Shown: positions 1 to 64,000 of the stretch, piece by piece | How positions within the stretch are numbered: position 1 is the first letter of the stretch | How the letters are laid out: every line of letters begins with the position of its first letter | NCBI RefSeq assembly: GCF_000336935.1 | Contig: NZ_AOME01000053.1 | Coordinates: 9,526 to 73,525, forward strand | Reading direction: 5' to 3' | Length of the DNA stretch: 64,000 bases | Origin: Halococcus salifodinae DSM 8989 | GTDB taxonomy: Archaea; Halobacteriota; Halobacteria; Halobacteriales; Halococcaceae | Made by a program: the position numbers and the translations under genes | Notes under the pieces: generated by a model | The model's database searches: none | The model's input: the letters and a program-made list of their open reading frames with translations, nothing else | Told to the model about the DNA's origin: nothing

Positions 1-40
1 AAAACGACGCATCTCCTCGTTCTCGAACTGTTTCAGTCAT
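1..40 (-). CDS. Possible 5' end of a gene leaving the left edge
   Basis: An ATG on the minus strand at 38-40 opens a frame MTETVRERGDASF that runs off the window. Only 13 codons are visible, so no family can be assigned. The acidic/basic mix is compatible with a haloarchaeal N-terminus, but chance is a real alternative. About 225 nt separate it from the 3' end of the Trm56 gene, and I see no other gene in that gap. Confidence 0.25.
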   Translation of the reverse strand, partial: MTETVRERGDASF

Positions 41-265
41 GCCGGCGCAGCAACTGCCGACGAGTGGTTACGATCGTTCGCCGTCGCATGGAATCTGCGT
101 ATCTGAACACTACCCTCCCGTCCACCGATCCGTATATGCGGTTTCGGAACCGCCGTGAGCCGGAGTGGCGAACGGTCGAGACGCCGTTTTCGAACGACTT
201 CTTCGAGGGAGCTGAGCGTCGCATTACGGTACGATCACGCTCTTCGAGTGTGGTCAGCCGTCGCG

Positions 266-838
266 TTACTCCGATCGCTCCGTCCGCTCGGCGGTCGACG
301 AGTCGTCCGGATTCACGACACGTTTGCCACGCTCCTGCGGGACGACCGTTCGCTCGGCGTCCTCCCACTCCCGATCGAGCTCGCGGCCCTCGAACAGTCG
401 ATCGAGGAAGACGGCGAGCGAGGCGACCTCGGAGTGGGGCTGGTTGGTGACCCCGACGTTCCAGTCGGCGGCGTCGTACACCTCTCCAGCGACTTTCTCC
501 GCACCGACGACCACGAGTAGCGGTGCGGAGCGGTGGGCGGTCCGGATGTCGGGCGCACAGTCCTCGATCGGGAGACCGTACATCGTGAGATGAACCATCT
601 GTCCGTCCCACTCGCGGAGCAACGGTCGGTACGAGTCGCGTATCTCGACGTCGAACGGGCCGCCGAAGCGCTCGGTGATGTCGGAGACCGTCTCTTTTGG
701 TCCGTCGGCGCTGCCGGCGAAGATCACCCGATCAGCCCCGAGTGCGCGCGCAGTCAGACCGACGTGGGTGCTCATCCGTTCGTCGCGGCCCGGTCGATGG
801 CCGAGCCGGAGCACCCAGACCGGGGGTTCGTCCTGCAT
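266..838 (-). CDS. trm56: tRNA (cytidine(56)-2'-O)-methyltransferase, aTrm56
   Basis: Archaeal SPOUT-class enzyme that methylates the 2'-OH of C56 in the T-loop of tRNA using S-adenosylmethionine, in the cytoplasm. The 190-residue protein carries the family's N-terminal signature (RLGHRPGRDERMSTH, residues 11-25), the central VHLTMYGLP (82-90), and the C-terminal knot segments VVVGAEKVAGEVY (109-121) and NVGVTNQPHSEVA (127-139), which form the trefoil-knot cofactor site. Length is normal for the family. The tail after about residue 150 is charged and probably disordered. The start ATG lies directly before the conserved core. It sits 6 nt downstream of the DsbA-like gene's stop on the same strand, so the two may be co-transcribed. 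Confidence 0.93.
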   Translation of the reverse strand: MQDEPPVWVLRLGHRPGRDERMSTHVGLTARALGADRVIFAGSADGPKETVSDITERFGGPFDVEIRDSYRPLLREWDGQMVHLTMYGLPIEDCAPDIRTAHRSAPLLVVVGAEKVAGEVYDAADWNVGVTNQPHSEVASLAVFLDRLFEGRELDREWEDAERTVVPQERGKRVVNPDDSSTAERTERSE

Positions 839-844
839 GGCGTG

Positions 845-1477
845 CTATCGTGCCGACTCGATGGCCGAGCTGATCGCGTCGAAGGAGTACCCGGAGACGG
901 CGGTATCGTTGACGAAGACCGTCGGCGTCCCGGTCACGCCGCGCTGCTCGCCCTGGTCGCGATTCCCCATGACCGTCGATTCGTACGACTGGTTCATCGC
1001 GGCGGTGCGGACGGGCTCGGCTTCGAGATCGAGCTGGTTCGCCAGCGAGCCGTAGAGCTCCTCGCCGAGTGACGACTGATTCTCGAAGAGCAGACCGGCG
1101 TACCGCCAGAACGCCGCGTCGTCGGTACGGTCCTGCACCGCGCGGGCGGCGTTCGCCGCGTAGTTCGACTGGTCGTTGACGACGGGCATGTCCCAGTGTT
1201 CGTACCGGATCGTGCCGGAGTCGATGTACTCGGACTGGATCTGTGGCAGGACATCGACGTTGTACGTCCGGCAGTGCGAACACGCGAAGTCCTCGAAGAC
1301 CGCGACGGTCACGCTCGCCTCGGCGTCGCCCTTGACCGGGGCCGGGAGCGCATCGCCGCTCTGGCCGCTCGCGTTGCCCGAACTCCCGGAGCCTCCCGAC
1401 GCACCGCCACCGAGACAGCCGGCGAGCGCGGTCGTGGCGAGGCCGGCGACCCCGAGCAGCGCTCGGCGGCGATTCAT
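845..1477 (-). CDS. DsbA-family thioredoxin-fold lipoprotein
   Basis: Predicted surface-anchored thiol oxidoreductase (thioredoxin-like DSBA fold), likely making or reshuffling disulfides outside the membrane. The 210-residue protein starts MNRRRALLG and has a hydrophobic stretch ending LAGC (Cys21), the look of a Tat-exported haloarchaeal lipoprotein. A Gly/Ser-rich linker follows (22-40). The redox motif is CSHC (66-69) in the context FEDFACSHC, and a TGTP segment supplies the cis-proline near residue 180. The open frame continues upstream, but the signal peptide fixes the start at the ATG at 1477. It diverges from the epimerase gene. Confidence 0.85.
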   Translation of the reverse strand: MNRRRALLGVAGLATTALAGCLGGGASGGSGSSGNASGQSGDALPAPVKGDAEASVTVAVFEDFACSHCRTYNVDVLPQIQSEYIDSGTIRYEHWDMPVVNDQSNYAANAARAVQDRTDDAAFWRYAGLLFENQSSLGEELYGSLANQLDLEAEPVRTAAMNQSYESTVMGNRDQGEQRGVTGTPTVFVNDTAVSGYSFDAISSAIESAR

Positions 1478-1637
1478 CGACGGCGGCCGAGTCCCGTTCG
1501 AAGAATCTGCGACCGATCCTCGGGATGGTTCCATTGGTCGTTCTTTCACCGCAGCGGCCATAAATCCCGCGACACCGTCGCGAGGCGAACGCTCGCGGGA
1601 TCGGAAGACACATACTCGGTGGCTCGGCATCCGGGAT

Positions 1638-2567
1638 ATGGATTGTTCCGGCAAACGGCTGCTCGTGACCGGCGGGGCGGGTCTCGTGGGCTCGCATCTC
1701 GCGGCACGACTCGCCGATGACAACGAGGTGATCGTCGCGGACGACCTCTCGAAAGGCGATCGTGAGCGGGTTCCCGATGGGACCGAATTCGTCGAAGCCG
1801 ACATGACCGATCCCGACGACGTGGCACGGGTCGTCACCGACGATCTCGACGGCGTGTTCCACTTCGCGGCGTACACCGACACCAACTACGCGAACCCCCG
1901 CCAGCTGTTCGAGGAGAACGGCGCGATGACGTACAACGTCCTCGAACGCATGCACGAGGTCGGGGTCTCGAACATCGCCTTCACCTCCTCGTCGACGGTG
2001 TACGGCGAAGCGCCGATGCCGACGCCCGAGGATTACGCCCCGCTCGAACCCATCAGCATCTACGGCGCGAGCAAACTCGCCGACGAGGGCATCCTCTCGA
2101 CGTACGCTCACTCCCACGACTTCACGGTGTGGCTGTTCCGCTTTGCGAACATCGTCGGGCCACACCAGCGCGGCAACGTCGTGCCGGATTTCATCGAGAA
2201 GCTCGACGACGATCCCAGTGAGTTGGAGATCCTCGGCGACGGCCGCCAGGAGAAGTCCTACCTCCACGTCACGGACTGCGTCGAGGCCATCCAGCACGTT
2301 GTCGAACACGCCGACCAGTCGATGAACACCTACAACCTCGGAACGCGGACCACGACCTCGGTCACCCGGATCGCGGACATCGTCGCCGACGAGATGGGGC
2401 TCGATCCAGAGTACGCCTACACCGGCGGCGACCGCGGCTGGACCGGGGACGTTCCCCGGATGCGTCTCTCGGTCGAGAAGCTCGCCGCGCTCGGGTGGTC
2501 GCCCGAACTGTCGAGCGACGAAGCGGTCCGGCGCGGTGCGCGCGAGCTCATCGCGGAGCTGACCTGA
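1638..2567 (+). CDS. NAD-dependent epimerase/dehydratase (UDP-glucose 4-epimerase type)
   Basis: Extended short-chain dehydrogenase acting on a nucleotide sugar, presumably supplying sugars for glycans in the cytoplasm. The 309-residue protein has the NAD-binding GGAGLVGSH (12-20), Asp35 after the second strand, catalytic Ser in TSSSTVYG (116-123), and the YGASK pair Tyr142/Lys146. C-terminal residues SYLHVTDCVEAI match GalE-like epimerases. The exact sugar cannot be read from sequence. I chose the ATG just ahead of the Rossmann strand. The upstream open frame is antisense to the DsbA-like gene and has no coding look. Confidence 0.88.
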   Translation: MDCSGKRLLVTGGAGLVGSHLAARLADDNEVIVADDLSKGDRERVPDGTEFVEADMTDPDDVARVVTDDLDGVFHFAAYTDTNYANPRQLFEENGAMTYNVLERMHEVGVSNIAFTSSSTVYGEAPMPTPEDYAPLEPISIYGASKLADEGILSTYAHSHDFTVWLFRFANIVGPHQRGNVVPDFIEKLDDDPSELEILGDGRQEKSYLHVTDCVEAIQHVVEHADQSMNTYNLGTRTTTSVTRIADIVADEMGLDPEYAYTGGDRGWTGDVPRMRLSVEKLAALGWSPELSSDEAVRRGARELIAELT

Positions 2568-2609
2568 ACGCCATAGAACGGGCCCAAACGCGCCGCCGAG
2601 CCGATCGAC

Positions 2610-2942
2610 TCAGATCGTAAGCTCGGTTCGTGCTTCGCAGTCGTGATTCTCGGCTTCGAGGGTCGCTACGACGGTGTGGGTGCCCGTGTCTGGACTCCCC
2701 CATTCGCCCTCGTAGGTGACGGTCTCACCGGGTGCGAGCTCTTGGGATTGGAGCGCCTGGGTGAACATCCGTCCCTGTGACCACCGCCAGCGCTCGTCGT
2801 CGCCGTCGAGTACCGCGAAGTCCGCGGTGCAGGAGTCACGAAAGGAGAGCGTCGCGGGCTCGCTACCCTCGTTTTCGACGGTGAAGACGAACGCGACTCG
2901 ATCCTCGTCCGTCCGGGTGTCGAGCGTTCCGGTGAGCGTCAT
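2610..2942 (-). CDS. BsuPI-domain (intracellular proteinase inhibitor-like) protein
   Basis: Small 110-residue all-beta protein resembling the Bacillus intracellular proteinase inhibitor BsuPI. Visible hallmarks are VAFVFTVENEGSEPATLSF near residues 16-34, where two strands with an asparagine turn compare the protein to a neutral extracellular Ig-like fold, and LAPGETVTYEGEW near 68-80. No signal peptide is seen, so it is probably cytoplasmic. Whether it inhibits a protease is unknown; many archaeal members are uncharacterised. It converges with the epimerase gene, 42 nt between stops. Confidence 0.75.
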   Translation of the reverse strand: MTLTGTLDTRTDEDRVAFVFTVENEGSEPATLSFRDSCTADFAVLDGDDERWRWSQGRMFTQALQSQELAPGETVTYEGEWGSPDTGTHTVVATLEAENHDCEARTELTI

Positions 2943-3062
2943 GGCGCAGGGGTTCGGTGTGGAGCGACAAAACCGTATGGGCGGACGGCAGCGGGTAGTG
3001 CGGAACGGGAGTGACGGAGATGGAACGGCAGTGATTTGCCGACCGCTTGCCTATCGCACGGC

Positions 3063-3797
3063 GTGCAGGTCGTCGGCTACGATTCCCGGCCGGACGAGCC
3101 AGCCCTCCTGATCGCCGTGGCGGGCGACGTGCGCCGTGAGGCGCTGGCCCCCGGGACGAAACTCACCTACACGCTCGGTGAGCGTCACTGTGCAGGCACG
3201 ATCGACGGCGAGACGCACATCGCGTGCGACCGCGAGCGTGCGCCGTACTGTGAACTCCACACCGTGCCGTGGGCCGTGGCGAACAACCGCGATTCCGACG
3301 ACGAGCACGCGATCTACCTCGCGGCGTTCGCACCCCGGGTGTTCAAGGTGGGCGTCACCCGATCAGAGCGACTCGACACGAGGCTGCGCGAGCAGGGGGC
3401 CGACCGTGCCGCACACGTCGAGATCGCCCCGGACGGCCGGATCGCGCGCAAGCGCGAGACTGCGATCGCCGACGACCACGGTGTTACCGAGCGGGTGCGA
3501 GTGCCGACCAAAATTCGGGGACTCGCCGACATCGTGGATGTGGAGGCCTGGGACGAACTGCTTTCGACGTTCGAGGTCCGCGACGAGTTCGCCTTCGAGG
3601 ACGAACTCGATCTCGCCGAGCGTCCAGTCGCGGAGACGCTTCTCACCGGAACCGTGCGTGGCGTCAAGGGTCGTGTGCTGGTGCTCGATCACGCCGGGAC
3701 GACCTATGCAGTCGATCTCCGGAGTTTGGTTGGCCACGAACTCACGACCGGCGCGACCGACCGGACGCTCCAGGCCAGCCTCACCGGGTTTCAGTGA
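3063..3797 (+). CDS. DUF2797 family protein
   Basis: Conserved protein of unknown function found in haloarchaea and some bacteria. With the GTG start at 3063 it begins MQVVGYDSRPDEPALL and is 244 residues long; an upstream in-frame TTG at 3036 would add nine residues but does not fit the family's N-terminus. Visible features are two Cys/His clusters (ERHCAGTIDGETHIACDRE and PYCELH), suggesting a metal site, the central AIYLAAFAPRVFKVGVT block, which resembles a GIY-YIG-like beta-alpha core, and a conserved C-terminal beta segment. No signal peptide or membrane span. No functional partner is evident nearby. Confidence 0.8.
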   Translation: MQVVGYDSRPDEPALLIAVAGDVRREALAPGTKLTYTLGERHCAGTIDGETHIACDRERAPYCELHTVPWAVANNRDSDDEHAIYLAAFAPRVFKVGVTRSERLDTRLREQGADRAAHVEIAPDGRIARKRETAIADDHGVTERVRVPTKIRGLADIVDVEAWDELLSTFEVRDEFAFEDELDLAERPVAETLLTGTVRGVKGRVLVLDHAGTTYAVDLRSLVGHELTTGATDRTLQASLTGFQ

Positions 3798-3849
3798 GGG
3801 GGCGACCGGTCACCGAACGCTTTTCCGACGGGCCGGCGAACTCGGGCGC

Positions 3850-4293
3850 ATGGCGAACGACGAACCTGACGACGAAAGCGTCGACACCACGGAGACGGAC
3901 ACCGAGCCCGACGCGAGCGAGGACGAGCAGTCCTTCCGCGATCGCGTCGAGGAGATCCGCGAGCAGCGCGCCGAGGAAGGCGAGCGCGAGGGTGACGACG
4001 ATCGGAGCCGCGAGGAGCGCATGGAGGAGATGATGGGCGGCGGTGGCGGTCCCGGCGGCGGCATGGGTGGCGGCGGCAACCCGTTCGCCCAGATGATGGG
4101 CGGCATGATGGGCGGCGGTGGCGGTCCCGGCGGCGGCATGGGCGGGATGGGCGGCGGTCCCGGTGCGGGGCCTGGCGGTCCCAGCGAGGAGGGCGGCAAC
4201 GAGGAGATGGTCCGCGAACTCCGCCAGCTCCGCGACGAAGTCCACGACGTCCGCCGGACGCTCGAACGGATCGCCGACGCACTCGAAGACTGA
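3850..4293 (+). CDS. Acidic protein with Gly/Met-rich middle and C-terminal coiled coil
   Basis: No assigned function. The 147-residue protein has three parts: a highly acidic, charged N-terminal helix region (1-60, ending SREERMEEMM); a Gly/Met/Pro-rich segment (60-118) of repeated MMGGGGGPGGGMGG units; and a C-terminal predicted coiled coil (119-147) of the form MVRELRQLRDEVHDVRRTLERIADAL, broken here only by normal heptads. A 38-bp exact DNA repeat at 4030-4067 and 4105-4142 underlies two of the Gly/Met units. The composition resembles the linker of DnaJ proteins such as the one at 23.1 kb, but no J domain is present. Probably cytoplasmic. Confidence 0.7.
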   Translation: MANDEPDDESVDTTETDTEPDASEDEQSFRDRVEEIREQRAEEGEREGDDDRSREERMEEMMGGGGGPGGGMGGGGNPFAQMMGGMMGGGGGPGGGMGGMGGGPGAGPGGPSEEGGNEEMVRELRQLRDEVHDVRRTLERIADALED

Positions 4294-4381
4294 ACGGTCG
4301 TCGTCATTCGCAACGCGGTTTTCTTTGCGGTAGCAGAGATTCGATAGCCGAGTTGAAAAGCGAGCCGACGCTACACGTCGC

Positions 4382-4852
4382 ATGGTCGAGTGGTCGGCGG
4401 TCGCGTCCGGCATCGGCGTGGTGCTCGCAGCGGTCGTGGTCGGCCTTACGGTCGCGTTGCCCGAAGCGGTGTGGCCGATCGCGATCGGTGCGGTGCTCGC
4501 TACCGGGTTCGGCTGTGGCTACGTCGCCGGCCGCCGGTCGGGCGGTCGCTGGCGGGCGCGGGCACGTACCGGCAGTCTCGCAGGAGCACTCGGTGGTGCC
4601 GTGCTCGCGGCCGTCCTCTGGGCGAGCATGAGCAGAGCCGTGCCGCGCGTCGCAGACAGCACGTTCTGGGCGATCAACGACGTGATCGCGGCCAACACGA
4701 TCGGGATCGAGCGGTTCCCGTGGCTCTACACCGGGAACACGCTGTTCGTGCCACTACTCGTGTTCGTGGTCTGCCTGTTCGCCGTCGAAGGCTGGATCGC
4801 CGGTGGCGTCACGTCCGGGACCCTCGATCGGTCGCCGGCGCGCTCCCGGTAG
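4382..4852 (+). CDS. Small integral membrane protein (DUF5518-like)
   Basis: A 156-residue membrane protein of unknown role. The first two hydrophobic helices (about 5-28 and 30-50) are followed by a basic loop RRSGGRWRARART, a Gly/Ala-rich helix (66-82), a polar outside-like segment, and a last strong helix (about 120-142). The pattern of adjacent Gly-rich helices resembles the haloarchaeal DUF5518-type proteins, an assignment made by look only. It stands alone between two unrelated genes. Confidence 0.65.
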   Translation: MVEWSAVASGIGVVLAAVVVGLTVALPEAVWPIAIGAVLATGFGCGYVAGRRSGGRWRARARTGSLAGALGGAVLAAVLWASMSRAVPRVADSTFWAINDVIAANTIGIERFPWLYTGNTLFVPLLVFVVCLFAVEGWIAGGVTSGTLDRSPARSR

Positions 4853-4898
4853 TCCTCTCGTCACCTGACGGACGACCGGTGATCGATCGTCGCCGCGT

Positions 4899-5465
4899 TC
4901 AGTCGGGAAAGCCGCTACCGAGCTCGATCGATTCGTCCTCTTGGCACTCGCCGACGAGCTTCGCGGGGTTGCCGACGACGGTGCAGTTCGGCGGCACCGA
5001 CTCCAACACGACGGATCCGGCCCCGACGCTCGCGCCCTCGCCGATGGTGATGGGCCCCAACACCGTCGCATTCGAGCCGACGGTCGCGCCGTCTTCGAGG
5101 GTCGGGTGGCGCTTTTTGTCCTCCAGCGAGTCGCCACCGAGAGTCACACCCTGATAGAGCATGGCGTCGTCACCGATCTCTGCTGTCTCGCCGATCACGA
5201 TGCCCGCGCCGTGATCGATGAAGAATCGATCGCCGATCTCGGCCCCTGGGTGGATCTCGACGCCGGTGAGAAAGCGAGCGATATGGGAGAGGAGTCGTCC
5301 AGCGAGGCGGTGGTCGCGCTTCCAGAGCGCGTTGGCGATCCGGTAGGCCCAGATGGCGTGGAGCCCCGGATACGCGAGGAGCACCTCGATCGTGTCCTTC
5401 GCCGCAGGGTCCTTGGTGAACGCCGTCCGGACGTCCTCCCGGATTCGGTCGAGGAACGAGAGCAT
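4899..5465 (-). CDS. cysE: Serine O-acetyltransferase
   Basis: Transfers acetyl from acetyl-CoA to L-serine, the first step of cysteine synthesis, in the cytoplasm. The 188-residue protein has the N-terminal helical domain (1-75, including AIWAYRIANALWKR) followed by left-handed beta-helix hexapeptide repeats with the CysE signature GAEIGDRFFIDHGAGIVIGETAEIGD and LYQGVTLGG, and the VGNPAKLVG ending. His in IDHG is the expected catalytic base. It is of the short CysE type that lacks part of the long bacterial N-terminal domain. The ATG at 5465 is preceded by a TATA element about 30 nt away. Confidence 0.93.
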   Translation of the reverse strand: MLSFLDRIREDVRTAFTKDPAAKDTIEVLLAYPGLHAIWAYRIANALWKRDHRLAGRLLSHIARFLTGVEIHPGAEIGDRFFIDHGAGIVIGETAEIGDDAMLYQGVTLGGDSLEDKKRHPTLEDGATVGSNATVLGPITIGEGASVGAGSVVLESVPPNCTVVGNPAKLVGECQEDESIELGSGFPD

Positions 5466-5490
5466 GCGTGTCCGACTCAAGGAGACGACG

Positions 5491-5499
5491 GCGGATAAG
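5491..5499 (-). promoter_or_regulatory. TATA element of cysE
   Basis: On the minus strand this reads GCTTATCCG, centred about 30 nt upstream of the cysE ATG, which places transcription start close to the start codon (leaderless or nearly so). Confidence 0.5.
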
Positions 5500-5606
5500 C
5501 GGTCGGTATGTGGGTCCGTTTTGCCTCGATACCGTGGATCGAACGACTGTTCGGGAAGCGGCGGCCGTGGCGGAACAGTAAAGAAACACGGCCCGAACGA
5601 ACGTTC

Positions 5607-6749
5607 ATGGACTTCAGCCGGTCGGCCGAGCAGAAACAGATCGCGGAGATGGTCGCGGAGTTCGTCGACGAGGAGATCAAACCCCGTGCAGCCGAAATCG
5701 ACCACGAGGACGAGTTCCCGCACGATCTCGTCGACGAGATGGCGGAGCTGGGACTCATGGGAATGCCGTTCCCCGAGGAGTACGGCGGCGCGGGACTCGA
5801 CTATCACTCCTATGCGATCGGACTCTCGGAGATCGCACGGGGTTCGGGCGGGCTCGGTACCGTGGTCGCCGCCCACATCAGCCTCGCGGGCAACATGCTC
5901 TACGAGTTCGGTTCCGAATCCCAGAAAGAGGAGTACCTGACGCCGCTCGCGGAAGGGGAAGACATCGGCGCGTTCGCGCTCTCGGAGGCGGGCGCGGGCA
6001 GCGACGTGCCCGCGATGGAGACCACGGCAGAGAAAGACGGCGACGAGTACGTGGTCGACGGCGGCAAGCTCTGGATTTCCAATGGCTCGGTCGCCGACAC
6101 CGTCACCCTGTTCGCGAAAACCGATCCCGACGCGGGTAACAAGGGGATCTCCTCGTTCGTCGTCCGTCCCGACGAGGACGACGGCTTTCACGTCGAGGGG
6201 ACCGAGGACAAGCTCGGCGACAAGGGCTGTCCGACCGCGGAGCTGCGCTTCGACGGAATGCGCATCCCCGAGGAACGGCGACTCGGCGAGGAAGGCCGCG
6301 GGTTCGTCCACGCGCTCAAGACCCTCAATGGCGGTCGGATCACGATCGCCGCCCGCGGGGTGGGGATCGCCCAGGCCGCCCTCGACGAGGCGCTCCAGTA
6401 TTCGCAGGACCGCGAACAGTTCGACCAGCCCATCAGCGACTTCCAGACCATCCAGCACAAGCTCGCGGATATGGACACCAAGCTCCAGGCCGCCCGGCTG
6501 TTGATGCACCAGGCGGCCGACCTGAAGATCCGTGGCGAGGACTACAGAAAGGAAGCCTCCCAGGCGAAGCTCTACGCCAGCGAGATCAGCAGAGAAGTCG
6601 CGAACGAGGGCATCCAGATCCACGGCGGCTACGGCTACACCAAGGACTTCCCCGCCGAGCGCTTCTACCGGGACGCCAAGCTCAACGAGATCTACGAGGG
6701 CACGAGCGAGGTGCTCAGAAACACGATCGCCCAGCAACTGCTCGACTGA
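5607..6749 (+). CDS. Acyl-CoA dehydrogenase
   Basis: FAD-dependent alpha,beta-dehydrogenation of an acyl-CoA thioester, feeding electrons to ETF. At 380 residues it is full length: N-terminal alpha domain (1-120), middle beta domain with FALSEAGAGSD and LWISNG, and C-terminal helical domain with QTIQHKLADM and the QIHGGYGYTKDFPAERFYRD motif. Glu364 in IYEGTSE is the expected catalytic base of the short/medium-chain type. Substrate length cannot be read. The ATG at 5607 begins MDFSRSAEQ, matching the family, with a weak TATA (AGTAAAGA) about 29 nt upstream. A second paralogue lies at 32.9-34.0 kb, on the opposite strand. Confidence 0.93.
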   Translation: MDFSRSAEQKQIAEMVAEFVDEEIKPRAAEIDHEDEFPHDLVDEMAELGLMGMPFPEEYGGAGLDYHSYAIGLSEIARGSGGLGTVVAAHISLAGNMLYEFGSESQKEEYLTPLAEGEDIGAFALSEAGAGSDVPAMETTAEKDGDEYVVDGGKLWISNGSVADTVTLFAKTDPDAGNKGISSFVVRPDEDDGFHVEGTEDKLGDKGCPTAELRFDGMRIPEERRLGEEGRGFVHALKTLNGGRITIAARGVGIAQAALDEALQYSQDREQFDQPISDFQTIQHKLADMDTKLQAARLLMHQAADLKIRGEDYRKEASQAKLYASEISREVANEGIQIHGGYGYTKDFPAERFYRDAKLNEIYEGTSEVLRNTIAQQLLD

Positions 6750-6775
6750 CGGCCGAAACGCCGCTGGGGATCTCG

Positions 6776-7090
6776 CTACACGACCTGCCTGACCGCCAGC
6801 ACGGTCCCGACGCCGACCGCGAGCGACAGCAACAGGTTCCCGGTTTTGCGGGCGACCGCGACAGTGGTGGCTGCGGCGATCCACTCGGGAACGCCGCCCT
6901 TGGCGAGCGCAGGCGCGACGAAGGCGACGACGACCGCACCCGGAAGGACGTCGAGTCCGGCTTCGGCCCGTTCGGAGAGGTCGACGCGACCCACCAGCCA
7001 GAGCCCGCCGGCCTTGGTGGCGTACGTGACGAGCGCCATCCCGGCGACGAGGGTGAGCACTGCCGGATCGAGTGCGAGTGCGCTACCCAT
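6776..7090 (-). CDS. azlD: AzlD-family branched-chain amino acid transport subunit
   Basis: Small membrane subunit (104 residues, three to four hydrophobic helices) of the AzlCD/LIV-E type exporter for branched-chain amino acids. Family features are the early TYATKAGGLWLVGR segment and LPGAVVVAFVAPAL. Its start overlaps the end of azlC by 8 bp, so the two are translationally coupled and the product should act with AzlC in the cytoplasmic membrane. Confidence 0.85.
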   Translation of the reverse strand: MGSALALDPAVLTLVAGMALVTYATKAGGLWLVGRVDLSERAEAGLDVLPGAVVVAFVAPALAKGGVPEWIAAATTVAVARKTGNLLLSLAVGVGTVLAVRQVV

Positions 7091-7862
7091 CGTGAGTCAC
7101 CATCTCGATCCCAGCACCGGCGAGCGCACCGACGATGACGTACCACTCGCCGGGAAGGACGGCGTTCGTGGCGAGCGCGACGCCAGCGGCAGCAAGCCAC
7201 GGTCGGACGGACTCGCGACCCTCCCAGAGTCCGGCGGCGAGCGTGAGGAAGAGCGCGATCACGACGAAGTCGAGCCCGTACTGTGCGGGGTCGCCAACGA
7301 GATCGCCAGCAGTCACGCCGACGACGGTCGCGACGATCCACAGTCCCCAGAGAATCAGTCCGCTACCGAGGAGGAACGCACCCCGTCGGCTGCCCGCCCG
7401 GAGCGTCGCGATCGTGAGCGCCCAGTTCTCGTCGGCGGTGAAGAAGACGCTGCCGTAGGCTGCACGCGGCGAGAGGTGGCGAAACCACGGCCGGAGCGCG
7501 GCCCCGAGCAGGAGATACCGGAGGTTGACGATCCCGACCGTGGCGACGACGGTGATCGCTGGGACTGAATCTGCCCAGAGCTCGACCGCGATGAGCTGTG
7601 CGGCCCCCGCAAGCACAGTCGCGCTCATCAGCCCGGCCTCCGCGACGCTCAGCCCGGCACGGCCGGCGAGCACGCCGAAGACGACGCCGTAGCCCGCGAC
7701 GCCGATCGCGACCGGGAACCCGGTGACGAACCCCTCACGGACGCCCGCGAGCGTGAACGTGACGTCCCCTCTCTCGCTCGAAGGCGTCGATCGCGGGGTC
7801 GTCTCGTTCGTCGAGTCCCGGTCCGTCGCGGCTCGCTCCCTCGACGTGTCGGTGTCAGCCAC
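7083..7862 (-). CDS. azlC: AzlC-family branched-chain amino acid exporter subunit
   Basis: Large subunit (259 residues) of an AzlCD exporter. After a hydrophilic, Thr/Ser/Asp-rich N-terminal extension (1-35), the AzlC core begins GVREGFVTGFPVAIGVAGYGVVFG-like sequence, with further helices including GAAQLIAVELWA, NLRYLLLGAALRPWF and FFTADENWAL, all typical. Start is GTG at 7862; an internal start closer to the core cannot be excluded because haloarchaeal members often have variable tails. Transported substrate is inferred from the family. Confidence 0.87.
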   Translation of the reverse strand: MADTDTSRERAATDRDSTNETTPRSTPSSERGDVTFTLAGVREGFVTGFPVAIGVAGYGVVFGVLAGRAGLSVAEAGLMSATVLAGAAQLIAVELWADSVPAITVVATVGIVNLRYLLLGAALRPWFRHLSPRAAYGSVFFTADENWALTIATLRAGSRRGAFLLGSGLILWGLWIVATVVGVTAGDLVGDPAQYGLDFVVIALFLTLAAGLWEGRESVRPWLAAAGVALATNAVLPGEWYVIVGALAGAGIEMVTHDG

Positions 7863-7990
7863 GATCGTCCCCTCGTGCGATGACGGTCATCGTGAGATCG
7901 CACGATCGCACCGTGGATAACCGCTTTGTGAACCGCGGTCGTCGACCGGGGACCCACGTGCTTTTGCTGTGGCCCGACGAACACGAATCG

Positions 7991-8266
7991 ATGACCGACG
8001 GGACCGCCGAGGCGAACGGTATCACCGCCCGCTACACCGAAACCGAGACCGAGCGCGTGCTCGCGTTCGAGTCCGAGGGGCAGACTGCAGCGATCGCCCA
8101 GAACCGCGAAGGATACGCGATGCTCAAGGTGCGACCGACAGTCGAAAGCGACGAACTCGAACGGTACTACGGGTTCGACATGGCGCTCGACCACGCCGCC
8201 GAACTTCTGGGGGCATCGCCGAACGATCTTCCGGTGCCCGATCCCGCTGCCGACATGGGGATGTAG
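7991..8266 (+). CDS. Conserved haloarchaeal protein, 91 residues
   Basis: Unknown function. A compact acidic protein starting MTDGTAEANGITARYTE with alternating beta pattern (ERVLAFESEGQTAAIAQ, GYAMLKVRPT) and a C-terminal helix FDMALDHAAELLGASP, ending in a Pro/Asp-rich tail. No Cys, signal or membrane span. It converges with the 46-residue membrane protein gene, 4 nt between stops. Confidence 0.7.
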   Translation: MTDGTAEANGITARYTETETERVLAFESEGQTAAIAQNREGYAMLKVRPTVESDELERYYGFDMALDHAAELLGASPNDLPVPDPAADMGM

Positions 8267-8270
8267 CCCA

Positions 8271-8411
8271 TTAGATCGCGGTGAAGACGAGATACGGCAC
8301 GGCGAACAGCAGGACTGTCATCACGAGGAGGATGGCACCGTAGCCGACGAACGTCCCGAGAACGGTCCGCCACGAGGGATGGTCGACCCCACCGGGGAGA
8401 TACTGGTTCAT
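8271..8411 (-). CDS. 46-residue single-span membrane protein
   Basis: Translating the minus strand from the ATG at 8411 gives MNQYLPGGVDHPSWRTVLGT, then a hydrophobic span (about residues 17-43, with FVGYGAILLVMTVLLF) and stop TAA at 8271. The N-terminal MNQYLPGGVDHPSWRTV pattern is one I recognise in very small conserved haloarchaeal proteins. Function unknown; a regulatory or structural role in the membrane is possible. A TATA element lies 27 nt upstream, supporting that it is expressed as a leaderless mRNA. Confidence 0.75.
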   Translation of the reverse strand: MNQYLPGGVDHPSWRTVLGTFVGYGAILLVMTVLLFAVPYLVFTAI

Positions 8412-8433
8412 ATCCGATGGAGTGCCTGCTGGG

Positions 8434-8442
8434 GCTTAAATC
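8434..8442 (-). promoter_or_regulatory. TATA element of the 46-residue protein gene
   Basis: Minus-strand GATTTAAGC centred 27 nt upstream of the ATG at 8411, the standard haloarchaeal leaderless spacing. Confidence 0.55.
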
Positions 8443-8463
8443 CCACAGCCGTCGGAATCTCGA

Positions 8464-8745
8464 TCACGCGCGGGACGCGCGATCGACGGGTCTCGTTCGG
8501 CGCTGCTCTTCCAGGAACCGGTTCGTCACCGCGAGCGCGACGTTGACCGCAGAGATCGCAGCCCCGAGCCACGCGCGATCAACGAGCCGTCCGAGGTCTC
8601 CACGAACCCACCGATAGCGATGACGAGAACCAGGCTGGTAACGGTGATGGCCACCGTCATCGTCGGTCTGCGGTTCTCGGTTCGGTAGGAGTGGAGGCCC
8701 GCAGCGACCGTGCCGAGACCGACCCAGGCAGCCCTATCCTTCCAT
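8464..8745 (-). pseudogene. Frameshifted remnant of a small membrane-protein gene
   Basis: Minus-strand frames here look coding only in pieces. One frame reads AAWVGLGTVAAGLHSYRTEN followed by PTMTVAITVTSLVLVIAIGG; the next frame continues WLGAAISAVNVALAVTNRFL and stops at 8464. An upstream ATG at 8745 gives MEG then a stop in yet another frame. Together they would make a two- or three-helix membrane protein of about 90 residues if at least two frameshifts were repaired, near 8735 and near 8590. It could be genuine decay or base-calling error. The source family is not identified. Confidence 0.45.
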
Positions 8746-8840
8746 CGTAATTCCGTCGCTCCGTTCGGTGTATGTTCCGCTAGCGATACCTGAAGGTGAT
8801 CGTTCGTGGGGCCTCATGAACGACTACTGGGAGGGTGGCG

Positions 8841-8847
8841 CTTTTAT
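8841..8847 (+). promoter_or_regulatory. TATA element of the cupin gene
   Basis: CTTTTAT centred 27-28 nt ahead of the ATG at 8872; supports that start over an upstream in-frame GTG/ATG and suggests a leaderless transcript. Confidence 0.55.
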
Positions 8848-8871
8848 CTGCTTGGCTACGGTGAGAACGCC

Positions 8872-9210
8872 ATGGAGATCCGTTCGGCGGCCGATATCGA
8901 AAGCACCGAAGCGGTCGAGGGCGCTCACCTGCAGCGCCTGGCCGGTGGCGAGAAGGCGAACGTCCAGCGGTTCGTGATCGATCCCGGGGCCGTCGTCCCG
9001 GAGCACAGCCACCCACACGAGCAGGTCGGCTACGTGATCGAAGGGGAGCTGACGTTCACCGTCGACGGCGAGGAGCGTATCGTCGGCGCGGGCGACTCGT
9101 ACGTTCTCGCTGGCGACGAACCCCACCGTGCGGAGAACCACGGCACGGACCGGGCGATCGGCCTCGACGTCTTCAGCCCGCCGCGGGACGATCCCGACTG
9201 GGAGGGATAG
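8872..9210 (+). CDS. Cupin-domain protein
   Basis: Single-domain cupin of 112 residues. The first cupin motif is present as PEHSHPHEQVGYVIEGELTF-like sequence (about residues 43-62, metal ligands His45, His47 and Glu50 by position in motif 1), and the second as GDSYVLAGDEPHRAENHG (His ligand near 88). Such proteins bind a metal ion and may be isomerases, dioxygenases or sensors; the substrate is not predictable. No signal peptide. It precedes, but faces, the amidohydrolase gene. Confidence 0.8.
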   Translation: MEIRSAADIESTEAVEGAHLQRLAGGEKANVQRFVIDPGAVVPEHSHPHEQVGYVIEGELTFTVDGEERIVGAGDSYVLAGDEPHRAENHGTDRAIGLDVFSPPRDDPDWEG

Positions 9211-9249
9211 TCGATCGGGGTGAACCGAAACCGGCGCTCGAATCGCGGT

Positions 9250-10494
9250 TCACGTGGCGAGGGCGGCCACGGTTTCGGCGAGTGCCCGGGTCGCCGCCGT
9301 GCAGTCGGCCCAGTCGGTCCACTCGCGCGGACTGTGTGAGGCTCCATCCCGCGAGGGCGCGAACAGGAGGCCGGCGTCGGTCACGGACGCGACGTGCATC
9401 GTGTCGTGGGCAGCCCCGGAGTGCATCGCCAGCGACTCGATGTCCGCCTTCTCGCACCCTGCGTGGGTAGCCTCCCGATACCGTTCGCTCATCGGCGTGG
9501 GGCGGAGATCGAAGCTGCGCTCGAACTCCGTCGTAACGTCGCGGTCGCGAGTGATGCGGTCGAGGTTCGCCCGAGCACGTTCAACGATCGCGTTCATCGT
9601 GGCGTACTCGGTGCTCCGGACGTCGAGGCCCATCTCGACTCGGCCGGGAACGACGTTGGTCGCGTTCGGCTCGACCGTGAAGCCTCCCACCGTTCCGACC
9701 GCGGTGTCGTCCTCCGTCGTCGCTTCCCGGGCGGCCGACTCGACGTCGAGGACGAATTCGCTGGCCGCTGCGAGGGCGTCGTCGCGGTCGGCCATCGAGG
9801 TCGCGCCCGCGTGGTCGGCCTCGCCCTCGACGACCACCTCGCAGTGGGTGATACCGGTGATGGTGGTGACGATCCCGACCGGAACGCCCGCCGCTTCGAG
9901 CCGATCGTTCTGCTCGACGTGGAGTTCGAGCCACGCGTCCCACTCCCGCGCGTCGAGGCGTCCCTCCCCACGGAACCCGATCTCTGTCAGGGCCGCATCG
10001 AGGGTGGTGCCGTCGTCGTCGGCAAGGCCCAGTGCTGCCTCGACCGACCGCTCGCCGGCGGCGACCGACGATCCCAGCAGCCCCTCGGCGAAGCGCTGGC
10101 CTTCCTCCTCGGTGAAGCAGACGACCTCGATCGGACGAGCGGGTTCGATACCGGACTCCTGTACCGCGCGAACGGCTTCGAGCGCCGCGTAGACGCCGAG
10201 CGGTCCGTCGAAGATCCCACCCCGCGGCACCGAATCGAGGTGGCTCCCCGTCGCGACCGCCGGCGTGTCGGGGGCTACGTCGTCGGGAACCCACCGCCCG
10301 GCGACGTTGCCGACAGCATCGACCCAAACCGCGAGGCCGGCCGCTTCGAGACGGTCGACGAGGTACTCGCGCCCGCGACGGTTGGGCGGCGTCCCGGTGA
10401 GAACGGTCCGTCCGCGGCCCGTTTCGGCGTCGATCGCGCCGAACGCGGCGTTGGTCTCGATGTCCGATCGGAGTCGATCGCCGTTGATCTCCAT
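9250..10494 (-). CDS. M20-family Zn-dependent amidohydrolase (N-carbamoyl-amino acid hydrolase / allantoate amidohydrolase type)
   Basis: Hydrolyses the C-N bond of N-carbamoyl amino acids or allantoate-like ureido compounds. The 414-residue protein shows the family's metal ligands and motifs: TGSHLDSVPRGGIFDG (early Asp/His ligands), FTEEEGQRF (Glu pair), LELHVEQ, and the C-terminal MHSGAAHDTMHVA with the last His ligand and the dimerisation lid between. Size and motifs fit AmaB/HyuC/AllC; which substrate is not resolvable and no purine- or hydantoin-degradation neighbours are present. Monocistronic, convergent with the cupin gene. Confidence 0.88.
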   Translation of the reverse strand: MEINGDRLRSDIETNAAFGAIDAETGRGRTVLTGTPPNRRGREYLVDRLEAAGLAVWVDAVGNVAGRWVPDDVAPDTPAVATGSHLDSVPRGGIFDGPLGVYAALEAVRAVQESGIEPARPIEVVCFTEEEGQRFAEGLLGSSVAAGERSVEAALGLADDDGTTLDAALTEIGFRGEGRLDAREWDAWLELHVEQNDRLEAAGVPVGIVTTITGITHCEVVVEGEADHAGATSMADRDDALAAASEFVLDVESAAREATTEDDTAVGTVGGFTVEPNATNVVPGRVEMGLDVRSTEYATMNAIVERARANLDRITRDRDVTTEFERSFDLRPTPMSERYREATHAGCEKADIESLAMHSGAAHDTMHVASVTDAGLLFAPSRDGASHSPREWTDWADCTAATRALAETVAALAT

Positions 10495-10737
10495 ATGAGG
10501 GGATCGACCCGCCCGTAGTACACTCTTCCGGCGACCGGCATTGCGAAACGACGATGGGGATCGTTTCGCTGTCCGTTCCTGTTCCTGCGTTGCTCAGGGG
10601 CTGCCGTCAGCCGACCGACTCCGCTCGGTTATCGTCGACCTCGGCAACGGGGCGGCCCCCCGTCGCAAGCGATCCGCCCCGGTCGAGCGGTCGACGGCAA
10701 TCGATACGTGCATGAGAGTCGCTATCGAGAAGCGGAC

Positions 10738-12756
10738 ATGGAGCCGATCGAGGGAAGCGACCATCACGACATCGTGCGAGTGAGCGAGCCACGACTCTCG
10801 CCGGACGGCGAACGGGTCGCGTTCGTTCGGCGGGTACCGAAGGACGAGGAGTCCGTCGCGGCCACGATCCACGTCGTTCCCGCCGACGGCGGAGGCGATC
10901 CGCGACAGTTCACCCTCACGGACGGCGTCGACGCCGAACCACGCTGGTCGCCGTCGGGCGATCGCCTCGCGTTCGTCTCGACACGAGGCGACAGCGACCG
11001 GCCACAGCTCTGGGTCGTCCCCGTGGACGGCGGCGAGGCCCGACAGGTGACCGACGTCCCCGGTAGCGTTTCCGCCCTCTCGTGGGACCGCGACGGCGAG
11101 CGGATCGCGTTCGTCCAGTCGGTGACCGTCGACGAGCGCGAGGAGGAGCGTGACCTGCACGGCGACGAACGCACCGTCCCGGACCCGAAAGTGCTCGACC
11201 GACTGGTGTACCGGGCCGACGAGCGCTACTTCGACGGGACCCGGAGTCACGTCTACGTCGCCGATCTCGAGGGGAACGTCGAACGCGTCACCGACGGGGA
11301 GTACGACTACGGTTCGCCGGCGTGGAGCGACGAAACGCTCTACGTCACCGCGAAGCGAACGGACGATCCCGACGACAACACGATCGTGGACGTGTTGGCC
11401 CACGACCTCGCCACGGACGAGGTCGAGACGGTGTTCCAGACCAACGAGTGGATGCCGACCATCGCCGTCACCGACGACGACCGGATCGCCTACACCCACA
11501 CGCCGGCCGAAATGGGGGCAATGGGCCAGACCGACCTGCTGGTGTACGACCGCGCAAGCGAGACGACGGCGACGCTCACCGAGAACCTCGATCGCACGGT
11601 CGAGACGCCGACGATCACGTGGGGCCGCGAGGCAGAGTCCGTCTACTTCGTCACGCCCGACGAGGGCGCGTTCGCCGTCCGCCGCGCGAACGGCGACGGC
11701 AGCGGTGACGTCGAAACGGTCGTCACGGACGGTCACGTCACGGGCGTGACGGCGGGCGGTGGGCGGGTCGCGTTCGTCCGGAGCGAATGGGACCACCCCG
11801 GCGACGTGTTCGTTCACGAGGGATCGGACACGACCCGGCTGACGCGGGTGAACGAGGCGTATCTCGCGGATCACGCCATCGGCGAACCCGAGCCGGTCCG
11901 GTTCAAGGCCGACGACGGGCCGACGATCGAGGGGTGGGTGCTGACACCGCCCGATATCGCCGACCAGAAGGCCGACCGATCGTCCGACGCCGACGAACCG
12001 TATCCCTTGATAACCCAGATTCACGGCGGGCCACACGCGATGTGGACGGCGGCGGGGACGATGTGGCACGAGTTCCAGACGCTCGCCGCCCGCGGGTACG
12101 CCGTGTTCTGGTCGAACCCGCGAGGATCGACGGGGTACGGACAGGCGTTCACCGCCGCGATCGAGCGCGACTGGGGGGCAGTGACGATGGCGGACGTTCT
12201 CGCCGGTGTGGAGCAGGTCACGGATCGCGCGGACATCGACGGCGAGGAGTGTTACGTCACCGGCGGCTCGTTCGGCGGGTTCATGACCGGTTGGATCGTG
12301 GGCCACACCGATCGATTCCGGGCCGCGGTCGCTCAGCGCGGCGTGTACGACCTGCTCTCGTTTTACGGATCGACGGACGCGTTCAAGCTGGTCGAGTGGG
12401 ATTTCGACACCACGCCGTGGGAAGAGCCCGCGTTCCTCTGGGAGCACTCGCCCGTCGCCCACGTCGATGCGGTCGACACCCCGACGCTTCTGATCCACGC
12501 CGAGGACGATTATCGGGTTCCAGTCAACAACGGCGAGATGTTCTACCTCTTCCTCAAGAAAAACGGCGTCGACACCCGGCTGGTGCGCTACCCGCGCGAG
12601 GGCCACGAACTGTCGCGCTCGGGCGAACCCGCCCACGTCGTCGACCGGATCGAGCGGATCGCCCGCTGGTTCGACGGCTACTCCGCACGCGTCGACGCTC
12701 CCCGCGCACTCGACCGTGGTGACGAGGGGCTCTCGACCACCGACGACGAGGACTGA
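10738..12756 (+). CDS. S9-family serine peptidase (acylaminoacyl/prolyl oligopeptidase type)
   Basis: Cytoplasmic peptidase of 672 residues that removes residues or acylated residues from short peptides. The N-terminal half (1-380) is a seven-bladed beta-propeller with TolB-like repeats (for example PRLSPDGERVAFV and PRWSPSGDRLAFVS). The C-terminal alpha/beta hydrolase has HGGPH oxyanion region, nucleophile Ser511 in GGSFGGF, Asp591 in EDDYRVP and His623 in EGHELS. The ATG at 10738 starts directly before the first propeller blade. It stands alone, with a 240-nt promoter region that contains no other gene. Confidence 0.92.
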   Translation: MEPIEGSDHHDIVRVSEPRLSPDGERVAFVRRVPKDEESVAATIHVVPADGGGDPRQFTLTDGVDAEPRWSPSGDRLAFVSTRGDSDRPQLWVVPVDGGEARQVTDVPGSVSALSWDRDGERIAFVQSVTVDEREEERDLHGDERTVPDPKVLDRLVYRADERYFDGTRSHVYVADLEGNVERVTDGEYDYGSPAWSDETLYVTAKRTDDPDDNTIVDVLAHDLATDEVETVFQTNEWMPTIAVTDDDRIAYTHTPAEMGAMGQTDLLVYDRASETTATLTENLDRTVETPTITWGREAESVYFVTPDEGAFAVRRANGDGSGDVETVVTDGHVTGVTAGGGRVAFVRSEWDHPGDVFVHEGSDTTRLTRVNEAYLADHAIGEPEPVRFKADDGPTIEGWVLTPPDIADQKADRSSDADEPYPLITQIHGGPHAMWTAAGTMWHEFQTLAARGYAVFWSNPRGSTGYGQAFTAAIERDWGAVTMADVLAGVEQVTDRADIDGEECYVTGGSFGGFMTGWIVGHTDRFRAAVAQRGVYDLLSFYGSTDAFKLVEWDFDTTPWEEPAFLWEHSPVAHVDAVDTPTLLIHAEDDYRVPVNNGEMFYLFLKKNGVDTRLVRYPREGHELSRSGEPAHVVDRIERIARWFDGYSARVDAPRALDRGDEGLSTTDDED

Positions 12757-12853
12757 CCACCGGCTCGAAGCGCGATCGTCGGAGGACGTCTCTGCCTCCT
12801 CGCTGTGAGGGGGTTCGTCCCTCGAACGAACGACACGTAGAGCCAGTTGGTGC

Positions 12854-13051
12854 TCACGCGGTGATGTCGTCGATGCGTCGGGGTTCCCCCGACAGCGCCG
12901 GGTCGGGTTCGACGATCTGGAGCACTTCGTGGTCGGTGATCTCGGGATAGGGTTTGTCGACGGCGTCCTCGACGAGCGCGCGATCGAGCCGGAACTCCGT
13001 TCCCTCGTAGCTCACGTCGACACCCTCATCGTCGAACGATAGAACAGTCAT
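12854..13051 (-). CDS. DUF5800-type small haloarchaeal protein
   Basis: A 65-residue acidic protein, MTVLSFDDEGVDVSYEGTEF at the N-terminus and HEVLQIVEPDPALSGEPRRI near the end, matching a family restricted to haloarchaea (DUF5800 as I recall it). Function unknown; no membrane span or Cys. The start ATG at 13051 is the one that leaves the conserved N-terminus intact. It is divergent from the bactofilin-like gene. Confidence 0.75.
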   Translation of the reverse strand: MTVLSFDDEGVDVSYEGTEFRLDRALVEDAVDKPYPEITDHEVLQIVEPDPALSGEPRRIDDITA

Positions 13052-13130
13052 GACCGAGGTTCGTCGCTCGCCGGTAAAAATCGCTCGTCCCGACGGGCGG
13101 TGGCCGGCCGTGGCCGGCAGACGGATTGGA

Positions 13131-13137
13131 TTTATTA
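13131..13137 (+). promoter_or_regulatory. TATA element of the bactofilin-like gene
   Basis: TTTATTA preceded by a purine-rich BRE-like GATTGGA, centred 27 nt upstream of the GTG at 13161. It supports GTG as the start and a leaderless mRNA. Confidence 0.6.
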
Positions 13138-13160
13138 CGCACCCCCACCGAACCGTCGGT

Positions 13161-14435
13161 GTGTCGCTCCGCTCGGACCCGCTCGCCGCGCTCGTCGTCC
13201 CCGATGGCACCACCGTCGAGGAACACGCCATCGTGACCGAGACGGACGTCATCGTCGGCGCACAAAGCGAGATCGCACTCGGCGTCCGCGGCCGGAACGT
13301 GATCGCCGGCGAGCGCGTCACGATCGCCGGTGACGTCGAGGCCGAGGCTGACTGTCGTCTCGACACCTGGTGTGAGATCGGGGGGAACGTGCTCGCGGGC
13401 GCGGACGCCTACATCGGCGAGCGCGTCACCATCGACGGCCAGCTCGTGGTCGCCGGCGATCTCGACATCGGCGACGACGTCACGATCGAGGAGGGGTTCG
13501 ACGCCAACGGCTGGATCGTGATTCGCAACCCGGTCCCGACGCTCGTCTTCCTCTTCACCTATCTCACCCATCTCCTCCACATCGGCGAGGAGGACATGGC
13601 CGAAGACGTGGTCGCGGAGGTGTTCGACGAAGAGGAAGCAGAGCCGCTCGTGATCCCGCGCAACGCCGACGTGACCGACGACGCGTGGCGGGTCTCGACT
13701 CCGGCGGAGGTCGGGGCCGACTGTCGCCTCCACGGCAACCTCCGTGCGGCGTCGATCACGGTCGACGAGCGTAGTGAAGTGTTCGGCAGCCTCCGGGCGC
13801 GCGAGTCGATCGTGGTCGAGAGCGAAACGACGGTCCACGGCGACGTCACGACCCGTGGTGGCGCAGTCGAGGTCGCCGCCGACGCCCGGATCCGCGGCGA
13901 TATCGCGTGCGAACAGCTCCGTCTCCACGAAGGTGCGGTGGTCGAGGGCGCGATGCGCGCTCGCGGCGAGATGACCATCGTCCGCGAAGAAAACCCGCTC
14001 GCAATCGCTCCCGAATCGGACACCGAGACGGCTACCGGAGCCTCCGAAGCCGCCGAGGACCGATCGCCGTCGACCGAACCGGGTGCGGACGCCGAGGTGG
14101 AGGCGAGCGAGCCCGACGAACCGGCCGAGCCGACTGATGGCGCGGACCGAACTGACCTGATCCAGGCGATCGAACCGATCGACGCTCCCACAGCGAGCAC
14201 GGAACGCACCGCCGACGAGGAGGAATCGGAACCGTCGAACGAAGACGAATCGGCGGCGACAGACCACGGTGAAGCGAACGCGGCCGACGAGGAGCCATCG
14301 GAGCCGGTGATTCGGGAGGCCGAACCCGAGGCGAGCGAGTCCGCGGAACCGGCGGCGGACGATTCCGAGGGATCGGGAACGAGCGATCCGGAGGCATCCG
14401 AAGAACCGAAAGGCAGTTTCACACCGCCCGAGTAG
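13161..14435 (+). CDS. Bactofilin-like / polymer-forming beta-helix protein with acidic tail
   Basis: A 424-residue protein with two runs of right-handed beta-helix-like repeats: residues about 15-115 (TVEEHAIVTETDVIVGAQSE, then short GxxVxIxG-type rungs) and about 180-275 (CRLHGNLRAASITVDERSEV and following rungs). Between them lies a hydrophobic segment, VPTLVFLFTYLTHLLHIGEE, that could sit in or on the membrane. The last 140 residues are an extremely acidic, Ser/Glu/Asp-rich disordered tail. Such repeats are found in bactofilins and archaeal halofilins that polymerise beneath the membrane and affect cell shape; that role is inferred. The gene ends 7 nt before the GTPase gene. Confidence 0.75.
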   Translation: MSLRSDPLAALVVPDGTTVEEHAIVTETDVIVGAQSEIALGVRGRNVIAGERVTIAGDVEAEADCRLDTWCEIGGNVLAGADAYIGERVTIDGQLVVAGDLDIGDDVTIEEGFDANGWIVIRNPVPTLVFLFTYLTHLLHIGEEDMAEDVVAEVFDEEEAEPLVIPRNADVTDDAWRVSTPAEVGADCRLHGNLRAASITVDERSEVFGSLRARESIVVESETTVHGDVTTRGGAVEVAADARIRGDIACEQLRLHEGAVVEGAMRARGEMTIVREENPLAIAPESDTETATGASEAAEDRSPSTEPGADAEVEASEPDEPAEPTDGADRTDLIQAIEPIDAPTASTERTADEEESEPSNEDESAATDHGEANAADEEPSEPVIREAEPEASESAEPAADDSEGSGTSDPEASEEPKGSFTPPE

Positions 14436-14442
14436 GCGCGCC

Positions 14443-15624
14443 ATGCTCTCGCTCGCGCTCGCCGGCAAGCCGAACGCCGGCAAATCTACCTTTTTCGAGG
14501 CGGCGACCATGACCGAGGTCGACGTCGCCAACTACCCCTTCACGACGATCGACGCGAATCGCGGGGTCTCGTACGTGCGTACCGACTGCCCCTGTCTCGA
14601 CCGCGAGGAGCGCTGCGGCAACGAACACTGCCGCGACGGCAAGCGGTACGTCTCTGTCGAGCTCCTGGATGTCGCGGGGCTCGTCCCGGGCGCACACGAG
14701 GGACGGGGGCTGGGCAACCAGTTCCTCGACGAACTCACGACCGCCGACGTTATTTTGAACGTGGTCGACGCCTCCGGCGGGACGAACGCCGAGGGCGAGC
14801 CGGTCGAAGTCGGCGATCACGATCCCGTCGAAGACGTGGATTTCGTCGCGAGCGAGATCGAGCGATGGCTCGCGGGGATCGTGGCGCGCAACTGGGAGAC
14901 CGTCGAGCGCGGGTCGCGCTCGCCCGGCTTCGCGATCGACGACCACCTCGCGGAGCTGCTCTCGGGTGTGGGCGCGAACGAGCCGGCGATCGCGGCGACG
15001 CTACGCGCGCTCGACTATCCTGACGACCCGCGCGAGTGGACCGACGACGACCGCCTCGCGCTCGCCCGCGAGATTCGAGCGCGAACCAAACCCCTCGTCG
15101 TCGTGGCGAACAAAGCCGATGTCGCGCCCGAGGGCAACCTCGATTCGCTGGCCGCGGCCGCCGAGCGCGCGATCCCGGCGACCGCGGACGGCGAACGCGC
15201 GCTCCGGCGCGGGGCCGAGGCGGGCGTGATCGACTACGATCCCGGCGATAGCGAGTTCGCGGTCGGCGACGGCCTCTCGGCGAGCCAGCGTGCGGGACTC
15301 GAAACCGTCGAGGACGTCATCGAGGCGTACGGCGGGACCGGCATCCAGCGCGCGCTGAACGAGGCGGTGTACGACCTGCTCGATCACATTACTGTTTACC
15401 CGGTCCAGAACGAGTCGAAGTGGACCGACGGCCAAGGGAACACCCTCCCCGACGCCTTCCTCGTCCCCCGCGGATCGACGCCGCGCGACCTCGCCTTCGC
15501 AGTCCACTCGGACATCGGCGAGGGGTATCTCCACGCCGTGGACGCACGCTCGAACCGGGAGATCGGCGACGACCACGAACTCGCGGAGGGCGACGTGGTG
15601 AAGATCGTGAGCACCGCGAAGTGA
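14443..15624 (+). CDS. YchF-type Obg-family GTPase/ATPase with TGS domain
   Basis: Ribosome-associated nucleotide switch of 393 residues. G1 P-loop GKPNAGKST (8-16), G2 region NYPFTTIDAN, G3 DVAGLVPGAHEGRGLGNQFLDEL-type sequence with the Obg-like glycines (about 76-95), G4 NKAD (near 219), and a C-terminal TGS domain (about 315-390, DAFLVPRGSTPRDLAFAVH). A Cys-rich insert (CPCLDREERCGNEHC) follows the G2 loop; this insert is typical of the archaeal group. Whether it prefers ATP or GTP is not decided by the sequence seen. Tight spacing after the bactofilin-like gene suggests co-transcription. Confidence 0.9.
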   Translation: MLSLALAGKPNAGKSTFFEAATMTEVDVANYPFTTIDANRGVSYVRTDCPCLDREERCGNEHCRDGKRYVSVELLDVAGLVPGAHEGRGLGNQFLDELTTADVILNVVDASGGTNAEGEPVEVGDHDPVEDVDFVASEIERWLAGIVARNWETVERGSRSPGFAIDDHLAELLSGVGANEPAIAATLRALDYPDDPREWTDDDRLALAREIRARTKPLVVVANKADVAPEGNLDSLAAAAERAIPATADGERALRRGAEAGVIDYDPGDSEFAVGDGLSASQRAGLETVEDVIEAYGGTGIQRALNEAVYDLLDHITVYPVQNESKWTDGQGNTLPDAFLVPRGSTPRDLAFAVHSDIGEGYLHAVDARSNREIGDDHELAEGDVVKIVSTAK

Positions 15625-15660
15625 CGCGACGATGCCCGGTCCGTGGGCCGAACCGGCCCG

Positions 15661-16095
15661 TCAGTTCATCACTTCGGCCGTGTCGATCCCGACGACGATC
15701 CCCGCATCGATGTCGTCGGTAGCGCGGTCGTCGTCAGCCGCCGCGAGCAGTCGCTCGGTCTGTTCGGTGTGGGCGTGCTGTGCGGCCGTCGCGAGCCGCG
15801 AGTCGAGGTCGTGTTCCTCGCGAAGGGTCTCCCACGCCCCCGCATCGACGACGTAGCCGCGAACGCCGTCGACGGTCACGTACTCGTACTCGCGTTCGTA
15901 GGTCGAGTGCGACCCGAGCAGCGAGGCGTTGAGAACCACGAGCGCACCGACGAGCCCTTCGCGGGGAACGTTTTCGGCTTCGGCAACGTCATCGACCACA
16001 TCGGCCTCAATCGGCGTCTCAGCCGCTTCATCCGTGCCACCGTCGGTCGTCCGCGTGTCGGCCGTCGAACCGTCGTTGGAGCGATCGTCGGTCAT
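15661..16095 (-). CDS. Conserved haloarchaeal hypothetical protein
   Basis: Unrecognised 144-residue protein. The first 45 residues are Asp/Thr/Ser-rich and probably disordered; the rest is folded, with VPREGLVGALVVLNASLLGSH and a beta pair around YEYVTVDGVRGYVVDAGAW, then helices rich in Ala and His. No signal, span or Cys. The start could also be an ATG at 16140, adding 15 residues that look non-conserved (MQPQHRKTPP). It converges with the GTPase gene, 36 nt apart. Confidence 0.6.
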   Translation of the reverse strand: MTDDRSNDGSTADTRTTDGGTDEAAETPIEADVVDDVAEAENVPREGLVGALVVLNASLLGSHSTYEREYEYVTVDGVRGYVVDAGAWETLREEHDLDSRLATAAQHAHTEQTERLLAAADDDRATDDIDAGIVVGIDTAEVMN

Positions 16096-16370
16096 CCACG
16101 CCCGGTTCGTGGGGGGCGTCTTTCGGTGTTGTGGTTGCATAGTTCGGATCGGTCCTCTGCGCTGGTTCTGAAAGCGATCGCAGAGTGGTCCACACTCGCA
16201 CGAGACAAATGAAAACCGCGGGCCACTCCCTCCCCAACCGATTCCTTCGCCTCACCCCGTTCGGCTCAGTCATCCCTCGCACGCGAGTCGCGCGCCGATA
16301 AACGGCGCGCAGCCGCGCGCCACCGCAATCGGCTGGCCGGGCAGCGTGGTGTTCGCCAACCGTTCGTGCG

Positions 16371-17222
16371 TCACACGAGCGGCTGGAACCACACGGCGAA
16401 AAAGAGGAGTCCGAGGAACACGTAGGAACCGCGCATCAGCACCTCGGTCGCGCGCCGCGGTTCGAGCCGCCGAGTCGTCGCGGCGACGACGGCGAACGCG
16501 ACGACTGCGAGGCCGGTGCTCGGCGGAAACACGCCAGTGATTGCGCCCACGAGCACGCCCACGAGCGCGAGCGCCACGAGGCCGTAGGCGACACGACGCG
16601 CGCGCTCGCGGCCGAGCACCACGGCGACGGTCCGTTTGTCGATCGAACGGTCGTAGGATCGGTCCTTCGCGTCGTCGATGACTTTGATCCCCGAGAGGAG
16701 CACGAGGAAGACGGCTGCAAACGCGAGCGCCGTCGTCGAGAACGCGCCCGCTTGCACGTAGTACCCACCGAGGATCGAGAGCGCGATCCCGACCGGGTAG
16801 CCCGCGGTCGCGCCCACGGGATGCATGTCGAGCTGGGGCGCGTGAAGGTAGCCGACGAACCACGCTGGCAACGTGACGAGCGCCGCACCGGGCCCGATCA
16901 CGATCCAGAGCCAGCCGAGACACGCCGCGAACCCGCCGGTCGCGAGCGCGAGCCCCAGCCGACAGCCCCCCACCGTGAGCGGGTGGTCGTCGTCCTCGCC
17001 TCGAACGTGGAAATCGACGTAGCCGTCCTTGACGTGGGCGGTGTAGACCGCACAGAACATCGCCGTCATGTGGACGATACTGGCGACTGGCGAGATACTG
17101 GGAGCGAGTGCCGCGCCGAACCACGACGCCGCGAGCGGTGGGAGCATGAAAACCGGGTGGACCTGCGAGGCGAGCGCGGCGAGATCGGCTCGTGTTCCCT
17201 GCTCGTGGCGTGCGATAGCCAT
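16371..17222 (-). CDS. UbiA-superfamily prenyltransferase
   Basis: Membrane enzyme (283 residues, about eight hydrophobic helices) that transfers a prenyl chain to an acceptor. The two Asp-rich cation-binding regions are visible: HVKDGYVDFHVRGEDDDHPL in the loop near residues 63-82, and KVIDDAKDRSYD near 190-201. Relatives make menaquinone, digeranylgeranylglyceryl phosphate or heme derivatives; the acceptor here is not clear because the first motif deviates from the canonical NDxxDxxxD. Monocistronic between the hypothetical gene and an MFS gene, both on the minus strand. Confidence 0.8.
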   Translation of the reverse strand: MAIARHEQGTRADLAALASQVHPVFMLPPLAASWFGAALAPSISPVASIVHMTAMFCAVYTAHVKDGYVDFHVRGEDDDHPLTVGGCRLGLALATGGFAACLGWLWIVIGPGAALVTLPAWFVGYLHAPQLDMHPVGATAGYPVGIALSILGGYYVQAGAFSTTALAFAAVFLVLLSGIKVIDDAKDRSYDRSIDKRTVAVVLGRERARRVAYGLVALALVGVLVGAITGVFPPSTGLAVVAFAVVAATTRRLEPRRATEVLMRGSYVFLGLLFFAVWFQPLV

Positions 17223-17339
17223 ACAACCACGTTCGGGTCCCCATCACATAGGTGTGCGGTCGGAGTGTGGCGTTTCGACGCCACAGCGGTCGTGGTCGAA
17301 CACGCGTCGATTCCTGACAAGCGCGCTCCTGTCGGCGTA

Positions 17340-18770
17340 TCAGTCGTTGGACGCGGGGTCGGGCGATCGTTCCTGATCGGGACCAACCATCGCGTTCTCG
17401 CGGAGGTCTGCCTCGATGTCTTCGAGCGAGCGACCCATCGTCTCGGGAACGCGCGAGTAGATGAACACGAACGCGAGGAGGCAGAACCCACCGAGCAGCC
17501 AGAACGAGGGCCCCTCGCCGAGCCGGTTGATCAGCGGGAGGAAGGTCAGCGCGACGAGGAAGTTCGCTCCCCAGTTGAAGACGCTGGCGACACCCTCCGC
17601 GGTCCCGCGGATGCGAAGCGGGTAGATCTCCGAGATGAGCAGCCAGAACACCGGCCCGAGACTGATCGCATAGAAGCCGACGTAGCCGATCATGCTCCCA
17701 AGCGTCACGTAGCCGACGACGCCCGACAGCCCCGGCAGGAAGAAGCCGAGTCCCAGTATCCCGAGCATCACCGTCATCCCGCCAGTGCCCACGAGCAACA
17801 GCGGTCGCCGACCCACGCGATCCACGAGGAGGATGGCGACAACAGTCAACAGGACGTTGACCGTTCCGACGCCGACAGTGCCGACGATCGAGGCGATGTC
17901 GCCGAACCCGATGTTGCTGAGGATCGTCGGTGCGTAGTAGATGATGGTGTTGATCCCGCTCACCTGCTGGATAACCGCGAGGCCGACGCCGACGATGAGC
18001 GCCGGGCGAACCCACGGTTCGAGCAGATCCGAGAGATCGCCTTCCGCCTCGGTTTCGCTGACGTCGCGGATGTGCTCGATTTCCTCGTCGATATCGTCGG
18101 TGCCGCGGACGCGGGAGAGTACAGCTCTCGCCTCGTCGATCCGGTCGTTTTCGATGAGCCAGCGCGGGCTCTCGGGCAGGAAGTACGTCCCGGCCGCGAG
18201 TATCGCCGCCGGCACCGCCCCGAACCACAGCATCCAGCGCCAGCCGACGATCCCGAGGAACTCGGGCGCGAAGGCGTAGTTGACGACGTACGCCAGCAAG
18301 ATCCCGATCGTGATCATCAACTGCTGGAGAAAGCCGAGCGCGCCACGGATGTCGGAGGGAGCGGTTTCGGAAATCAACAGCGGGCCAACGATCGACGCGA
18401 CGCCGACAGCGACACCCTCGATGACTCGCCAGGCAATGAGCCACTCGATCGTCGGCGACAGCGCCATCCCGAACGAGCCGACGAAGAACACGATCGCGCC
18501 CGCGAGCGTCAGCCGGCGACGGCCGAACCGATCGGCCAACGTCCCCCCGGTCGCCGCGCCGATCATCGCCCCCACGAGAACGCTGCTGGTGACGACTCCC
18601 TCCAGAAACGGCGACAGCGTGAACGTCTGGTCGATGTACAGCAGCGCCCCCGAAATGACGCCGACGTCGAACCCGAACAGCAACCCGTTGAGCGCGGCGA
18701 TCCCCGCCATGACGTAGACGAAGCTGCTGTGCTCGCGCTCGGCGTTCACCAGCCGATCGGCTATGCCCAT
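17340..18770 (-). CDS. MFS sugar-porter family transporter
   Basis: Twelve-helix secondary transporter of 476 residues in the sugar porter family, likely taking up a hexose or related polyol with a proton. Signature elements are FGFDVGVISGALLY in helix 1, DRFGRRRL between helices 2 and 3, PESPRWL after helix 6, QQVSGINTIIYYAP in helix 7, DRVGRRPLLL between 8 and 9, and PETMGRSLEDIE after helix 12. The substrate is not predictable. The long 208-nt leader region upstream holds a TATA-like AT-rich box and a small palindrome that may be an operator (18901-18925). Confidence 0.9.
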   Translation of the reverse strand: MGIADRLVNAEREHSSFVYVMAGIAALNGLLFGFDVGVISGALLYIDQTFTLSPFLEGVVTSSVLVGAMIGAATGGTLADRFGRRRLTLAGAIVFFVGSFGMALSPTIEWLIAWRVIEGVAVGVASIVGPLLISETAPSDIRGALGFLQQLMITIGILLAYVVNYAFAPEFLGIVGWRWMLWFGAVPAAILAAGTYFLPESPRWLIENDRIDEARAVLSRVRGTDDIDEEIEHIRDVSETEAEGDLSDLLEPWVRPALIVGVGLAVIQQVSGINTIIYYAPTILSNIGFGDIASIVGTVGVGTVNVLLTVVAILLVDRVGRRPLLLVGTGGMTVMLGILGLGFFLPGLSGVVGYVTLGSMIGYVGFYAISLGPVFWLLISEIYPLRIRGTAEGVASVFNWGANFLVALTFLPLINRLGEGPSFWLLGGFCLLAFVFIYSRVPETMGRSLEDIEADLRENAMVGPDQERSPDPASND

Positions 18771-18900
18771 CGGTCACCGCCACAGGCAACTGCTGTTCGA
18801 TCGATACGTTCCGCCCGCAGTCGGTTTCGGTCGCTCCGGTCCGTCGCCGTTCGGTCCGCTCGACCAACAATCACACGGACGATAACTCGAATACGAAGGA

Positions 18901-18925
18901 ATATATTGTGGTGTATCGACCACCA
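18901..18925 (-). promoter_or_regulatory. AT-rich TATA box with adjacent palindrome upstream of the MFS gene
   Basis: ATATATT at 18901-18907 is the only strong TATA candidate upstream of the transporter. Directly next to it is TGGTG, 7-nt spacer, CACCA (18909-18925), on the promoter side where an activator or repressor would sit. This would leave a 5' leader of about 100 nt. The assignment is by position only. Confidence 0.35.
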
Positions 18926-18978
18926 TCGATCACGATATTTCGTGGGCGGCGACGCTCGTCAGAGGGGCGTCAGCGACG

Positions 18979-20100
18979 TCAGCGAACCGCGCTCGCGGCG
19001 TCGTTCATGATTTCGAGTGCGTCCTTCAGGTCCTCGATACCGGCGGCGTAGGAGATCCGGGCGTAGCCGTCGCCGCCGTCGCCGAACGCCTCGCCGGGCA
19101 CGACGACGACGCCGCGATCGAGGCACTCGTCGACCCAGCCATCGGGGGCCTCAGGCATGGCGTAGAACGCGCCCTGCGGGGTCGGGGTGTCGAGACCGGC
19201 GTCGGCGAGGCCGTCGAGCAGCACGTCGCGGCGCTCCTCGAAGGCGTCGACCATCTCGTGAACCCGGTCTTGGGGGCCAGAAAGGGCGGCCTCGGCGGCG
19301 TACTGGGCGGGCGCGCTCGCACAGGCCTGAACGTACTGATGGACCCGGAGCATTCGGTCGATTCGGCGGTCGGAGCCCGCGACCCAGCCGAGCCGCCAGC
19401 CCGTCATCGAGTACGCTTTCGAGCAGGCGTTCACCACCACGACGTTGTCCGACTCGGCGAAGTCCATCGGCGAGTAGTGGTTGCCGTCGAAGACGATGTG
19501 CTCGTACACCTCGTCGGCAATACAGAGCACGTCGTGTTCGTCGGCGATCCGCGCGAACTCCCGCATGTCCTCCTCCGACTGGACTGCTCCAGTGGGGTTG
19601 GCGGGGCTGTTGACGACGAACGCTGCAGTGTCGTCGGTGATGGCCTCCTCCACGGCCGCGGGACTCATCGTGAGGTCCTCGCGGAGTTCGATCGGGTTCG
19701 GGACTCCGCCAGCGAGATGCGTGAGGGCGTCGTAGGCGACGAAGCCGGGGTCGGGGAAGATGACCTCCTCACCCGCGCTCACGTGGGCTTCCATCGCGAG
19801 GTGGAGCGCCTCGCTCCCGCCCGCGGTCGCGATCACCTGATCCGGGCCGACGTCGAAGGCGTTGTCGCGGGCGTGTTTCTCGCTGATCGCCTCGCAGAGC
19901 CCGTCGATCCCCGCGTTCGAGGTGTAACCGTCGGTCGCGCCGCTCTCGATGGCGTCGACCGCGGCCCCCCGGACGTGCTCGGGCGTCGGGAAGTCGGGCT
20001 GGCCGATTCCGAGATTGATCGCGTCGCCGCCCGCCGCCTCGAACACCTCGCGGATGCCGCTGATCGCGATCCGATCCACCCGGTCAGAAAAGTCCGTCAT
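18979..20100 (-). CDS. PLP-dependent aminotransferase, class I
   Basis: Transaminase of 373 residues, fold type I. Landmarks: LGIGQPDFPTP (30-40), TAGGSEALHLA (92-102), NSPANPTGAV (164-173), ADEVYEH (195-201), and the PLP lysine Lys228 in ACSKAYSMTGWRLGW. This pattern fits aspartate/aromatic or LL-DAP-like aminotransferases of haloarchaea; the substrate is not resolvable. Start ATG at 20100 keeps the whole N-terminal arm. The following 48-residue gene on the same strand is upstream of it by 50 nt and may share the promoter. Confidence 0.92.
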   Translation of the reverse strand: MTDFSDRVDRIAISGIREVFEAAGGDAINLGIGQPDFPTPEHVRGAAVDAIESGATDGYTSNAGIDGLCEAISEKHARDNAFDVGPDQVIATAGGSEALHLAMEAHVSAGEEVIFPDPGFVAYDALTHLAGGVPNPIELREDLTMSPAAVEEAITDDTAAFVVNSPANPTGAVQSEEDMREFARIADEHDVLCIADEVYEHIVFDGNHYSPMDFAESDNVVVVNACSKAYSMTGWRLGWVAGSDRRIDRMLRVHQYVQACASAPAQYAAEAALSGPQDRVHEMVDAFEERRDVLLDGLADAGLDTPTPQGAFYAMPEAPDGWVDECLDRGVVVVPGEAFGDGGDGYARISYAAGIEDLKDALEIMNDAASAVR

Positions 20101-20150
20101 AGTTCGACGCGCGGCGGCGAGTCCGATAACTGTTCGTGTTTCCTGTCGGG

Positions 20151-20297
20151 TCAGTCGGTTTCCTCGCGCAGTATCTCGATGTGGTGTTCGAGCGTCGAGA
20201 GGGCGGCGTCGGGGTCGACGTAGCCGTTCTCGTAGTCCTCGATCACCGAGTCAGCCTGGCTCAGGAACGCCTCGACGGCGTCGTCCGTGTCGGTCAT
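20151..20297 (-). CDS. Small acidic haloarchaeal protein, 48 residues
   Basis: Encodes MTDTDDAVEAFLSQADSVIE followed by DYENGYVDPDAALSTLEHHI and a short charged end. Two predicted amphipathic helices, no Cys and no membrane span. The codon use and acidic composition match a real haloarchaeal gene, and it lies just upstream of the aminotransferase gene, so it may be co-transcribed. Function unknown. It is bounded upstream by the far C-rich end of intergenic element A. Confidence 0.6.
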   Translation of the reverse strand: MTDTDDAVEAFLSQADSVIEDYENGYVDPDAALSTLEHHIEILREETD

Positions 20298-20337
20298 GCG
20301 CCCGGTAGCTTCGGGCGGTACTTGTGTCTGCTTGTCG

Positions 20338-20817
20338 CCGGCGAGTGCTGCGGTGCGGCGGCGGTGGCGGTTGCGGGGCGGTGGCGGTTGCGGGGCGGTG
20401 GCGGTTGCGGGGCGGTGGCGGTTGCGGGGCGGTGGCGGTTGCGGTGCGGCACCTGGCGGATGAAGGGCGAGGCGTGAGCGACCGCAGGGAGCGAGTAGCG
20501 AACGGAGTGAGCGCGCCGAGGGCTTCGGCGGTGCTGTGTGGTTGCGGTGTGGAGCGGTCGCGGGAAGCGCCAGCAGCCCTACCGCGAACGAGCCGTAGGC
20601 GAGTGAGCGGATGTTTTTAGTCGAGGTTTTTGCGAGTAGCGAGGGACGCGGAGCGTCCCTCGTACCGTGCGAGCGGGCCTTCGGTCCGCGAGCAGAGAGC
20701 GGTGCCCGCAGCGCGCCGGAGGCGCGCGAGGACACCCGACGTGGTTCGAGAGAGCGAAGCTCTCTCGTCATGCCGAGACGGCTTCGCCGTCTCGTAGCAA
20801 AGTAAAAAAGTCGGTGC
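20338..20817 (-). repeat. 3'-tail repeat element A (downstream of geranylgeranyl reductase)
   Basis: No gene. Read from the reductase stop (minus strand), it begins with a T tract (TTTTTTACTT), then perfect hairpins: 9-bp stems at 20774-20794 (loop on + strand TTC), 20747-20767 (GAA) and 20641-20661 (GGA). Next comes GCAAAAACCTCGACTAAAAA (20601-20633 region), shared with element B, then the blocks ending in CTCGGCGCGCTCACT, AAGCCCTCG and CCTTCATCCGCCAGG. The far end is a tandem array of a 17-bp unit. Sister copies are elements B-E at 24.3, 26.8, 37.9 and 41.0 kb. Confidence 0.8.
20369..20445 (+). repeat. 17-bp tandem repeat, four perfect units plus a partial
   Basis: The unit GGTTGCGGGGCGGTGGC starts at 20369, 20386, 20403 and 20420, with a fifth broken copy from 20437. 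The period is not a multiple of three, so it is not a protein repeat. It occupies the distal (gene-far) end of element A; other elements carry single CCGCAACCGC words at the same place, suggesting local expansion of a motif that belongs to the family. Confidence 0.85.
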
Positions 20818-22188
20818 TTAGTACTTGGAATCCGCGCCAGTGAGGTCGTACACCTCATCCATCAGCGAATCACGGGTTGCCTGCCACGTGTCGAACTCGG
20901 TCGGCGAGGAGGGGTAGTCGTCGTAGAGCGCTTTGACCTCGGCGGCCTTGCCCTGGGCCTTGTAGAGATCGTAGAGCGTCTCCCAGTGGCCGTAGGTCTT
21001 GAGGATCGTCTTGAGTTTGAGGCCGAGGCTCATCGAGGCGGTGCCCTCCTTGCCGAGTGCGTCGATGATCTGCTGGCTCGGCATCGAAGTCAGGATGCTC
21101 ACGAGGTCGTCGACGTCGTTCGCGCCGCCGAAGATGTTGTAGACGTCCATCGCGGCGAAGCGCTTGCCGAAGTCACGCATCACCTTGTAGTTGTACTCCC
21201 AGAGCTGCTGTTCGCTCACGTCGCCCGACGAGACGGCCTCGACGGCCTTCTTCGCGGCCCAGTGGCCGGCCTTCGCCGCCCCTGGAATCCCGCCGCCGGT
21301 GGTGGGGTTGACGTGACCCGCGGCGTCGCCGACCGCCATGAACCCCGGCGCGACCGCCGAGTCGTACGGCCGACGGGTGGGGAGGGCGGCCCCGAGCTTG
21401 CTCTTGACCGTCGCGTTCTCGAACTCCGGGCGCTGTCGGAGGTCGTTTTTCAGCACCTCGACCAGCTCCATCGGCGATTTGTTCATCTGGAATCCCAGTC
21501 CGGCGTTGATCTCGGTGCTGGTTCGGGGGAAGTACCAGAGATAGCCGAGCTCCTCGGTGGGTTTGAACACGAGCGAGTCGTCCCAGTCGACGGGTTCGTC
21601 GACTTCGACGACCTCGCGGTAGGCCGAACAGAACTGCGAGTAGTTGACGTTGGTGTCGAACGTCGTTCCCTCGAAATCGACTTTGTCTTGGAGGAGGGAG
21701 AGTGAGCCCGCGGCGTCGATCACCACGTCGGCCTCGTAGGTCGTCGGGTCGCCTTCGTGGACGGTCTCGACGCCGGTCACGCGGCCGTTCTTCTGGATGA
21801 CGTCCTTGACAATGGTGTCGCAGTGGAGCTCCGCGCCGGCGCGTTGAGTCTCCTCGATGATCACCTCGCCGTAGCGCTTCCGATCGACGACCGCGCCGTT
21901 GCCCGGGAGCGGGACGTCGATGTGTTCGTCGGTCTGTGGGTTCTCGAAACGGGCTTTCGTGATGTGGTCGTTGGTGAACGCCTCCTCGCGGAGATAGTCG
22001 AGATCGATCACTTCGGGGAACGTGCTGGTCCCCTTGATCGCGTCGCCGCAGGCGATGTCGCCGACATCGTCCGCGGATTTGCGCTCGACGATCACGGTCG
22101 AGACCCCCTCTCGTGCGGCGGTCGCGGCGGCGAACGCGCCGGCGGTCCCGGCTCCGACGACCACGACGTCGTACTGTTCGGCTGTCAT
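20818..22188 (-). CDS. Geranylgeranyl reductase family flavoprotein
   Basis: FAD-dependent enzyme of 456 residues, related to digeranylgeranylglycerophospholipid reductase, which saturates isoprenoid chains of archaeal lipids at the membrane surface. Visible: GAGTAGAFAA (12-21, FAD ADP-binding), a CGDAIKG motif (48-54) matching the family's conserved Cys-Gly pair, the FAD ribityl region GFMAVGDAAGHVNPTTGGGI, and a helical C-terminal part. Other members reduce menaquinone or chlorophyll side chains, so lipid reduction is an inference. Promoter spacing puts TATA 27 nt ahead of ATG 22188, even though GGAGGAG sits just before the start. Confidence 0.88.
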   Translation of the reverse strand: MTAEQYDVVVVGAGTAGAFAAATAAREGVSTVIVERKSADDVGDIACGDAIKGTSTFPEVIDLDYLREEAFTNDHITKARFENPQTDEHIDVPLPGNGAVVDRKRYGEVIIEETQRAGAELHCDTIVKDVIQKNGRVTGVETVHEGDPTTYEADVVIDAAGSLSLLQDKVDFEGTTFDTNVNYSQFCSAYREVVEVDEPVDWDDSLVFKPTEELGYLWYFPRTSTEINAGLGFQMNKSPMELVEVLKNDLRQRPEFENATVKSKLGAALPTRRPYDSAVAPGFMAVGDAAGHVNPTTGGGIPGAAKAGHWAAKKAVEAVSSGDVSEQQLWEYNYKVMRDFGKRFAAMDVYNIFGGANDVDDLVSILTSMPSQQIIDALGKEGTASMSLGLKLKTILKTYGHWETLYDLYKAQGKAAEVKALYDDYPSSPTEFDTWQATRDSLMDEVYDLTGADSKY

Positions 22189-22210
22189 TGTCTCCTCCGT
22201 TATCCGTCGG

Positions 22211-22219
22211 ATTATAAAA
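22211..22219 (-). promoter_or_regulatory. TATA element of the geranylgeranyl reductase gene
   Basis: Minus-strand TTTTTATAA centred 27 nt upstream of the ATG at 22188. If transcription starts 25-27 nt downstream, the GGAGGAG at about 22191-22198 lies at or before the 5' end, so this SD-like sequence may not be used. Confidence 0.6.
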
Positions 22220-22283
22220 AACGGTCGTCTCTCGGGGCTATCGATCGCCGGCGCGGCTCGGTGGTGACGAAACGGATCGACGA

Positions 22284-22967
22284 CTACATCTCGGGCACAG
22301 CCCGCGACTCGTCCTCGCGCTCGCGACCGATGACGAGGGAGTTCTCGATGAGTGTGCCGTGCGCACGGCGGAACCGCTCGGAGAGCGCCTGGTGGGAGAT
22401 ATCGAGTTCGTCGGCGAGATCAGCGACCGAGATTCCTCGAGGTACCTCGTAGAACCCGTGCTCGAACGCCGCGGTCAACGTCGCGGACTGGTCGTCGGTT
22501 AGCCCGAACCGGCCGTGGCGCTCGTTGTCCATCTCGTAGATCGTCTCGATGTCGATGTCGAGGTCGTGGTCCTTGCAGAAGGTGTAGCTTCGCGAGAGCG
22601 CGTCACGGTCGGGAAACAGGACACGGAGCTGCCAGCGCCCGGCCTCCGACTGTGCGTTCAGGATCGTCGCGCCCTCCTCGGTGATGGCGTGGACCACGAA
22701 CTGGACCTGGGAGACCCACTCCATCCGGTAGAGCCACTCGTCGTCGAGATCCGAGAGGCGCTCGACGTTGGCCACGCTGGAATCGTCGGTGAAGGCAGCT
22801 TCGAGCGCGTCACGATCGGGGGCGGTCGCCCACACGAACGGCATGACGCGCTCGGTCTCGTGGGCGACGACACGTTCGATGTCGAACGTCGCCTCGGGGA
22901 TCGCTTCGAGAGTCTCGCCGAGCGCGAACGCGGACGCCCCGATCGAGAGTTCGGAAATCGTGCTCAT
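22284..22967 (-). CDS. Bat-type HTH transcriptional regulator
   Basis: DNA-binding regulator of 227 residues related to bacterio-opsin activator. The N-terminal sensing part (1-150) lacks an obvious PAS/GAF signature and has the MSTISELSIGASAFALGETL start seen in many haloarchaeal Bat-like proteins. The C-terminal HTH_10 domain (about 160-215) has LTDDQSATLTAAFEHGFYEVPRGISVADLADELDIS-type sequence, with the recognition helix in SHQALSERFRRAH. Target genes are unknown; it diverges from dnaJ, so the shared 119-nt region may hold sites for both. A TTTATAAT at 22973-22981 lies only about 10 nt before the ATG, too close to be this gene's canonical TATA. Confidence 0.88.
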   Translation of the reverse strand: MSTISELSIGASAFALGETLEAIPEATFDIERVVAHETERVMPFVWATAPDRDALEAAFTDDSSVANVERLSDLDDEWLYRMEWVSQVQFVVHAITEEGATILNAQSEAGRWQLRVLFPDRDALSRSYTFCKDHDLDIDIETIYEMDNERHGRFGLTDDQSATLTAAFEHGFYEVPRGISVADLADELDISHQALSERFRRAHGTLIENSLVIGREREDESRAVPEM

Positions 22968-23086
22968 TGAGTGATTATAAACACACGGCTTGCAATAGCT
23001 GTTCGGGTGGCTCGACCGTCCGGTCCGTGCCACCGGCCGAACCCGTTCTTTTCAAGTGTCTCAATCCATTACCCGTTCCCAACCCA

Positions 23087-24298
23087 ATGAGCGAGGACTT
23101 CTATTCGGTGCTCGGCGTCTCCCGTGACGCGAGCGACGACGAGATCCAGCAGGCCTACCGGAAGAAAGCTGCCAAGTACCATCCCGACGTCTCCGACGAC
23201 CCGAACGCCGACGAGAAGTTCAAGCAGGCAAAGCAGGCAAAGGAGGTGCTGACCGACGACCAGAAGCGCCAGGCCTACGATCAGATGGGTCACGAACGCT
23301 TCGAGCAGGCCGAGAAACGCGGCGGGTTCGACGGCGGCGGTGCGGGTGGCGCTGGCGGCATGGGAGGGATGGGCGGCATGGGTGGCATGGGCGGCATGGG
23401 TGGCATGGGCGGTGCCGGTGGGATGGGAGGCATGGGCGGCGGAGGTGGCGGTCTCGGCGACATCTTCGAGCAGTTCTTCGGTGGCGGTGCGGGCGGCGGC
23501 GGCGGACGCAGCGGCCCGCGCCAGGGCCCCGACCTCCGGACCGACCTCGCGATCGAACTCGAAGAGGCCCACGAAGGGGTCGAAAAGCAGTTCACGGTCG
23601 CGCGACCCGAAACCTGTCCCGACTGTGGTGGCTCGGGCCACCCTGACAGCGCCGACGCCGAGACCTGCCCGGAGTGCGAGGGTCGCGGCCAGACCACCCA
23701 GGTCCAGCAGACTCCTCTTGGAAGAGTTCAGCAGACCCAGACCTGTCGGCGGTGTGAGGGTGAGGGGACCCTCTACTCCGAGACCTGTTCGACGTGTACC
23801 GGCGACGGCCAGATCCGCAACGAGGCGACCCTCTCGGTCGAGGTCCCGCCCGGAATCCGGGACGGCCAGAGCCTCCGGATGGAGCGCGAGGGTGCGCCCG
23901 GCGAAAACAGCGGACCCAACGGCGACCTCCTGATCGAGATCAGCATTCGCAAACATCCCGACTTCGACCGCGACGGCGACGATCTCGCCCACCGCGCCGC
24001 GATCTCGTTCCCGCAGGCCACCTTCGGCACCACTGTCGAGGTGCCCACGCTCGATGGGTCGGTCGAGATGGATATTCCATCCGCCACTCAAAGTGGAGAA
24101 ACGTTCCGGCTCGAAGGCAAGGGGATGCCCCGGCTGCGCCGACGTGGCAACGGCGACCTCTTCGTGAAGGTCCAGGTCGTGACGCCCGAGGAGATGAACG
24201 AGGAGCAGCGCGAGGCGCTCGAAGCGTTCGCCGAGGCCGGCGGCGAGGAAGTCGAAGTCGCCGAAGGGTTCTTCGAGAAGATCAAGAGCTCCCTCTGA
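23087..24298 (+). CDS. dnaJ: Chaperone DnaJ (Hsp40)
   Basis: Co-chaperone that delivers substrates to DnaK and stimulates its ATPase. The 403-residue protein has a J domain (1-72, HPD at 32-34), a Gly/Met-rich linker (about 80-125) with six consecutive GGM triplets, a zinc-binding domain with all four CxxCxGxG motifs (CPDCGGSG, CPECEGRG, CRRCEGEG, CSTCTGDG), and the C-terminal substrate domain. The ATG at 23087 (MSEDFYSVLG) is the family start. DnaK and GrpE are not in this window. Followed directly by element B. Confidence 0.97.
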   Translation: MSEDFYSVLGVSRDASDDEIQQAYRKKAAKYHPDVSDDPNADEKFKQAKQAKEVLTDDQKRQAYDQMGHERFEQAEKRGGFDGGGAGGAGGMGGMGGMGGMGGMGGMGGAGGMGGMGGGGGGLGDIFEQFFGGGAGGGGGRSGPRQGPDLRTDLAIELEEAHEGVEKQFTVARPETCPDCGGSGHPDSADAETCPECEGRGQTTQVQQTPLGRVQQTQTCRRCEGEGTLYSETCSTCTGDGQIRNEATLSVEVPPGIRDGQSLRMEREGAPGENSGPNGDLLIEISIRKHPDFDRDGDDLAHRAAISFPQATFGTTVEVPTLDGSVEMDIPSATQSGETFRLEGKGMPRLRRRGNGDLFVKVQVVTPEEMNEEQREALEAFAEAGGEEVEVAEGFFEKIKSSL

Positions 24299-24600
24299 AC
24301 GACTTTTTTACTGCGGGGGGTCGCCACAGGCGACCCCCGTCTGCTCACGGGCGCTTCGCGCCCGTTCGCACGGCCAGCGGGACGGCGGAGCCGTCCCGCT
24401 CGGCTTGCAAAAACCTCGACTAAAAACACCCGCTCACTCCTTTCGGTCGCTCGCGGTACAGTCGTTGTGACTACCGCAACTGCAACCGCACAGCACCGCT
24501 GAAGCCCTCGCTCCCCCACTCCGTTCGGTCGCTCGCCCTTCATCCGCCAGGCCCGCCCCGCAACCGGCCCACAACTACCACCACTACCAACTCGTGAACC
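24299..24600 (+). repeat. 3'-tail repeat element B (downstream of dnaJ)
   Basis: No gene. From the dnaJ stop: T6 tract (TTTTTTACTGC), a 10-bp perfect hairpin at 24316-24338 (loop ACA), an 8-bp hairpin at 24347-24365 (loop TTC), an 11-bp hairpin at 24376-24400 (loop GGA), then GCAAAAACCTCGACTAAAAA at 24407, the AAGCCCTCG block at about 24508, CCTTCATCCGCCAGG near 24540-24550, and a C-rich end. Positions 24360-24414 are identical over 55 nt to 41064-41118 in element E. Positions 24407-24439 match element A (20601-20633, inverted) with one difference. Confidence 0.82.
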
Positions 24601-24667
24601 ACTCCCAATCAGCCTGATTCGCCGGTTCCCGAACGGCTTTTCGGTCGCCAGTCCTTTCTCTCGGTGT

Positions 24668-25498
24668 ATGTCTCAAGAGCAACGCAGTCCCGACAGCGTC
24701 CCGCGCGCCAACGAGATGCCGATGCTCGGCCTCGGCACGTGGCAGAACGAAGACCCCGAGCAGTGCGTCGAGAGCGTCCGAACGGCGCTGGAAATGGGCT
24801 ATCGACATATCGACACCGCCCAGGCGTACGGCAACGAGGAGGCCGTGGGCAAAGGGATCGACCAGGCGGACGTCCCGCGCGAGGACGTCTTCCTCGCGAC
24901 GAAGGTCTGGAAGTCGAGCCTGAACTACGACGACGTGATCCACACCACGACCGAGAGCCTCGACAAACTCGGCGTCGAGTCGGTCGATCTCCTCTACACC
25001 CACTGGCCGGCCGAGGAGTACGACGCTGAGGACACCCTGCCGGCGTTCGCCGAGCTGAAGGACCGCGGCGACATCGACCGAATCGGCGTCTCGAACTTCG
25101 AGCCCGAGCATCTCGACACCGCACGCGAGGTACTCGACGGGCCGATCTTCGCGAACCAGGTCGAGTGCCATCCCCTCCTTCCCCAGGACGAGCTCCGCAC
25201 GTACGCCGACGACCACGACATCGAACTCGTGGCGTACTCGCCGCTCGCGCGCGGCGACGTCTTCGAGGTCGACGAACTCACCGACATCGCCGCAAAACAC
25301 GACGCCAGCGCGGCCCAGATCAGCCTCGCGTGGCTCCGCGAGAAGGGCGTCACCGCGATTCCGAAGGCCACGGGCGAGGACCACATCGAGGACAACTGGG
25401 GCTCGCTCGGCGTCGATCTCGACGATGAGGACGTCGCAACGATCGATGGGATCGACAGGAAAGACCGAAAGGTCGATCCCGACTTCGCTCCCTGGTAA
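24668..25498 (+). CDS. Aldo/keto reductase (2,5-diketogluconate reductase-like)
   Basis: NADPH-dependent reductase of 276 residues, (beta/alpha)8 barrel, acting on aldehydes or ketoacids/sugars in the cytoplasm. Conserved tetrad is visible: Asp and Tyr in GYRHIDTAQAYGNE (about residues 38-51), Lys in ATKVWKSS (about 78), His in YTHWP (about 117). The C-terminal IPKATGEDHIEDNW supplies the cofactor contact. It differs from the second aldo/keto reductase at 28.2-29.2 kb, which is longer and of the YajO/YakC type. Specific substrate unknown. Confidence 0.9.
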   Translation: MSQEQRSPDSVPRANEMPMLGLGTWQNEDPEQCVESVRTALEMGYRHIDTAQAYGNEEAVGKGIDQADVPREDVFLATKVWKSSLNYDDVIHTTTESLDKLGVESVDLLYTHWPAEEYDAEDTLPAFAELKDRGDIDRIGVSNFEPEHLDTAREVLDGPIFANQVECHPLLPQDELRTYADDHDIELVAYSPLARGDVFEVDELTDIAAKHDASAAQISLAWLREKGVTAIPKATGEDHIEDNWGSLGVDLDDEDVATIDGIDRKDRKVDPDFAPW

Positions 25499-25553
25499 GC
25501 CTCGGCCGTACCGGTTCCGAAAGCGATTATTTTCGCCGGGCCGTACGCCAACC

Positions 25554-25748
25554 ATGGAGTTCGATTCGACCACGACCGCCATCGCATTCGTCGCCCTCAT
25601 CGCGATCGGCGTCGGTGGCCTGCTCGTCTCGGGCGTGATGGCGACCGGCACCGTGTTGATGATGGTCCTGCCCGCAATGGTCGTCTTCGGACTGCTCTGC
25701 CTCGCCATCGGCACCCAGTACGGCCAGCACCGAACGAGCGGGCGATAA
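25554..25748 (+). CDS. Small two-span membrane protein (DUF7333-like)
   Basis: A 64-residue protein, MEFDSTTTAIAFVALIAIGV then a second hydrophobic segment ending VVFGLLCLAIGTQYGQH. Two helices with a Gly/Met-rich turn between and a basic tail. I recognise the pattern from conserved haloarchaeal membrane proteins, but the role is unknown. The ATG at 25554 fits the family; upstream sequence is not coding. It ends 91 nt before the PAPS-reductase-family gene. Confidence 0.65.
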   Translation: MEFDSTTTAIAFVALIAIGVGGLLVSGVMATGTVLMMVLPAMVVFGLLCLAIGTQYGQHRTSGR

Positions 25749-25839
25749 TCGTCCGATCCGCCGATCGTGGTGTGATCGCATACCAGCCCGAAGCGAAGCC
25801 ACAAGGACTTTTACGCCGGTAATTATATCTCATTACGAA

Positions 25840-26811
25840 ATGTCCGACGAGTTCCCCGACTACCTCGACGTCGACTACACCGACGGCGAGGGCGAAGACC
25901 CCGAGGATTACCCGAGCATCGAGGACAAGCTCGAAAAGGCGATCGAGGTCACCAAGCGCGGCCTCGAACAGTACGACAACCCCGCAGTGATGTGGACCGG
26001 CGGGAAGGACTCGACGCTCACCCTCTATTTCATCAAGGAGGTCGCCCAGCGCTTCGATCTGGAGGTTCCGCCCGCGATCTTCATCGACCACTACCAGCAC
26101 TTCGACGAGATCCACGACTTCGTCGAGAAGTGGGCCGACGAGTGGGACCTCGAGGTGCGCTACGCGCGCAACGAGAACGTCGGCGAATACGTCGACGAGC
26201 ACGGCCTCGAACCCGGTGACGACATCCCCATCGAGGACCTCTCCGAGCACAACCAGCACCACGTCCGGAACATCCTCGAATACGAGGAGGACACCTTCGA
26301 CTTCCTGCTCGACACCTACGTCGGCAACCACCTCCTGAAAACCGTGGCGCTCAACGACGCCCTCGAAGAGTACGGCGTCGACGGCGTCATCTCGGGCGTG
26401 CGCTGGGACGAACAGGAAGCCCGCGCCGACGAGACGTTCTTCAGCCCACGCCACGACCCCGAGATCTACCCGCCCCACGACCGCATCCAGCCGATCCTCC
26501 AGTTCGCCGAGCGCGACGTCTGGGACGCCTTCTGGAACTTCGCGGTGCCCGAGACCGTCGCGGAGTATCCCGACGAGGGGTACGTCCCCCAGAGCGCCGA
26601 CGACCTGCCCGAAGGGATCACCAACGAGGATATCCCGATCAGTCCGAAGTACTTCGCTGGTTTCCGATCGCTCGGCAGTGAAGTGAGTACGGAGAAAGCC
26701 GACGAGGACCCCGCGTGGCTGCAAGACCTCGAAGGCACGACCGAGCGCGCGGGCCGCGCCCAGGACAAAGAGGACCTGATGGAGCGCCTGCGCGACCTCG
26801 GCTACATGTAG
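25840..26811 (+). CDS. PAPS reductase / ATP sulfurylase-family protein (PP-loop)
   Basis: PP-loop ATP pyrophosphatase-type protein of 323 residues in the phosphoadenosine phosphosulfate reductase superfamily. The PP-loop is MWTGGKDSTL (about 51-60); a long insert follows, and a conserved ARADETFFSPRHDPEIYPPH region with ILQFAERDVWDAFW gives the C-terminal half. It lacks the catalytic Cys pair of dissimilatory PAPS reductase, so a role in sulfur transfer, adenylylation (CysD-like) or tRNA thiolation is possible. TATA-like CTTTTAC lies 29 nt ahead of the ATG. Element C follows the stop. Confidence 0.8.
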   Translation: MSDEFPDYLDVDYTDGEGEDPEDYPSIEDKLEKAIEVTKRGLEQYDNPAVMWTGGKDSTLTLYFIKEVAQRFDLEVPPAIFIDHYQHFDEIHDFVEKWADEWDLEVRYARNENVGEYVDEHGLEPGDDIPIEDLSEHNQHHVRNILEYEEDTFDFLLDTYVGNHLLKTVALNDALEEYGVDGVISGVRWDEQEARADETFFSPRHDPEIYPPHDRIQPILQFAERDVWDAFWNFAVPETVAEYPDEGYVPQSADDLPEGITNEDIPISPKYFAGFRSLGSEVSTEKADEDPAWLQDLEGTTERAGRAQDKEDLMERLRDLGYM

Positions 26812-27290
26812 GACCTTTTGCTACGCTCGGCCGCTCTGCGGCCTCGCTGGCAAAATCTCCACCAAAAGCCTCGTCACCCCCTCCGGAAGAGCGAAGCTCT
26901 TCCGTGCTCTCGTTCGCTTCGCTCACGAGAACTTCGGGGGTTCCTCGGCCCGCTCGCTCACGACGTTCGCTCGCGGGACAATTACTGTCGACCACCGCGA
27001 CCGCACAGCACCGCCCGAGCCCTCGCTCCTTTTAGTCGCTCGCCCTCGATCCACCAGGAACTGCACCGCACTCCAACAGCACCACCAAAGCCCTCAGTCA
27101 CTTACTCCGTTCCCGTGAGCCGAAGGCGAGCGGGTGCTCGGAGTCGTTCGAAAGGCGCTTCGCGCCTTTCGTGATGACGAGGGAGTTTCGCTCCCTCGAA
27201 CCACGCGCGAAGCGTGCTCCGGCGTTCGTGGGTTTGCCCTTCATCCACCAGGACCGCCATCCGCACCGCCCAGCGGCCGCCCCCGCTGGC
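26812..27290 (+). repeat. 3'-tail repeat element C (downstream of the PP-loop gene)
   Basis: No gene. Starts GGACCTTTTGC right after the stop, then hairpins CGGCCGC/GCGGCC near 26829-26845, GGAAGAGC-GAA-GCTCTTCC near 26883, GAAAGGCGC-TTC-GCGCCTTTC near 27150, and GAGGGAG-TTTC-CTCCCTC near 27180. It carries two copies of the downstream module: CACAGCACCGCCCGAGCCCTCG near 27004 and CAACAGCACCACCAAAGCCCTCAG near 27076, and two ATCCACCAGG words (near 27050 and 27245). It therefore appears to be a composite of one full and one partial element. Confidence 0.75.
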
Positions 27291-27294
27291 CGCC

Positions 27295-28104
27295 TCAGTA
27301 CAGGTCGTCGAGATCCGACTCGACGTGGCTGTGCTCCTCGGCCGGGAACTCGCCGTCTTCGACGGCCTCGACGTAGCCCGACACCGCCCGCTCCATCTCG
27401 CCGCGGACGTCACCGAACGCTGCGGCGAAGGGTGGCTGGTGGTCGCCGAGCCCGAGCACGTCGTTGGCGACGAGCACCTGGCCATCGCAGTCGGAGCCAG
27501 CACCGATCCCGATGGTGGGGATCGAGAGATCGTCGGTGATCCCCGCCGCGAGGTTCGCCGGGACGTGTTCGAGCACGAGCGCGAACGCACCGGCGTCCTC
27601 GTGCTCGCGCGCGAGACGGGCGATCTCGTTCGCGGCCTCCTGAGACGTTCCCTGGCGGCTGTACCCCAGTTGGTTCACCTTCTGTGGGGTGAGGCCGAGG
27701 TGGGCCATCACCGGAATCCCGACATCGGCGAGTCGTTCGGTCAGTTCCACAGTATGCGACCCGCTCTCGATCTTGACCGCATGCGCGCCCTCCTCCTTCA
27801 ACATTCGACCGGCGTTTTTGAGGCTCTCTGCTTCGTCGACACCGAAACTGAGGAAGGGCATGTCGGCGATCACGAGCGGCTCGTCGGTGGCGCGCGCGAC
27901 CGCGCCGGTCCGGCTCGCGACCTCATCGACGGTGACGGGCAGCGTCGAGTCGTACCCCAAGGTGGCGTTGCCCATGCTGTCGCCGACGAGGATCGCGTCG
28001 ACGCCCGCAGCCTCGCAGGCCGCCGCCGTCGGCGCGTCGTAAGCGGTCAACATCGTGAGCGGCGTCTCGGTCCCCGAACGGAACTCCCGCACAGTCGTCG
28101 GCAT
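27295..28104 (-). CDS. panB: 3-methyl-2-oxobutanoate hydroxymethyltransferase
   Basis: Ketopantoate hydroxymethyltransferase: adds a hydroxymethyl from methylenetetrahydrofolate to alpha-ketoisovalerate, committing carbon to pantothenate and CoA. The 269-residue protein has the Mg-binding core LVGDSMGNATLGYDSTLPV (about 40-58), ADMPFLSFG (about 79-87), and the active-site VMAHLGLTPQKVNQLGGY-like region (here LGYSRQGTS). Length matches the family. In haloarchaea pantothenate comes from a pathway whose later steps differ from bacteria; no partner gene is nearby. The start ATG at 28104 is preceded by a 110-nt gap before the aldo/keto reductase gene. Confidence 0.95.
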   Translation of the reverse strand: MPTTVREFRSGTETPLTMLTAYDAPTAAACEAAGVDAILVGDSMGNATLGYDSTLPVTVDEVASRTGAVARATDEPLVIADMPFLSFGVDEAESLKNAGRMLKEEGAHAVKIESGSHTVELTERLADVGIPVMAHLGLTPQKVNQLGYSRQGTSQEAANEIARLAREHEDAGAFALVLEHVPANLAAGITDDLSIPTIGIGAGSDCDGQVLVANDVLGLGDHQPPFAAAFGDVRGEMERAVSGYVEAVEDGEFPAEEHSHVESDLDDLY

Positions 28105-28215
28105 GAGCGATCCTCACACGCGACGGGAGTAAACGACTCCGAATCCACACCGCGAGCCGTAGGAATCAGGGTTTCTCGGGGAGTTTCTCAATCGAGGGCG
28201 CCGCCACGCGGTCCG

Positions 28216-29184
28216 CTACTCGTGGCCGAGGACGGCCATCGGCTCGTAGGGCTCTTCGAGGTACTCGACGTCGCTATCCGAGAGATCGAGTTCGACCGCC
28301 TCGACCGCGTCTTCCAGATGTTCGACGCTCGACGTGCCGTAGATCGGCGCGGTCACGCCATCCTTGTGGAGCAGCCACGCGAGACCGATCTGGCTCATGC
28401 TGGCGTCATGCTCGTCGGCGAGTTCCTGGACGCGCTCGTTGATTTCTCTACTCTGCGGGGTGTCGTACCGATCCGCGGTCATGTCGCGCATCTCGTCGCT
28501 TTCCTCGTGCGGGCGGGCGAGATAGCCACCCGCGAGCGGCGACCACGGAATCACGCCGACGTTCTCCTTCCGGGAGAGCGGCAGCATCTCTCGCTCCTCC
28601 TCGCGGTAGACGAGGTTGTAGTGGTTCTGCATCGTCGCGAAGCGCTCGAAGCCGAGGCGGTCGCTCGTGTGGAGCGCGTCCGCGAACTGGTGGGCCCACA
28701 TCGAACTCGCGCCCAGATATCGGGTTTTGCCCCGCCGAACGGCATCGTCGAGCGCCCCGAGAGTCCCCTCGATCGGCGTCTCGGGGTCCCACCGATGGAT
28801 CTGATAGAGGTCCACCGTGTCCATCCCGAGCCTATCGAGGCTGTTTTCGAGTTCCTGATCGATCGTCTTCCCCGAGAGCCCGCCCGAGTTCGGGTCGTCC
28901 TCGCGCATCTGGCCCCAGACCTTCGTGGCGACCACCTGCTCGTCGCGGTCGTACTCGCCGAGGGCGTTGCCGAGGATTCGTTCGGACTCCCCGTCGGAGT
29001 AGACGTTCGCCGTGTCGAAGAAGTTGATCCCGAGTTCGATCGCGCGGTCGATGACCTCGGTCGCCTGCTCCTCGCCGACGGTCCAGTCGAACGCCTCGCC
29101 GCCCCCGGACCCGCCGAAGCTCATACAGCCAAGGCAGATCTTGCTCACAGTCATTCCCGTATCGCCGAGTGTCGTGTACTCCAC
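28216..29184 (-). CDS. Aldo/keto reductase (YajO/Gsp69-type)
   Basis: A 322-residue NADPH-dependent reductase. The tetrad is in NFFDTANVYSDGESE (Asp, Tyr), ATKVWGQM (Lys) and YQIHRWD (His), and YGTSSVEHLEDAVEAVEL is the C-terminal cofactor-binding loop. GTG at 29184 is chosen because it gives MEYTTLGDTGMTVSKICLGC, the family N-terminus; upstream in-frame sequence looks non-coding. Substrate unknown. Divergent from the proteasome operon, sharing a 241-nt intergenic region. Confidence 0.88.
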   Translation of the reverse strand: MEYTTLGDTGMTVSKICLGCMSFGGSGGGEAFDWTVGEEQATEVIDRAIELGINFFDTANVYSDGESERILGNALGEYDRDEQVVATKVWGQMREDDPNSGGLSGKTIDQELENSLDRLGMDTVDLYQIHRWDPETPIEGTLGALDDAVRRGKTRYLGASSMWAHQFADALHTSDRLGFERFATMQNHYNLVYREEEREMLPLSRKENVGVIPWSPLAGGYLARPHEESDEMRDMTADRYDTPQSREINERVQELADEHDASMSQIGLAWLLHKDGVTAPIYGTSSVEHLEDAVEAVELDLSDSDVEYLEEPYEPMAVLGHE

Positions 29185-29311
29185 CCCCACAGCTACGACG
29201 ACCGATCGGATACCCGTTGGACCACGCTCGGTATTTGCCTGTAGCCGAGCCGCTATGTGGCTGGTTGCGAGCCTACAGTCGAACCATCCAGACAGCGTCT
29301 CAGAAACCATT

Positions 29312-29323
29312 AAACGGCCGTTT
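29312..29323. promoter_or_regulatory. 12-bp perfect palindrome between the aldo/keto reductase and proteasome genes
   Basis: AAACGGCCGTTT is self-complementary. It lies about 50 nt upstream of the psmA TATA and 128 nt upstream of the reductase start, a place where a dimeric regulator could control both genes. No known motif matched. Confidence 0.3.
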
Positions 29324-29370
29324 CATCGGTCGTCGATGACTGCGTCGGCGGAACCACTTCTACCGGTGCA

Positions 29371-29378
29371 TTTATATA
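29371..29378 (+). promoter_or_regulatory. TATA element of the proteasome operon
   Basis: TTTATATA followed by ACGAAAATC, 48-55 nt ahead of the psmA ATG. Transcription would start near 29400, leaving a short 5' leader of about 25 nt. Confidence 0.65.
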
Positions 29379-29425
29379 CGAAAATCACTAACCTCTGGTG
29401 AATTCGAGCGGAGCGCCATCACGTT

Positions 29426-30163
29426 ATGCAAGGACAAAACCAGCAGCAAGCCTACGACCGCGGAACCACGATCTTTTCGCCGGACGGCCGGCTGTACCAG
29501 GTCGAGTACGCCCGTGAGGCAGTCGAGCGGGGGAGTACGAGCCTCGGCGTCCGGACCGAGGACGGCGTCGCGCTCGTCGCCGAGCAACGGGTCCGATCGC
29601 CACTGATGGAACAGTCGAGCATCGAGAAGTTGCACAAGGTCGACGATCACGTCGCCGTCGGATCGGCGGGCCACGTCGCCGACGCGAGACAGTTGACCGA
29701 CTTCGCCCGTCAGCAAGCACAGGTCGATCGCCTGCGCTACGGCGAACCGATCGGCGTCGAGACCCTCGCGGGGGCCGTCACCGATCACATTCAGGAGTAC
29801 ACCCAAACCGGCGGTGCGCGGCCGTTCGGCGTCGCGCTGCTCATCGCCGGCGTCGAGGACGGCCAGCCCCGACTCTTCGAGACCGACCCGTCCGGCACCG
29901 CGACCGAGTGGGCGGCGAGCGCCGTCGGTGCCGACCGCGAAGAGATCCTCGACAGCCTCGAAACGAACTACCGCCCGGATGCGGACCTCGACGGCGGCAT
30001 CCACACCGCGCTCAACGCGCTCGCGTCGGAACGAGACGCGTTCGAGTCGAGCGAGGTGGTGATCTCGACGATCGACGTCGAAACGGAGCAGTACCGCACG
30101 CTCGACAATAGCGAGATCGAAGCACACCTCGACGAGATCGATTTCGAGGACGACGATGAGTGA
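29426..30163 (+). CDS. psmA: 20S proteasome alpha subunit (paralogue-like)
   Basis: Non-catalytic ring subunit (245 residues). The N-terminus MQGQNQQQAYDRGTTIFSPD with GRLYQVEYAREAVERG is the alpha signature and gate region. The middle part (IEKLHKVDDHVAVGSAGHV, then LRYGEPIGVETLAGAVTDHI) resembles the second haloarchaeal alpha type (PsmC-like) more than the main PsmA as I know them. The acidic tail ends DEIDFEDDDE. It overlaps psmB by 8 bp, so the two are translationally coupled and should assemble together. The symbol is used for family, not for orthology to the main PsmA. Confidence 0.92.
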   Translation: MQGQNQQQAYDRGTTIFSPDGRLYQVEYAREAVERGSTSLGVRTEDGVALVAEQRVRSPLMEQSSIEKLHKVDDHVAVGSAGHVADARQLTDFARQQAQVDRLRYGEPIGVETLAGAVTDHIQEYTQTGGARPFGVALLIAGVEDGQPRLFETDPSGTATEWAASAVGADREEILDSLETNYRPDADLDGGIHTALNALASERDAFESSEVVISTIDVETEQYRTLDNSEIEAHLDEIDFEDDDE

Positions 30164-30851
30164 CGAGCTTCATCCGACGAGCGGAATCGATATCGAAGCG
30201 AACGCCACCGCCCCCGAGTTCGACGTTTCGTCACAGGGAGCCGGCGGCGAGGAGCTCAAAACGGGAACGACGACCGTCGGCCTGACGACCGAGGATGGCG
30301 TCGTTCTCGCTGCGGACATGCGCGCGAGCGCCGGCAACATGGTGGCGAGCAAGGACGCGCAGAAGGTTCTCGAAGTCCATCCGACGGCGGCGCTCACCAT
30401 CTCGGGCAGCGTGAGCGCGGCCCAGTCGCTCGTGAACTCGCTGCAAGCGGAGGTCCGCCTCTACGAGACTCGTCGCGATACGGGGATGAGCCTCGAAGCG
30501 CTCGCGAACCTCACCGCGAACCTCCTGCGGAGCGGGAACTTCCAGATCGTTCAGCCGGTGCTCGGCGGCGTCGACGACGACGGCAGCCACGTCTACGGCA
30601 TCGGTCCCGGCGGGAGCGTGATGGCGGAGGACTACGCCGTGAGCGGATCGGGATCGCCGTTCGCGCTCGGCGTGCTCGAACAGGAGTACGACGTGGGAAC
30701 GAGCGTCGAGGACGCCAAAACCATCGCGGCCCGCGCCGTCCAGAGCGCGACCGAGCGCGACACCGCCAGCGGCAACGGACTCACGCTCGCGACGATCACC
30801 GCCGACGGTGTCACGATCGACACCTACGAGAGCGTCGAGAACGCCCTGTGA
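30156..30851 (+). CDS. psmB: 20S proteasome beta subunit
   Basis: Proteolytic subunit (231 residues) of the 20S core. Self-processing would cleave after Gly37 in LKTGTTTVGL, exposing the nucleophile Thr38; Asp near residue 54 (VVLAADMRASAGN), Lys in ASKDAQKV (Lys70 region) and SGSVSAAQSL complete the family pattern. The propeptide of 37 residues is shorter than in the main haloarchaeal PsmB proteins I know. Its ATG lies inside the psmA gene. The pairing of alpha and beta in one overlapping operon is unusual for haloarchaea, whose subunit genes are generally scattered. Confidence 0.93.
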   Translation: MSDELHPTSGIDIEANATAPEFDVSSQGAGGEELKTGTTTVGLTTEDGVVLAADMRASAGNMVASKDAQKVLEVHPTAALTISGSVSAAQSLVNSLQAEVRLYETRRDTGMSLEALANLTANLLRSGNFQIVQPVLGGVDDDGSHVYGIGPGGSVMAEDYAVSGSGSPFALGVLEQEYDVGTSVEDAKTIAARAVQSATERDTASGNGLTLATITADGVTIDTYESVENAL

Positions 30852-30931
30852 TCGGCCCGTCGATCACAGTCGCCGCGCTTCCAGCAACGTGTGACGAAAC
30901 CGACTGTCCGACACCGGAGTGACCACCACGA

Positions 30932-31966
30932 ATGGACCTCTCGATCGTCGACCTCGCACCGATCCCGGAGAACGGCACGGCAACCGAGGCGTTCGAAGAC
31001 ACCGTCGAGCGCGCCCAGCACGCCGAGAAACTCGGCTACTTGCGCTTCTGGGTGGCCGAACACCACGACTTCACCGACCGACTCGCGAGCACCACGCCCG
31101 AGGTGCTCATCCCGCACATCGCCGCGAAGACCGACGAGATCCGGGTGGGTTCCGGGACGGTGCTGCTCAACCACTACAGCCCGTACAAGGTGGCGGAATC
31201 GTTCGGCGTGCTCGATGCGCTCGCACCCGACCGTATCGATCTGGGGCTCGGGCGGGCAACGGGGAACCCCGTTAGCGACCGCGCGCTCCAGGAAGATCGG
31301 AGCCAGCAGTGCCGGAGCGACGACCACGCCGAGAAGATCGACGAGGTCGCGGCCCACCTCTACGACGGGTTCGACGACGACCACCCGTTCGACGACCTGA
31401 AGATTGCCCGCTCGCGCGACAGCGTTCCCGACGTATGGGTGCTCGGCTCCAGCCCATCGAGTGCCGCGATCGCGGGCGAGCTCGGGCTGCAGTACTGTTT
31501 CGCGTCGTTCATCAGACCCGGGCCAGCCGTCCAGGCGTTCGAGACCTATCGTGACCGGTTCGAACCCTCCGCGTACGGGGCCGGACCGGCGGAGCCGAAA
31601 GGAGCGCTCGCAGTGAACGTCACCTGTGCCGAGACCGACGAGGAGGCGGCCCGGCGACGCGCGACCGCCGAGGCGTCACGACAGCGCCTCCAGCGCGGCG
31701 AACTCGACAAGCCACCGATCCGGTCGGCCGACGAGGCGATCGAGGAACTCGGCAGGGTGCCCGAGCCGACACCGACCCCGATCGAAGCCGGCGAGTGGCC
31801 CCGCCAGATTTCCGGGAGTCCGTCGACGGTCCGCGATCTACTGAACGAGATGACGGCACAGGTCGGTGTCGACGAGGTCGTGATCCAGAACCAGATCGCC
31901 GACCCCGACAACGTCCTGGAATCACACGAGCTGCTCGCCGACGCGTTCGATCTCACCCCACGATAG
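30932..31966 (+). CDS. LLM-class flavin-dependent oxidoreductase (MsnO8-like)
   Basis: Bacterial-luciferase-fold monooxygenase or reductase, 344 residues, FMN-dependent. Visible: LSIVDLAPIPEN start, GYLRFWVAEHHDFTDRLAST (about 35-54), the phosphate-site RVGSGTVLLNHYSPYKVAE (about 71-90), and DLGLGRATG. The C-terminal part, with SGSPSTVRDLLNEM, follows the MsnO8 subgroup. Substrate is unknown. It begins 80 nt after psmB on the same strand; a separate promoter is possible. Confidence 0.88.
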   Translation: MDLSIVDLAPIPENGTATEAFEDTVERAQHAEKLGYLRFWVAEHHDFTDRLASTTPEVLIPHIAAKTDEIRVGSGTVLLNHYSPYKVAESFGVLDALAPDRIDLGLGRATGNPVSDRALQEDRSQQCRSDDHAEKIDEVAAHLYDGFDDDHPFDDLKIARSRDSVPDVWVLGSSPSSAAIAGELGLQYCFASFIRPGPAVQAFETYRDRFEPSAYGAGPAEPKGALAVNVTCAETDEEAARRRATAEASRQRLQRGELDKPPIRSADEAIEELGRVPEPTPTPIEAGEWPRQISGSPSTVRDLLNEMTAQVGVDEVVIQNQIADPDNVLESHELLADAFDLTPR

Positions 31967-32043
31967 CGATCCACGCTGTTCGTCGTCATCGATGCATCGA
32001 ACCGGCGAGAAAGGCTTATCGCTGCGCGTGCCAACCCCGAGTC

Positions 32044-32292
32044 GTGCCGGAGCTCGTCGAGACAAGCGATCCAGAGGGGGTGGATTACGGCTGGGTCATG
32101 CAGACCACGTTCGTGCTCACGATCGCGGTGGGCGCGCCCATCGTCGCCGTCCTCTCGCTCGGCGCTCCGCTTGACACGTGGAACGCGCGCCTCTCTTTTG
32201 CGGTCCGAGTCGGTGCGGTGGTCTGGGTGCTCGTCGCAGTAGCGGTCTACGGTTACGCACACCGGACGACCGAGGAGCCAGCGGATCAGTAG
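32044..32292 (+). CDS. DUF5822-type two-span membrane protein
   Basis: An 82-residue protein with a GTG start: MPELVETSDPEGVDYGWVMQ, then two hydrophobic helices (about 20-40 and 48-68) separated by a short polar loop, and a charged tail HRTTEEPADQ. The sequence DPEGVDYGWVMQTTFVLTI is a pattern I associate with a haloarchaeal family (DUF5822). Function unknown. The stop overlaps the HAD gene's stop on the other strand by 7 nt. Confidence 0.7.
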   Translation: MPELVETSDPEGVDYGWVMQTTFVLTIAVGAPIVAVLSLGAPLDTWNARLSFAVRVGAVVWVLVAVAVYGYAHRTTEEPADQ

Positions 32293-32837
32293 GTCGTCGG
32301 CCCGTCGCCGACGTACGAGAATCGCGTTCCCGCCCGATCGGCAGTTTCGGCGTCGCCCTCGGAATCACCGATAAACAGCGTCCGCTCGGGCGTCGCATCG
32401 AGATGTTCGACCGCGGCGAGCAACGACTCGGGGTCGGGTTTGAACGTTGCGACGGTGTCCCGACCGACGACGCACGCGACGTGCTCGGCGAGATCGTGAA
32501 CATCGAGCGCGATCCGACAGGCGTCCTCACAGTTCAGCGAGCAGACGCCCACTGGGCGATCGGTCACCAGCTCGTCGGCGAACGCCAGCCGCTCCGAGCG
32601 ACGTGCGCCTTCGCGTTCGTGGCCGGCGATCGCTTCCTCGACCGCGTCGCGATGGCCGAGTTCGTCGGCGCGTTCGAGCATCCGCCAGAGGTCCATCCCG
32701 TCGGTGTCGACGCCACAGCCGTCGAGCGCGGCGGCGGCGTCCGTCGCGGCCGCGTCCCAGTCGACCGCGAGGCGCACGAGCGTCCCGTCGAGGTCGTAGA
32801 CGACGGCCTCGGTGTCGTCGGGAATGGTGACAGTCAT
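32286..32837 (-). CDS. HAD-superfamily hydrolase
   Basis: Phosphatase of 183 residues. Motif I VVYDLDGTLVRL gives the nucleophile Asp (about residue 14) and the acid/base Asp two residues on; motif II is VCSLNCEDAC-like near residue 100, with motif III Lys in FKPDPESLL and motif IV GDSEGDAETADRAG near 153-166. The cap is small and helical, subclass I, like phosphoglycolate-type phosphatases. ATG at 32837 chosen; a nearby upstream start would add MAPVFQG. Substrate unknown. Confidence 0.85.
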   Translation of the reverse strand: MTVTIPDDTEAVVYDLDGTLVRLAVDWDAAATDAAAALDGCGVDTDGMDLWRMLERADELGHRDAVEEAIAGHEREGARRSERLAFADELVTDRPVGVCSLNCEDACRIALDVHDLAEHVACVVGRDTVATFKPDPESLLAAVEHLDATPERTLFIGDSEGDAETADRAGTRFSYVGDGPTTY

Positions 32838-32887
32838 ACCCTGAAAAACGGGGGCCAAGAGAAGTCGGCTTCGATCGCGGGGGCTGG

Positions 32888-34015
32888 TCAGTCGCGGAGT
32901 TCGCGCGCGATCACGTTCTTCTGGATTTCGGAGGTTCCCTCGTAGATCGTGGTGATCTTGGCGTCGCGGTAGAGCCGCTCGACGCCGCCCTCCGTGGTGT
33001 AGCCGTAGCCGCCGTGGATCTGGATCGCCTCGTTCGCCACCTCGACGGCGGTCTCGCCAGCGAAGTATTTCGCCATGCTCGCGGCCTCGCGGTAGTTCTC
33101 GCCCGCGTTCGCCCGCCGCGCCGCGTCACGGGTCAGGAGGCGTGCGGCCTGGGTCTTCGTGCGCATCTCGGCGAGTTTGTGCTGGATCGTCTGGATCTCG
33201 CCGATCGCGCTGCCGAACTGTTCGCGCTCGTCGGCGTACGCCAGCGACTCGTCGAGAGCGTGCTGGGCGAGGCCCACAGCTTGAGAAGCGATCGCCACCC
33301 GCCCGCCAGTCAGAATCGAGAGCGCCGCCGAGAGGCCGCGTCCTTCCTCAGTCAGTCGGTTTTCCGCCGGGATCCGAACGTCGTCGAACTCGAGGCTGGT
33401 GGTGTCGCTCGCGCGGAGCCCGAGCTTGTCCTCCGTGGGACCGACCGAGAGCCCATCAGTATCTTTCGGGACGACGAACTGGGTGATCGAGTCGCGGTCG
33501 TCGCGGTCGGTACGCGCGAACAGGATCACCACTCCCGACCGCTCGCCGTTGGTGATCCACTGCTTGGTGCCGTTGATGACGTACTCGTCGCCCTCGCGCC
33601 GGGCTTCGGTCGTCATCGCGGCGGGGTTCGAGCCGGCGTGGGGTTCCGAAAGCGCGAACGCGCCAACGGGCCGGCCGTCGACCATCTCCGGCAGCCACCG
33701 CTCGCGCTGGGTTTCGTCGCCGAACTCCGCGATACAAGAGGTGGCGAGACAGTGGACCGAGAGCGCGGTCGCCACCGCCAACATCCCGCCCGCGAGCTCC
33801 TCGTTCACGAGACTGTAGGTGACGGTGTCGGCGTCGAAGCCGCCGAACTCCTCCGGCACCGTGAGCCCGGTCATATCGAGGTCGGCGAGCCCATCCCAGA
33901 CGTCCTCTGGGAACTCCTCCTCGCGGTCGGCCCGCTCGGCTTCCGGCCTGATCTCCTCGCGGGCGAACTCTCGAACCACATCCCGAATCGCGCGCTGTTC
34001 GTCGGTGAGATTCAT
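32888..34015 (-). CDS. Acyl-CoA dehydrogenase
   Basis: Second acyl-CoA dehydrogenase in the window, 375 residues, FAD-dependent. Features: FALSEPHAGSNPAAM (FAD/substrate region), QWITNGERSGVVILFART, and QIHGGYGYTTEGGVERLYRD with base Glu359 in IYEGTSE. It shares only the family core with the copy at 5.6-6.7 kb and starts MNLTDEQRAIRD, so it is a separate lineage, not a tandem duplicate. ATG at 34015 has a TATA (GTAATTTTTG) 29 nt upstream; a GTG at 34021 is in frame but less likely. Confidence 0.93.
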   Translation of the reverse strand: MNLTDEQRAIRDVVREFAREEIRPEAERADREEEFPEDVWDGLADLDMTGLTVPEEFGGFDADTVTYSLVNEELAGGMLAVATALSVHCLATSCIAEFGDETQRERWLPEMVDGRPVGAFALSEPHAGSNPAAMTTEARREGDEYVINGTKQWITNGERSGVVILFARTDRDDRDSITQFVVPKDTDGLSVGPTEDKLGLRASDTTSLEFDDVRIPAENRLTEEGRGLSAALSILTGGRVAIASQAVGLAQHALDESLAYADEREQFGSAIGEIQTIQHKLAEMRTKTQAARLLTRDAARRANAGENYREAASMAKYFAGETAVEVANEAIQIHGGYGYTTEGGVERLYRDAKITTIYEGTSEIQKNVIARELRD

Positions 34016-34040
34016 ACCCACCGGACGGCGGCGAGGGGCA

Positions 34041-34050
34041 AAAATTACCC
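34041..34050 (-). promoter_or_regulatory. TATA element of the second acyl-CoA dehydrogenase
   Basis: Minus-strand GGGTAATTTT centred about 29-30 nt upstream of the ATG at 34015. Confidence 0.45.
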
Positions 34051-34113
34051 GCTCCGTGGTGGCTGCTTACCAGCGCCCCACACAAGATGCTTGTCGATTC
34101 CGCCGCTACCGGC

Positions 34114-34629
34114 TCACTCGTCGACGAGCGTCACGTCGAGGCGGTCTTCGAGCGCGCTGATGAGCGACCCGCCGACGTCGGCCCGCGCCGCACGGCCCTC
34201 CTCGACTGCTTGGAGATCGTCGGTGGCGACATCGAGATCGTCGGCGAGTTCCGCTCGATCCAGATCGGCATCTTCGCGGGCCTGCTCCACGCGCTCGCCG
34301 TATCCCGAGACGAGATAGGGGAGCTGATCGCGGTCGTAGTTGGTCCCCTCGCGCTCCCATCGCGCGGAGTCGCCGCTCCGATCGGCGAGCTTCGCCGTGT
34401 TCCGGGCCGCGCGTTGCCGGCGGTCGCGATCGCTGTCGCGGTCGTCGCTGGAGCCGGTATCGCGTGTCGATCCGCCGCGATCGTCGGTCTCGCCGTGATC
34501 GAGACAGTTCGGACAGAGATCGAGCTCTGCGCCCGCGACGGTCGCGGTCGTCAGGTCCGAATCGGTCGCGCCGCAGAGCTCACAGCTCCCCCCGCCGCCT
34601 GAATCGTCTCCGGTCGAGTATTTGGCCAT
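34114..34629 (-). CDS. Archaeal MBF1 (multiprotein bridging factor 1)
   Basis: Transcription/translation cofactor of 171 residues. The N-terminal zinc ribbon has Cys16-Cys19 (CELCG) and Cys39-Cys42 (CPNC). A linker rich in Asp/Arg/Ser follows (46-90), then a Cro/C1-type helix-turn-helix (about 105-165: YGERVEQAREDADLDRAELA, LDVATDDLQAVEEGRA). This is the archaeal MBF1 arrangement. In archaea it is thought to act on the ribosome rather than with TBP. The start at 34629 begins MAKYSTGDD, with TATA 26 nt upstream. Confidence 0.9.
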   Translation of the reverse strand: MAKYSTGDDSGGGGSCELCGATDSDLTTATVAGAELDLCPNCLDHGETDDRGGSTRDTGSSDDRDSDRDRRQRAARNTAKLADRSGDSARWEREGTNYDRDQLPYLVSGYGERVEQAREDADLDRAELADDLDVATDDLQAVEEGRAARADVGGSLISALEDRLDVTLVDE

Positions 34630-34651
34630 AGCCCGGCTTGGCACGCCGCAG

Positions 34652-34658
34652 GTATAAT
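34652..34658 (-). promoter_or_regulatory. TATA element of the MBF1 gene
   Basis: Minus-strand ATTATAC, centred 26 nt from the ATG at 34629; strongest leaderless-type promoter on this strand. Flanked upstream by an inverted GGTTCGAACC. Confidence 0.6.
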
Positions 34659-34762
34659 GATCCGGTTCGAACCGACCGGATTCCGGGTGTGGCGGTGCGT
34701 TCGGCCATCTGGCTTCGGGGTTCGTGCGCCCGATCGGAGCGGCTCGGGAAGGAAAAGGCGGA

Positions 34763-35599
34763 CTACGAACCGGTCGTCGAGAGCATGCTCTGGGCGACGC
34801 CGACGAGCTCGTCGGTGTCGGCCTGGCGGAGGCGTTCGTCGCCGAGCAGGAGGCGCAGACGTGGCCGTCCGACGTCGATCGGCACCTTCTCGGTGTCGAT
34901 CAGGCCGTGCTCTTCGAGGGTGGCCTTCTTGCGCGAGAACGTGGCCCGGCTGGCGAGTCCGGTGTTCTCACCCCACGTGCTGATGTCGTAGAGCAGCTGT
35001 TCGTTTCTCGCCGCGGCGAGCAGGCTGATCACCACTTCGTCGACATCGCTCGTACCGCGTTCCTCACCGAGTGTGGTGCGCATCCGTTCGAAGTCAGCCC
35101 GGAGATCGGGGCCGAACTCGTCGTCGAGCGTCTCGCGGACGCGGTCGAGCGGTGGTGTCCGGAGCCTGAACGTGTCGGCTGCCTCCCACCGCTCCGTGTA
35201 CTGGCTCCGCGCGGTCGCGACGAACTCCTCGTCGCGCGTGATGAGTCCGGCGGCTTGACCGTCGGCCGCGACGACCGAAACGATCGCGTCGTCGGTACAC
35301 AACAGCGGTCCGTCGAGCCGGCTCTCGGTCGTGCGAAGGGAGAGAACGTCCGCCGTGACGAGATCCGCTGCGGTGCCTGCCACGGTGAAATCGCTCGTGA
35401 CCGTCTTGAGCACCGATTCGGTCACGAGGAGCCGGACGGTCGGTGGGTCGTCGTGATCGCCGAGCACGCCGAGGAGTTCCTCGACCCCGTCGGCCGAGAA
35501 CCCCATCGCGAGAACGGTTTCCGTCGCGTCGTCGAGTACCGCTCGACAGATGGCCGATACGTTTTGTTCGATCAGATCCACGTCCGTTGTGATGGTCAT
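34763..35599 (-). CDS. TbsP-like winged-helix transcriptional regulator (DUF5821)
   Basis: Haloarchaeal regulator, 278 residues. The first 190 residues form an acidic, cytosolic sensor-like domain of unknown ligand (EQNVSAICRAVLDDATETVL, LCTDDAIVSVVA), and the C-terminal third (about 195-270) is a winged-helix DNA-binding domain with NTGLASRATFSRKKATLEEH as recognition-helix region. The family includes TbsP, which controls a glycolytic/gluconeogenic gene set with TrmB in some haloarchaea; that link is from memory of the family and not proven here. A perfect CTAG-containing palindrome lies 41-52 nt upstream of its start codon. Confidence 0.78.
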   Translation of the reverse strand: MTITTDVDLIEQNVSAICRAVLDDATETVLAMGFSADGVEELLGVLGDHDDPPTVRLLVTESVLKTVTSDFTVAGTAADLVTADVLSLRTTESRLDGPLLCTDDAIVSVVAADGQAAGLITRDEEFVATARSQYTERWEAADTFRLRTPPLDRVRETLDDEFGPDLRADFERMRTTLGEERGTSDVDEVVISLLAAARNEQLLYDISTWGENTGLASRATFSRKKATLEEHGLIDTEKVPIDVGRPRLRLLLGDERLRQADTDELVGVAQSMLSTTGS

Positions 35600-35639
35600 G
35601 TAGATACCACAACGAGCCCAAGGTACGTAACAAAACGGG

Positions 35640-35651
35640 CTAGATATCTAG
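35640..35651. promoter_or_regulatory. Palindromic operator candidate with two CTAG sites
   Basis: CTAGATATCTAG is a perfect 12-bp palindrome 41-52 nt upstream of the TbsP-like start (35599). Immediately beyond it lies the inverted pair CTATA (35662-35666) and TATAG (35673-35677). CTAG is very rare in this window, and here it occurs twice in 12 bp. The segment is also AT-rich relative to its surroundings. Confidence 0.45.
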
Positions 35652-35816
35652 ACTACTGTCACTATAGAATAGTATAGACGGATGACGAGCGGATCGTGGG
35701 CGGGGCTTCCCGTTCTCTCGTGGCATCATTCGCGCTCCCGGAGATCGATCGGAAGTTCGTGGTCGCAGCGATCATTCCGGCCGAGGGTTCATCCCGAGCG
35801 GCGGCCGATCGAGGGT

Positions 35817-36671
35817 ATGGAATCGGAGAGTGAGGTCGACGATCGGTTCGCTCCGGCGATCGACGGCCACGTCCACCTCATGCCGGACCGGCTCATGCGC
35901 GCGATCCGGGACGCGCTCACTGCAGAAGCGGGGTGGAGCTTCGTGCATCCGACCGACAAGGAGGCGATGGAGGCCGCGCTATCGGCCGCGGGCGTCGAGC
36001 GCTATCTCGCACTTCCGTATGCCCACCGGCCCGACATGGCGGCCGACCTCAACGAGTGGGTGCTCGGGCGGGCGGCGGAGTCGGAGATGGCGGTGCCGTT
36101 CGCGACGGTCCACGGCGACGACGACGTGGCGGACGTGGTCGAGGCGGCGTTCGCGGCGGGTGCGCGGGGGCTGAAGTTCCAGTGTCCGGTCCAGGAGTGT
36201 GGACCTACCGATCCGCGACTCGATCCCGCCTTCGAACTCGCCGCGAAGTACGACCGCCCGATCCTCTTCCACGCGGGGACGGCCCCACACTTCGAGGATA
36301 GCCCACACGTCGGGGTCGAACAGTTCGAGACGTTCCTCGACTCCTATCCCGACGTCCGCGCCGCCTGCGCGCATATGGGCGCGTTCGAAACCGACGCCTT
36401 CCTCGCGCTCGCTCGCGATCACGAGAACGCCTTTCTCGACACGTCGTTCGTCACCTCTACCGCAGCGAGCGAGTACGTCGGTTCTACCGTCGGGATCGAG
36501 GACGACGCGTTCGAGACACTCTCCGAATCGATCTTCTACGGCTCGGACTATCCGAACATTCCCTACCCCTACGCGGCCGAGCGCGCCGGGTTGCTCGATC
36601 GGGAGCTCTCGACGGCGACGCTTCGCGACCTGTTCGGCCGCACCGCCGAGCGATTCCTCGGCGAGCGGTGA
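35817..36671 (+). CDS. Amidohydrolase-family (TIM-barrel) metal-dependent hydrolase
   Basis: Amidohydrolase 2-type protein, 284 residues, cytoplasmic. Metal ligands: the HVHLM motif (about residue 18), His in ILFHAGTAPH (about 150), His in CAHMGAFE near 183 and Asp in YGSDYPNIP near 244. The pattern resembles the group that includes decarboxylases and uronate isomerase-like hydrolases; substrate unknown. The ATG at 35817 is chosen because the conserved part starts DGHVHL, and upstream sequence is not coding. Confidence 0.82.
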   Translation: MESESEVDDRFAPAIDGHVHLMPDRLMRAIRDALTAEAGWSFVHPTDKEAMEAALSAAGVERYLALPYAHRPDMAADLNEWVLGRAAESEMAVPFATVHGDDDVADVVEAAFAAGARGLKFQCPVQECGPTDPRLDPAFELAAKYDRPILFHAGTAPHFEDSPHVGVEQFETFLDSYPDVRAACAHMGAFETDAFLALARDHENAFLDTSFVTSTAASEYVGSTVGIEDDAFETLSESIFYGSDYPNIPYPYAAERAGLLDRELSTATLRDLFGRTAERFLGER

Positions 36672-36769
36672 TTCGGGGTGTGGCTGCCGTCCCGATCGGC
36701 GGAGCACGGCCGGCACGCCGCGAACCCGCCGACGAAACGGCTTTAGGCGGGCCGGGCCTGCGCTCTCGC

Positions 36770-37219
36770 GTGACCCAGGTCTGTATCGTCGGCGCGTCGG
36801 ACGTGGCGGTGCGCTACGAACTGCTCTCCCGTGAGACCGCCCGCGAGGCGCTCTCGACGTACGACCTGCACGAACCCTACGCGAACACGCTCGCCCTCGA
36901 TACGGTGAGTCTCGGCGCGGCGGTGTCGCTGCTCAACGATCTCAACTGGTATCTCGTCCGCTTTGCGAGCGACGCGCTCGTGCTCGAACCGTCGATCAGC
37001 GAAACGGAGTGGCTCTCGCGCGATCTCGCGACGGCGGTGCGCGACGAGCGGATCGCGCCCGACGAGACCGGGGAGAACTGTAAGATCTACGGCGTGAGCG
37101 ACGACGAACTCGTCGAACCGATGTACGTCGTCCGCACGAACGGTCTCCCGGAGTACGACCTCGCGGAGGTCGACGACACCCTCGTGGTCCGGATCACGAA
37201 CGAAGAGTTCGGCGGCTGA
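36770..37219 (+). CDS. DUF5804-type haloarchaeal protein
   Basis: A 149-residue protein with a GTG start, beginning MTQVCIVGASDVAVRYELLS and ending EVDDTLVVRITNEEFGG. The alternating beta-alpha pattern and conserved YELLSRE TAREALSTYDLHEPY segment match a haloarchaea-only family (DUF5804 as I recall it). No Cys cluster or membrane span. Role unknown. It follows the amidohydrolase gene by 98 nt. Confidence 0.72.
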   Translation: MTQVCIVGASDVAVRYELLSRETAREALSTYDLHEPYANTLALDTVSLGAAVSLLNDLNWYLVRFASDALVLEPSISETEWLSRDLATAVRDERIAPDETGENCKIYGVSDDELVEPMYVVRTNGLPEYDLAEVDDTLVVRITNEEFGG

Positions 37220-37252
37220 TAGGGGGAATCCCGGTGGGAGTTCGAGACCGCG

Positions 37253-37885
37253 CTATTCTTCCTCTGTGGGGTGTTCGAGCGCCGTCTCGATCGGCGCGTC
37301 GCCGGCAAGAATCTCGAAGGTCTTCCCGTACGTCTCTTCGATGTCGAGCGCCGCCACCAGCGTTCGGGCGACATCCGCACGAGTGATCTCGCCCCGACCG
37401 AGCTTTGCGGCCGCGCGGATTTCGCCGGTGGCCGGTTCGTCGATCAGCGCGCCAGGCCTGACGATCGTGTACGTCAGCTCGCTCGCCTGGAGCCGTTCGT
37501 CGGCTTCCTGCTTGGCGATCAGGTAGTCTTCGAGCGCGTCGGGACTCGATTCGGGATCGTCGGCGTTCATCGCGCTGAGCATCACGAACCGATCGACGCC
37601 GTGCTCCTCGGCCGCCTCGATCATCCGGATCGCGCCGTCGCGGTCGACACCTTCGACGTCCTCGCCGCTCGATCCCGCGGCGAAGACGATCGCATCGTGG
37701 TCCTGGACCGCGTGGGAGACGTCCTCCGTGAGGTCCGCGACGACGGTTTCGGCGTCGTACTCCGCTATATCCGATGCGTAGGAGTCGGTGCGGACCATCG
37801 CCGTGACGTCGTGATCGCTTCGGTCGAGGACATCGACGATGTGTTGGCCGACCTTGCCGTGCGCGCCAGCGACGAGTACGTTCAT
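37253..37885 (-). CDS. NAD(P)-binding SDR-like protein (NmrA/atypical)
   Basis: A 210-residue atypical short-chain dehydrogenase. The Rossmann motif is VAGAHGKVGQHIVD (about 5-18), followed by MVRTDSYASDI and the D-x-V region; the active-site-like YLIAKQEADERL segment lies near 130-141. Proteins like this are reductases or redox sensors of the NmrA type. Substrate unknown. Its start codon is about 45 nt from the distal end of element D, so element sequence may lie in its promoter. Confidence 0.82.
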   Translation of the reverse strand: MNVLVAGAHGKVGQHIVDVLDRSDHDVTAMVRTDSYASDIAEYDAETVVADLTEDVSHAVQDHDAIVFAAGSSGEDVEGVDRDGAIRMIEAAEEHGVDRFVMLSAMNADDPESSPDALEDYLIAKQEADERLQASELTYTIVRPGALIDEPATGEIRAAAKLGRGEITRADVARTLVAALDIEETYGKTFEILAGDAPIETALEHPTEEE

Positions 37886-37924
37886 AAGCGGTCCAGGGTA
37901 CGGCGCGGACGCTGGTAAATTGTC

Positions 37925-38328
37925 TGGCCCCGGTGTCCTGACGAGCGAAGCGAGTCAGGGCTCAGGAGAGCAACGCTCTCCTGGTGGATGAAGGGCGAGG
38001 GGTGCGATCGACCGAAGGGAGTGAGTAGCGAACGGAGTGAGCGCACGCCGAGGGCTTCGGCGGTGCGGTTGCGGTGTGGGCGGTCGCGGAAAGCGCCAGT
38101 AGCCCTACCGCGAGCGAACGCAGTGAGCGAGCGGGTGTTTTTAGTCCACCGGAAGACGCTTCGCGTCTTCCAAGCTCTCCTTCGCTTCGCTCTGGAGAAC
38201 AGGTTTTTGGAGAGGGTTCGACCGAGCGTCATCAGAACGCGAAGCGTTCTGATTGGCAGTCAGAAATCTTCGATTTCTGACGACGCCCGCAGGCGCGAGG
38301 GAGGACCCTCTGTAAAAAAAGTGGGTGC
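37925..38328 (-). repeat. 3'-tail repeat element D (downstream of the HAH_0734-family gene)
   Basis: No gene. Read from the stop at 38329 (minus strand): T7 tract (complement of 38314-38320), then hairpins CAGAAAT-CGAAG-type at 38256-38283 (GAA loop), CAGAACGC-GAA/TTC-GCGTTCTG near 38230-38250, GAAGACGC-GAA-GCGTCTTC near 38152-38171 and GGAGAGC-type repeats, then ACTAAAAACACCCGCTCGCT, the CGGTAGGGCTACTGGCGCTT block, GCACCGCCGAAGCCCTCGG, CCCTTCATCCACCAGG and a final hairpin GGAGAGC/GCTCTCC. It has the same order of blocks as A, inverted in the map because its gene is on the minus strand. Confidence 0.8.
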
Positions 38329-38595
38329 TTAGACAGTGAGTTCGCCTTTGCGCTGTGTGACCGTGACGTCGTCGGCGTCGAGTGCTTCGACGTCGAGGTG
38401 CATCGGGATGAAGTTCCGGCGCTCGAAGTCCTCGGTCTCGTCTTCGGTGCCGACCGTACACCACAGCTGAACCTGGGTGGGGCCGTGCCACTCGCCCTGA
38501 CGGGAGATGCCGAAACAGACCAGCTCCTCACCGTCGTGCTCGATGATCCCGCCCTTCCGGACGCCAGGGTCGCCCTCGATGATGAGCCGCTTCAT
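38329..38595 (-). CDS. HAH_0734 family protein
   Basis: An 88-residue haloarchaeal protein, [21 protein letters not shown] then [16 protein letters not shown] and an end [10 protein letters not shown]. Predicted small beta-barrel; a single Cys pair member CFG/WCT is conserved in family members I know. Role unknown, but it sits divergent to the ribosomal L44e operon. TATA 27-28 nt upstream. Its 3' end carries element D. Confidence 0.78.
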
Positions 38596-38618
38596 GCTGG
38601 GAGGTTGCCCGACGGGAA

Positions 38619-38626
38619 CCTAAGCG
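38619..38626 (-). promoter_or_regulatory. TATA element of the HAH_0734-family gene
   Basis: Minus-strand CGCTTAGG centred 27-28 nt upstream of the ATG at 38595; the divergent L44e promoter lies less than 40 nt away on the other strand. Confidence 0.45.
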
Positions 38627-38653
38627 CTTCGGACCCGCCGCGACACCGAACGG

Positions 38654-38660
38654 GTTTTAC
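38654..38660 (+). promoter_or_regulatory. TATA element of the L44e-S27e-aIF2alpha operon
   Basis: GTTTTAC with preceding GAACG, centred about 34 nt ahead of the ATG at 38691, allowing a short leader of under 10 nt. Confidence 0.5.
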
Positions 38661-38690
38661 CCTCCGATGCGCTACCGCCATCCAGTAACC

Positions 38691-38972
38691 ATGCAGATAC
38701 CACGTCGGTTCAACACGTACTGCCCACACTGCAACGCCCACCACGAACACGAGGTCGAGAAGGTCCGCAGCGGGCGCGAGACTGGAATGAAGTGGACCGA
38801 CCGCCAGCGCGAGCGCGCCACCGCGGTCATCGGCAACACCGGGAAGTTCTCGAAGGTGCCTGGTGGGGACAAACCCACGAAGAAGACCAACCTCAAGTAC
38901 CGGTGTAGTGACTGCGGCACCGCCCACCTCCGCGAGGGATGGCGCGCCGGCCGCGTGGAGTTCCAGGAGTAA
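38691..38972 (+). CDS. rpl44e: 50S ribosomal protein L44e
   Basis: Large-subunit protein with a zinc ribbon, 93 residues. N-terminal basic segment [21 protein letters not shown] holds the first Cys pair and the second is in [14 protein letters not shown] near the end; length matches archaeal L44e. Starts the information-processing operon L44e-S27e-aIF2alpha-Nop10-PAC2, all on the same strand with gaps of 2-17 nt or overlaps. Confidence 0.96.
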
Positions 38973-38974
38973 TC

Positions 38975-39181
38975 ATGGCGGGGAACTTCTACTCCGTGCG
39001 CTGTCCGGACTGTGAGAACGAACAGATCGTCTTCGGCAAGGCCGCGAGCACGGTGGCGTGTGCTGTCTGTGGCACGACGCTCGCCCGATCGACCGGCGGC
39101 GACGCGACCTTCGAAGGCGAGGTGATCGAGACCGTCGAGCGCCGCGACACCGGCAGCGAGCTCGCGGACACTGGGACATGA
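38975..39181 (+). CDS. rps27e: 30S ribosomal protein S27e
   Basis: Small-subunit zinc-ribbon protein. Four Cys in [12 protein letters not shown] and [11 protein letters not shown] (Cys pairs at about residues 10-13 and 29-32). It is 68 residues, about ten longer than haloarchaeal relatives I know, because of a C-terminal [12 protein letters not shown] tail. Begins 2 nt after the L44e stop and its stop overlaps the aIF2-alpha start (ATGA), a coupling seen in many archaea. Confidence 0.94.
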
Positions 39182-40035
39182 ACTACAGCGGGTGGCCCGA
39201 CCCGGGCGATCTGGTCGTCGGGAAGATCGACGAGATCGCCGATTTCGGCGTGTTCGTCACCCTCTCGGAGTACGAGGACAAACGCGGTCTCGTCCACGTC
39301 TCGGAGGTCGCCTCGGGCTGGATCAAGAACGTTCGCGACCACGTGAGCCTCGACCAGACCGTGGTGGCGAAAGTTTTGGACGTCGACGAGTCGTCCCAGC
39401 AGATCGATCTCTCGCTCAAGGACGTCAACGACCACCAGCGCTCGGAGACGATCCAGGACTGGAAGGCAGAACGGAAGGCCGACAACTGGATGGCGATCGC
39501 GTTCGGCGAGGACATCGCCGACGAGCAGTACGCCACGGTCGCGAACGCCTTCCTCGCGGAGTTCGGCTCGCTGTACGCGGGCTTCGAGGAGGCGGCCATC
39601 CACGGGACCGAGGCACTCGACGATACCGATCTCGACGACGAGGAGATCGATTTGATCGTCGAGACCGCCCGCGAGAACGTCTCGGTCCCGTACGTGACCG
39701 TCAGCGGCTACGTCGATCTCACCAGCGCCGAGAGCGCCGGCGTCGATCTCGTTCGGGAGGCACTCGATGCGGCCGAAGGCAACGGCGAGGTCCTCGTGAG
39801 CGGAACGAACGAGGGCTCGGAAGGCCAGCAAAGCGAGCCTTCCGGTGTGCCCGAGGAGGTCGAGCTCGAGGTGACCTACGTCGGCGCACCCGAGTACCGC
39901 ATTCGGGTGCAGGCTCCCGATTACAAGACCGCCGAGAGCCAGCTCGAAGCCAGCGCCGAACGCGCGTCGACTGCCATCACCGATCGCGGCGGCACTGCGG
40001 AGTTCCACCGCGAACGCCGCAGCGACGACGAGTAA
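39178..40035 (+). CDS. Translation initiation factor aIF2, alpha subunit
   Basis: Subunit of the aIF2 trimer that brings initiator Met-tRNA to the small subunit. The S1-type OB domain is residues about 10-85 ([27 protein letters not shown] at its end), the central helical domain spans about 90-170, and the C-terminal domain binds aIF2-gamma. It is 285 residues, longer than the common 265-270, from an insert [20 protein letters not shown] near residue 205-225. The start ATG overlaps the S27e stop. Gamma and beta subunits are not in this window. Confidence 0.96.
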
Positions 40036-40051
40036 CGCGGCGCACTACCGC

Positions 40052-40234
40052 ATGAAATCCGCTATTCTCGTGTGCGAGGCGTGGCGCTCGACCCACGATC
40101 GCCCGGTGTACACGCTGTCGGAGACCTGCCCCGAGTGTGGCGGGCCGGCGGTCAACAGCGCGCCAGCCCCCTACAACCCCGAAGACCCCCACGGTGAGTA
40201 CCGACGTGCTCTTAAGCGCCGCGAGTCCGAATAG
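40052..40234 (+). CDS. H/ACA RNP protein Nop10
   Basis: Small protein of archaeal H/ACA guide RNPs, which pseudouridylate rRNA with Cbf5, Gar1 and L7Ae. The 60-residue product has the family pattern: N-terminal part with one Cys (ILVCEAWRSTHDRP), CPECGGPAVNSAPAPYNPED and a basic end YRRALKRRE. The usual first Cys pair is reduced to a single Cys8, so zinc binding may be partial; this also occurs in some haloarchaeal relatives. It sits between aIF2-alpha (16-nt gap) and the PAC2-type gene (3-nt gap), a conserved archaeal order. Confidence 0.93.
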   Translation: MKSAILVCEAWRSTHDRPVYTLSETCPECGGPAVNSAPAPYNPEDPHGEYRRALKRRESE

Positions 40235-40237
40235 CCC

Positions 40238-40987
40238 ATGAACGAATTCGAAGTCGAAACGCTCGCGGAGCCGTCGCTCTCCGATCCGGTGTTGATCGAG
40301 GGGCTTCCGGGTGTCGGCCACGTCGGCAAGCTCGCGGCCGAACATCTCCTCGAAGAGTTCGAGAGCGAGCCGGTTAGACGGATCTACTCCGAGCACTTCC
40401 CACCCCAGGTCAACGTCGAGGACGGCCGCGCGAAACTCGCTTGCGTCGAACTCCACGCAGTGGAGGCGGGCAACGAGGACCTCCTCGTGCTCACCGGCGA
40501 TCACCAGCCCCAGGAATCCACCGGCCACTATCACCTGACCGACCGCGTTCTCGACGTGACGACCGAACTCGGGGTCGATCGGGTCTTCGCGCTCGGTGGC
40601 GTTCCGACGGGCGAACTGATCGACGAGTACGACGTCATCGGAGCCGCGACCGACGACGGCGTCATCGACGAGCTCGAGGATGCGGGCGTCGAGTTTCGCG
40701 AGGACCAGCCCGCCGGCGGCATCGTCGGCGTCTCCGGCCTACTTCTCGGCCTCGGTGCGCGCCGTGACCTCGACGCAGCCTGTCTGATGGGCGAGACCAG
40801 CGGCTATCTCGTCGATCCCAAGAGCGCACGCGCCGTGCTCGAAATCCTCGAAGCAGCCATCGGCTTCGAGGTCGAGTTCGACTCGCTCGAAGAGCGTGCC
40901 GACGAGATGGAGGAGGTCGTCCAGAAGATCCAGCAGATGGAGGGCGGCCAGCAGGCCACCGACGACAACCTTCGGTACATCGGCTGA
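40238..40987 (+). CDS. PAC2-family proteasome assembly chaperone-like protein
   Basis: A 249-residue protein of the PAC2 superfamily (archaeal relatives of proteasome assembly chaperone 2). Start MNEFEVETLAEPSLSDPVLI, then LPGVGHVGKLAAEHLLEEF and a mixed beta-alpha core with LVLTGDHQPQ and VPTGELIDEYDVIGAATDDG; the last 50 residues are charged and likely coiled. Follows Nop10 with 3 nt between, and this order is common in archaea. Direct proof of proteasome assembly is lacking for most archaeal members. Element E follows the stop. Confidence 0.88.
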   Translation: MNEFEVETLAEPSLSDPVLIEGLPGVGHVGKLAAEHLLEEFESEPVRRIYSEHFPPQVNVEDGRAKLACVELHAVEAGNEDLLVLTGDHQPQESTGHYHLTDRVLDVTTELGVDRVFALGGVPTGELIDEYDVIGAATDDGVIDELEDAGVEFREDQPAGGIVGVSGLLLGLGARRDLDAACLMGETSGYLVDPKSARAVLEILEAAIGFEVEFDSLEERADEMEEVVQKIQQMEGGQQATDDNLRYIG

Positions 40988-41340
40988 ACCTTTTTACTGC
41001 GGGGGGTGCGCTCCCTCGCTCCGCTCGGTCGCCCACCCCCGTCTGCTCACGGGCGGCGAAGCCGCCCGTTCGCACGGCCAGCGGGACGGCGGAGCCGTCC
41101 CGCTCGGCTTGCAAAAACGTTCATGAAAAACACCCGCTCGCTCGGCCTGCGGCCTCGCTCACGGTAGAACTTCTAAACATCATCCGCGGCCGCCAACGCA
41201 CAGCACCGCCCGAGCCCTCGGCCACTCACTTCGTTCGGGCCTCGCCCTCGGTCCACCAGGCCCGCACCGCAACCGCACTACAACTTGCATCGCGGCCACA
41301 GCGCCGCCGCAACCGCCGCCACACCACAGTCGCTACGCCC
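40988..41340 (+). repeat. 3'-tail repeat element E (downstream of the PAC2-type gene)
   Basis: No gene. From the stop: ACCTTTTTACTGCGGGGGG, hairpins at 41049-41069 (9-bp stem ACGGGCGGC, loop GAA) and 41080-41104 (11-bp stem AGCGGGACGGC, loop GGA), GCAAAAACG followed by AAAAACACCCGCTCGCTCGG, then the GCACAGCACCGCCCGAGCCCTCGG block near 41197-41220, GTCCACCAGG near 41253 and a tail of CCGCAACCGC words. 41064-41118 equals 24360-24414 of element B over 55 nt. It is flanked by the converging TrmJ-type gene at 41341. Confidence 0.82.
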
Positions 41341-42075
41341 TCAGTCCTCGTTTCGAGCGCGCTCGATCCGACTTTCGGCCTGGCGGAAGAGACCCCGAAA
41401 CGTCGTGACCTCCCGGCCGGTGGGATGAGCACGACCGAGCAACCGCCGGATGAGGCGACCGGTCTTCGCGTGCTTCTCCTCGGGGTGGTCGATCGCGTCG
41501 AGGAACGAGTCGAACTGGTCGTAGAGCCCTTCGAGCGCGCGCTCGTCGGCGCGTTCGTGTCGGTTGCCGGGATGCTGGCTCCCGTCGAGATGCAGATCAC
41601 GGAGTTCGTAGAGCGCGACCGTCGCGGCCTGGCCGAGATTGAGAACCGGGTACTCGGGGCTCGCAGGGATCGAACACACCTCGTCGATCCGCACGATCTC
41701 CTCGTTCGATAATCCCGTACTCTCGCGGCCGAACACCAGCGCCACGTCGCTCTCGACCCCGGCGAGATGGTCGCGGAGTTCGGCCGGGGTTTTGAACGGA
41801 TAGCGGACGTGTTTTCGCCCGTCGCGGTTCGTGGTTGCGGTGAAGCCAATGGTGTAGAAATCGGTGACGAGCGACTCGAAGCTCACGACGTCGTGATTCG
41901 GGAGGACGTCTTCGCGTGCGTGGCCGGCGAAGCCGTACGCCTCGCCGTCGGGGTCGAGTTCGGGCGGATCGACCAGTTTCAGATCACTGAACCCGAAGTT
42001 CTTCATCGCCCGCGCGATCGTCCCGACGTTGCCTGGCGTCTGGGGATCGACGACGGCGACCACTACCTCGCCCAT
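41341..42075 (-). CDS. TrmJ/TrmH-family RNA methyltransferase
   Basis: SPOUT methyltransferase, 244 residues, likely modifying the ribose of a tRNA position (TrmJ acts at position 32). N-terminal knot core: MGEVVVAVVDPQTPGNVGTI, ARAMKNFGFSDLKLVDPPE, then LVFGRESTGLSNEEI (about 113-127) and YPVLNLGQAATVALYEL (about 142-158). The C-terminal 80 residues are a helical extension. Start overlaps the upstream gene's stop (TGATG), indicating translational coupling. Confidence 0.9.
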   Translation of the reverse strand: MGEVVVAVVDPQTPGNVGTIARAMKNFGFSDLKLVDPPELDPDGEAYGFAGHAREDVLPNHDVVSFESLVTDFYTIGFTATTNRDGRKHVRYPFKTPAELRDHLAGVESDVALVFGRESTGLSNEEIVRIDEVCSIPASPEYPVLNLGQAATVALYELRDLHLDGSQHPGNRHERADERALEGLYDQFDSFLDAIDHPEEKHAKTGRLIRRLLGRAHPTGREVTTFRGLFRQAESRIERARNED

Positions 42076-42572
42076 CAGTCGATGTCGAGACTGTCGAGGT
42101 CGACCGTGTTCGCCTCCCGTTCGGCTTCGGCGGCCGACGTGGTGCCCGAGACCTGTGGCACCGCGGTCGGATCGGTGTCGACGTGTTCGAGGCCGGCGTA
42201 GTCCTCCGGCGCGCGGCCGCCGTCGAGGAACCACTCGTGGAAAGCGTCCTGGAGTTCGGGTTCACCGCGGCGCTCGCTGCCGCCCTCCTCACGATACCAG
42301 TAGAGGAAGTCGGGCTCGTGGACATCACAGACCACGACCTCGCTCAGGGGTTCGCCGTAGACCGCCGCAGCCACGTTGCACGCGTCGAGGTTCTCGTCGC
42401 CATGAAGCAGCCAGCAGGCGTGACACGGCGATCCGATCACCTCTCGGAGCCGAGCCACACGCTGGCGGGTCTCGGGGTCCATCGCGTCGATCGCCATGAT
42501 CTCGCCGTCGTCGGTGAACACCGCCGACTCGTCGAACCGCCAGCCCCGCAGCCCGATACTTACCTTGCCCAT
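42075..42572 (-). CDS. Haloarchaeal hypothetical protein with a Cys/His cluster
   Basis: A 165-residue protein of unknown function. MGKVSIGLRGWRFDESAVFT start, then CHACWLLHGDENLDACN (Cys49, Cys52, Cys65 region) suggesting a metal site, VVVCDVHEPDFLYWYREEGG, and a low-complexity tail. Its start lies 22-28 nt downstream of a TATA (CCTAAAA complement), and its stop overlaps the TrmJ-type gene. The coupling hints at a role in RNA modification, but that is only inference. Confidence 0.65.
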   Translation of the reverse strand: MGKVSIGLRGWRFDESAVFTDDGEIMAIDAMDPETRQRVARLREVIGSPCHACWLLHGDENLDACNVAAAVYGEPLSEVVVCDVHEPDFLYWYREEGGSERRGEPELQDAFHEWFLDGGRAPEDYAGLEHVDTDPTAVPQVSGTTSAAEAEREANTVDLDSLDID

Positions 42573-42593
42573 ACCGCGAGAAAGTGACTCGCG

Positions 42594-42600
42594 CCTAAAA
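42594..42600 (-). promoter_or_regulatory. TATA element of the hypothetical-TrmJ operon
   Basis: Minus-strand TTTTAGG centred 25 nt upstream of the ATG at 42572; leaderless spacing. Confidence 0.55.
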
Positions 42601-42629
42601 GTCGCGCGTGTCGCGGACCCGCCTGACAG

Positions 42630-43655
42630 CTACAACGACCGCTGGAGGGATTGTAGCCGGGCGATCCGATCGTCGGTGTCCGGGTGGGTTCGCAGGATTC
42701 GTGCGGCGATCTCCCTGAGCGGCTGTGTTTCGCGGTAGAGGTACGGCGCGCGATCGCCCTCCGGGCCGAGCATCATCGGCTCTCGGGACTCGGCTTCGGC
42801 CGGTTCGAGCGGAACGATCGAGAAGGCGGCGATGCTTGCGCTCGCGCGGGCGTCCGTGGTCGGGATTCCCGTGGCCGCTTCGTCGAGCGTCGACAGCGCG
42901 CTCGCGAGCGCGGCCGGCGAGCCGGCGATGGCGACTGCGCCGCGGTCGGCCGCGAGTTCACGGTGTCGCGAGAGCAGACGGAACATCACCCGGCCGACAA
43001 CCCAGAACAGCCCCGCGACGGCGAAGGTGACGGCTCCGACGATGCCGCCGACCGAGCTGCTCTCGTGATTCGGGTCCTCCCAGCCGCTGCTCGCCCAGTC
43101 CATCAGCGTCTGTGCGACGACCAGCGGCAACGCCATCGCCATCATCACCGCGACATCGCGGTTCTTGACGTGGGCGAGTTCGTGAGCGACGACCGCCGAC
43201 AGCTCGTCTCCGTCGAGCACGTCGAGCAGCCCAGTCGAGACGACGAGCGTCGCCCCGTCCCGGGTGTAACCGGTCGTGAAGGCCCGTGGCGCGGTCGTCT
43301 CGGCCACCAGTACGGTCGGAACCGGGAGGTCTGCCTGGCGGGCAACGCGATTGACGAGACGGTGGAGATCGGGGAACTCCTCGGGGGACGGCTCACGCGC
43401 GTCGACGCCCCGGAGGACGAGCGAGTCGCCGTAGCGCCCTTCGATGACGACGATGGCGACGACGAGTACGATCGTCGCACCCGCGCCGGCGACCTCAGTC
43501 AGTCCACCGGGAAGGTAGCCGTTCCGCGCGGCGAGGGCGGCCAGCCACGAGAACGCGACGAACAGCACGCCGGCAAGCGCCGCTGCCACGACGGCGAGCG
43601 ACCCGACGGCCACGACCATTCGAACGCGGAGCATCCAGTCGTTCGTCCACTCCAT
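42630..43655 (-). CDS. htpX: M48-family membrane metalloprotease (HtpX-like)
   Basis: Zinc membrane protease of 341 residues involved in quality control of membrane proteins. Two N-terminal hydrophobic helices (about 11-42 and 57-72), a zinc site HELAH (158-162) with third ligand Glu233 in SRHRELAADRGA, and two further hydrophobic segments (about 168-190 and 204-226). The C-terminal part IARLQSLQRSL ends the family domain. Start at 43655 (MEWTNDWMLR). It diverges from folP. Substrates unknown. Confidence 0.9.
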   Translation of the reverse strand: MEWTNDWMLRVRMVVAVGSLAVVAAALAGVLFVAFSWLAALAARNGYLPGGLTEVAGAGATIVLVVAIVVIEGRYGDSLVLRGVDAREPSPEEFPDLHRLVNRVARQADLPVPTVLVAETTAPRAFTTGYTRDGATLVVSTGLLDVLDGDELSAVVAHELAHVKNRDVAVMMAMALPLVVAQTLMDWASSGWEDPNHESSSVGGIVGAVTFAVAGLFWVVGRVMFRLLSRHRELAADRGAVAIAGSPAALASALSTLDEAATGIPTTDARASASIAAFSIVPLEPAEAESREPMMLGPEGDRAPYLYRETQPLREIAARILRTHPDTDDRIARLQSLQRSL

Positions 43656-43745
43656 CGTCGGGTGGTCATCGGCCGACGGAATACATCCATCGTTCCGAAA
43701 ACCACAGACCGGGCCGGCTTTGTACGACGAAGCCGTCCAACCCAC

Positions 43746-44573
43746 ATGACCGTCGACGCCGCCGGCCTTCCGATCGGCGACGATCACCCGCCACGGATCA
43801 TGGGCGTGCTCAACGTCAGCGACGAGTCACCCTACGATCCGAGCGTCTTCGCCGACCCCGACCAGGCCGCCGAGTACGTCGACGACCTCATCGCCGAAGG
43901 GGCGGACATCATTGATGTGGGCCTCGAATCCGCGAACAAGCGCTTCGATGTGCTTTCGGCCGATGAGGAACGCGACCGGCTCGACACCGCGCTCGAAACG
44001 ATCGAGCGCGCCCGCGACGACGCGGTGTTCTCGATCGAAACCCGCTATCACGAGGTCGCCGCGGCCGCTCTCGATGCGGGATTCGACATGGTGAACGACG
44101 TCTGCGGGTTTGCCGACCCCGACATGCCACGGGTCTGCGAAGCGCGAGACGCCGCCGTGGTGAAGATGGCGAGCCCGCCCGACCTCGAACGGCCCGGCGC
44201 GCTCACCACCGTCGAGGAGATCCACGCCGCGCTCGACCGCGAACTCACCCCGAAGACGATCGTCGATCCCGCCTTCGGCGGGTGGAGCGAGGCAAAAACC
44301 CTGGAGGACGACCGTGAGATATTCGACCGGCTCGGCGAGTTCCGCGATCTCGATCGGCCGATGCTGGTTTCGATCAACCGGAAGAACTTCCTTGGCGAGA
44401 TCGTCGATCATGAGACGGAGGGGCGACTCCCGGCCAGCCTCGCCGCGACCGCGCTGGCCGTCGAGCGCGGCGCACACGTCATCCGGACCCACGACGTGGC
44501 CGAAACTCGCGATGCGGCGCTGATCGGCGACGCGCTCGGCGATCGGCGCGAACGAGTCACGGCCGAGGCCTGA
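43746..44573 (+). CDS. folP: Dihydropteroate synthase
   Basis: Condenses 6-hydroxymethylpterin diphosphate with p-aminobenzoate, giving dihydropteroate, in the cytoplasm. The 275-residue TIM barrel shows IMGVLNVSDESPYDPS (pterin/pABA loop 1), GADIIDVGLESAN (about 50-62), FSIETRY, NDVCGF (about 117-122) and SINRKNFLG. The canonical sequence ILNVTPDSFSDGG has diverged, but the position and the D/N/R set are kept. It is followed at 1 nt by the MptE-type gene, completing the pterin pathway pair. Confidence 0.93.
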   Translation: MTVDAAGLPIGDDHPPRIMGVLNVSDESPYDPSVFADPDQAAEYVDDLIAEGADIIDVGLESANKRFDVLSADEERDRLDTALETIERARDDAVFSIETRYHEVAAAALDAGFDMVNDVCGFADPDMPRVCEARDAAVVKMASPPDLERPGALTTVEEIHAALDRELTPKTIVDPAFGGWSEAKTLEDDREIFDRLGEFRDLDRPMLVSINRKNFLGEIVDHETEGRLPASLAATALAVERGAHVIRTHDVAETRDAALIGDALGDRRERVTAEA

Positions 44574-44574
44574 G

Positions 44575-45276
44575 ATGCAGTTCGAGGCGTGGGAGCCAGT
44601 CTACGAAGCCATCCTCGACGACTTCGGGTTCGACCGCGTGGCCGACGAGCGCGTGCGAGACATCCTCGCCGGCTTCGCCGAACCGTTCGATCTCGATCGA
44701 CTCGACCTCACGGGCGAATCAGTCGTGATCGCCGGCGCTGGCCCCTCACTCGAAACCGACCTCGACTCGTTATCGGACGAACTGCTCTCGGAGGGAACCG
44801 TGTTCGCCGCCTCGACCGCGGCCGATCGTCTTCACGAGATCGGCTTCGAGATCGACTGCATGGTTACAGATCTCGACAAGAACCCCGACACGGTGCGCGA
44901 TCTCACTGCACGCGGAACGCCGGTCGCGGTCCACGCCCACGGTGACAACGAACCGCTGGTCCGAGAGGTCGTCCCGACGCTCGACGCGACGAACGTGCTC
45001 GCGACGACTCAAGCCGCACCCGTCGGACCGGTCCAAAATTTCGGCGGATTCACCGACGGCGACCGCGCGGCCTTCCTCGCCGATCACTGTGGGGCGCGTA
45101 GTCTGAAGTTCGTCGGCTGGGACTTCGACGACGACTCGGTGGACGCGATGAAACAGCAGAAACTCACGTGGGCCGAACGATTGTTGTACTGGCTCGAACG
45201 CCGCCGTGACGAGCGATTCACCGTGCTCGATGGACGGCGTGACGGGATCGATATCGGGGCGTTGCCGATCAAGTAG
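44575..45276 (+). CDS. mptE: 6-hydroxymethyl-7,8-dihydropterin diphosphokinase, MptE-type
   Basis: Archaeal DUF115 protein replacing FolK: activates 6-hydroxymethyl-dihydropterin with ATP. The 233-residue product contains the diagnostic VVIAGAGPSLETDLDSL (about 48-64), MVTDLDKNPDTVR (about 97-109), VHAHGDNEPLVRE and VGPVQNFGGFTDGDRA (about 150-165), and an end ERFTVLDGRRDG. Starting 1 nt after folP, it makes an operon with the next enzyme in the same route, which supports both assignments. Confidence 0.92.
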   Translation: MQFEAWEPVYEAILDDFGFDRVADERVRDILAGFAEPFDLDRLDLTGESVVIAGAGPSLETDLDSLSDELLSEGTVFAASTAADRLHEIGFEIDCMVTDLDKNPDTVRDLTARGTPVAVHAHGDNEPLVREVVPTLDATNVLATTQAAPVGPVQNFGGFTDGDRAAFLADHCGARSLKFVGWDFDDDSVDAMKQQKLTWAERLLYWLERRRDERFTVLDGRRDGIDIGALPIK

Positions 45277-45290
45277 CGAGGAACGGGCGA

Positions 45291-46259
45291 TTAGGGTTCG
45301 AGAACGACTTTTCCAGTGCTTTCGCGGTTCTCGATGTGCTCGTGTGCTGCGGCAGCGTCTTCGAGCGGGAAGGTTTCACCGACGATCACTTCGAGGTCAC
45401 CCTCGGTCAGCAGTTCGGTGAGATTCGGCACGGCGCTCAGCACACGCTCGGGGTCGCGCTGCATCGACTGTCCGAGGTGGTAGCCGTAGACGGTGTAGTT
45501 GTTGAACAGCAGCGTACTGGTGTCGGGATAGCCCGGTTCGCCGCTCGCCGCGCCGTACGAAACCATCCGACCGAAGTGGGTGAGGCAGTCGAGGCTCTCG
45601 GTGGTGGTGTCGCCACCGATCCCGTCAAGCACGAGATCGACGCCCTTGACGTCGGTGAGATCATTGACTTCCTCGGCGAAGTCGGTCTCCGTGTAGTTGA
45701 TCGGGTGATCCACGCCGAGGCGTTCGGCGAGATCGAGCTTGTCCTGGGTGCTCGCGGTGCCGAAGACCTCAGCACCGGCCTCACTCGCGAGTTGGGTCGC
45801 CGCGGTGCCGACGCCGCCCGCCGCCGCGTGGATCAGGACGCGCTCGCCCTCCTCCAATCCACCCCACTCGAACAGGGTGTTGTGGGCAGTCAGGAACTGT
45901 ACCGGGAAGCCCGCGGCTTCGGTGAACTCCATCGGTTCGGGAACGTCGAACAGCCCCGCGGCGTCGGCGGTGACGGATTCGGCGTAGCCTTCGTTGGTCA
46001 TCGCGACCACGCGCTCGCCGACCTCGCGATCGACACCCTCACCGACTGCGTCGATCGTGCCGGCAGCCTCCATTCCGGGCACGTAGGGCGGACTCGGCCC
46101 GCCCTGGTAATGACCCCGGCGCTGCATGATGTCCGCGAAGTTGACGCCTACCGCTGCGACATCGATCCGGACCTCGCCGGGGCCCGGCTCGGACATGTCG
46201 CGGTCGGTCGTCTCGATGACGTCACGTCCGCCGAATTTGGTGACTTCGATGGCCTGCAT
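45291..46259 (-). CDS. NADPH:quinone oxidoreductase (MDR superfamily)
   Basis: Zeta-crystallin-type reductase of 322 residues, NADPH-dependent, no catalytic zinc ligands seen. GroES-like N-terminal domain (MQAIEVTKFGGRDVIETTDR), then the Rossmann part with HAAAGGVGTAATQLASEAGA (about 140-159) and a quinone-binding loop DGIGGDTTTESLDCL. ATG at 46259 chosen over the upstream MARQETVMQAI start, which adds a tail not seen in relatives. Converges with mptE (gap 14 nt). Confidence 0.88.
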   Translation of the reverse strand: MQAIEVTKFGGRDVIETTDRDMSEPGPGEVRIDVAAVGVNFADIMQRRGHYQGGPSPPYVPGMEAAGTIDAVGEGVDREVGERVVAMTNEGYAESVTADAAGLFDVPEPMEFTEAAGFPVQFLTAHNTLFEWGGLEEGERVLIHAAAGGVGTAATQLASEAGAEVFGTASTQDKLDLAERLGVDHPINYTETDFAEEVNDLTDVKGVDLVLDGIGGDTTTESLDCLTHFGRMVSYGAASGEPGYPDTSTLLFNNYTVYGYHLGQSMQRDPERVLSAVPNLTELLTEGDLEVIVGETFPLEDAAAAHEHIENRESTGKVVLEP

Positions 46260-46304
46260 CACCGTTTCTTGCCGCGCCATCCGGATAAACCATCCGGCCG
46301 TGGT

Positions 46305-47597
46305 TTACTCGTCTTCGACGGTTCCGTCGTCCGACGGCTGCGATGACTGCTGTGGCTGCTCGTCGACCTCGGTTTCGATATCCGTGTCCGTTTCGAAGCC
46401 GTCTTCCGGGTCCGTTTCGCCCGCTGGTTCGACCGGTTCGGGCTCCGGGACGTCGATGACGTCGTCGGGATCGAGCGGGTTGCCCGCGGTCGCCCGCGTT
46501 GTCACCGCCTCGCCGCGGACGAGTTCGGGCAGGATGATCCTGGCGAAGTGGACGACCAACACGAGGATGAGCGGGCCGAGAAACAGGCCGTACCACCCAA
46601 AGAGGAGGGGGCCGACGATGTACGCGATCATCACCGAACCGGTGTGGAGCGAGCGGCCCGAGACGTACGGCCGGAGGACGAGGTCCGGAATGGTGTCGAC
46701 GATCACGAGCGAGACCGCCGCGAACACCACCGGGAACCAGAGAAGCGTCGGGTCGACGAGGGCGGCCTGGCCGGCGAGGACGAGCGCCACAGGGATGTAG
46801 ACGATCTTCATCCCCACCACGGGAACGAGGCTGCCAACGCCGGTGAGCAGTCCCAGCAGGGTGGCCGACGGGACCCCGATTTCGGGAGGGCTGACGACGT
46901 CGAGAGCGTTGTACGAGATCGCCGCGAGGATCGCGGTCGCGAAGGCATTGAGGATGTTCCCGAAGTAGATCGTCTTGAGATTGCGATCGACCGCATTGAG
47001 GTAGGCGTACGCCGCCGTTCGCTCGCCCGCGAGTTCGGTCCGGAACCACGCAGCGAGCTTGTGATCGTCACGGAGGAGGTAGAACGCGAGCGCAAGCACG
47101 ATGAACAGGTGGAGGAGTGCGTTGCCGACCGCACCGAGATACCCCGTCGTCGTGCCGAGCGCCTCGCCGAGGGATTCGAGCCCGCCCGGCCCGAGATACT
47201 GCTCGGGGTTCTGTACCGCCGAGGTCACCAGCTCGCGCAGGTTGTCGATCCCGAGCCCGCCATCCGCGAGGATCGGCTGGACGAGGGCGTCGAGCTGGTC
47301 CGCGTTGGTGCCGGCGAGGCTCTGGAGCTCGGTGACGGCCACCGAGACCGTGTACGCGACGAGCAGGATGATCGGGAGCGTGATCGACAGCAGCGAGACC
47401 GCCGCAGCGAGGCTCGATGTCGGGATCCAGTCCGCGATCCGGCGGTGGATCGGGCGCGTGATATAATAAACGAACAGCCCGAGGACGAACGTGCCGATGT
47501 ACCGATAGACGACGAACGCGAGCGCGGCCCCGAGGGCGATCGCCACCAGCCACAGCGGGATTCGCGAGCGGTCGTAGCCGTCGAGCACGCTGGCCAT
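46305..47597 (-). CDS. AI-2E (TqsA/PerM) family membrane protein
   Basis: A 430-residue protein with about eight transmembrane helices, of the AI-2E family. The N-terminal part has LVAIALGAALAFVVYRYIGT and FVYYITRPIHRRI; central SLVPVVGMKIVYIPVALVLAG and the C-terminal DLVLRPYVSGRSLHTGSVMI block is a family signature. The last 60 residues are highly acidic and disordered. Bacterial relatives export signal molecules or act as Na/H antiporters, so the substrate here is unknown. Confidence 0.88.
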   Translation of the reverse strand: MASVLDGYDRSRIPLWLVAIALGAALAFVVYRYIGTFVLGLFVYYITRPIHRRIADWIPTSSLAAAVSLLSITLPIILLVAYTVSVAVTELQSLAGTNADQLDALVQPILADGGLGIDNLRELVTSAVQNPEQYLGPGGLESLGEALGTTTGYLGAVGNALLHLFIVLALAFYLLRDDHKLAAWFRTELAGERTAAYAYLNAVDRNLKTIYFGNILNAFATAILAAISYNALDVVSPPEIGVPSATLLGLLTGVGSLVPVVGMKIVYIPVALVLAGQAALVDPTLLWFPVVFAAVSLVIVDTIPDLVLRPYVSGRSLHTGSVMIAYIVGPLLFGWYGLFLGPLILVLVVHFARIILPELVRGEAVTTRATAGNPLDPDDVIDVPEPEPVEPAGETDPEDGFETDTDIETEVDEQPQQSSQPSDDGTVEDE

Positions 47598-47813
47598 GTG
47601 CGAGGGAGGCGCGGCCGGCGTAAATACCCGTTGTGCGAGCGGGTGTCTCAGTCGCTCGAACCACCCGTCCCGCTCGGCTATCCGGACCGCTGTCGTTGCC
47701 GGACGTGTCCCCGCCGGTGTCGGTGCATCGGTGACAACCGAACAGCAGTACGCAGTCACGAACGATCGCTCGCAGCAGCGATCGCGACTGCCGGCACTCC
47801 GCTGGCACCGGAG

Positions 47814-47819
47814 TTTTAT
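47814..47819 (+). promoter_or_regulatory. TATA element of the GlcD-type dehydrogenase
   Basis: TTTTAT in CCGGAGTTTTATCTCC, 27 nt ahead of the ATG at 47844; implies a leaderless mRNA and supports this start over an out-of-frame ATG 11 nt upstream. Confidence 0.55.
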
Positions 47820-47843
47820 CTCCGATACGCGCATGGGTTCCGT

Positions 47844-49265
47844 ATGTCACACGACTGCTCGTTTCTCGCTGGCGTTCTCGACGACGGCCAGATTTCGATC
47901 GGCGACGACGACCGTGACTCCCACGCCGGCGACTGGGGCACGCCAGAGGACGATCGAATCAGACCTGACGCGGTCTGCTGGCCCGAGTCCACGGCCGACG
48001 TGGCGGCGGTGCTCGCGGCCGCGAACGATCGGGACGTTCCAGTTACTCCCTACGCGGCAGGGACGGGGATCGAAGGCAACGCGGTCCCCGCCGCAGGCGG
48101 GATCAGCATGGACCTCACGCGGATGGACCGCGTGCTCGACGTTCGCCCCGCGGATTTCCAGATCGACGTCGAACCGGGTGTGATCGGTGGGGCGCTGAAC
48201 GATGCGCTCGAAGAACACGGCCTGTTCCTGCCGCCACTCCCGCAGTCCGCCGACATCTCGACGGTCGGCGGGATGATCGCCACCGACGCCAGCGGTGCGA
48301 AGACGGTGAAGTACGGCGAGGTCCACGACTGGGTGCTCGCCCTCGAAGCGGTCCTCGCCGACGGCACCGTGATCGAGGCGGGCAGCAAGGCGAAGAAAAC
48401 GTCGAGCGGGTACAACCTCGACGACCTCCTCGTGGGGAGCGAGGGCACGCTCGCGGTCGTCACGCGTGCGACGTTCGAACTCGAACGCAAACCCGAACAG
48501 ATTCGAGGCGGTCGCGCGGTCTTCGCGACGCTCGACGACGCCGCGACCGCGATCGCAGCGACGATGCAGGCGGGCGTCGACGTCGCCACGATCGAACTCC
48601 TCGATCCGGTGAGCACGAAGATCGCGAACGCCTACTCCGGCACCGACCTGCCCGACGCGCCGACCGCCTTCGTCGAGTTCCACGCCAATCACGGGATCGA
48701 TACCGAGATCGATGCCTGTCGCGAGATCTTCGAGGAGCACGGCGTCGAGCGATTCGCGATGGCGGCCGGGGCGGAGATGGACGAGCTGTGGGCTGCGCGC
48801 CGCGACCTCGCGAACGCACTCCTGGCCTACGACCCACCGCGTCGACCCGCGAAGCCGGGCGACGTCACCGTCCCGATCAGCCGGTACCCCGACCTCGTTC
48901 GCTATGCCAAGGAACTCGGCGCGGAACACGACCTCGACGTGCCGTGTTTCGGCCACGCCGGCGACGGCAACGTCCACTACAACGTGCTCGTGGACCCGAA
49001 CGATGCCGAAGAACTCGAAGCGGGCCGAGAGATCTCGGACGCCGTGGTCGAGCGCGCGATCGAGATGGGCGGGACGTCGACCGGCGAGCACGGCGTCGGC
49101 CGGGGCAAGCGAGGGTATATGATCGCCGAACACGGCGAGGGGGCGGTCGAAGCAATGGGAGCGATCAAGCGGGCGCTCGATCCGAACGGCACGCTGAACC
49201 CCGGCAAAATCTTCCCCGCAGCCGACGACGGCGACGAGCGACACCAGACCGATTCATCCGACTGA
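47844..49265 (+). CDS. FAD-linked 2-hydroxy-acid dehydrogenase (GlcD / D-lactate dehydrogenase type)
   Basis: A 473-residue flavoenzyme that oxidises a 2-hydroxy acid such as glycolate or D-lactate and passes electrons to an acceptor. FAD-binding domain (about 30-215) with PYAAGTGIEGNAVPAAGGIS, PPLPQSADISTVGGMIATDA and SSGYNLDDLLVGSEGTLAVV; the C-terminal substrate domain holds VPCFGHAGDGNVHYNVLVDP and TGEHGVGRGKRGYM near 400-430. It has no C-terminal Fe-S domain. The substrate cannot be decided from sequence. Separated from the lipoprotein gene by 16 nt (convergent). Confidence 0.92.
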   Translation: MSHDCSFLAGVLDDGQISIGDDDRDSHAGDWGTPEDDRIRPDAVCWPESTADVAAVLAAANDRDVPVTPYAAGTGIEGNAVPAAGGISMDLTRMDRVLDVRPADFQIDVEPGVIGGALNDALEEHGLFLPPLPQSADISTVGGMIATDASGAKTVKYGEVHDWVLALEAVLADGTVIEAGSKAKKTSSGYNLDDLLVGSEGTLAVVTRATFELERKPEQIRGGRAVFATLDDAATAIAATMQAGVDVATIELLDPVSTKIANAYSGTDLPDAPTAFVEFHANHGIDTEIDACREIFEEHGVERFAMAAGAEMDELWAARRDLANALLAYDPPRRPAKPGDVTVPISRYPDLVRYAKELGAEHDLDVPCFGHAGDGNVHYNVLVDPNDAEELEAGREISDAVVERAIEMGGTSTGEHGVGRGKRGYMIAEHGEGAVEAMGAIKRALDPNGTLNPGKIFPAADDGDERHQTDSSD

Positions 49266-49281
49266 CGCTCGGTTCGGCGAG

Positions 49282-50319
49282 CTACGTCGTCGTTCCCGTG
49301 GTCGCCGATCCCGTCGTCGGAGCCGCCGACGTGTTCGAGGCGGAGGTCGCGGAACCGACACCGGCTGTGATCGGCACCGCGGTGATCATGGAAACACCGG
49401 CGGCCGTAGCTGTCGTAGTGGTCGGTGCGTCCGTCCCGTTCGAGGGTGTCGTGGTGACGTTCTGGGTGGTCGTGGTGGCGTTCCGGACAGCTGCCGCGTA
49501 CCACGACGGACGATCGACGGTCGTCGATCCCACGTCGGTGTAGCGCACCCGACGACTGACCCGAACCGGATCGCCGTCGATCGACGCGGTGTAGTTCAGG
49601 CGGTACTCGTGGACGAGCCCGCGGCGATCGACCAGAGCGACGAGTGCGACGTTACCGGGCGCTTCCTGTTCGGTGTCGAGGGCGTACGCGCTCGTCAGGT
49701 TGGACCCGTAGACGCGGTAGAGCTGCGTCTCGTTTCGGACCGCCTGTCCGACGACGCGTGTCTCCATCGCGCCGAGCAGCGCTGCGATCCGTTCGCTGTT
49801 GGTCGGATCGCCGGCCACCACTCGCCGGACCGAGAGCGGTCCATCGTCGCCGTCGGCGATCCCGTACGTCGTCTCGTCGGTGGTCGTCCGTACGGAGAGG
49901 GTTCGATTGCTGTTCGACCAGAACCGCTCCTCGATCACGGGAAACGAGGCGCTCGTTTGCGATCCGGTCCGGACGACGGTGTAGCGATCCTCGTCCGGCG
50001 TGATCCGCGCTGCGACCGTTCCGTTGCTGTATATCATCCCGCTCGGATACACTACGCTGCTGTTTTCGTGGAGGGTATAGGACGATCCGTCGAGGACCGA
50101 GGCATGGGCGTTCCCGAGTGCGAACGGATCGACGACGCCATCGCCGGTGAGCCCCGGCGCAAGCTCCGGACGGGGCGTCGGCGTCGGCTCGTCCGTCGGA
50201 ACGGCCGCGGGCGTGACCGTCCGCGTGGGCGTCCCGTCACCGCCGAGCGCGAGACCGTTGCAGCCGGCGAGGACGACCGCCAGCACGAGCACCGCCGCGA
50301 CGCGAACCGAACGATCCAT
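49282..50319 (-). CDS. Haloarchaeal lipoprotein (DUF7537-type)
   Basis: A 345-residue secreted lipoprotein. Signal peptide 1-20 with lipobox LAGC (Cys20), then a Thr/Pro-rich linker (25-50), a beta-rich folded middle part (about 65-270) with several N-glycosylation sequons, for example ENSS, SNGT, SNRT, RNET and SNLT, and a Thr/Ala-rich tail (about 275-345). The tail (TTTTQNVTTT and similar) looks like a heavily glycosylated stalk. Function unknown; surface-exposed. The start ATG at 50319 gives an intact signal. Confidence 0.75.
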   Translation of the reverse strand: MDRSVRVAAVLVLAVVLAGCNGLALGGDGTPTRTVTPAAVPTDEPTPTPRPELAPGLTGDGVVDPFALGNAHASVLDGSSYTLHENSSVVYPSGMIYSNGTVAARITPDEDRYTVVRTGSQTSASFPVIEERFWSNSNRTLSVRTTTDETTYGIADGDDGPLSVRRVVAGDPTNSERIAALLGAMETRVVGQAVRNETQLYRVYGSNLTSAYALDTEQEAPGNVALVALVDRRGLVHEYRLNYTASIDGDPVRVSRRVRYTDVGSTTVDRPSWYAAAVRNATTTTQNVTTTPSNGTDAPTTTTATAAGVSMITAVPITAGVGSATSASNTSAAPTTGSATTGTTT

Positions 50320-50364
50320 CTGTTGATGGTTAGCACATCGCGTGTATAAATCATCCGTCGACGA

Positions 50365-52059
50365 TCAGTCGTGAACCAAAACGTCGAGCACGTCCGGGCC
50401 GTCGCGATCGAGGGCGGCTTCGACCGCGGGCGTGATTTCGTCCGGCAACTCGATCAGTTCGCCGCGTGCGCCGTGGCTTTCGGCGTTCGTCGGGATGTCG
50501 ACGGGCGGCTCGAACTCCATCCCGACCCAGTCGTAGTCGGCTTCTTCACCGCCGAGCAGGTCGAGCGTGTTGTCCTTCAGAATGCGGTAGTTGCGGTTGT
50601 CGGGGATGACAACTGTGAGATCGAGGTCGTGGCGCGCGGCGGTGTAGAGGCTGTGGGGGTAGTAGAGATACGAGCCGTCGCCGACGAACCCGAGGACGTC
50701 GCGCGGGTCGTCGCGCTGGCTCTCGGCGAACGCCGCGCCGACCGACGCCGGGAGGCCGTAGCCGAGGCCGCCACCCTTGTTCGAGATGTACTGCTCGGGC
50801 TGGAGCGGCCACCGCGTGAGCATCGCGTATTTCGCGGTCACGCCCTCATCCACGACGAACGCCTCCGGCGCGGCCTCCTGGAGTGCGTCGACGAGTTCGT
50901 CCTTCGAGGCCCGCGGATCGTCATCGTCCGCTTCCTCGCCCGCCCCCATCGACGCCATCTGGGCCTCGACCATCTCCTTCACCGACGCGACCGCTTCGAG
51001 GCGGTCCTCGCGTGTCTCCTCGTCGAGCCGGTCGCGCACCCTGGCGGCGAGCTCGCCCAGCACGACGCCCGGATCGCCGATCACCGCAGCGTCGGCGGGC
51101 TGGTTCTTGCCGATCTCGCGGACGGCGTCGCTGAGGTGGATGCACGTCGTGTCGTCGCTCACCAGCGCGTGCTCGTGGCGGGTCAGCGTGGTGTTGGTCG
51201 AACAGCCCGCGAACACCACCGTGTCGGCGTCGAGCAGCGTCCGCGCGAGGTCCTCGTCCGGCGGGATCGGCGAGACCCACTGGTCGTGATCCATCGGGAA
51301 GTCGACTTCACAGGACAGAATCTCGCCGTGGACCCGCGTGCCGGCGGCCTCCGCGAGATCGACCGCGGCCGCGACCGCGTCCGCCCCGGCGCGGGCGACG
51401 TGATCGCCGACCACCAACACCGGCGCGTCGGCCCCGACGAGCAGGTCGGCCGCACGCTCGATCGCTGCGGCGTCGCCGCCGCCAGCCGTGGGGATCGGGC
51501 CGAGGCGCTCGGGGCGGGCGTCGGTTTCGGCCATCATGGTGTCGAGCGGCAGCCCCAGAAAGACCGGGCCCGTCGGCGGGGTGAGCGCGGTCCGGACCGC
51601 CCGGCGGACCATCGTCGGGACCGCACTCACGTCGAGCACCTCGTGGCTCTGCTTGCAGAACTGGCGCGTCAACCTGAGGAGATCGCCCGAGAGGATCGGC
51701 TCCTCGTGGCGGAAATCCGTACTATGATTTCCGGCGGTCACGAGCAGCGGCGCGCCGGCGATCTTCGCTGCGTAGAGGTTCCCGAGGCCGTGAGCGAGGC
51801 CGGGCGTGGTGTGGAGGTTCGCCACGCCCAGCGGGAGAACGCTATCGTCGTGGTGGGCGTGATACCGGCGGGTCTGGGCGTAGCCGCCCGCCATCCCGAC
51901 CGCGATGTCCTCGTGGAGCCCGAGGACGTACTCGATCTCGCTCTCGGCGATCGCGTGGACCACGGGGAGTTCCGTCGTCCCAGGGTTTCCGAAGACGTGG
52001 GTCACGCCGTACTCGGCGAGCGCATCCACGAACAGGTCCGCGCCGGTATAATCCGTCAT
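50365..52059 (-). CDS. Thiamine diphosphate-dependent decarboxylase-like enzyme
   Basis: A 564-residue member of the TPP enzyme superfamily (acetolactate synthase / benzoylformate decarboxylase fold). N-terminal PYR domain with HVFGNPGTTELP (22-33) and catalytic Glu50 in GLHEDIAVGMAGGYA; central FAD-like/Rossmann domain; C-terminal PP domain with GFVGDGSYLYYPHSLYTAA and the DNRNYR motif, equivalent to GDG-N for Mg/TPP. The similarity to benzoylformate decarboxylase-type enzymes is by look only. Divergent from msrA across a 118-nt spacer. Confidence 0.85.
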   Translation of the reverse strand: MTDYTGADLFVDALAEYGVTHVFGNPGTTELPVVHAIAESEIEYVLGLHEDIAVGMAGGYAQTRRYHAHHDDSVLPLGVANLHTTPGLAHGLGNLYAAKIAGAPLLVTAGNHSTDFRHEEPILSGDLLRLTRQFCKQSHEVLDVSAVPTMVRRAVRTALTPPTGPVFLGLPLDTMMAETDARPERLGPIPTAGGGDAAAIERAADLLVGADAPVLVVGDHVARAGADAVAAAVDLAEAAGTRVHGEILSCEVDFPMDHDQWVSPIPPDEDLARTLLDADTVVFAGCSTNTTLTRHEHALVSDDTTCIHLSDAVREIGKNQPADAAVIGDPGVVLGELAARVRDRLDEETREDRLEAVASVKEMVEAQMASMGAGEEADDDDPRASKDELVDALQEAAPEAFVVDEGVTAKYAMLTRWPLQPEQYISNKGGGLGYGLPASVGAAFAESQRDDPRDVLGFVGDGSYLYYPHSLYTAARHDLDLTVVIPDNRNYRILKDNTLDLLGGEEADYDWVGMEFEPPVDIPTNAESHGARGELIELPDEITPAVEAALDRDGPDVLDVLVHD

Positions 52060-52177
52060 GATCGTTCGATCGTGCGCCGCGGTGAAATAGTTCACTCCGC
52101 TGCTGGTGTCTCGACAGCTGTGGTACCGGATTCCCGCGGAGCGATGGGTTTTCGTCCGCGCGCGACCAAATTCAATC

Positions 52178-52717
52178 ATGGCAACCGAAACGGAGCGAGC
52201 CACGCTCGCCGGCGGCTGTTTCTGGTGTATCGAGGCCCCGATGGAGGAACTCGACGGCGTACACGACGTGACCTCGGGCTACGCGGGCGGTCACACCGAG
52301 AATCCGACGTATCGAGCGGTTTGCTCGGGTGACACCGGCCACGCAGAGGTCGTCCAGATCGAATACGATCCCGATCGCATCGCGTACGAGGACCTGCTCG
52401 ACGTGCTCTTCACCGTCCACGACCCGACACAGCTGAATCGACAGGGTCCGGACGTCGGAACCCAGTACCGCTCGGCGATCTTCACCCACGACGAGTCCCA
52501 GCACGAAACGGCCGCAGCGTACATCGACGCGCTCGACGCCGAGGGTGGCTACGACGATCCAGTCGTGACCGAGATCGAGCCCCTTGAGACGTTCTACGAG
52601 GCGAGTGAGGAGCACCAGAACTACTACGAGAAAAATCCCGAGGACGCCTACTGTTCGTTCCACGCCCAGCCGAAGATCGAGAAGGTCCGCGAGAAGTTCG
52701 CTGAGAAGACTGCCTGA
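52178..52717 (+). CDS. msrA: Peptide-methionine (S)-S-oxide reductase
   Basis: Repairs methionine-S-sulfoxide in proteins with thioredoxin-type reductants. The 179-residue protein has the catalytic GGCFWC motif (Cys14, Cys17), SGYAGGHTENPTY (about 33-45), QYRSAIFTHDESQ (about 87-99) and EEHQNYYEKNP near 147-157. A resolving Cys near the C-terminus (AYCSFH, Cys161) completes the site. Starts MATETERATLAGG at 52178. Monocistronic. Confidence 0.95.
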   Translation: MATETERATLAGGCFWCIEAPMEELDGVHDVTSGYAGGHTENPTYRAVCSGDTGHAEVVQIEYDPDRIAYEDLLDVLFTVHDPTQLNRQGPDVGTQYRSAIFTHDESQHETAAAYIDALDAEGGYDDPVVTEIEPLETFYEASEEHQNYYEKNPEDAYCSFHAQPKIEKVREKFAEKTA

Positions 52718-52743
52718 CGGTCGCGGCGACCGTCGTCGGCGCG

Positions 52744-54390
52744 TCAGTCGTCGTTTTCGGTTCCTGCACCGTCGGTGGTGTAGCCATCACCACCGCTTCC
52801 CGGTTCACCCCCGGTCGTGGACTCCGTCCGGGTGGTGAAAGAGAAAAACGGCTCCTCGTCGGGCGTGGCGAGCTCTTCGCGGTAGTAGTCCCGAGCGGTG
52901 ATGTAGCTCCCGTACACCAAGACGAGGAAGTACAGCGTGAACGGCAGCGCCATCACCGGCGAGAACGACTGCATCGCGCTGAACGCCGGAAGCTGGAGCG
53001 TCATGACACCGAGGAAGGCGAGCAACACGCCCCACCACGCCCGGTTGCGCGCGTTCGGGTTCTCGTCGCCGAGCGTGATCGCCGACAGCATGAACACCGC
53101 CGAATCGAGCGTCGTGAGGATATACCCAACCATCACGAGCACGAGCAGGACGCCGAGCACGTTGCCGTACGGCGTGATGCTGATGGCCTTGGCGACGGCT
53201 GCCGGGATGTCGTTCGCGGCGAGGGCGTCGCTGACGGGACCGAAGTACTCCGGCGAGAGCACCCAGCCGCCGATGATGCCGTGTTGGGCCCAGACCAGCC
53301 CCGAGGGGACGAGCACCAGCGCGACGAACGTCTCGCGGATGGTGCGGCCCTTCGAGACGCGAGCGACGAAACTCCCGACGAACAGACCCCATGCGACCCA
53401 CCACGCCCACCAGAAGCTGGTCCACTGCTGTGGCCAGCTTCCGCCGCTGGTCGGTGCAGCGTAGAACATCAGGCGTGGGAGGTTGTTGAGCCAGATCCCG
53501 GTCGCGTCGAGCGTGAGGTTCAGGGTGAACAGCGTCGGGCCGACGACCAGCAACAGTGCGGCCGCGAGCGCCATGAACACCATCGTCAGCCGGGCCGCGT
53601 TCTGGATCCCGCTGCGAAGCCCGAGCCAGACGTCGCCGAGGAAGACCAGGCCGATGAGAGCGAACAGCCCGTAGGTGAGTGTCGTCGCCTGCAATCCGTA
53701 GACGGTATCGAGGATCGTCGCGAGCTGTTGGGCGGTGAAGCCGAGCGACGTCGCGATGCCGCCGACCATCGCCACCAGCGCCGAGAGATCGACGAGCCAG
53801 TAGAGCCAGCCGTGCTCTTCCCGATCGAACACCACGTCGAGCATCGAGCTGAGCTTGTACTCCGAGACCGACTGGGTGTAGATCATCAGAGCGAACGAAA
53901 GCGTCACGGGAATGTACCACATCGCCATCCCCGGGAACGACTCGTGGAGGAACATGAACGCGAGCGCGAGCGGTTTGAGCGCGGCTCCACCCACGGGGAA
54001 CGGCTGCGGTGGCGGGTTGTTCACGATCTGTACTGGCTCGCCGACGCCCCAGATGACGATGGAGCTCCCGAAGCCCACGGTAAAGACCATCGCGATCCAC
54101 GAGTAGAGGCCGAACTCGGGCTCGGCGTCCTCCCCGCCGATGCGGATCTTTCCGTACCGCGAGAGCGTCATGAACAGGCCGAACACGATCATGACGCCGC
54201 CGAGCAGCATGAACCACCACCCGAAGTTGTGCAACACCCAGTCGTACGCGCCGTTCAGCGTGCTGGTCAACAGCGTCGGGTTCACGAGTCCGACCGTCAC
54301 CAGCGCCACCAACACCCCGATCGTCACGAAGAACAGCCCGGTCTCGCCCCAGTCGGCCTCGTCGAGGCCGAACACGTGCCACAGATCCAT
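52744..54390 (-). CDS. BCCT-family transporter (compatible solute)
   Basis: Twelve-helix betaine/choline/carnitine transporter of 548 residues, importing compatible solutes with Na+ or H+. Features: GSSIVIWGVGEPVQ (about 106-119), a Trp-rich substrate helix with WTSFWWAWWVAWGLFVGSFVARVSKGRTIRE-type sequence (here kept in pieces) and GRTIRETF, and an end rich in acidic/Ser-Gly residues. The short N-terminus (MDLWHVFGLDEADWGETGLF) precedes helix 1. Substrate unknown. Promoter candidate AATAATTTACT on the minus strand near 54466. Confidence 0.9.
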   Translation of the reverse strand: MDLWHVFGLDEADWGETGLFFVTIGVLVALVTVGLVNPTLLTSTLNGAYDWVLHNFGWWFMLLGGVMIVFGLFMTLSRYGKIRIGGEDAEPEFGLYSWIAMVFTVGFGSSIVIWGVGEPVQIVNNPPPQPFPVGGAALKPLALAFMFLHESFPGMAMWYIPVTLSFALMIYTQSVSEYKLSSMLDVVFDREEHGWLYWLVDLSALVAMVGGIATSLGFTAQQLATILDTVYGLQATTLTYGLFALIGLVFLGDVWLGLRSGIQNAARLTMVFMALAAALLLVVGPTLFTLNLTLDATGIWLNNLPRLMFYAAPTSGGSWPQQWTSFWWAWWVAWGLFVGSFVARVSKGRTIRETFVALVLVPSGLVWAQHGIIGGWVLSPEYFGPVSDALAANDIPAAVAKAISITPYGNVLGVLLVLVMVGYILTTLDSAVFMLSAITLGDENPNARNRAWWGVLLAFLGVMTLQLPAFSAMQSFSPVMALPFTLYFLVLVYGSYITARDYYREELATPDEEPFFSFTTRTESTTGGEPGSGGDGYTTDGAGTENDD

Positions 54391-54764
54391 CGTTAGGGAT
54401 GGAACTGTGTCGGGGGTGTAGCGACGAACGGTCGGTCACGCCGGCCGGGATCGTCCCGCCTTCGAGGTAGTAAATTATTCCGACAGTTCCGATGCCACAA
54501 CCGGTTCCGTTCGGTCGACGATGTCGGTCGATGATCGCTCACGAACAGTGCTCGGCATGAGCGCGTTTGGACGGGTAAATCCCACGATCTCGGGAAGACG
54601 AATCAGGACGGAGACAGCTCGATTGGGGCGTTTGTGGTCGATTCACATCGACAGCCATGCGCAGATACGGCCCGTTTCGGCGATCCTGATCCGTGCGGAA
54701 CACGGCGTTCGTTCCGGCATGAAACCATGCCGTCAGTTCGAATCGATACGACCGTGGGAGAGTG
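54391..54764. other. Intergenic region without a recognised gene
   Basis: This 374-nt stretch lies upstream of the BCCT gene (minus strand) and downstream of the F420-type LLM gene. I see an AT-rich TATA-like box (AATAATTTACT, minus strand, near 54466) for the transporter, and no gene. Two long open frames here have no conserved features and poor haloarchaeal composition. No repeat element like A-E is present. Confidence 0.5.
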
Positions 54765-55793
54765 TCAGGGAGCGAGTGCTTCGATGGTCGCGTCGATTTC
54801 CTCCATCGTCGCATCTCGCGGAAAGGATACGGACACCGCGTCGACGCCATCGATGGCGGCGAACTTCTCGAAGTGCTCGCGGGCTTCGTCGGGTGTCCCG
54901 GCGACCGCGAGCGCGTCGAGCAGGTCATCGTCGATGGCCGCGATCGCCGCCTCGCGGTCGCCGTCCTGCCAGTTGTCGTAGATTTCGTTGGCCGTTTCCT
55001 CGTGGCCGACGCGGGCGAGGCTGTCGCGGTAGAACGTTCCCATCCCGCCGACGTAGAACGCGACGTGCTGACGGACCGACTCGCGGGCACGCTCGCGGTC
55101 GTCGAGCGCCGCGCAGGTCAGCGAGAGCGTCACCCGCACCTCGTCGGCGTCCCGGTCGGCGAGGTCGGCCCCGCGTTCGAGATCCGCGAGGCGCTCCCGA
55201 ACCCCCTCTCTGGTGACCATCAGCGCGTGCCAGCCGTCGGCGAACCGGCCGGCGAGCTCCACGGCCTTGGGTCCCATCCCGGCCGCATCGACCGCGGGCG
55301 GCGGGGAGGGTGGCTCACACCGCAGACGGAACCCCGAGAGGTCGAAGTACTCGCCGTCGTACTCGACCGGTTCGCCGGCGAGCACCCCCTTCACGATCTC
55401 GACGGTCTCGCGCGTGCGCCGGAGCGGGTTGCCGTAGTCGACGCCGTGCCAGTTCTCGATTACTGCGGGACCTGACGGGCCGAGTCCGAGCCGGAATCGG
55501 CCCTCCGAGACCTCCTGGAGTGTGGCGGCGGTCTGACCGAGCAGCGCGGGCGAGCGCGAGTAGATCGGTGCGATCGAGGTCCCGATCCCGATCTCGTCGG
55601 TTCGGTGGGCGATGCTCGTTAGTACGGTCACGGCGTCGCGACCCCACGTCTCGGGGAGCCACGCCCGGTCGTAGCCCCGCTGTTCGGCTCGAACGGCCTG
55701 CTCACAGAGCGCATCGACGCTCGGCTGGGCCGCCACCGGCAGGAACACCTCGCGGTCGGCGTCGGGATCAGCGGAGTCAGTGGAATCGGTCAT
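54765..55793 (-). CDS. F420-dependent LLM-class oxidoreductase
   Basis: Luciferase-like oxidoreductase of 342 residues, probably using coenzyme F420 rather than FMN, acting on an unknown substrate. Visible are GYDRAWLPETWGRDAVTVLT (about 37-56), TSIAPIYSRSPALLGQTAATL (about 72-92), the loop EGRFRLGLGPSGPAVIENWHG and MGPKAVELAGRFADGW near 172-187. The N-terminal 15 residues are Asp-rich. It overlaps the SDR gene by the ATGA-type coupling (ATG at 55793, SDR stop at 55790), so the two form an operon. Confidence 0.85.
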   Translation of the reverse strand: MTDSTDSADPDADREVFLPVAAQPSVDALCEQAVRAEQRGYDRAWLPETWGRDAVTVLTSIAHRTDEIGIGTSIAPIYSRSPALLGQTAATLQEVSEGRFRLGLGPSGPAVIENWHGVDYGNPLRRTRETVEIVKGVLAGEPVEYDGEYFDLSGFRLRCEPPSPPPAVDAAGMGPKAVELAGRFADGWHALMVTREGVRERLADLERGADLADRDADEVRVTLSLTCAALDDRERARESVRQHVAFYVGGMGTFYRDSLARVGHEETANEIYDNWQDGDREAAIAAIDDDLLDALAVAGTPDEAREHFEKFAAIDGVDAVSVSFPRDATMEEIDATIEALAP

Positions 55794-56578
55794 GCCTCGG
55801 GCGTGGACTCCATGATGTCCGGCACGCCGCGTGCGGTGAGCGTCTCGCCCACGATGTACGAGGAGGCGGGGCTGGCGAGGAACTGCGTGATATCGGCGAT
55901 CTCCTCGCTCGTGCCGATCCGGCGATCGACGTCGTCCCTGTCGATCTCCTCGGCTGTGACGCCCATCTGGCTCGCGACGCCGGGCGTGGCGACGAAGCCC
56001 GGCGCGATGCAGTTCACTCGGACTCCATGATCGGCCCACTCGAACGCGAGCGTCGACGTGAGGTTGATGATCCCCGCCTTCGCGGCGGCGTAGTGGCTCA
56101 TGTAGGGTGCGCCGAGCTGGCCCGCAACGCTCGCGAAGTTGACGATCGTGCCGCCGTCGCCCTCGCGCATCACTTCGCCCGCGGCCTGTGCGCAGTGGTA
56201 CGTGCCATGGAGGTTGATGTCCACGATGGTCTTCCAGCCGTTCTCGGAGATCTCCTCGAAGTTCGCCATGAAGCTCGCGCCCGCGTTGCTCACCAGCGTG
56301 TCGAGCCCGTCGAACTCGGAAACGGTGGCGTCGACCAGCGCCTCGACCGACTCGCGGTCGCGCACGTCGCACTCGACCGCGACCGCGCGGCCGCCGTCAC
56401 TCTCGTTGATCCCCTCGGCGACCGGATCGACGTTGTCCTGCTCGCGCGAGCAGATCACGACGTCCGCGCCGTCGGCGGCGAACCGCTCCGCGATCGTCCG
56501 CCCGATCCCGCTCGATGCACCCGTGACGATCGCGGTGTCGCCGTCGACGCTGAACTGGTCGGTCGTCACCGCGTCCAC
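55790..56578 (-). CDS. Short-chain dehydrogenase/reductase (SDR)
   Basis: Classical SDR of about 262 residues. NAD(P) motif TGASSGIGRTIAERF (about 18-32), NNAG equivalent SNAGASF (about 94-100), catalytic Ser in NFASVAG (about 143), and Tyr/Lys in YAAAKAG (about 160-164). GTG starts at 56578 (MDAVTTDQFSVDGD) and 56569 are both possible; the first is preferred. Translationally coupled with the downstream F420-type LLM gene, pointing to one shared pathway on a carbonyl/hydroxyl compound; the metabolite is unknown. Confidence 0.9.
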   Translation of the reverse strand: MDAVTTDQFSVDGDTAIVTGASSGIGRTIAERFAADGADVVICSREQDNVDPVAEGINESDGGRAVAVECDVRDRESVEALVDATVSEFDGLDTLVSNAGASFMANFEEISENGWKTIVDINLHGTYHCAQAAGEVMREGDGGTIVNFASVAGQLGAPYMSHYAAAKAGIINLTSTLAFEWADHGVRVNCIAPGFVATPGVASQMGVTAEEIDRDDVDRRIGTSEEIADITQFLASPASSYIVGETLTARGVPDIMESTPEA

Positions 56579-56787
56579 CTCCGCGTGGTTGTTGTCATCG
56601 CGTCGGATGCGACGGGTGGAGCGATAATAAATCCCGGTAGCCAGGTGACATCGTGCCCGAACGTCCGCCCGTATCGCTGGGAGGAGCCCGGACGTCGACA
56701 GTAGAGAAACATTCGGAAAATTCCGGTTGTTGTCGAGTTGTATTGATAACCATAGTTTGATAAGATACCCACGAAACGCGTGAACAG

Positions 56788-58650
56788 ATGTCAGATCATT
56801 CGCGACGCGACGTGATCGGGCTTCTGACGGCACTGGGACTCGGCGGCATCGCAAGCGAGCCGATCGCTGCGCGCGGTCGTGGCCCGGGAGGCGGGCACGA
56901 CCACGATCACGAGGACGGTCCGACACTCAACCGCCTCGCGACCACGGTCCGTGGCGCGGAAGTCACCGGCATGTTCCTCACGCGGAACGGACGGTTTTTC
57001 TTCAACGTCCAGCATCCCGACGCCACGAACGACGACCCCTACGACGAGGGTACCGTCGGCGCGTTGACCGGGGCAAACCTCCACGACCTACCGTCGGATT
57101 TCGCCAGCGTGCAGGTTCCCGACGACGAGGCCAGCGGGACGGTCCACACCGCCGTCGGTCGCCACCAGCCGCTCGCCAACGGCGGCGACCCGACCGACGA
57201 TGGGGAGCAGTTTGGCGTTCCGTACTCGGCAGCGGGCGATCCGATGACCGACGGGAACACGCCCGATTACAACGGGTTCGTTCCGGGTGACCACCCGAAC
57301 GAGGCGTATCTGTTCACCAACTGGGAGACCGCCCCGGGGATGGTGAGCCGACTCCATCTCCGAATGCCCGGTCGGCGCGGAAAGAGTACGAACCACGAGT
57401 GGGAGGTCCTCGGCAAGCGGAACATCGACTTCCGGGACGTCGAGGGAACCTGGAACAACTGCTTCGGCACGGTGAGCCCGTGGGGCACACCCCTGACCTC
57501 AGAGGAGTACGAACCCGACGCGGAGGCGTGGTTCGAGCCCGACCAGCAGACCTACGGGAACCGCGAGGAGACGATGGAGGAGTATCTCGGCGACTTCGGC
57601 AACGCCTATCGGTACGGTTACATCGTCGAACTGGAGGAACCGACCGCCGAGCCCGAACCCCGGAAACACTTCACGATGGGGCGGTTCGCCCACGAGAACG
57701 CGGTCGTCATGCCGGATCGCCGGACGGCCTACATGAGCGACGACGGTACCGGGACGGTGTTCTTCAAGTTCGTCGCGGACGAGCCGGGCGACCTCTCCGC
57801 GGGAACGCTCTACGCCGCGAGAGCGAGTCAGGAATCCGGTGACGACCCCGCAGCGGTCGGGTTCGCGCTCGAATGGATCGAACTCGCCCACGGCGATGAC
57901 GACGAAATCGAGGAGTGGATCGCCGAATACGACGGCCAAGACCCCGAGAACGACCCGGACTACATCACCGATCGCGAGATCGAGGCGTGGGCGAACGGGA
58001 ACGCCGACGACGACCGCGTGGCCTTCCTCGAATCCCGGAAGGCGGCCGCCGCGGTCGGTGCGACCGACGAGTTCCGGAAGATGGAGGGCGTCAACATCAA
58101 ACGAGACGCCCGACCCGGCGACCACCTCTACATGGCGATGTCGGAGATCAACGAGACGATGAGCGACGAGGAGGACGACGTGCAGCTCGCCGGCAACGAC
58201 TACGGCGCGGTCTATCGGATGCAGTTGGACGAAAACTACGACGTCGGGCGGATGGAGCCGGTCGTCACCGGTGGGCCCGACGCGAACATCTGTGGTGGCT
58301 GTCCCTACGACGCGAGCCCCAACTCGGCAAGCAGCGTGTGTGCGGACTGTTCGTTCAACCCGAACCAGGAGGAGGCTTCGGGAGTGCTCGGAACCCACAT
58401 GCTCGGCTCGAACTCGGCGGTCGATCCCGAGAACACCATCGCCAACCCGGACAACATCGTCGTCATGCCCGACGGCCGGGTCATCATCGGCGAGGACAGC
58501 ACCGAAGCGAGCCACGATCCGCCGAACATGATCTGGGTCTACGATCCAGGCGATGCAGCCGACGACCGCGGTCGGGGCAGCGGGAGCGGTCGAGGGCGGG
58601 GCGGCGAGAGAGGACGAGGGAGGGGTAAGGGTCGCGGACGAGGTCGCTGA
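56788..58650 (+). CDS. PhoX-family secreted phosphatase-like protein
   Basis: Tat-exported protein of 620 residues with a PhoX-type (DUF839) beta-propeller. Signal SRRDVIGLLTALGLGGIA (5-22) with the twin Arg, then a His/Asp/Glu-rich segment (GGGHDHDHEDG) likely binding metal. The propeller holds NNCFGTVSPWGT, EEYEPDAEAW and a MGRFAHENAVVMPD segment, plus TGGPDANICGGCPYDA and a Cys cluster (CADCSFNP) near 515-540. The last 30 residues are almost only Arg and Gly, rare in an acidic proteome. PhoX enzymes use Ca/Fe sites; activity here is inferred. Confidence 0.85.
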   Translation: MSDHSRRDVIGLLTALGLGGIASEPIAARGRGPGGGHDHDHEDGPTLNRLATTVRGAEVTGMFLTRNGRFFFNVQHPDATNDDPYDEGTVGALTGANLHDLPSDFASVQVPDDEASGTVHTAVGRHQPLANGGDPTDDGEQFGVPYSAAGDPMTDGNTPDYNGFVPGDHPNEAYLFTNWETAPGMVSRLHLRMPGRRGKSTNHEWEVLGKRNIDFRDVEGTWNNCFGTVSPWGTPLTSEEYEPDAEAWFEPDQQTYGNREETMEEYLGDFGNAYRYGYIVELEEPTAEPEPRKHFTMGRFAHENAVVMPDRRTAYMSDDGTGTVFFKFVADEPGDLSAGTLYAARASQESGDDPAAVGFALEWIELAHGDDDEIEEWIAEYDGQDPENDPDYITDREIEAWANGNADDDRVAFLESRKAAAAVGATDEFRKMEGVNIKRDARPGDHLYMAMSEINETMSDEEDDVQLAGNDYGAVYRMQLDENYDVGRMEPVVTGGPDANICGGCPYDASPNSASSVCADCSFNPNQEEASGVLGTHMLGSNSAVDPENTIANPDNIVVMPDGRVIIGEDSTEASHDPPNMIWVYDPGDAADDRGRGSGSGRGRGGERGRGRGKGRGRGR

Positions 58651-58747
58651 GACACCACCAGCAACGTCACTGGGAAAAGAACGAGCGCGAGAAGCGCCAG
58701 CGGTGGACACATGACGAACAACGCGAACGTCTCCAATGGAACAATGG

Positions 58748-58759
58748 TTTTATTTTTTT
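58748..58759 (+). terminator. T-rich terminator after the PhoX gene
   Basis: TTTTATTTTTTT about 100 nt after the PhoX stop, typical of archaeal termination at poly-T. It lies within a G+C-poor 197-nt gap that also holds the promoter for the HAD gene. Confidence 0.55.
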
Positions 58760-58847
58760 ACATGTTTGGGAGTGTGCTCACGGTGTATAACTGTTGTTGG
58801 GATGAAACCGGGAGTTCGATACGCATGGGATCTGTCGTTGGAGGGAG

Positions 58848-59564
58848 ATGACTGACAGCCACGAAACACGCTACGAGGCGGTGTTCTGGGACATCGGCGG
58901 CGTGCTCCTCGATCTCGGCTCGGTTCGGGCGGGCCACCGCGCGTTCGTCGGGGCGCTCGCCGACGAGTACGATCTCGACGAGGCGACGGCGCTAGAAACG
59001 TGGCGCGACGAGCTCGGCACCCACTTCCGCGAACGTGACGGCAACGTGTTCCGGAGCGCCCGGACGGGCTACGAGCGCGCGATCGAAGGAGTGGTCGGCC
59101 ACGAGGTAGCGGAGGACGACTGGCTACCGGCGTTCGAGCGCGCGACCCGCGAGCAGCTCGAACCCGTGAGTGAGACAGTCGACACGATCCACGCCCTTGA
59201 CGGACGAGTCCACCAGGGCATCGTCAGCGACATCGACACGTGGGAGGCCGAGCGGCTGCTGGCACAGTTCGGCGTCGCGGCCCACCTCGACGCCGTGACG
59301 ACCTCCGAAGAAGTCGGTCGCACCAAGCCCGACGGAGCGATGTTCGCGACCGCTCTCGAAAAAGCGGGTATCGAGCCCACACAGACGCTGATGATCGGCG
59401 ACCGTTACGAGAACGACATGGTTGGGGCGTCGCGAGCCGGGATTCATACTGCGGCGTTCGGCGGGAGCGCGGCCGACGCCGACCCCGACGATCCCGTCGT
59501 GGACCACCGGATCAGGGATCCCCGAGACGTGCTCGCTCTCGTCGGCGTCGAAAAGTCGGAGTGA
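58848..59564 (+). CDS. HAD-superfamily hydrolase, subfamily IA
   Basis: A 238-residue phosphatase-like hydrolase. Motif I EAVFWDIGGVLLDLG (nucleophile Asp about residue 15; note the second catalytic Asp is replaced by Gly in DIGG, as in the epoxide-hydrolase-like and YihX-type members), helical cap 20-90, motif II Ser in GIVSDIDTWE, motif III Lys in EEVGRTKPDGAMF (about 160-172), motif IV MIGDRYENDMVGASRAG (about 184-200). Substrate unknown. It precedes the alpha-hydroxy-acid oxidase gene by 48 nt. Confidence 0.85.
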   Translation: MTDSHETRYEAVFWDIGGVLLDLGSVRAGHRAFVGALADEYDLDEATALETWRDELGTHFRERDGNVFRSARTGYERAIEGVVGHEVAEDDWLPAFERATREQLEPVSETVDTIHALDGRVHQGIVSDIDTWEAERLLAQFGVAAHLDAVTTSEEVGRTKPDGAMFATALEKAGIEPTQTLMIGDRYENDMVGASRAGIHTAAFGGSAADADPDDPVVDHRIRDPRDVLALVGVEKSE

Positions 59565-59612
59565 TGGCCAGGCGGGTAAACCTACTTCCGTCGGGCGAGT
59601 GCATGTGAGACG

Positions 59613-60821
59613 ATGACGGACGAACCGTCGGAGTCGTCGGAGCCGTACGGGGAGAACCGACAGCGCGACGTCTACGCCTCCGGGATGCTCGCCGACGATC
59701 CGCCCGGCTATCCGGTTCGGTACGCCGACCTCGAACGCAAAGGAAAGGAGGCGCTGAGCGAGGAGGCCGCGGCCTACGTCGCCGGCGGGGCCGGCACCGA
59801 GAGCACGGTCGCCGAGAACCGCCGCGCGTTCGACGACTGGCGAATCGTCCCGCGAATGCTCCGTGACGTCGCCGAGCGCGACCTCCAGGTCGACCTCTTC
59901 GGCGACGAGATCGAAGTCCCCTTCCTGCTGGCTCCGCTCGGCGTGCTCTCGATCGTCCACGACGAGGGCGAGCTCGCGGTCGCGCGGGCGGCCGCCGACC
60001 GCGACGTGCCGATGGTGCTCAGTTCGGCGTCGTCCTATACGATGGAGGAAGTCGCCGACGAGCTCGGTGAGACGCCGAAATGGTTTCAGCTCTACTGGTC
60101 GGCCGACCCCGACATCGCCCACAGCTTCATCGACCGGGCCGAGTCGGCGGAGTATGATGGTATCGTGGTCACGCTCGACACGCCCCTCCTCGGCTGGCGC
60201 GAGCGCGACATCGAACAGGGTTATCTCCCCTTCCTCGACGGCAAGGGCGTGGCAAACTACTTCTCGGACCCGGCCTTCCGCGATCGCCTCGACGTTCCAC
60301 CGGAGGAGAACGAAGGCTCGGCGGTGATGGAGTTCATCGATATCTTCGGCGATCCGTCACTGACCTGGGACGACCTCGCCGCACTCCGCGAGGAGACCGA
60401 CCTGCCACTCGTCGTCAAGGGCGTGCTCCACCCCGAGGACGCCGAGCGCGCGGTCGAGTGTGGCGCGGACGGCGTGATCGTTTCGAACCACGGCGGCCGC
60501 CAGGTTGACGGCGCGATCGGCGCGCTCTCAGCGCTGCCGAGCGTGGTCGAGGCCGTCGACGTTCCCGTACTGTTCGACAGCGGGATCCGGGGCGGGGCGG
60601 ACGTCGTGAAGGCGATCGCGCTCGGGGCAGATAGCGTTCTGCTCGGACGACCCTACGCCTATGGTCTCGTGATCGACGGCGAGGCTGGCGTCGGGAGCGT
60701 CCTCGACGACTTCCTCGCGGATCTCGACCTGACGCTCGCGCTCTCGGGACATACGAGCTTCGACGAGCTCGATCGGTCGATGCTGGTCGACCGTCGCGGA
60801 CCTGGTTCGGACGGAGCCTGA
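59613..60821 (+). CDS. FMN-dependent alpha-hydroxy-acid oxidase (lactate 2-monooxygenase-like)
   Basis: TIM-barrel flavoenzyme of 402 residues that oxidises an L-2-hydroxy acid, with oxygen or an acceptor. N-terminal GNAGTEST-like segment YVAGGAGTESTVAENRRAFD (about 50-70), VPFLLAPLG (about 107-115), LVVKGVLHPEDAERAVECGADG (catalytic Lys near 268), and the phosphate-binding SNHGGRQVDGAIGALSALP (about 290-308) with the catalytic His-Arg pair, plus DSGIRGGADVVKAIALGAD. Stops at 60821, abutting the CoA transferase gene that ends at 60822 on the other strand. Confidence 0.9.
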   Translation: MTDEPSESSEPYGENRQRDVYASGMLADDPPGYPVRYADLERKGKEALSEEAAAYVAGGAGTESTVAENRRAFDDWRIVPRMLRDVAERDLQVDLFGDEIEVPFLLAPLGVLSIVHDEGELAVARAAADRDVPMVLSSASSYTMEEVADELGETPKWFQLYWSADPDIAHSFIDRAESAEYDGIVVTLDTPLLGWRERDIEQGYLPFLDGKGVANYFSDPAFRDRLDVPPEENEGSAVMEFIDIFGDPSLTWDDLAALREETDLPLVVKGVLHPEDAERAVECGADGVIVSNHGGRQVDGAIGALSALPSVVEAVDVPVLFDSGIRGGADVVKAIALGADSVLLGRPYAYGLVIDGEAGVGSVLDDFLADLDLTLALSGHTSFDELDRSMLVDRRGPGSDGA

Positions 60822-61997
60822 TCAGTCGCCGAACCCCGCAGCCCCCGTCTCGCGGAGACGTTCGAGGTCGGCATCGTCGTAGCCCACCTTGTGGAGCACC
60901 GCAGCGGTGTGCTCGCCGTGGTCCGGCACGCGTTCGGCGGCGTCGGCGTGGTCGGACGACTGTGCCGGAAACCCGATCCGTGGCGGTGCGTTCGTGGGCC
61001 GCTCGATCACGCCGCGGACGGCGGTCTGTGGGTGATCGATCGCTTCCGAGAGGGTGCGGACGGTCTCGACGGTCGCATCGATACCTTCGAACCGTTCGTC
61101 CCACTCCGCGCGGGTCTCGGTGGCGAACAGTTCGGCGAGCTCTTCGCGCAGTGCCGTCCGGGTTGCCGGATCGGTGCTTCCGTGACTGTCGACGAGGTCC
61201 TCGCGGTCGACCGCCTCGCAGAAGGCCCGCCAGAACGCGGGTTCGAGCGCCGCGAGAGTCACGTAGCCGCCGTCGGCGGTTTCGTAGACGTCGTACCACG
61301 GCAGCGCGCCGGTCAGTGCGGTCTCGCCGGGTCGCGGGCGTGCGGATTCGTCCACGAACGCGTCGGGCGCGATCGCCTGTGAGAACGAGAGCAACACGTC
61401 GGTCATGGCGACGTCGATGTACTCGCCACCGGTGTTGCCGAGTTCACGCGAGCAGAGCGCGCCGACGATCGAAAACGCTGCGAAGAGGCCGCCAGCCATG
61501 TCGGCCACGGGGACGCCGGGGATCGACGGTCGCGAGTCGGGACCGTGTCTCGTCATGTCGAGCAGCCCCGAGAACGCGGCGTAGTTCAGGTCGTGACCGG
61601 CGCGCGCTCGCCGGGGCCCGGTCGCGCCGTAGCCCGACAGCGAACAGTAGACGATATCCAGACTGCGCTCGCGGACGGAATCGTCGCCGATCCCGAGACG
61701 GTCGGTCACGCCGGGCCGGAATCCCTCGATCAGTACGTCGGCGTCGGCGGCGAGTGCGAAGAACGCTGCGCGGCCCGCATCGGACTTGAGATCGAGCGCG
61801 ACGCTTCGCTTGCCACGGTTCACGGCGTCGAACAGGGTTCCGTCGGCATCAGTGAGCGCCATCCCACGAACCGGATCACCGCCGTCCGTGTCCTCGATTT
61901 TCAGCACGTCCGCGCCGGCGTCGGCGAGGAGCTGGGTGGCGTACGGGCCGGGGAGGTAGCGCGTGAGATCGAGCACGCGAACGCCGTCGAGTCGCAT
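60822..61997 (-). CDS. CaiB/BaiF (family III) CoA transferase
   Basis: A 391-residue enzyme that moves CoA between acyl groups. Typical segments are LDLTRYLPGPYATQLLADAG (9-28, start of family fold), NRGKRSVALDLK (60-71), VLIEGFRPGVTDRLG and the active Asp166 in VPVADMAGG, with later conserved block GALPWYDVYETADGGYV. The closest bacterial group (AMACR, formyl-CoA, mesaconyl-CoA) cannot be picked. Shared strand end with the FMN oxidase leaves zero nucleotides between the two stops. Confidence 0.92.
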   Translation of the reverse strand: MRLDGVRVLDLTRYLPGPYATQLLADAGADVLKIEDTDGGDPVRGMALTDADGTLFDAVNRGKRSVALDLKSDAGRAAFFALAADADVLIEGFRPGVTDRLGIGDDSVRERSLDIVYCSLSGYGATGPRRARAGHDLNYAAFSGLLDMTRHGPDSRPSIPGVPVADMAGGLFAAFSIVGALCSRELGNTGGEYIDVAMTDVLLSFSQAIAPDAFVDESARPRPGETALTGALPWYDVYETADGGYVTLAALEPAFWRAFCEAVDREDLVDSHGSTDPATRTALREELAELFATETRAEWDERFEGIDATVETVRTLSEAIDHPQTAVRGVIERPTNAPPRIGFPAQSSDHADAAERVPDHGEHTAAVLHKVGYDDADLERLRETGAAGFGD

Positions 61998-62145
61998 GTC
62001 GGTGCGTCTCCCGGCGTGAGGATAACGCTTCGCCGTGATTCGAGGTGGTCGAGCGATCGTCGGCGTCGACCACGAGCGGGTTGGTCACTTCCGGTTCCGT
62101 TCCGTAAGTCGATGGAGAGCGGGTGGATAGTCGTTCCCGCTGTCT

Positions 62146-62757
62146 TCACCCAGCTTCGTAGCTGGTGAGCTCCATTTCGAAGGTGAGGGTGCCGCTCTCG
62201 TCGTAGTAGGCGGTGTAGGGAGCCAGCCCCCTGTCGGGCGAAACGCACGCTTCGTGAACGGTGGTGCCGTTCACACTGGCCTGCGGGACGAAACAGTCGA
62301 CGCCAGCGTAGGAGTCCTCGCCCGTGACCTCGAAGCCCACCGTTCCCTGCTGGGACGAGTACGACCAGCTCTGACCGACCTGGAGCGGACGACCGCCGTA
62401 GAACCCAGTCATCGTCGCGAGCGGCGCAAGGAAAGCACCGACCTGGCTGCTCAGCATCTGCTGTTGGATCGCTTGGCGAGTGCCGGTGAACGTTTGCTGG
62501 TTCGACATCTCACCCATCGAGAACGACACCTGCACCTCGTACTGGTCCTCGGCTGCCTGCACGACATCGATGACGTACTCACCGCTCTGCTTCTGACCGT
62601 CTGCACCGCCCGTCGTCACCTCGTAGGTGTACGTCCCCGGCTGTTCGAACGCGAGGAAACGAAAGGCCTCGCTCCCGGCCGCGCTACCGACGGTGGTGGC
62701 CGGGCTTTCCCCGGCGGTTGGCATCGCAGTCGTCGCCATCGTGGTGTCGTCGCTCAT
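62146..62757 (-). CDS. Haloarchaeal secreted-type protein, apparently without its signal peptide
   Basis: A 203-residue protein of unknown function. After a Thr/Met/Ala-rich linker (1-25, like the mature start of a lipoprotein), a beta-rich domain runs from about 30 to 203: TYTYEVTTGGADGQKQSGEY, QDEVQVSFS-like strands, and GRPLQVGQSWSYSSQQGTV. No signal or lipobox is found upstream in the same frame because a stop occurs 30 nt before the ATG. It may be an N-terminally truncated copy of a lipoprotein. Only the ATG at 62757 is usable as it stands. Confidence 0.6.
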   Translation of the reverse strand: MSDDTTMATTAMPTAGESPATTVGSAAGSEAFRFLAFEQPGTYTYEVTTGGADGQKQSGEYVIDVVQAAEDQYEVQVSFSMGEMSNQQTFTGTRQAIQQQMLSSQVGAFLAPLATMTGFYGGRPLQVGQSWSYSSQQGTVGFEVTGEDSYAGVDCFVPQASVNGTTVHEACVSPDRGLAPYTAYYDESGTLTFEMELTSYEAG

Positions 62758-62969
62758 CGTCGTTCCAGCAGGTTTGAACAGCGATCAGTTACTTCTTGGA
62801 ATGGTTGCCGAGGGGCTGTTATCATCGATCGCTCTCACGGAGATGAACGGGATCTCGTTCCCATCGGTGCTCCGTCGCGGCAGCGGACAGAACGCCCTCG
62901 CTGAACGGGTCCGTTTCGGAGATTTTGGTAGCAATTTAAGTGTTGTGGCTGCATATGCCACGATAACCG

Positions 62970-63773
62970 ATGTCCGATGAGTTGGTCGAGCTCGCCAGAC
63001 GGGCGTCGGCGCTTGCGGTACTGCGCGACGGGGCGCTGGACCGACGGGAGCTCCAAGAGCGTCTGGGGGTGTCCCGGCCGACGGCTCACCGATTCACACG
63101 CTCGTTCGAGGACCAGGGACTCGTCGAGCGATCGTCAGGGGAGCTCTCGCTGACGCCGATGGGGGAAGTCGTTGCCGAGGCCGTCGCCGAGTTTCGGCGG
63201 ACGGTCGAGACCGCACGGCGGGTCGAACCGGTGTTCGAGGTCGTTTCGGACGGTGATCCGGCGTTCGTCCGCGAGGCGTTCGGCGATGCGACCGTGACGA
63301 CCGCCGAACCGGGTGATCCGTACAGAGGAGTGCGCCGGTTCATGTCGCTGGTCGAAGACTCCGAGCGCCTTCGCGGGGTCGATCCGACCGCGATCCACCC
63401 GCTCCATCTCGACGGGCTTCACGCACGCATCGTCGCAGGGATGGAGACCGACGCGATCTTCCTCCCCGACGTCGTCGAATCGCTTCTCGAATCGAATCCG
63501 GATCGCGCCCACGAGGCCTTCGAGAGCGGCAATCTCACGCTGCGAGTCCACGACGACATCCCGTTCGGGCTCACACTGTGTGACGACCGGATCGGGATCG
63601 GGCTCTACGACGACGAAACCGGACTCCTGAAGACGTACATTGACACCGCCTCCCCCACTGCCCGCGAGTGGGCCGAGGACGTGTACGCGGACTACCGCGA
63701 CGAGTCGACGCTTCTCTCCGAGCATTCCGAACTCTCGGAACTGCTGCCTGTCGAGCCAGAGACGAACGACTGA
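62970..63773 (+). CDS. Winged-helix transcriptional regulator (haloarchaeal sensory type)
   Basis: A 267-residue DNA-binding protein. N-terminal wHTH (about 5-75: LARRASALAVLRDGALDRRE, LQERLGVSRPTAHRFTRSFED, LVERSSGELSLTPMGEVVAE) followed by a large C-terminal ligand-type domain that begins near residue 110 (DPYRGVRRFMSLVEDSERLR) and holds a Rossmann-like alternation. This arrangement is widespread in haloarchaea (once annotated MarR/IclR-like). Targets and ligand are unknown. ATG at 62970 preceded by AT-rich AATTTAAGTG. Confidence 0.82.
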   Translation: MSDELVELARRASALAVLRDGALDRRELQERLGVSRPTAHRFTRSFEDQGLVERSSGELSLTPMGEVVAEAVAEFRRTVETARRVEPVFEVVSDGDPAFVREAFGDATVTTAEPGDPYRGVRRFMSLVEDSERLRGVDPTAIHPLHLDGLHARIVAGMETDAIFLPDVVESLLESNPDRAHEAFESGNLTLRVHDDIPFGLTLCDDRIGIGLYDDETGLLKTYIDTASPTAREWAEDVYADYRDESTLLSEHSELSELLPVEPETND

Positions 63774-63804
63774 ACTCGACGGTAGTCTCCGATTTTCCCG
63801 AACG

Positions 63805-64000
63805 TTATCGTGTCGTCTCTGTGACCGCGGCCTCGATCTCCTCGCGGGGAACCGGTGAGATCCAGTCGTCGGCGAGCCAGCGATCGACGACACGTCGATC
63901 GGCGTCGAGAACGAAGACGGCGCGGCGTGCGGTCCGGGTCGATCCCATCCCGTTGCGTTCGGTCAGCAGGTCGTACCCATCGGCGGCGGTGCCCTCGACG
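63805..64000 (-). CDS. Peroxiredoxin/redoxin-like protein, truncated by the window edge
   Basis: Last 64 residues of a minus-strand gene are visible: GYDLLTERNGMGSTRTARRA then FVLDADRRVVDRWLADDWIS and an end EAAVTETTR with stop at 63805. This is the C-terminal half of a Bcp/AhpC-like redoxin, with the usual FVLD(A)D strand after the substrate loop. The catalytic Cys part lies outside the window, so the family subgroup stays open. Confidence 0.65.
   Translation of the reverse strand, partial: VEGTAADGYDLLTERNGMGSTRTARRAVFVLDADRRVVDRWLADDWISPVPREEIEAAVTETTR

What the first reader, a model, noticed from the sequence alone, without database searches (positions are those of the whole stretch)
13161..14435. 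Candidate cell-shape protein: two beta-helix blocks, a hydrophobic hinge and a 140-residue acidic tail
The layout resembles archaeal halofilins/bactofilins but differs: two repeat blocks are separated by a membrane-like segment (about residues 118-136), and the acidic tail is unusually long. It is transcribed with a YchF-type GTPase 7 nt downstream. The coupling of a polymer-former to a ribosome-linked switch is unexpected.
Basis: partly seen in the sequence, partly recalled or inferred. Interest (0 to 1): 0.5.

Follow-up and report, generated by a model that had tools for sequence, protein, structure and literature searches.

The report
Haloarchaeal double-bactofilin cell-shape protein
The gene encodes a probable cytoskeleton protein, modelled as two bactofilin rods joined by a hydrophobic hinge, that most salt-loving archaea searched also carry; the GTPase gene behind it looks like an inherited neighbour with its own promoter rather than a partner.

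Summary
The ORF, coordinates and layout are real. Both blocks model as bactofilin-type right-handed beta-helices: block 2 on BacA Z 14.1 (2.3 A, 102 residues), block 1 Z 12.4 (2.7 A, 102). The blocks align with each other (E 4e-7): an internal duplication. Left-handed hexapeptide enzymes fit only at about 11 A. The design is not unusual: 367 of 391 class genomes have a match, including 15 of 15 of a Haloferax-like genus. The core length is nearly fixed; the acidic tail is lineage-specific (52 of 67 genera lack it). Membership of the halofilin A family is likely but argued by elimination; the defining paper was not held. The GTPase is a YchF relative (PRK09602/YGR210-like), not YchF proper. It is downstream in 30 of 67 genera, within 60 nt in 10. 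Of 21 genomes where the gene is missing or nearly so, 19 keep the GTPase ortholog and 13 keep it divergent to DUF5800. The GTPase has its own promoter-like element (CGAAA at -39..-34 in 55 of 64 upstream regions), which in Halococcus lies inside the last bactofilin codons. The proposed coupling is not supported.

The parts
13161..14435 (+). double-bactofilin protein, 424 aa, GTG start (probable halofilin A ortholog)
   Evidence: ORF; Bactofilin PF04519 51.5 bits, cut-off 27.9; match in 367 of 391 class genomes
13131..13137 (+). TATA-like TTTATTA at -30 to -24 from the GTG: own promoter, probably leaderless transcript
   Evidence: sequence; TTWAWW at -33..-25 in 61 of 82 distinct upstream regions, 0 of 82 in each of six control windows
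13182..13523 (+). block 1, residues 8-121: beta-helix, modelled as right-handed and bactofilin-like
   Evidence: model pLDDT 91.8, pTM 0.85; BacA 2n3d Z 12.4, rmsd 2.7, 102 aligned
13536..13625 (+). hinge, residues 126-155: hydrophobic helix 126-140 and second helix 144-155
   Evidence: low confidence there; conserved motif around GWIVIRNPxPTxVFxF in 45 sequences
13638..13988 (+). block 2, residues 160-276: right-handed beta-helix, bactofilin
   Evidence: BacA 2n3d Z 14.1, rmsd 2.3, 102 aligned; TtBac 6ria Z 13.6, rmsd 1.5, 88 aligned; Pfam 45.7 bits alone
14004..14432 (+). acidic disordered tail, residues 282-424, lineage-specific
14405..14420 (+). ACCGAAAGGCAGTTTC, promoter-like element of the downstream GTPase gene, inside the last codons (PKGSF) of the bactofilin gene
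   Evidence: CGAAA at -39..-34 before the GTPase in 55 of 64 distinct upstream regions; 15 of 19 where the bactofilin gene is missing or nearly so
14443..15624 (+). YchF-related GTPase (PRK09602/YGR210-like), neighbour
   Evidence: NF007171 562.6 bits, cut-off 387; TIGR00092 (YchF proper) 89 bits, below its cut-off of 279.2; PF08438
12854..13051 (-). DUF5800 protein, 65 aa, divergent neighbour
   Evidence: PF19115 123.9 bits; divergent neighbour in 59 of 67 genera

Best explanation
It is a haloarchaeal cytoskeletal protein of the bactofilin superfamily, most probably the halofilin A family, built from two tandem right-handed beta-helix bactofilin domains joined by a conserved hydrophobic helical hinge. 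Likely working (inferred): the rods stack end to end into non-polar filaments without nucleotide, the hinge helix lies on or in the inner face of the membrane, and the filaments stabilise membrane curvature and shape. The acidic tail is a fast-changing solubilising or spacing extension that is not needed for the core function. The GTPase behind it is an inherited neighbour with its own promoter. Shown (by sequence and predicted models): fold assignment, duplication, distribution, tail variability, gene order, promoter-like elements. Inferred: polymerisation, membrane contact, shape role, lack of functional coupling.
For: Pfam Bactofilin over cut-off. Both blocks superpose on bactofilin BacA in predicted models; the block-2 profile finds bactofilins 6ria (E 3.6e-4) and 2n3d (E 4.8e-3) first and third in the PDB. 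Block 1 and block 2 align over 112 columns, E 4e-7. Mostly one match per genome across the class. The genus whose PCNA is 99.2% identical to PDB chain 3hi8 (recalled as the H. volcanii PCNA) has the ortholog in 15 of 15 genomes, beside a second, secreted multi-helix PF04519 family found in 10 of the same 15. Two halofilins, HalA and HalB, are published for H. volcanii (passages), so this family without a visible signal fits HalA by elimination. GTPase independence.
Against: The halofilin paper was not held, so identity with HalA was not tested against its sequence. Block 1 alone scores below the Bactofilin cut-off (17.6 bits) and above that of Hexapep (31.4 against 27); its handedness rests on a model from 7 sequences, was read from rmsd and not measured, and its BacA row (Z 12.4) is tied in Z with left-handed rows (Z 12.2 and 12.1) that fit at about 11 A. 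The two-block model has pTM 0.43, so the placement of the rods is unknown. Foldseek itself gave no hit at E of 0.001 or less. The core is very conserved, polar residues included, which an enzyme would also show. The GTPase is downstream in 30 of 67 genera, which looks like more than chance (not computed). Two genomes (G144, G241) lack the bactofilin, the GTPase ortholog and DUF5800 together, which would also fit a linked set, or an assembly gap.
Confidence: 0.72

Rival explanations
1. Functional pair: the polymer-former and the ribosome-linked GTPase form an operon, and the GTPase switches the polymer or ties it to translation.
For: GTPase 7 nt downstream in loci of genera g1 (Halococcus-like) and g3; same-strand downstream in 30 of 67 genera; two genomes lack both together (G144, G241).
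Against: Only 10 of 67 genera within 60 nt; GTPase ortholog in 19 of 21 genomes in which the gene is missing or nearly so, 13 of them with it still beside DUF5800; conserved promoter-like element of its own in 55 of 64 upstream regions.
Confidence: 0.08
2. A hexapeptide (left-handed beta-helix) acyl- or nucleotidyl-transferase relative, or a gamma-carbonic-anhydrase-like enzyme.
For: Block 1 passes the Hexapep cut-off alone (31.4 bits); profile hits to LpxA, LpxD, GlmU and carbonic anhydrases at E 0.002-0.08; strong conservation of polar residues.
Against: Models superpose on right-handed bactofilin at 1.5-2.7 A, on left-handed enzymes at about 11 A; H22 is replaced in 4 of 22 block-1 rows; one histidine, H191, is invariant in the 20 block-2 rows, which does not exclude a site.
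Confidence: 0.07
3. A bactofilin-fold protein that does not polymerise but works as a membrane-bound scaffold or cap, the two rods closing on each other through the hinge.
For: Two rods in one chain, high conservation, hinge of conserved sequence.
Against: Bactofilins that have been studied polymerise (passages); nothing here tests polymerisation.
Confidence: 0.13

Closest known systems
Halofilin A (HalA) of Haloferax volcanii
   Same: Haloarchaeal, bactofilin homology, no secretion signal seen by eye; one of two recurrent PF04519 families in the Haloferax-like genus
   Different: No sequence of HalA was available; the acidic tail is absent from the Haloferax-like ortholog measured (283 aa, L104)
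Bactofilins BacA (2n3d) and TtBac (6ria)
   Same: Right-handed beta-helix; Z 14.1 and 13.6 for block 2, 12.4 for block 1 with BacA
   Different: Two domains in one chain; a hydrophobic element between the domains, where studied bacterial bactofilins use a short N-terminal membrane-targeting peptide (passages)
PRK09602 / YGR210-like GTPases
   Same: Downstream gene: NF007171 and PF08438 over cut-off
   Different: Below the cut-off of YchF proper (TIGR00092)

Membership tests
Bactofilin (PF04519) | curated sequence cut-off | tested here: met
   51.5 bits against 27.9; block 2 alone 45.7 bits, block 1 alone 17.6 bits
Bactofilin (PF04519) | right-handed beta-helix of the bactofilin type | tested here: met
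   predicted models only: BacA Z 14.1, 2.3 A for block 2; Z 12.4, 2.7 A for block 1
Bactofilin (PF04519) | nucleotide-free polymerisation into non-polar filaments | not testable with these tools
   needs purified protein
Bactofilin (PF04519) | membrane association | tested here: inconclusive
   conserved hydrophobic helix 126-140; Kyte-Doolittle 19-residue mean 1.27
Halofilin A | orthology to the H. volcanii halA product | tested here: inconclusive
   Haloferax-like genus has this family in 15 of 15 and a secreted second family in 10 of 15; HalA sequence and paper not held
Halofilin A | accumulation at positive membrane curvature (review passage) | not testable with these tools
   needs microscopy
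Hexapeptide acyltransferase | left-handed parallel beta-helix | tested here: inconclusive
   leans against: in predicted models left-handed enzymes fit at about 11 A, right-handed bactofilin at 1.5-2.7 A; but block 1 passes the Hexapep cut-off and handedness was not measured
Hexapeptide acyltransferase | conserved catalytic histidine in an inter-subunit site | tested here: inconclusive
   H191 invariant in 20 block-2 rows, H22 replaced in 4 of 22 block-1 rows; no site could be modelled
YchF proper (downstream gene) | TIGR00092 cut-off | tested here: not met
   89 bits against 279.2

The most novel reading that the evidence does not exclude
A class-wide archaeal bactofilin design that differs from the bacterial one: two duplicated bactofilin rods in one chain with the membrane anchor between them, so each subunit could act as a hinged, curvature-sensing strut instead of a straight rod held by an N-terminal peptide.
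Probability: 0.35. Interest if true: 0.45.

Novelty: new member of a known kind. Interest (0 to 1): 0.28.

Why it matters
It places an uncharacterised gene of a Halococcus-like genome in a widespread haloarchaeal cytoskeleton family, shows the family's probable two-rod architecture and which parts are dispensable, and shows that a suggestive gene pair and a 'conserved C-terminal peptide' can both arise around a promoter embedded in the end of the upstream gene.

Tried and rejected
Unusual architecture: rejected, since the same core recurs across the class. Conserved C-terminal KGSF peptide as a binding motif: considered when the tails of the window's genus ended alike, rejected when the same DNA was found at about the same distance before the GTPase in genomes where it is non-coding. 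Operon coupling: rejected as above. Left-handed block 1: disfavoured on models only. That the genus lacking the gene (g37) is Haloferax: rejected by PCNA identity (g25 99.2%; two g37 genomes 82.6% and 84.2%). Plasmid search: no match. Direct Foldseek hits were weak; the bactofilin matches come from the realignment of Foldseek's own candidates. Text searches for HVO_1610 or HVO_1237 (recalled tags) found no paper, and for YchF with bactofilin and archaea none.

Limits of the counts: one search scored 4 candidates per genome and its match list was cut. It left 24 genomes without a match, 20 of them named in the output; with G142 (a match at the limit, E 8e-4, counted among the 367), these 21 were re-searched with the block-1 profile, which matched only G142, partially. 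Of the 21, G144 and G241 have only a GTPase relative of about 45% identity and no DUF5800. One search used 45 sequences (L024, frame-changed in the tail, and L112, a duplicate of L027, were left out). One search used one unnamed locus per genus (67 genera) and left out the six named loci; downstream sequence seen ranged from about 2.2 to 6.7 kb, so absence of the GTPase means 'not within that stretch'; only GTPase hits over 55% identity were counted. The genomes overlap those. Alignments A3 and A4 kept 19 of 28 chosen unnamed loci, those with two motifs by exact match. One search left out duplicates; 13 of its 82 bactofilin starts show codons other than GTG or ATG, probably because the start was extrapolated from the alignment.

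Full report
What is there. The ORF at 13161-14435 is real. It starts with GTG; a TATA-like TTTATTA lies at -30 to -24. In orthologs that arrangement recurs: TTWAWW at -33..-25 in 61 of 82 distinct upstream regions against 0 of 82 in each of six control windows, and GTG in 67 of 82, so a leaderless transcript is likely (inference; haloarchaeal promoter knowledge recalled). The window's own genome has one Bactofilin match.

Fold. Pfam gives Bactofilin at 51.5 bits. AlphaFold2 on seven sequences gives block 1 (about 8-121), helices 126-140 and 144-155, block 2 (about 160-276) and a disordered tail; mean pLDDT 78.3, pTM 0.43. VIA-align puts block 2 on BacA 2n3d (Z 14.1, rmsd 2.3, 102 aligned) and TtBac 6ria (Z 13.6, rmsd 1.5, 88 aligned). 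Block 1 alone models at pLDDT 91.8, pTM 0.85; its first row is also BacA (Z 12.4, rmsd 2.7, 102 aligned), tied in Z with left-handed proteins that fit only at about 11 A, while other right-handed helices in the list fit at about 2.5-3.5 A. I read the 11 A as the wrong hand; handedness was not measured directly. Profile comparison aligns block 1 with block 2 over 112 columns at E 4e-7. The protein is therefore best read as a duplicated bactofilin. Against this: block 1 by sequence scores higher with Hexapep (31.4 bits, cut-off 27) than with Bactofilin (17.6, cut-off 27.9), and its profile finds hexapeptide enzymes in the PDB weakly and no bactofilin at E up to 0.1.

Distribution. A match is present in 18 of 18 family genomes, 367 of 391 class genomes, and 25 of 25 and 17 of 17 in two other families (overlapping samples). 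In 45 aligned sequences the core is 280-290 residues and tails range from 0 to 189. One locus per genus: 52 of 67 have at most 12 residues beyond 283, 15 have 34 or more.

Relation to halofilins. Genus g25 is Haloferax-like: the PCNA of one of its genomes is 99.2% identical to PDB 3hi8, which I recall as the H. volcanii protein; genomes of nine other genera (two genomes of g37, one of each other) were at 84.2% or less. All 15 g25 genomes have the ortholog. With PF04519, the recurring kinds are this family (283 residues in L104) and a secreted family with a signal-like N-terminus, a beta-helix and several C-terminal hydrophobic helices; the latter was found in 10 of 15, nine loci at 74-94% identity to the tenth, L148, and one of them cut by a contig end. 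A few further PF04519 proteins occur singly (L173, L174, L176). A review says halofilin A gathers at positive curvature in rods and halofilin B at negative curvature in disks (PMC12186497, passages). I recall from the abstract of Curtis et al. 2024 that HalB lies on the outer surface; the paper was not held. By elimination this family is HalA. That is an argument, not a test.

Gene neighbourhood. One locus per genus in 67 genera: DUF5800 divergent upstream in 59 (55 within 700 nt); the GTPase downstream on the same strand in 30, within 60 nt in 10. The 7-nt gap was seen only in genera g1 and g3 of the window's family. Of 21 genomes re-examined for lack of the bactofilin, 19 have the GTPase ortholog at 59-71% identity, and 13 keep DUF5800 and the GTPase as divergent neighbours 91-1282 nt apart. 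The other two, G144 and G241, have only a relative of about 45% and no DUF5800, so there the whole locus is missing or unassembled. One of the 19 and of the 13, G142, is borderline, with partial matches (E 8e-4, 1.7e-4) and other Bactofilin matches. The ancestral order is probably DUF5800 - bactofilin - GTPase, with loss of the middle gene in some genera (inference).

The GTPase promoter. In genus g1, 9 of 10 tails end in KGSF plus four residues, differing otherwise in length and sequence; the tenth (L005) changes frame; g3 ends with KDSF plus four. The DNA behind it, CGAAAGGCAGTTTC, recurs in similar form, non-coding, at about the same distance before the GTPase elsewhere. Its place fits a BRE/TATA-type promoter (recalled). 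In the window it is 14405-14420. So the shared C-terminal peptide is best explained as coding sequence running through the neighbour's promoter, and the GTPase can probably be transcribed without the bactofilin promoter. Read-through is not excluded.

The GTPase itself passes NF007171 (YchF-related, 562.6 bits) and the YGR210-like Pfam domain, and fails TIGR00092, YchF proper. 'Ribosome-linked switch' is knowledge about YchF relatives, not shown here.

Papers: PMC12186497, PMC11985538, PMC7617734 (reference list only), PMC12364344, PMC10869688, PMC13393453 and PMC12448750 were seen as passages only.

Verdict. A well-conserved member, and in its two-rod form possibly an instructive variant, of a known cytoskeletal family. 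The claimed coupling is not supported.

Noticed in passing
own genome G000, contigs C15, C28 (two) and C12: Four PCNA_N (PF00705) matches, against one or two in the ten other genomes searched.
   Followed up: no
L148, L159, L171, L172: Second Bactofilin family in the Haloferax-like genus: signal-like N-terminus, beta-helix, several C-terminal hydrophobic helices; a candidate halofilin B type.
   Followed up: partly
L105, L121, L123, L127: Tails in four other genera end in a similar peptide (AIAEAEKR-like); possibly also an embedded DNA element.
   Followed up: no
L024, tail region up to 7032: Ortholog of a metagenome-assembled genome changes frame in the tail and stops early; may be an assembly error.
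   Followed up: no
window 12854-13051: DUF5800, a 65-residue protein of unknown function, is a more constant neighbour of the bactofilin gene than the GTPase (59 against 30 of 67 genera) and sits divergent to the GTPase in 13 of 21 genomes where the bactofilin gene is missing or nearly so.
   Followed up: partly

Follow-up and report, generated by a model that had tools for sequence, protein, structure and literature searches.

The stretch of DNA analysed here (the window; 64,000 nucleotides of the Halococcus salifodinae DSM 8989 genome) carries two overlapping genes for 20S proteasome subunits, preceded by a TATA box and a dyad. The features of the locus are as follows.

29371–29378, forward strand: TATA box, TTTATATA, which lines up with TATA-like elements in the remaining Halococcus copies (from the sequence and the upstream alignment).
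29388–29402, forward strand: HSR1-type dyad CTAACCTCTGGTGAA, CTAAC-N5-GTGAA, predicted from its conservation to be an operator over the RNA polymerase/start region.
29426–30163, forward strand: second 20S proteasome alpha subunit (alpha2), an ORF of 245 aa.
30156–30851, forward strand: second 20S proteasome beta subunit (beta2), an ORF of 231 aa.
30156–30163, forward strand: overlap of the alpha stop and the beta start, 8 bp, ATGAGTGA (from the sequence).
30156–30266, forward strand: beta propeptide, 37 residues, with a degenerate YxPELG motif (APEFD), from comparison with other betas.

Alpha2 matched the archaeal 20S alpha equivalog model (TIGR03633) over its full length with 318 bits (cut-off 287.35), was matched by the Pfam models PF10584 (N-terminal signature) and PF00227, and kept the YDR gate motif and the pocket lysine (Lys68 in the window copy). 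Beta2 barely exceeded the cut-off of the archaeal 20S beta equivalog model (TIGR03634; 224.5 bits, cut-off 224). Its catalytic Thr38 is Thr1 of the mature chain, and Asp17, Lys33, SGSGSP, and RDTASG are kept, as checked in every Halococcus copy. Between Halococcus species, the paired genes had dN/dS values of 0.10–0.36, similar to those of the main genes, and the alpha-beta pair is under purifying selection within the genus. The paired alpha of Halococcus morrhuae (L024, L005) was 12 residues shorter than its relatives, and the record contains ambiguous bases; the shorter form may be an assembly effect.

The 8-bp overlap and the 37 residues preceding Thr38, both reported in the first-pass annotation, were confirmed, the former at 30156–30163 and the latter from the beta ORF. 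Translational coupling of alpha2 and beta2 through the overlap is expected, and the overlap would also point to a fixed alpha/beta stoichiometry. The propeptide had been called short as well; 37 residues is an ordinary length (30–60 in other alpha-then-beta operons, 43 in the main Halococcus beta), and comparison with these operons and with the main betas refuted shortness as a special trait. What is unusual in the paired propeptides of Halococcus is that the YxPELG motif is mostly lost.

Four proteasome genes were found in the window genome: besides the two of the pair, contig C74 carries a main psmA and contig C54 a main psmB. The pair is a second set, because the genome also has the separate main genes. 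The first-pass annotation had suggested looking for another psmA/psmB set and had named as fatal to its proposal the case of this being the only pair in the genome; the separate set is present, and that case does not hold. The window alpha was 65% identical to the main alpha, and the mature beta 70% identical to the main mature beta. The pair was present as a unit in seven of the ten Halococcus genomes, wholly absent in three, and also present in the sister genus g75. Alpha-then-beta pairs occurred in 32 genomes of six haloarchaeal families (f1, f2, f3, f4, f8, and f10 in the family codes of the search tool, in which f5 is the Haloferacaceae type); the genomes were mostly picked among those with at least four proteasome genes, and 32 is not a prevalence. 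Being spread over six families, the arrangement is neither rare nor unique to the window genome. The earlier remark that the main haloarchaeal 20S genes do not share an operon holds for those genes; second alpha-beta operons, by contrast, are frequent in haloarchaea. The gap between the two genes was −8, −4, or −1 nt as a rule and +2 or +3 nt in three f8 genomes; the −8 overlap was identical in all seven Halococcus copies and also occurred in operons of other families.

Another kind of adjacent pair, beta-then-alpha, was seen in 20 genomes from many haloarchaeal families (L039, L043, L044, L048, L049, L052, L055, L057, L058, L061–L068); these pairs were far more divergent and had no dyad. Highly divergent single proteasome beta-like genes were present in family f5 and others (L092, L097, L111, L125, L157, L077, L078, L105). 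In two genomes of the genus g69 (G333 and G206; L238, L243), the sole normal beta gene found was apparently that of the alpha-then-beta operon, which may serve there as the main beta.

Conserved neighbours were rejected as a proof of orthology, the flanks being kept within Halococcus only; the genes around the pair code for an aldo-keto reductase, a ketopantoate hydroxymethyltransferase, and a luciferase-like protein, with unrelated functions. No clean empty site was found in the three pairless Halococcus genomes, where the flanking genes lay on different contigs. A plasmid origin of the pair was discarded (all plasmid hits below 60% identity), as was a recent transfer of the whole pair from another genus: the sample contained no close relative outside Halococcus, the best alpha match there among the sampled genomes was 72% identical, and the paired beta groups inside its own family. 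Co-occurrence with an extra PAN was not upheld either, two PAN-type ATPases being present in Halococcus with and without the pair alike (the second is a fragment in the 72%-complete genome G247).

The phylogeny of alpha and beta subunits that the first-pass annotation had called for was computed and gave a divided answer. All Halococcaceae betas, main and paired, formed one clade (support 96), and a single clade of all operon betas was rejected (p-AU 7e-5; 0.001 without family f8). Together, these two results indicate that the paired beta most likely originated from the main beta of its own family. In the best trees, the operon alphas grouped with Haloferacales PsmC, apart from main PsmA, but the AU tests were not decisive: an alternative tree with paired and main Halococcus alphas as a clade had a p-AU of 0.053 in one analysis (constrained search incomplete) and 0.589 in the other, and the specific pair-plus-PsmC clade had a p of 0.058. 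Overall, the trees make it likely, though not certain, that the paired alpha comes from an older second-alpha lineage. In support of the grouping in the best trees, four of its residues (A52, I66, E124, L139) are common to PsmC and the other operon alphas, unlike PsmA, and T128 is common to the operon alphas only. The alpha had been described as PsmC-like in the middle and PsmA-like at the N-terminus; the four residues bear out the first part, whereas the N-terminus is generic.

Upstream alignments placed the dyad immediately downstream of the TATA box in all Halococcus copies and also in operons of other families. The pattern NTWAC-N5-GTNAR was found in all 30 alpha-then-beta operons outside f2, between the TATA box and the start codon and at a similar distance from the former, as compared with 3 of the 194 upstream regions of other proteasome genes (Fisher p 3e-34, the pattern having been derived from the same operons). 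A stricter pattern, TNACC-N3-GGTNA, was present in 18 of these 30 operons and in none of the 194 other regions; no single alpha, single beta, beta-then-alpha pair, or orphan PsmC gene had it. The dyad was not found in the two alpha-then-beta operons of family f2. Judging by the usual archaeal promoter spacing, the window dyad is expected at about −14 to +1, as would suit a repressor. The operon dyad is asymmetric, its right half being mostly GTGAA (as in the window copy) and not GTTAG, and the perfect CTAAC-N5-GTTAG was found in one alpha-then-beta operon (G162). GTGA resembles part of a Shine-Dalgarno sequence, yet the dyad starts 19–69 nt from the ATG, and its left half is equally conserved.

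Genome-wide, CTWACNNNDGGTRAA had two matches in the 4.2-Mb window genome, this operon and one other, and the reversed-pattern control had three. The 12 genomes scanned contained 0–3 pattern matches each, including the operon promoters that fit, and the reversed-pattern controls likewise gave 0–3 per genome; a single match therefore carries weight only where several genomes agree. Other single matches (L300, L307, L308, L312, L314, L315) looked like chance and were set aside.

The second match in the window genome overlaps the start of the gene for P0001, a winged-helix regulator of 229 aa. The DNA-binding domain of P0001 was closest to the NCBIfam Phr model (1.5e-26) and matched PDB entry 2p4w (9e-22), which we take to be Phr of P. 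furiosus. The protein was below the whole-protein Phr cut-off (320 bits) and, as judged from its sequence, is a family-level Phr homologue, not a Phr equivalog. The dyad was present at the Phr-like regulator gene in four Halococcus genomes, including one without the operon; the link between regulator and motif was established inside Halococcus only. P0001 was not found among viral contigs or plasmids. Through the dyad, the Phr-like regulator apparently controls its own gene.

The search for the dyad also covered three Cdc48-type genes per genome in five Halococcus genomes, as well as the two PANs and another AAA gene from the window genome. One cdc48 operon per genome (5/5) had the perfect CTAAC-N5-GTTAG upstream, with a TATA box at a similar distance, and the dyad was absent from the other Cdc48-type genes of the five genomes and from both PAN promoters of the window genome. 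The perfect dyad is found 1 nt upstream of the ATG of a DUF7127 gene (PF23444; L318:1450–1686 and its equivalents L323, L326, L329, and L332); this gene, and not cdc48 itself, directly follows the dyad. The DUF7127 gene shares 4 nt with cdc48 in four genomes, and in the fifth it ends 1 nt ahead of cdc48. The DUF7127 protein is 79–81 aa long. It is modelled as a beta sandwich; small heat-shock proteins make up almost all of its top structural matches (best E only 0.015, probability 1.00), and a small-heat-shock-protein-like fold is predicted for it.

For Archaeoglobus, PMC9133787 gives CTAAC-N5-GTTAG as the HSR1 operator and describes it as autoregulatory, and two further papers (PMC5852551, PMC10653856) place Phr and HSR1 together in arCOG01684, with Hsp20 and Cdc48 as targets. 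By analogy, the Halococcus pair may work like a Haloferax-like alternative 20S combined with an Archaeoglobus HSR1-type regulon. Its likeness to Haloferax volcanii (alpha1 PsmA, alpha2 PsmC, beta PsmB) lies in the second alpha type and the alternative 20S, there with growth-phase-dependent levels (PMC2910475, PMC6267482), as well as in the residues common to PsmC and the operon alphas and their grouping in the best tree. H. volcanii is reported to have one beta among three core-particle subunits in total, whereas the Halococcus alpha2 is paired with a separate beta in a coupled operon; likewise, the HSR1-type dyad stands on the Halococcus operon, whereas nine orphan PsmC promoters of family f5 are without it. 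With A. fulgidus HSR1 and P. furiosus Phr, the likeness comprises the CTAAC-N5-GTTAG dyad, an ArsR-type autoregulated repressor, and the hsp20 and cdc48 targets; unlike in these regulons, the Halococcus regulator gene stands apart from the hsp20-like/cdc48 genes, and the putative regulon adds a proteasome operon. The 20S of the bacterium Rhodococcus erythropolis has two alphas and two betas, and no stress operator is known for it. The vertebrate immunoproteasome is a conditionally expressed alternative 20S, a heteromeric particle in which only the catalytic betas change; the comparison is one of concept only, the haloarchaeal case duplicating a whole homomeric-type alpha-beta pair.

A second, conditionally used 20S particle had been suggested in the first-pass annotation. 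The second set is real, its alpha stands apart from main PsmA in the best trees, and conditional use is supported by the HSR1-type dyad in the promoter; the beta, however, is not an independent lineage. HSR1-type control is proposed because the same dyad is present at the Phr-like regulator and at the hsp20-like/cdc48 operon, mirroring the HSR1 targets. We consider it probable that the pair encodes a heat-shock-regulated alternative 20S (alpha2-beta2) alongside the housekeeping psmA/psmB, under the same control as a Cdc48 unfoldase. In the unstressed cell, a Phr/HSR1-like winged-helix repressor (arCOG01684) would occupy the start region and block RNA polymerase. Protein-damaging stress would release the repressor, and alpha2 and beta2 would be translated from one overlapping mRNA and form an alternative, catalytically active 20S with an alpha ring unlike the housekeeping ring. 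Via the same operator, stress would also induce the small Hsp20-like protein and one of the Cdc48 paralogues, which could supply substrates to the alternative 20S. Regulator binding and repression, heat induction, a homogeneous alpha2-beta2 particle, and the pairing with Cdc48 are what we infer from these sequence features.

Exchange between the two sets was visible in the betas. In the window genome, the main beta (L003) is of the pair type over mature residues 120–142 (11 consecutive informative sites, permutation p 5e-5), which is likely a trace of gene conversion into the main psmB; the pair-type tract, at about residues 115–142, lies around the SGSGSP segment. In the genus g18, the DNA identity of paired and main betas was 94–98% within a genome and mostly 86–92% between species, and that of the alphas 79–85% within a genome and 84–96% between species. 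At the g18 loci L053, L060, L236, and L244, with L150, L145, L265, and L266, paired and main betas evolve in concert per species, and the alphas are distinct. The g18 paired alphas sit inside the main PsmA clade yet retain the HSR1-type dyad.

The near-identical g18 betas suggest that beta pools are shared in that genus. Together with the apparently converted tract in the window genome and the alpha1-alpha2-beta particles that H. volcanii makes beside its alpha1-beta and alpha2-beta ones (PMC6267482), they lend some weight to hybrid particles, in which the operon subunits would mix with the main ones to give altered gates or chambers. Such mixing is compatible with heat-shock control and competes only with the separate-particle step; we hold it to be a possible but tentative account, as the two Halococcus betas now share 70% identity, the genes of the pair are either both present or both missing in a genome, and the coupling of alpha and beta argues for co-assembly.

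Regarding the control of the operon, its half-site wobble (GTGAA, not GTTAG) would also fit a different, non-heat-shock regulator with a similar dyad that answers to another condition, such as oxidation, salt, or stationary phase. Levels of the second alpha go up in stationary-phase H. volcanii, a strain of which restricted to alpha2-beta particles tolerates hypochlorite (PMC2910475, PMC6267482), and for haloarchaeal hsp5 the core promoter is reportedly enough for the heat response (PMC9133787). Such a regulator nevertheless seems unlikely, since the dyad precedes a gene of the Phr/HSR1 family and the hsp20-like/cdc48 operon, as in the HSR1 regulon. Most improbable is that the pair merely adds dosage as a redundant in-family duplicate under no special control, the upstream element being a general promoter or leader feature: the beta clearly comes from the family's own main beta, gene conversion between the copies occurs, and one test left a paired-plus-main Halococcus alpha clade unrejected (p-AU 0.589), but the second alignment all but rejects that clade (p-AU 0.053, incomplete search), and the dyad is missing at the main alpha and beta, is found at only 3/194 other proteasome genes, is nearly absent genome-wide, and recurs at the Phr-like regulator and the hsp20-like/cdc48 operon.

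The new part of these results is the upstream dyad, not the operon arrangement or the propeptide. According to a 2026 review (PMC13022661), the benefit of alternative archaeal 20S particles is unknown in most cases; heat-shock control through a named operator would provide a concrete, testable reason for keeping one. The dyad-bearing genes would form the first candidate Phr/HSR1-type regulon in haloarchaea, for which no such heat-shock mechanism had been identified according to a 2022 review (PMC9133787), and a 20S core would be linked to one specific Cdc48 paralogue through a common, putative operator. In g18 and Halococcus, the betas appear to have been homogenised or replaced by main copies, and the regulatory element persists. 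We give about even chances to the wider proposal that many haloarchaea keep a dedicated heat-shock proteasome under an HSR1/Phr-type repressor, together with an Hsp20-like protein and Cdc48, in which the operator would stay fixed and the coding sequences, above all that of the beta, would be repeatedly overwritten by the housekeeping copies.
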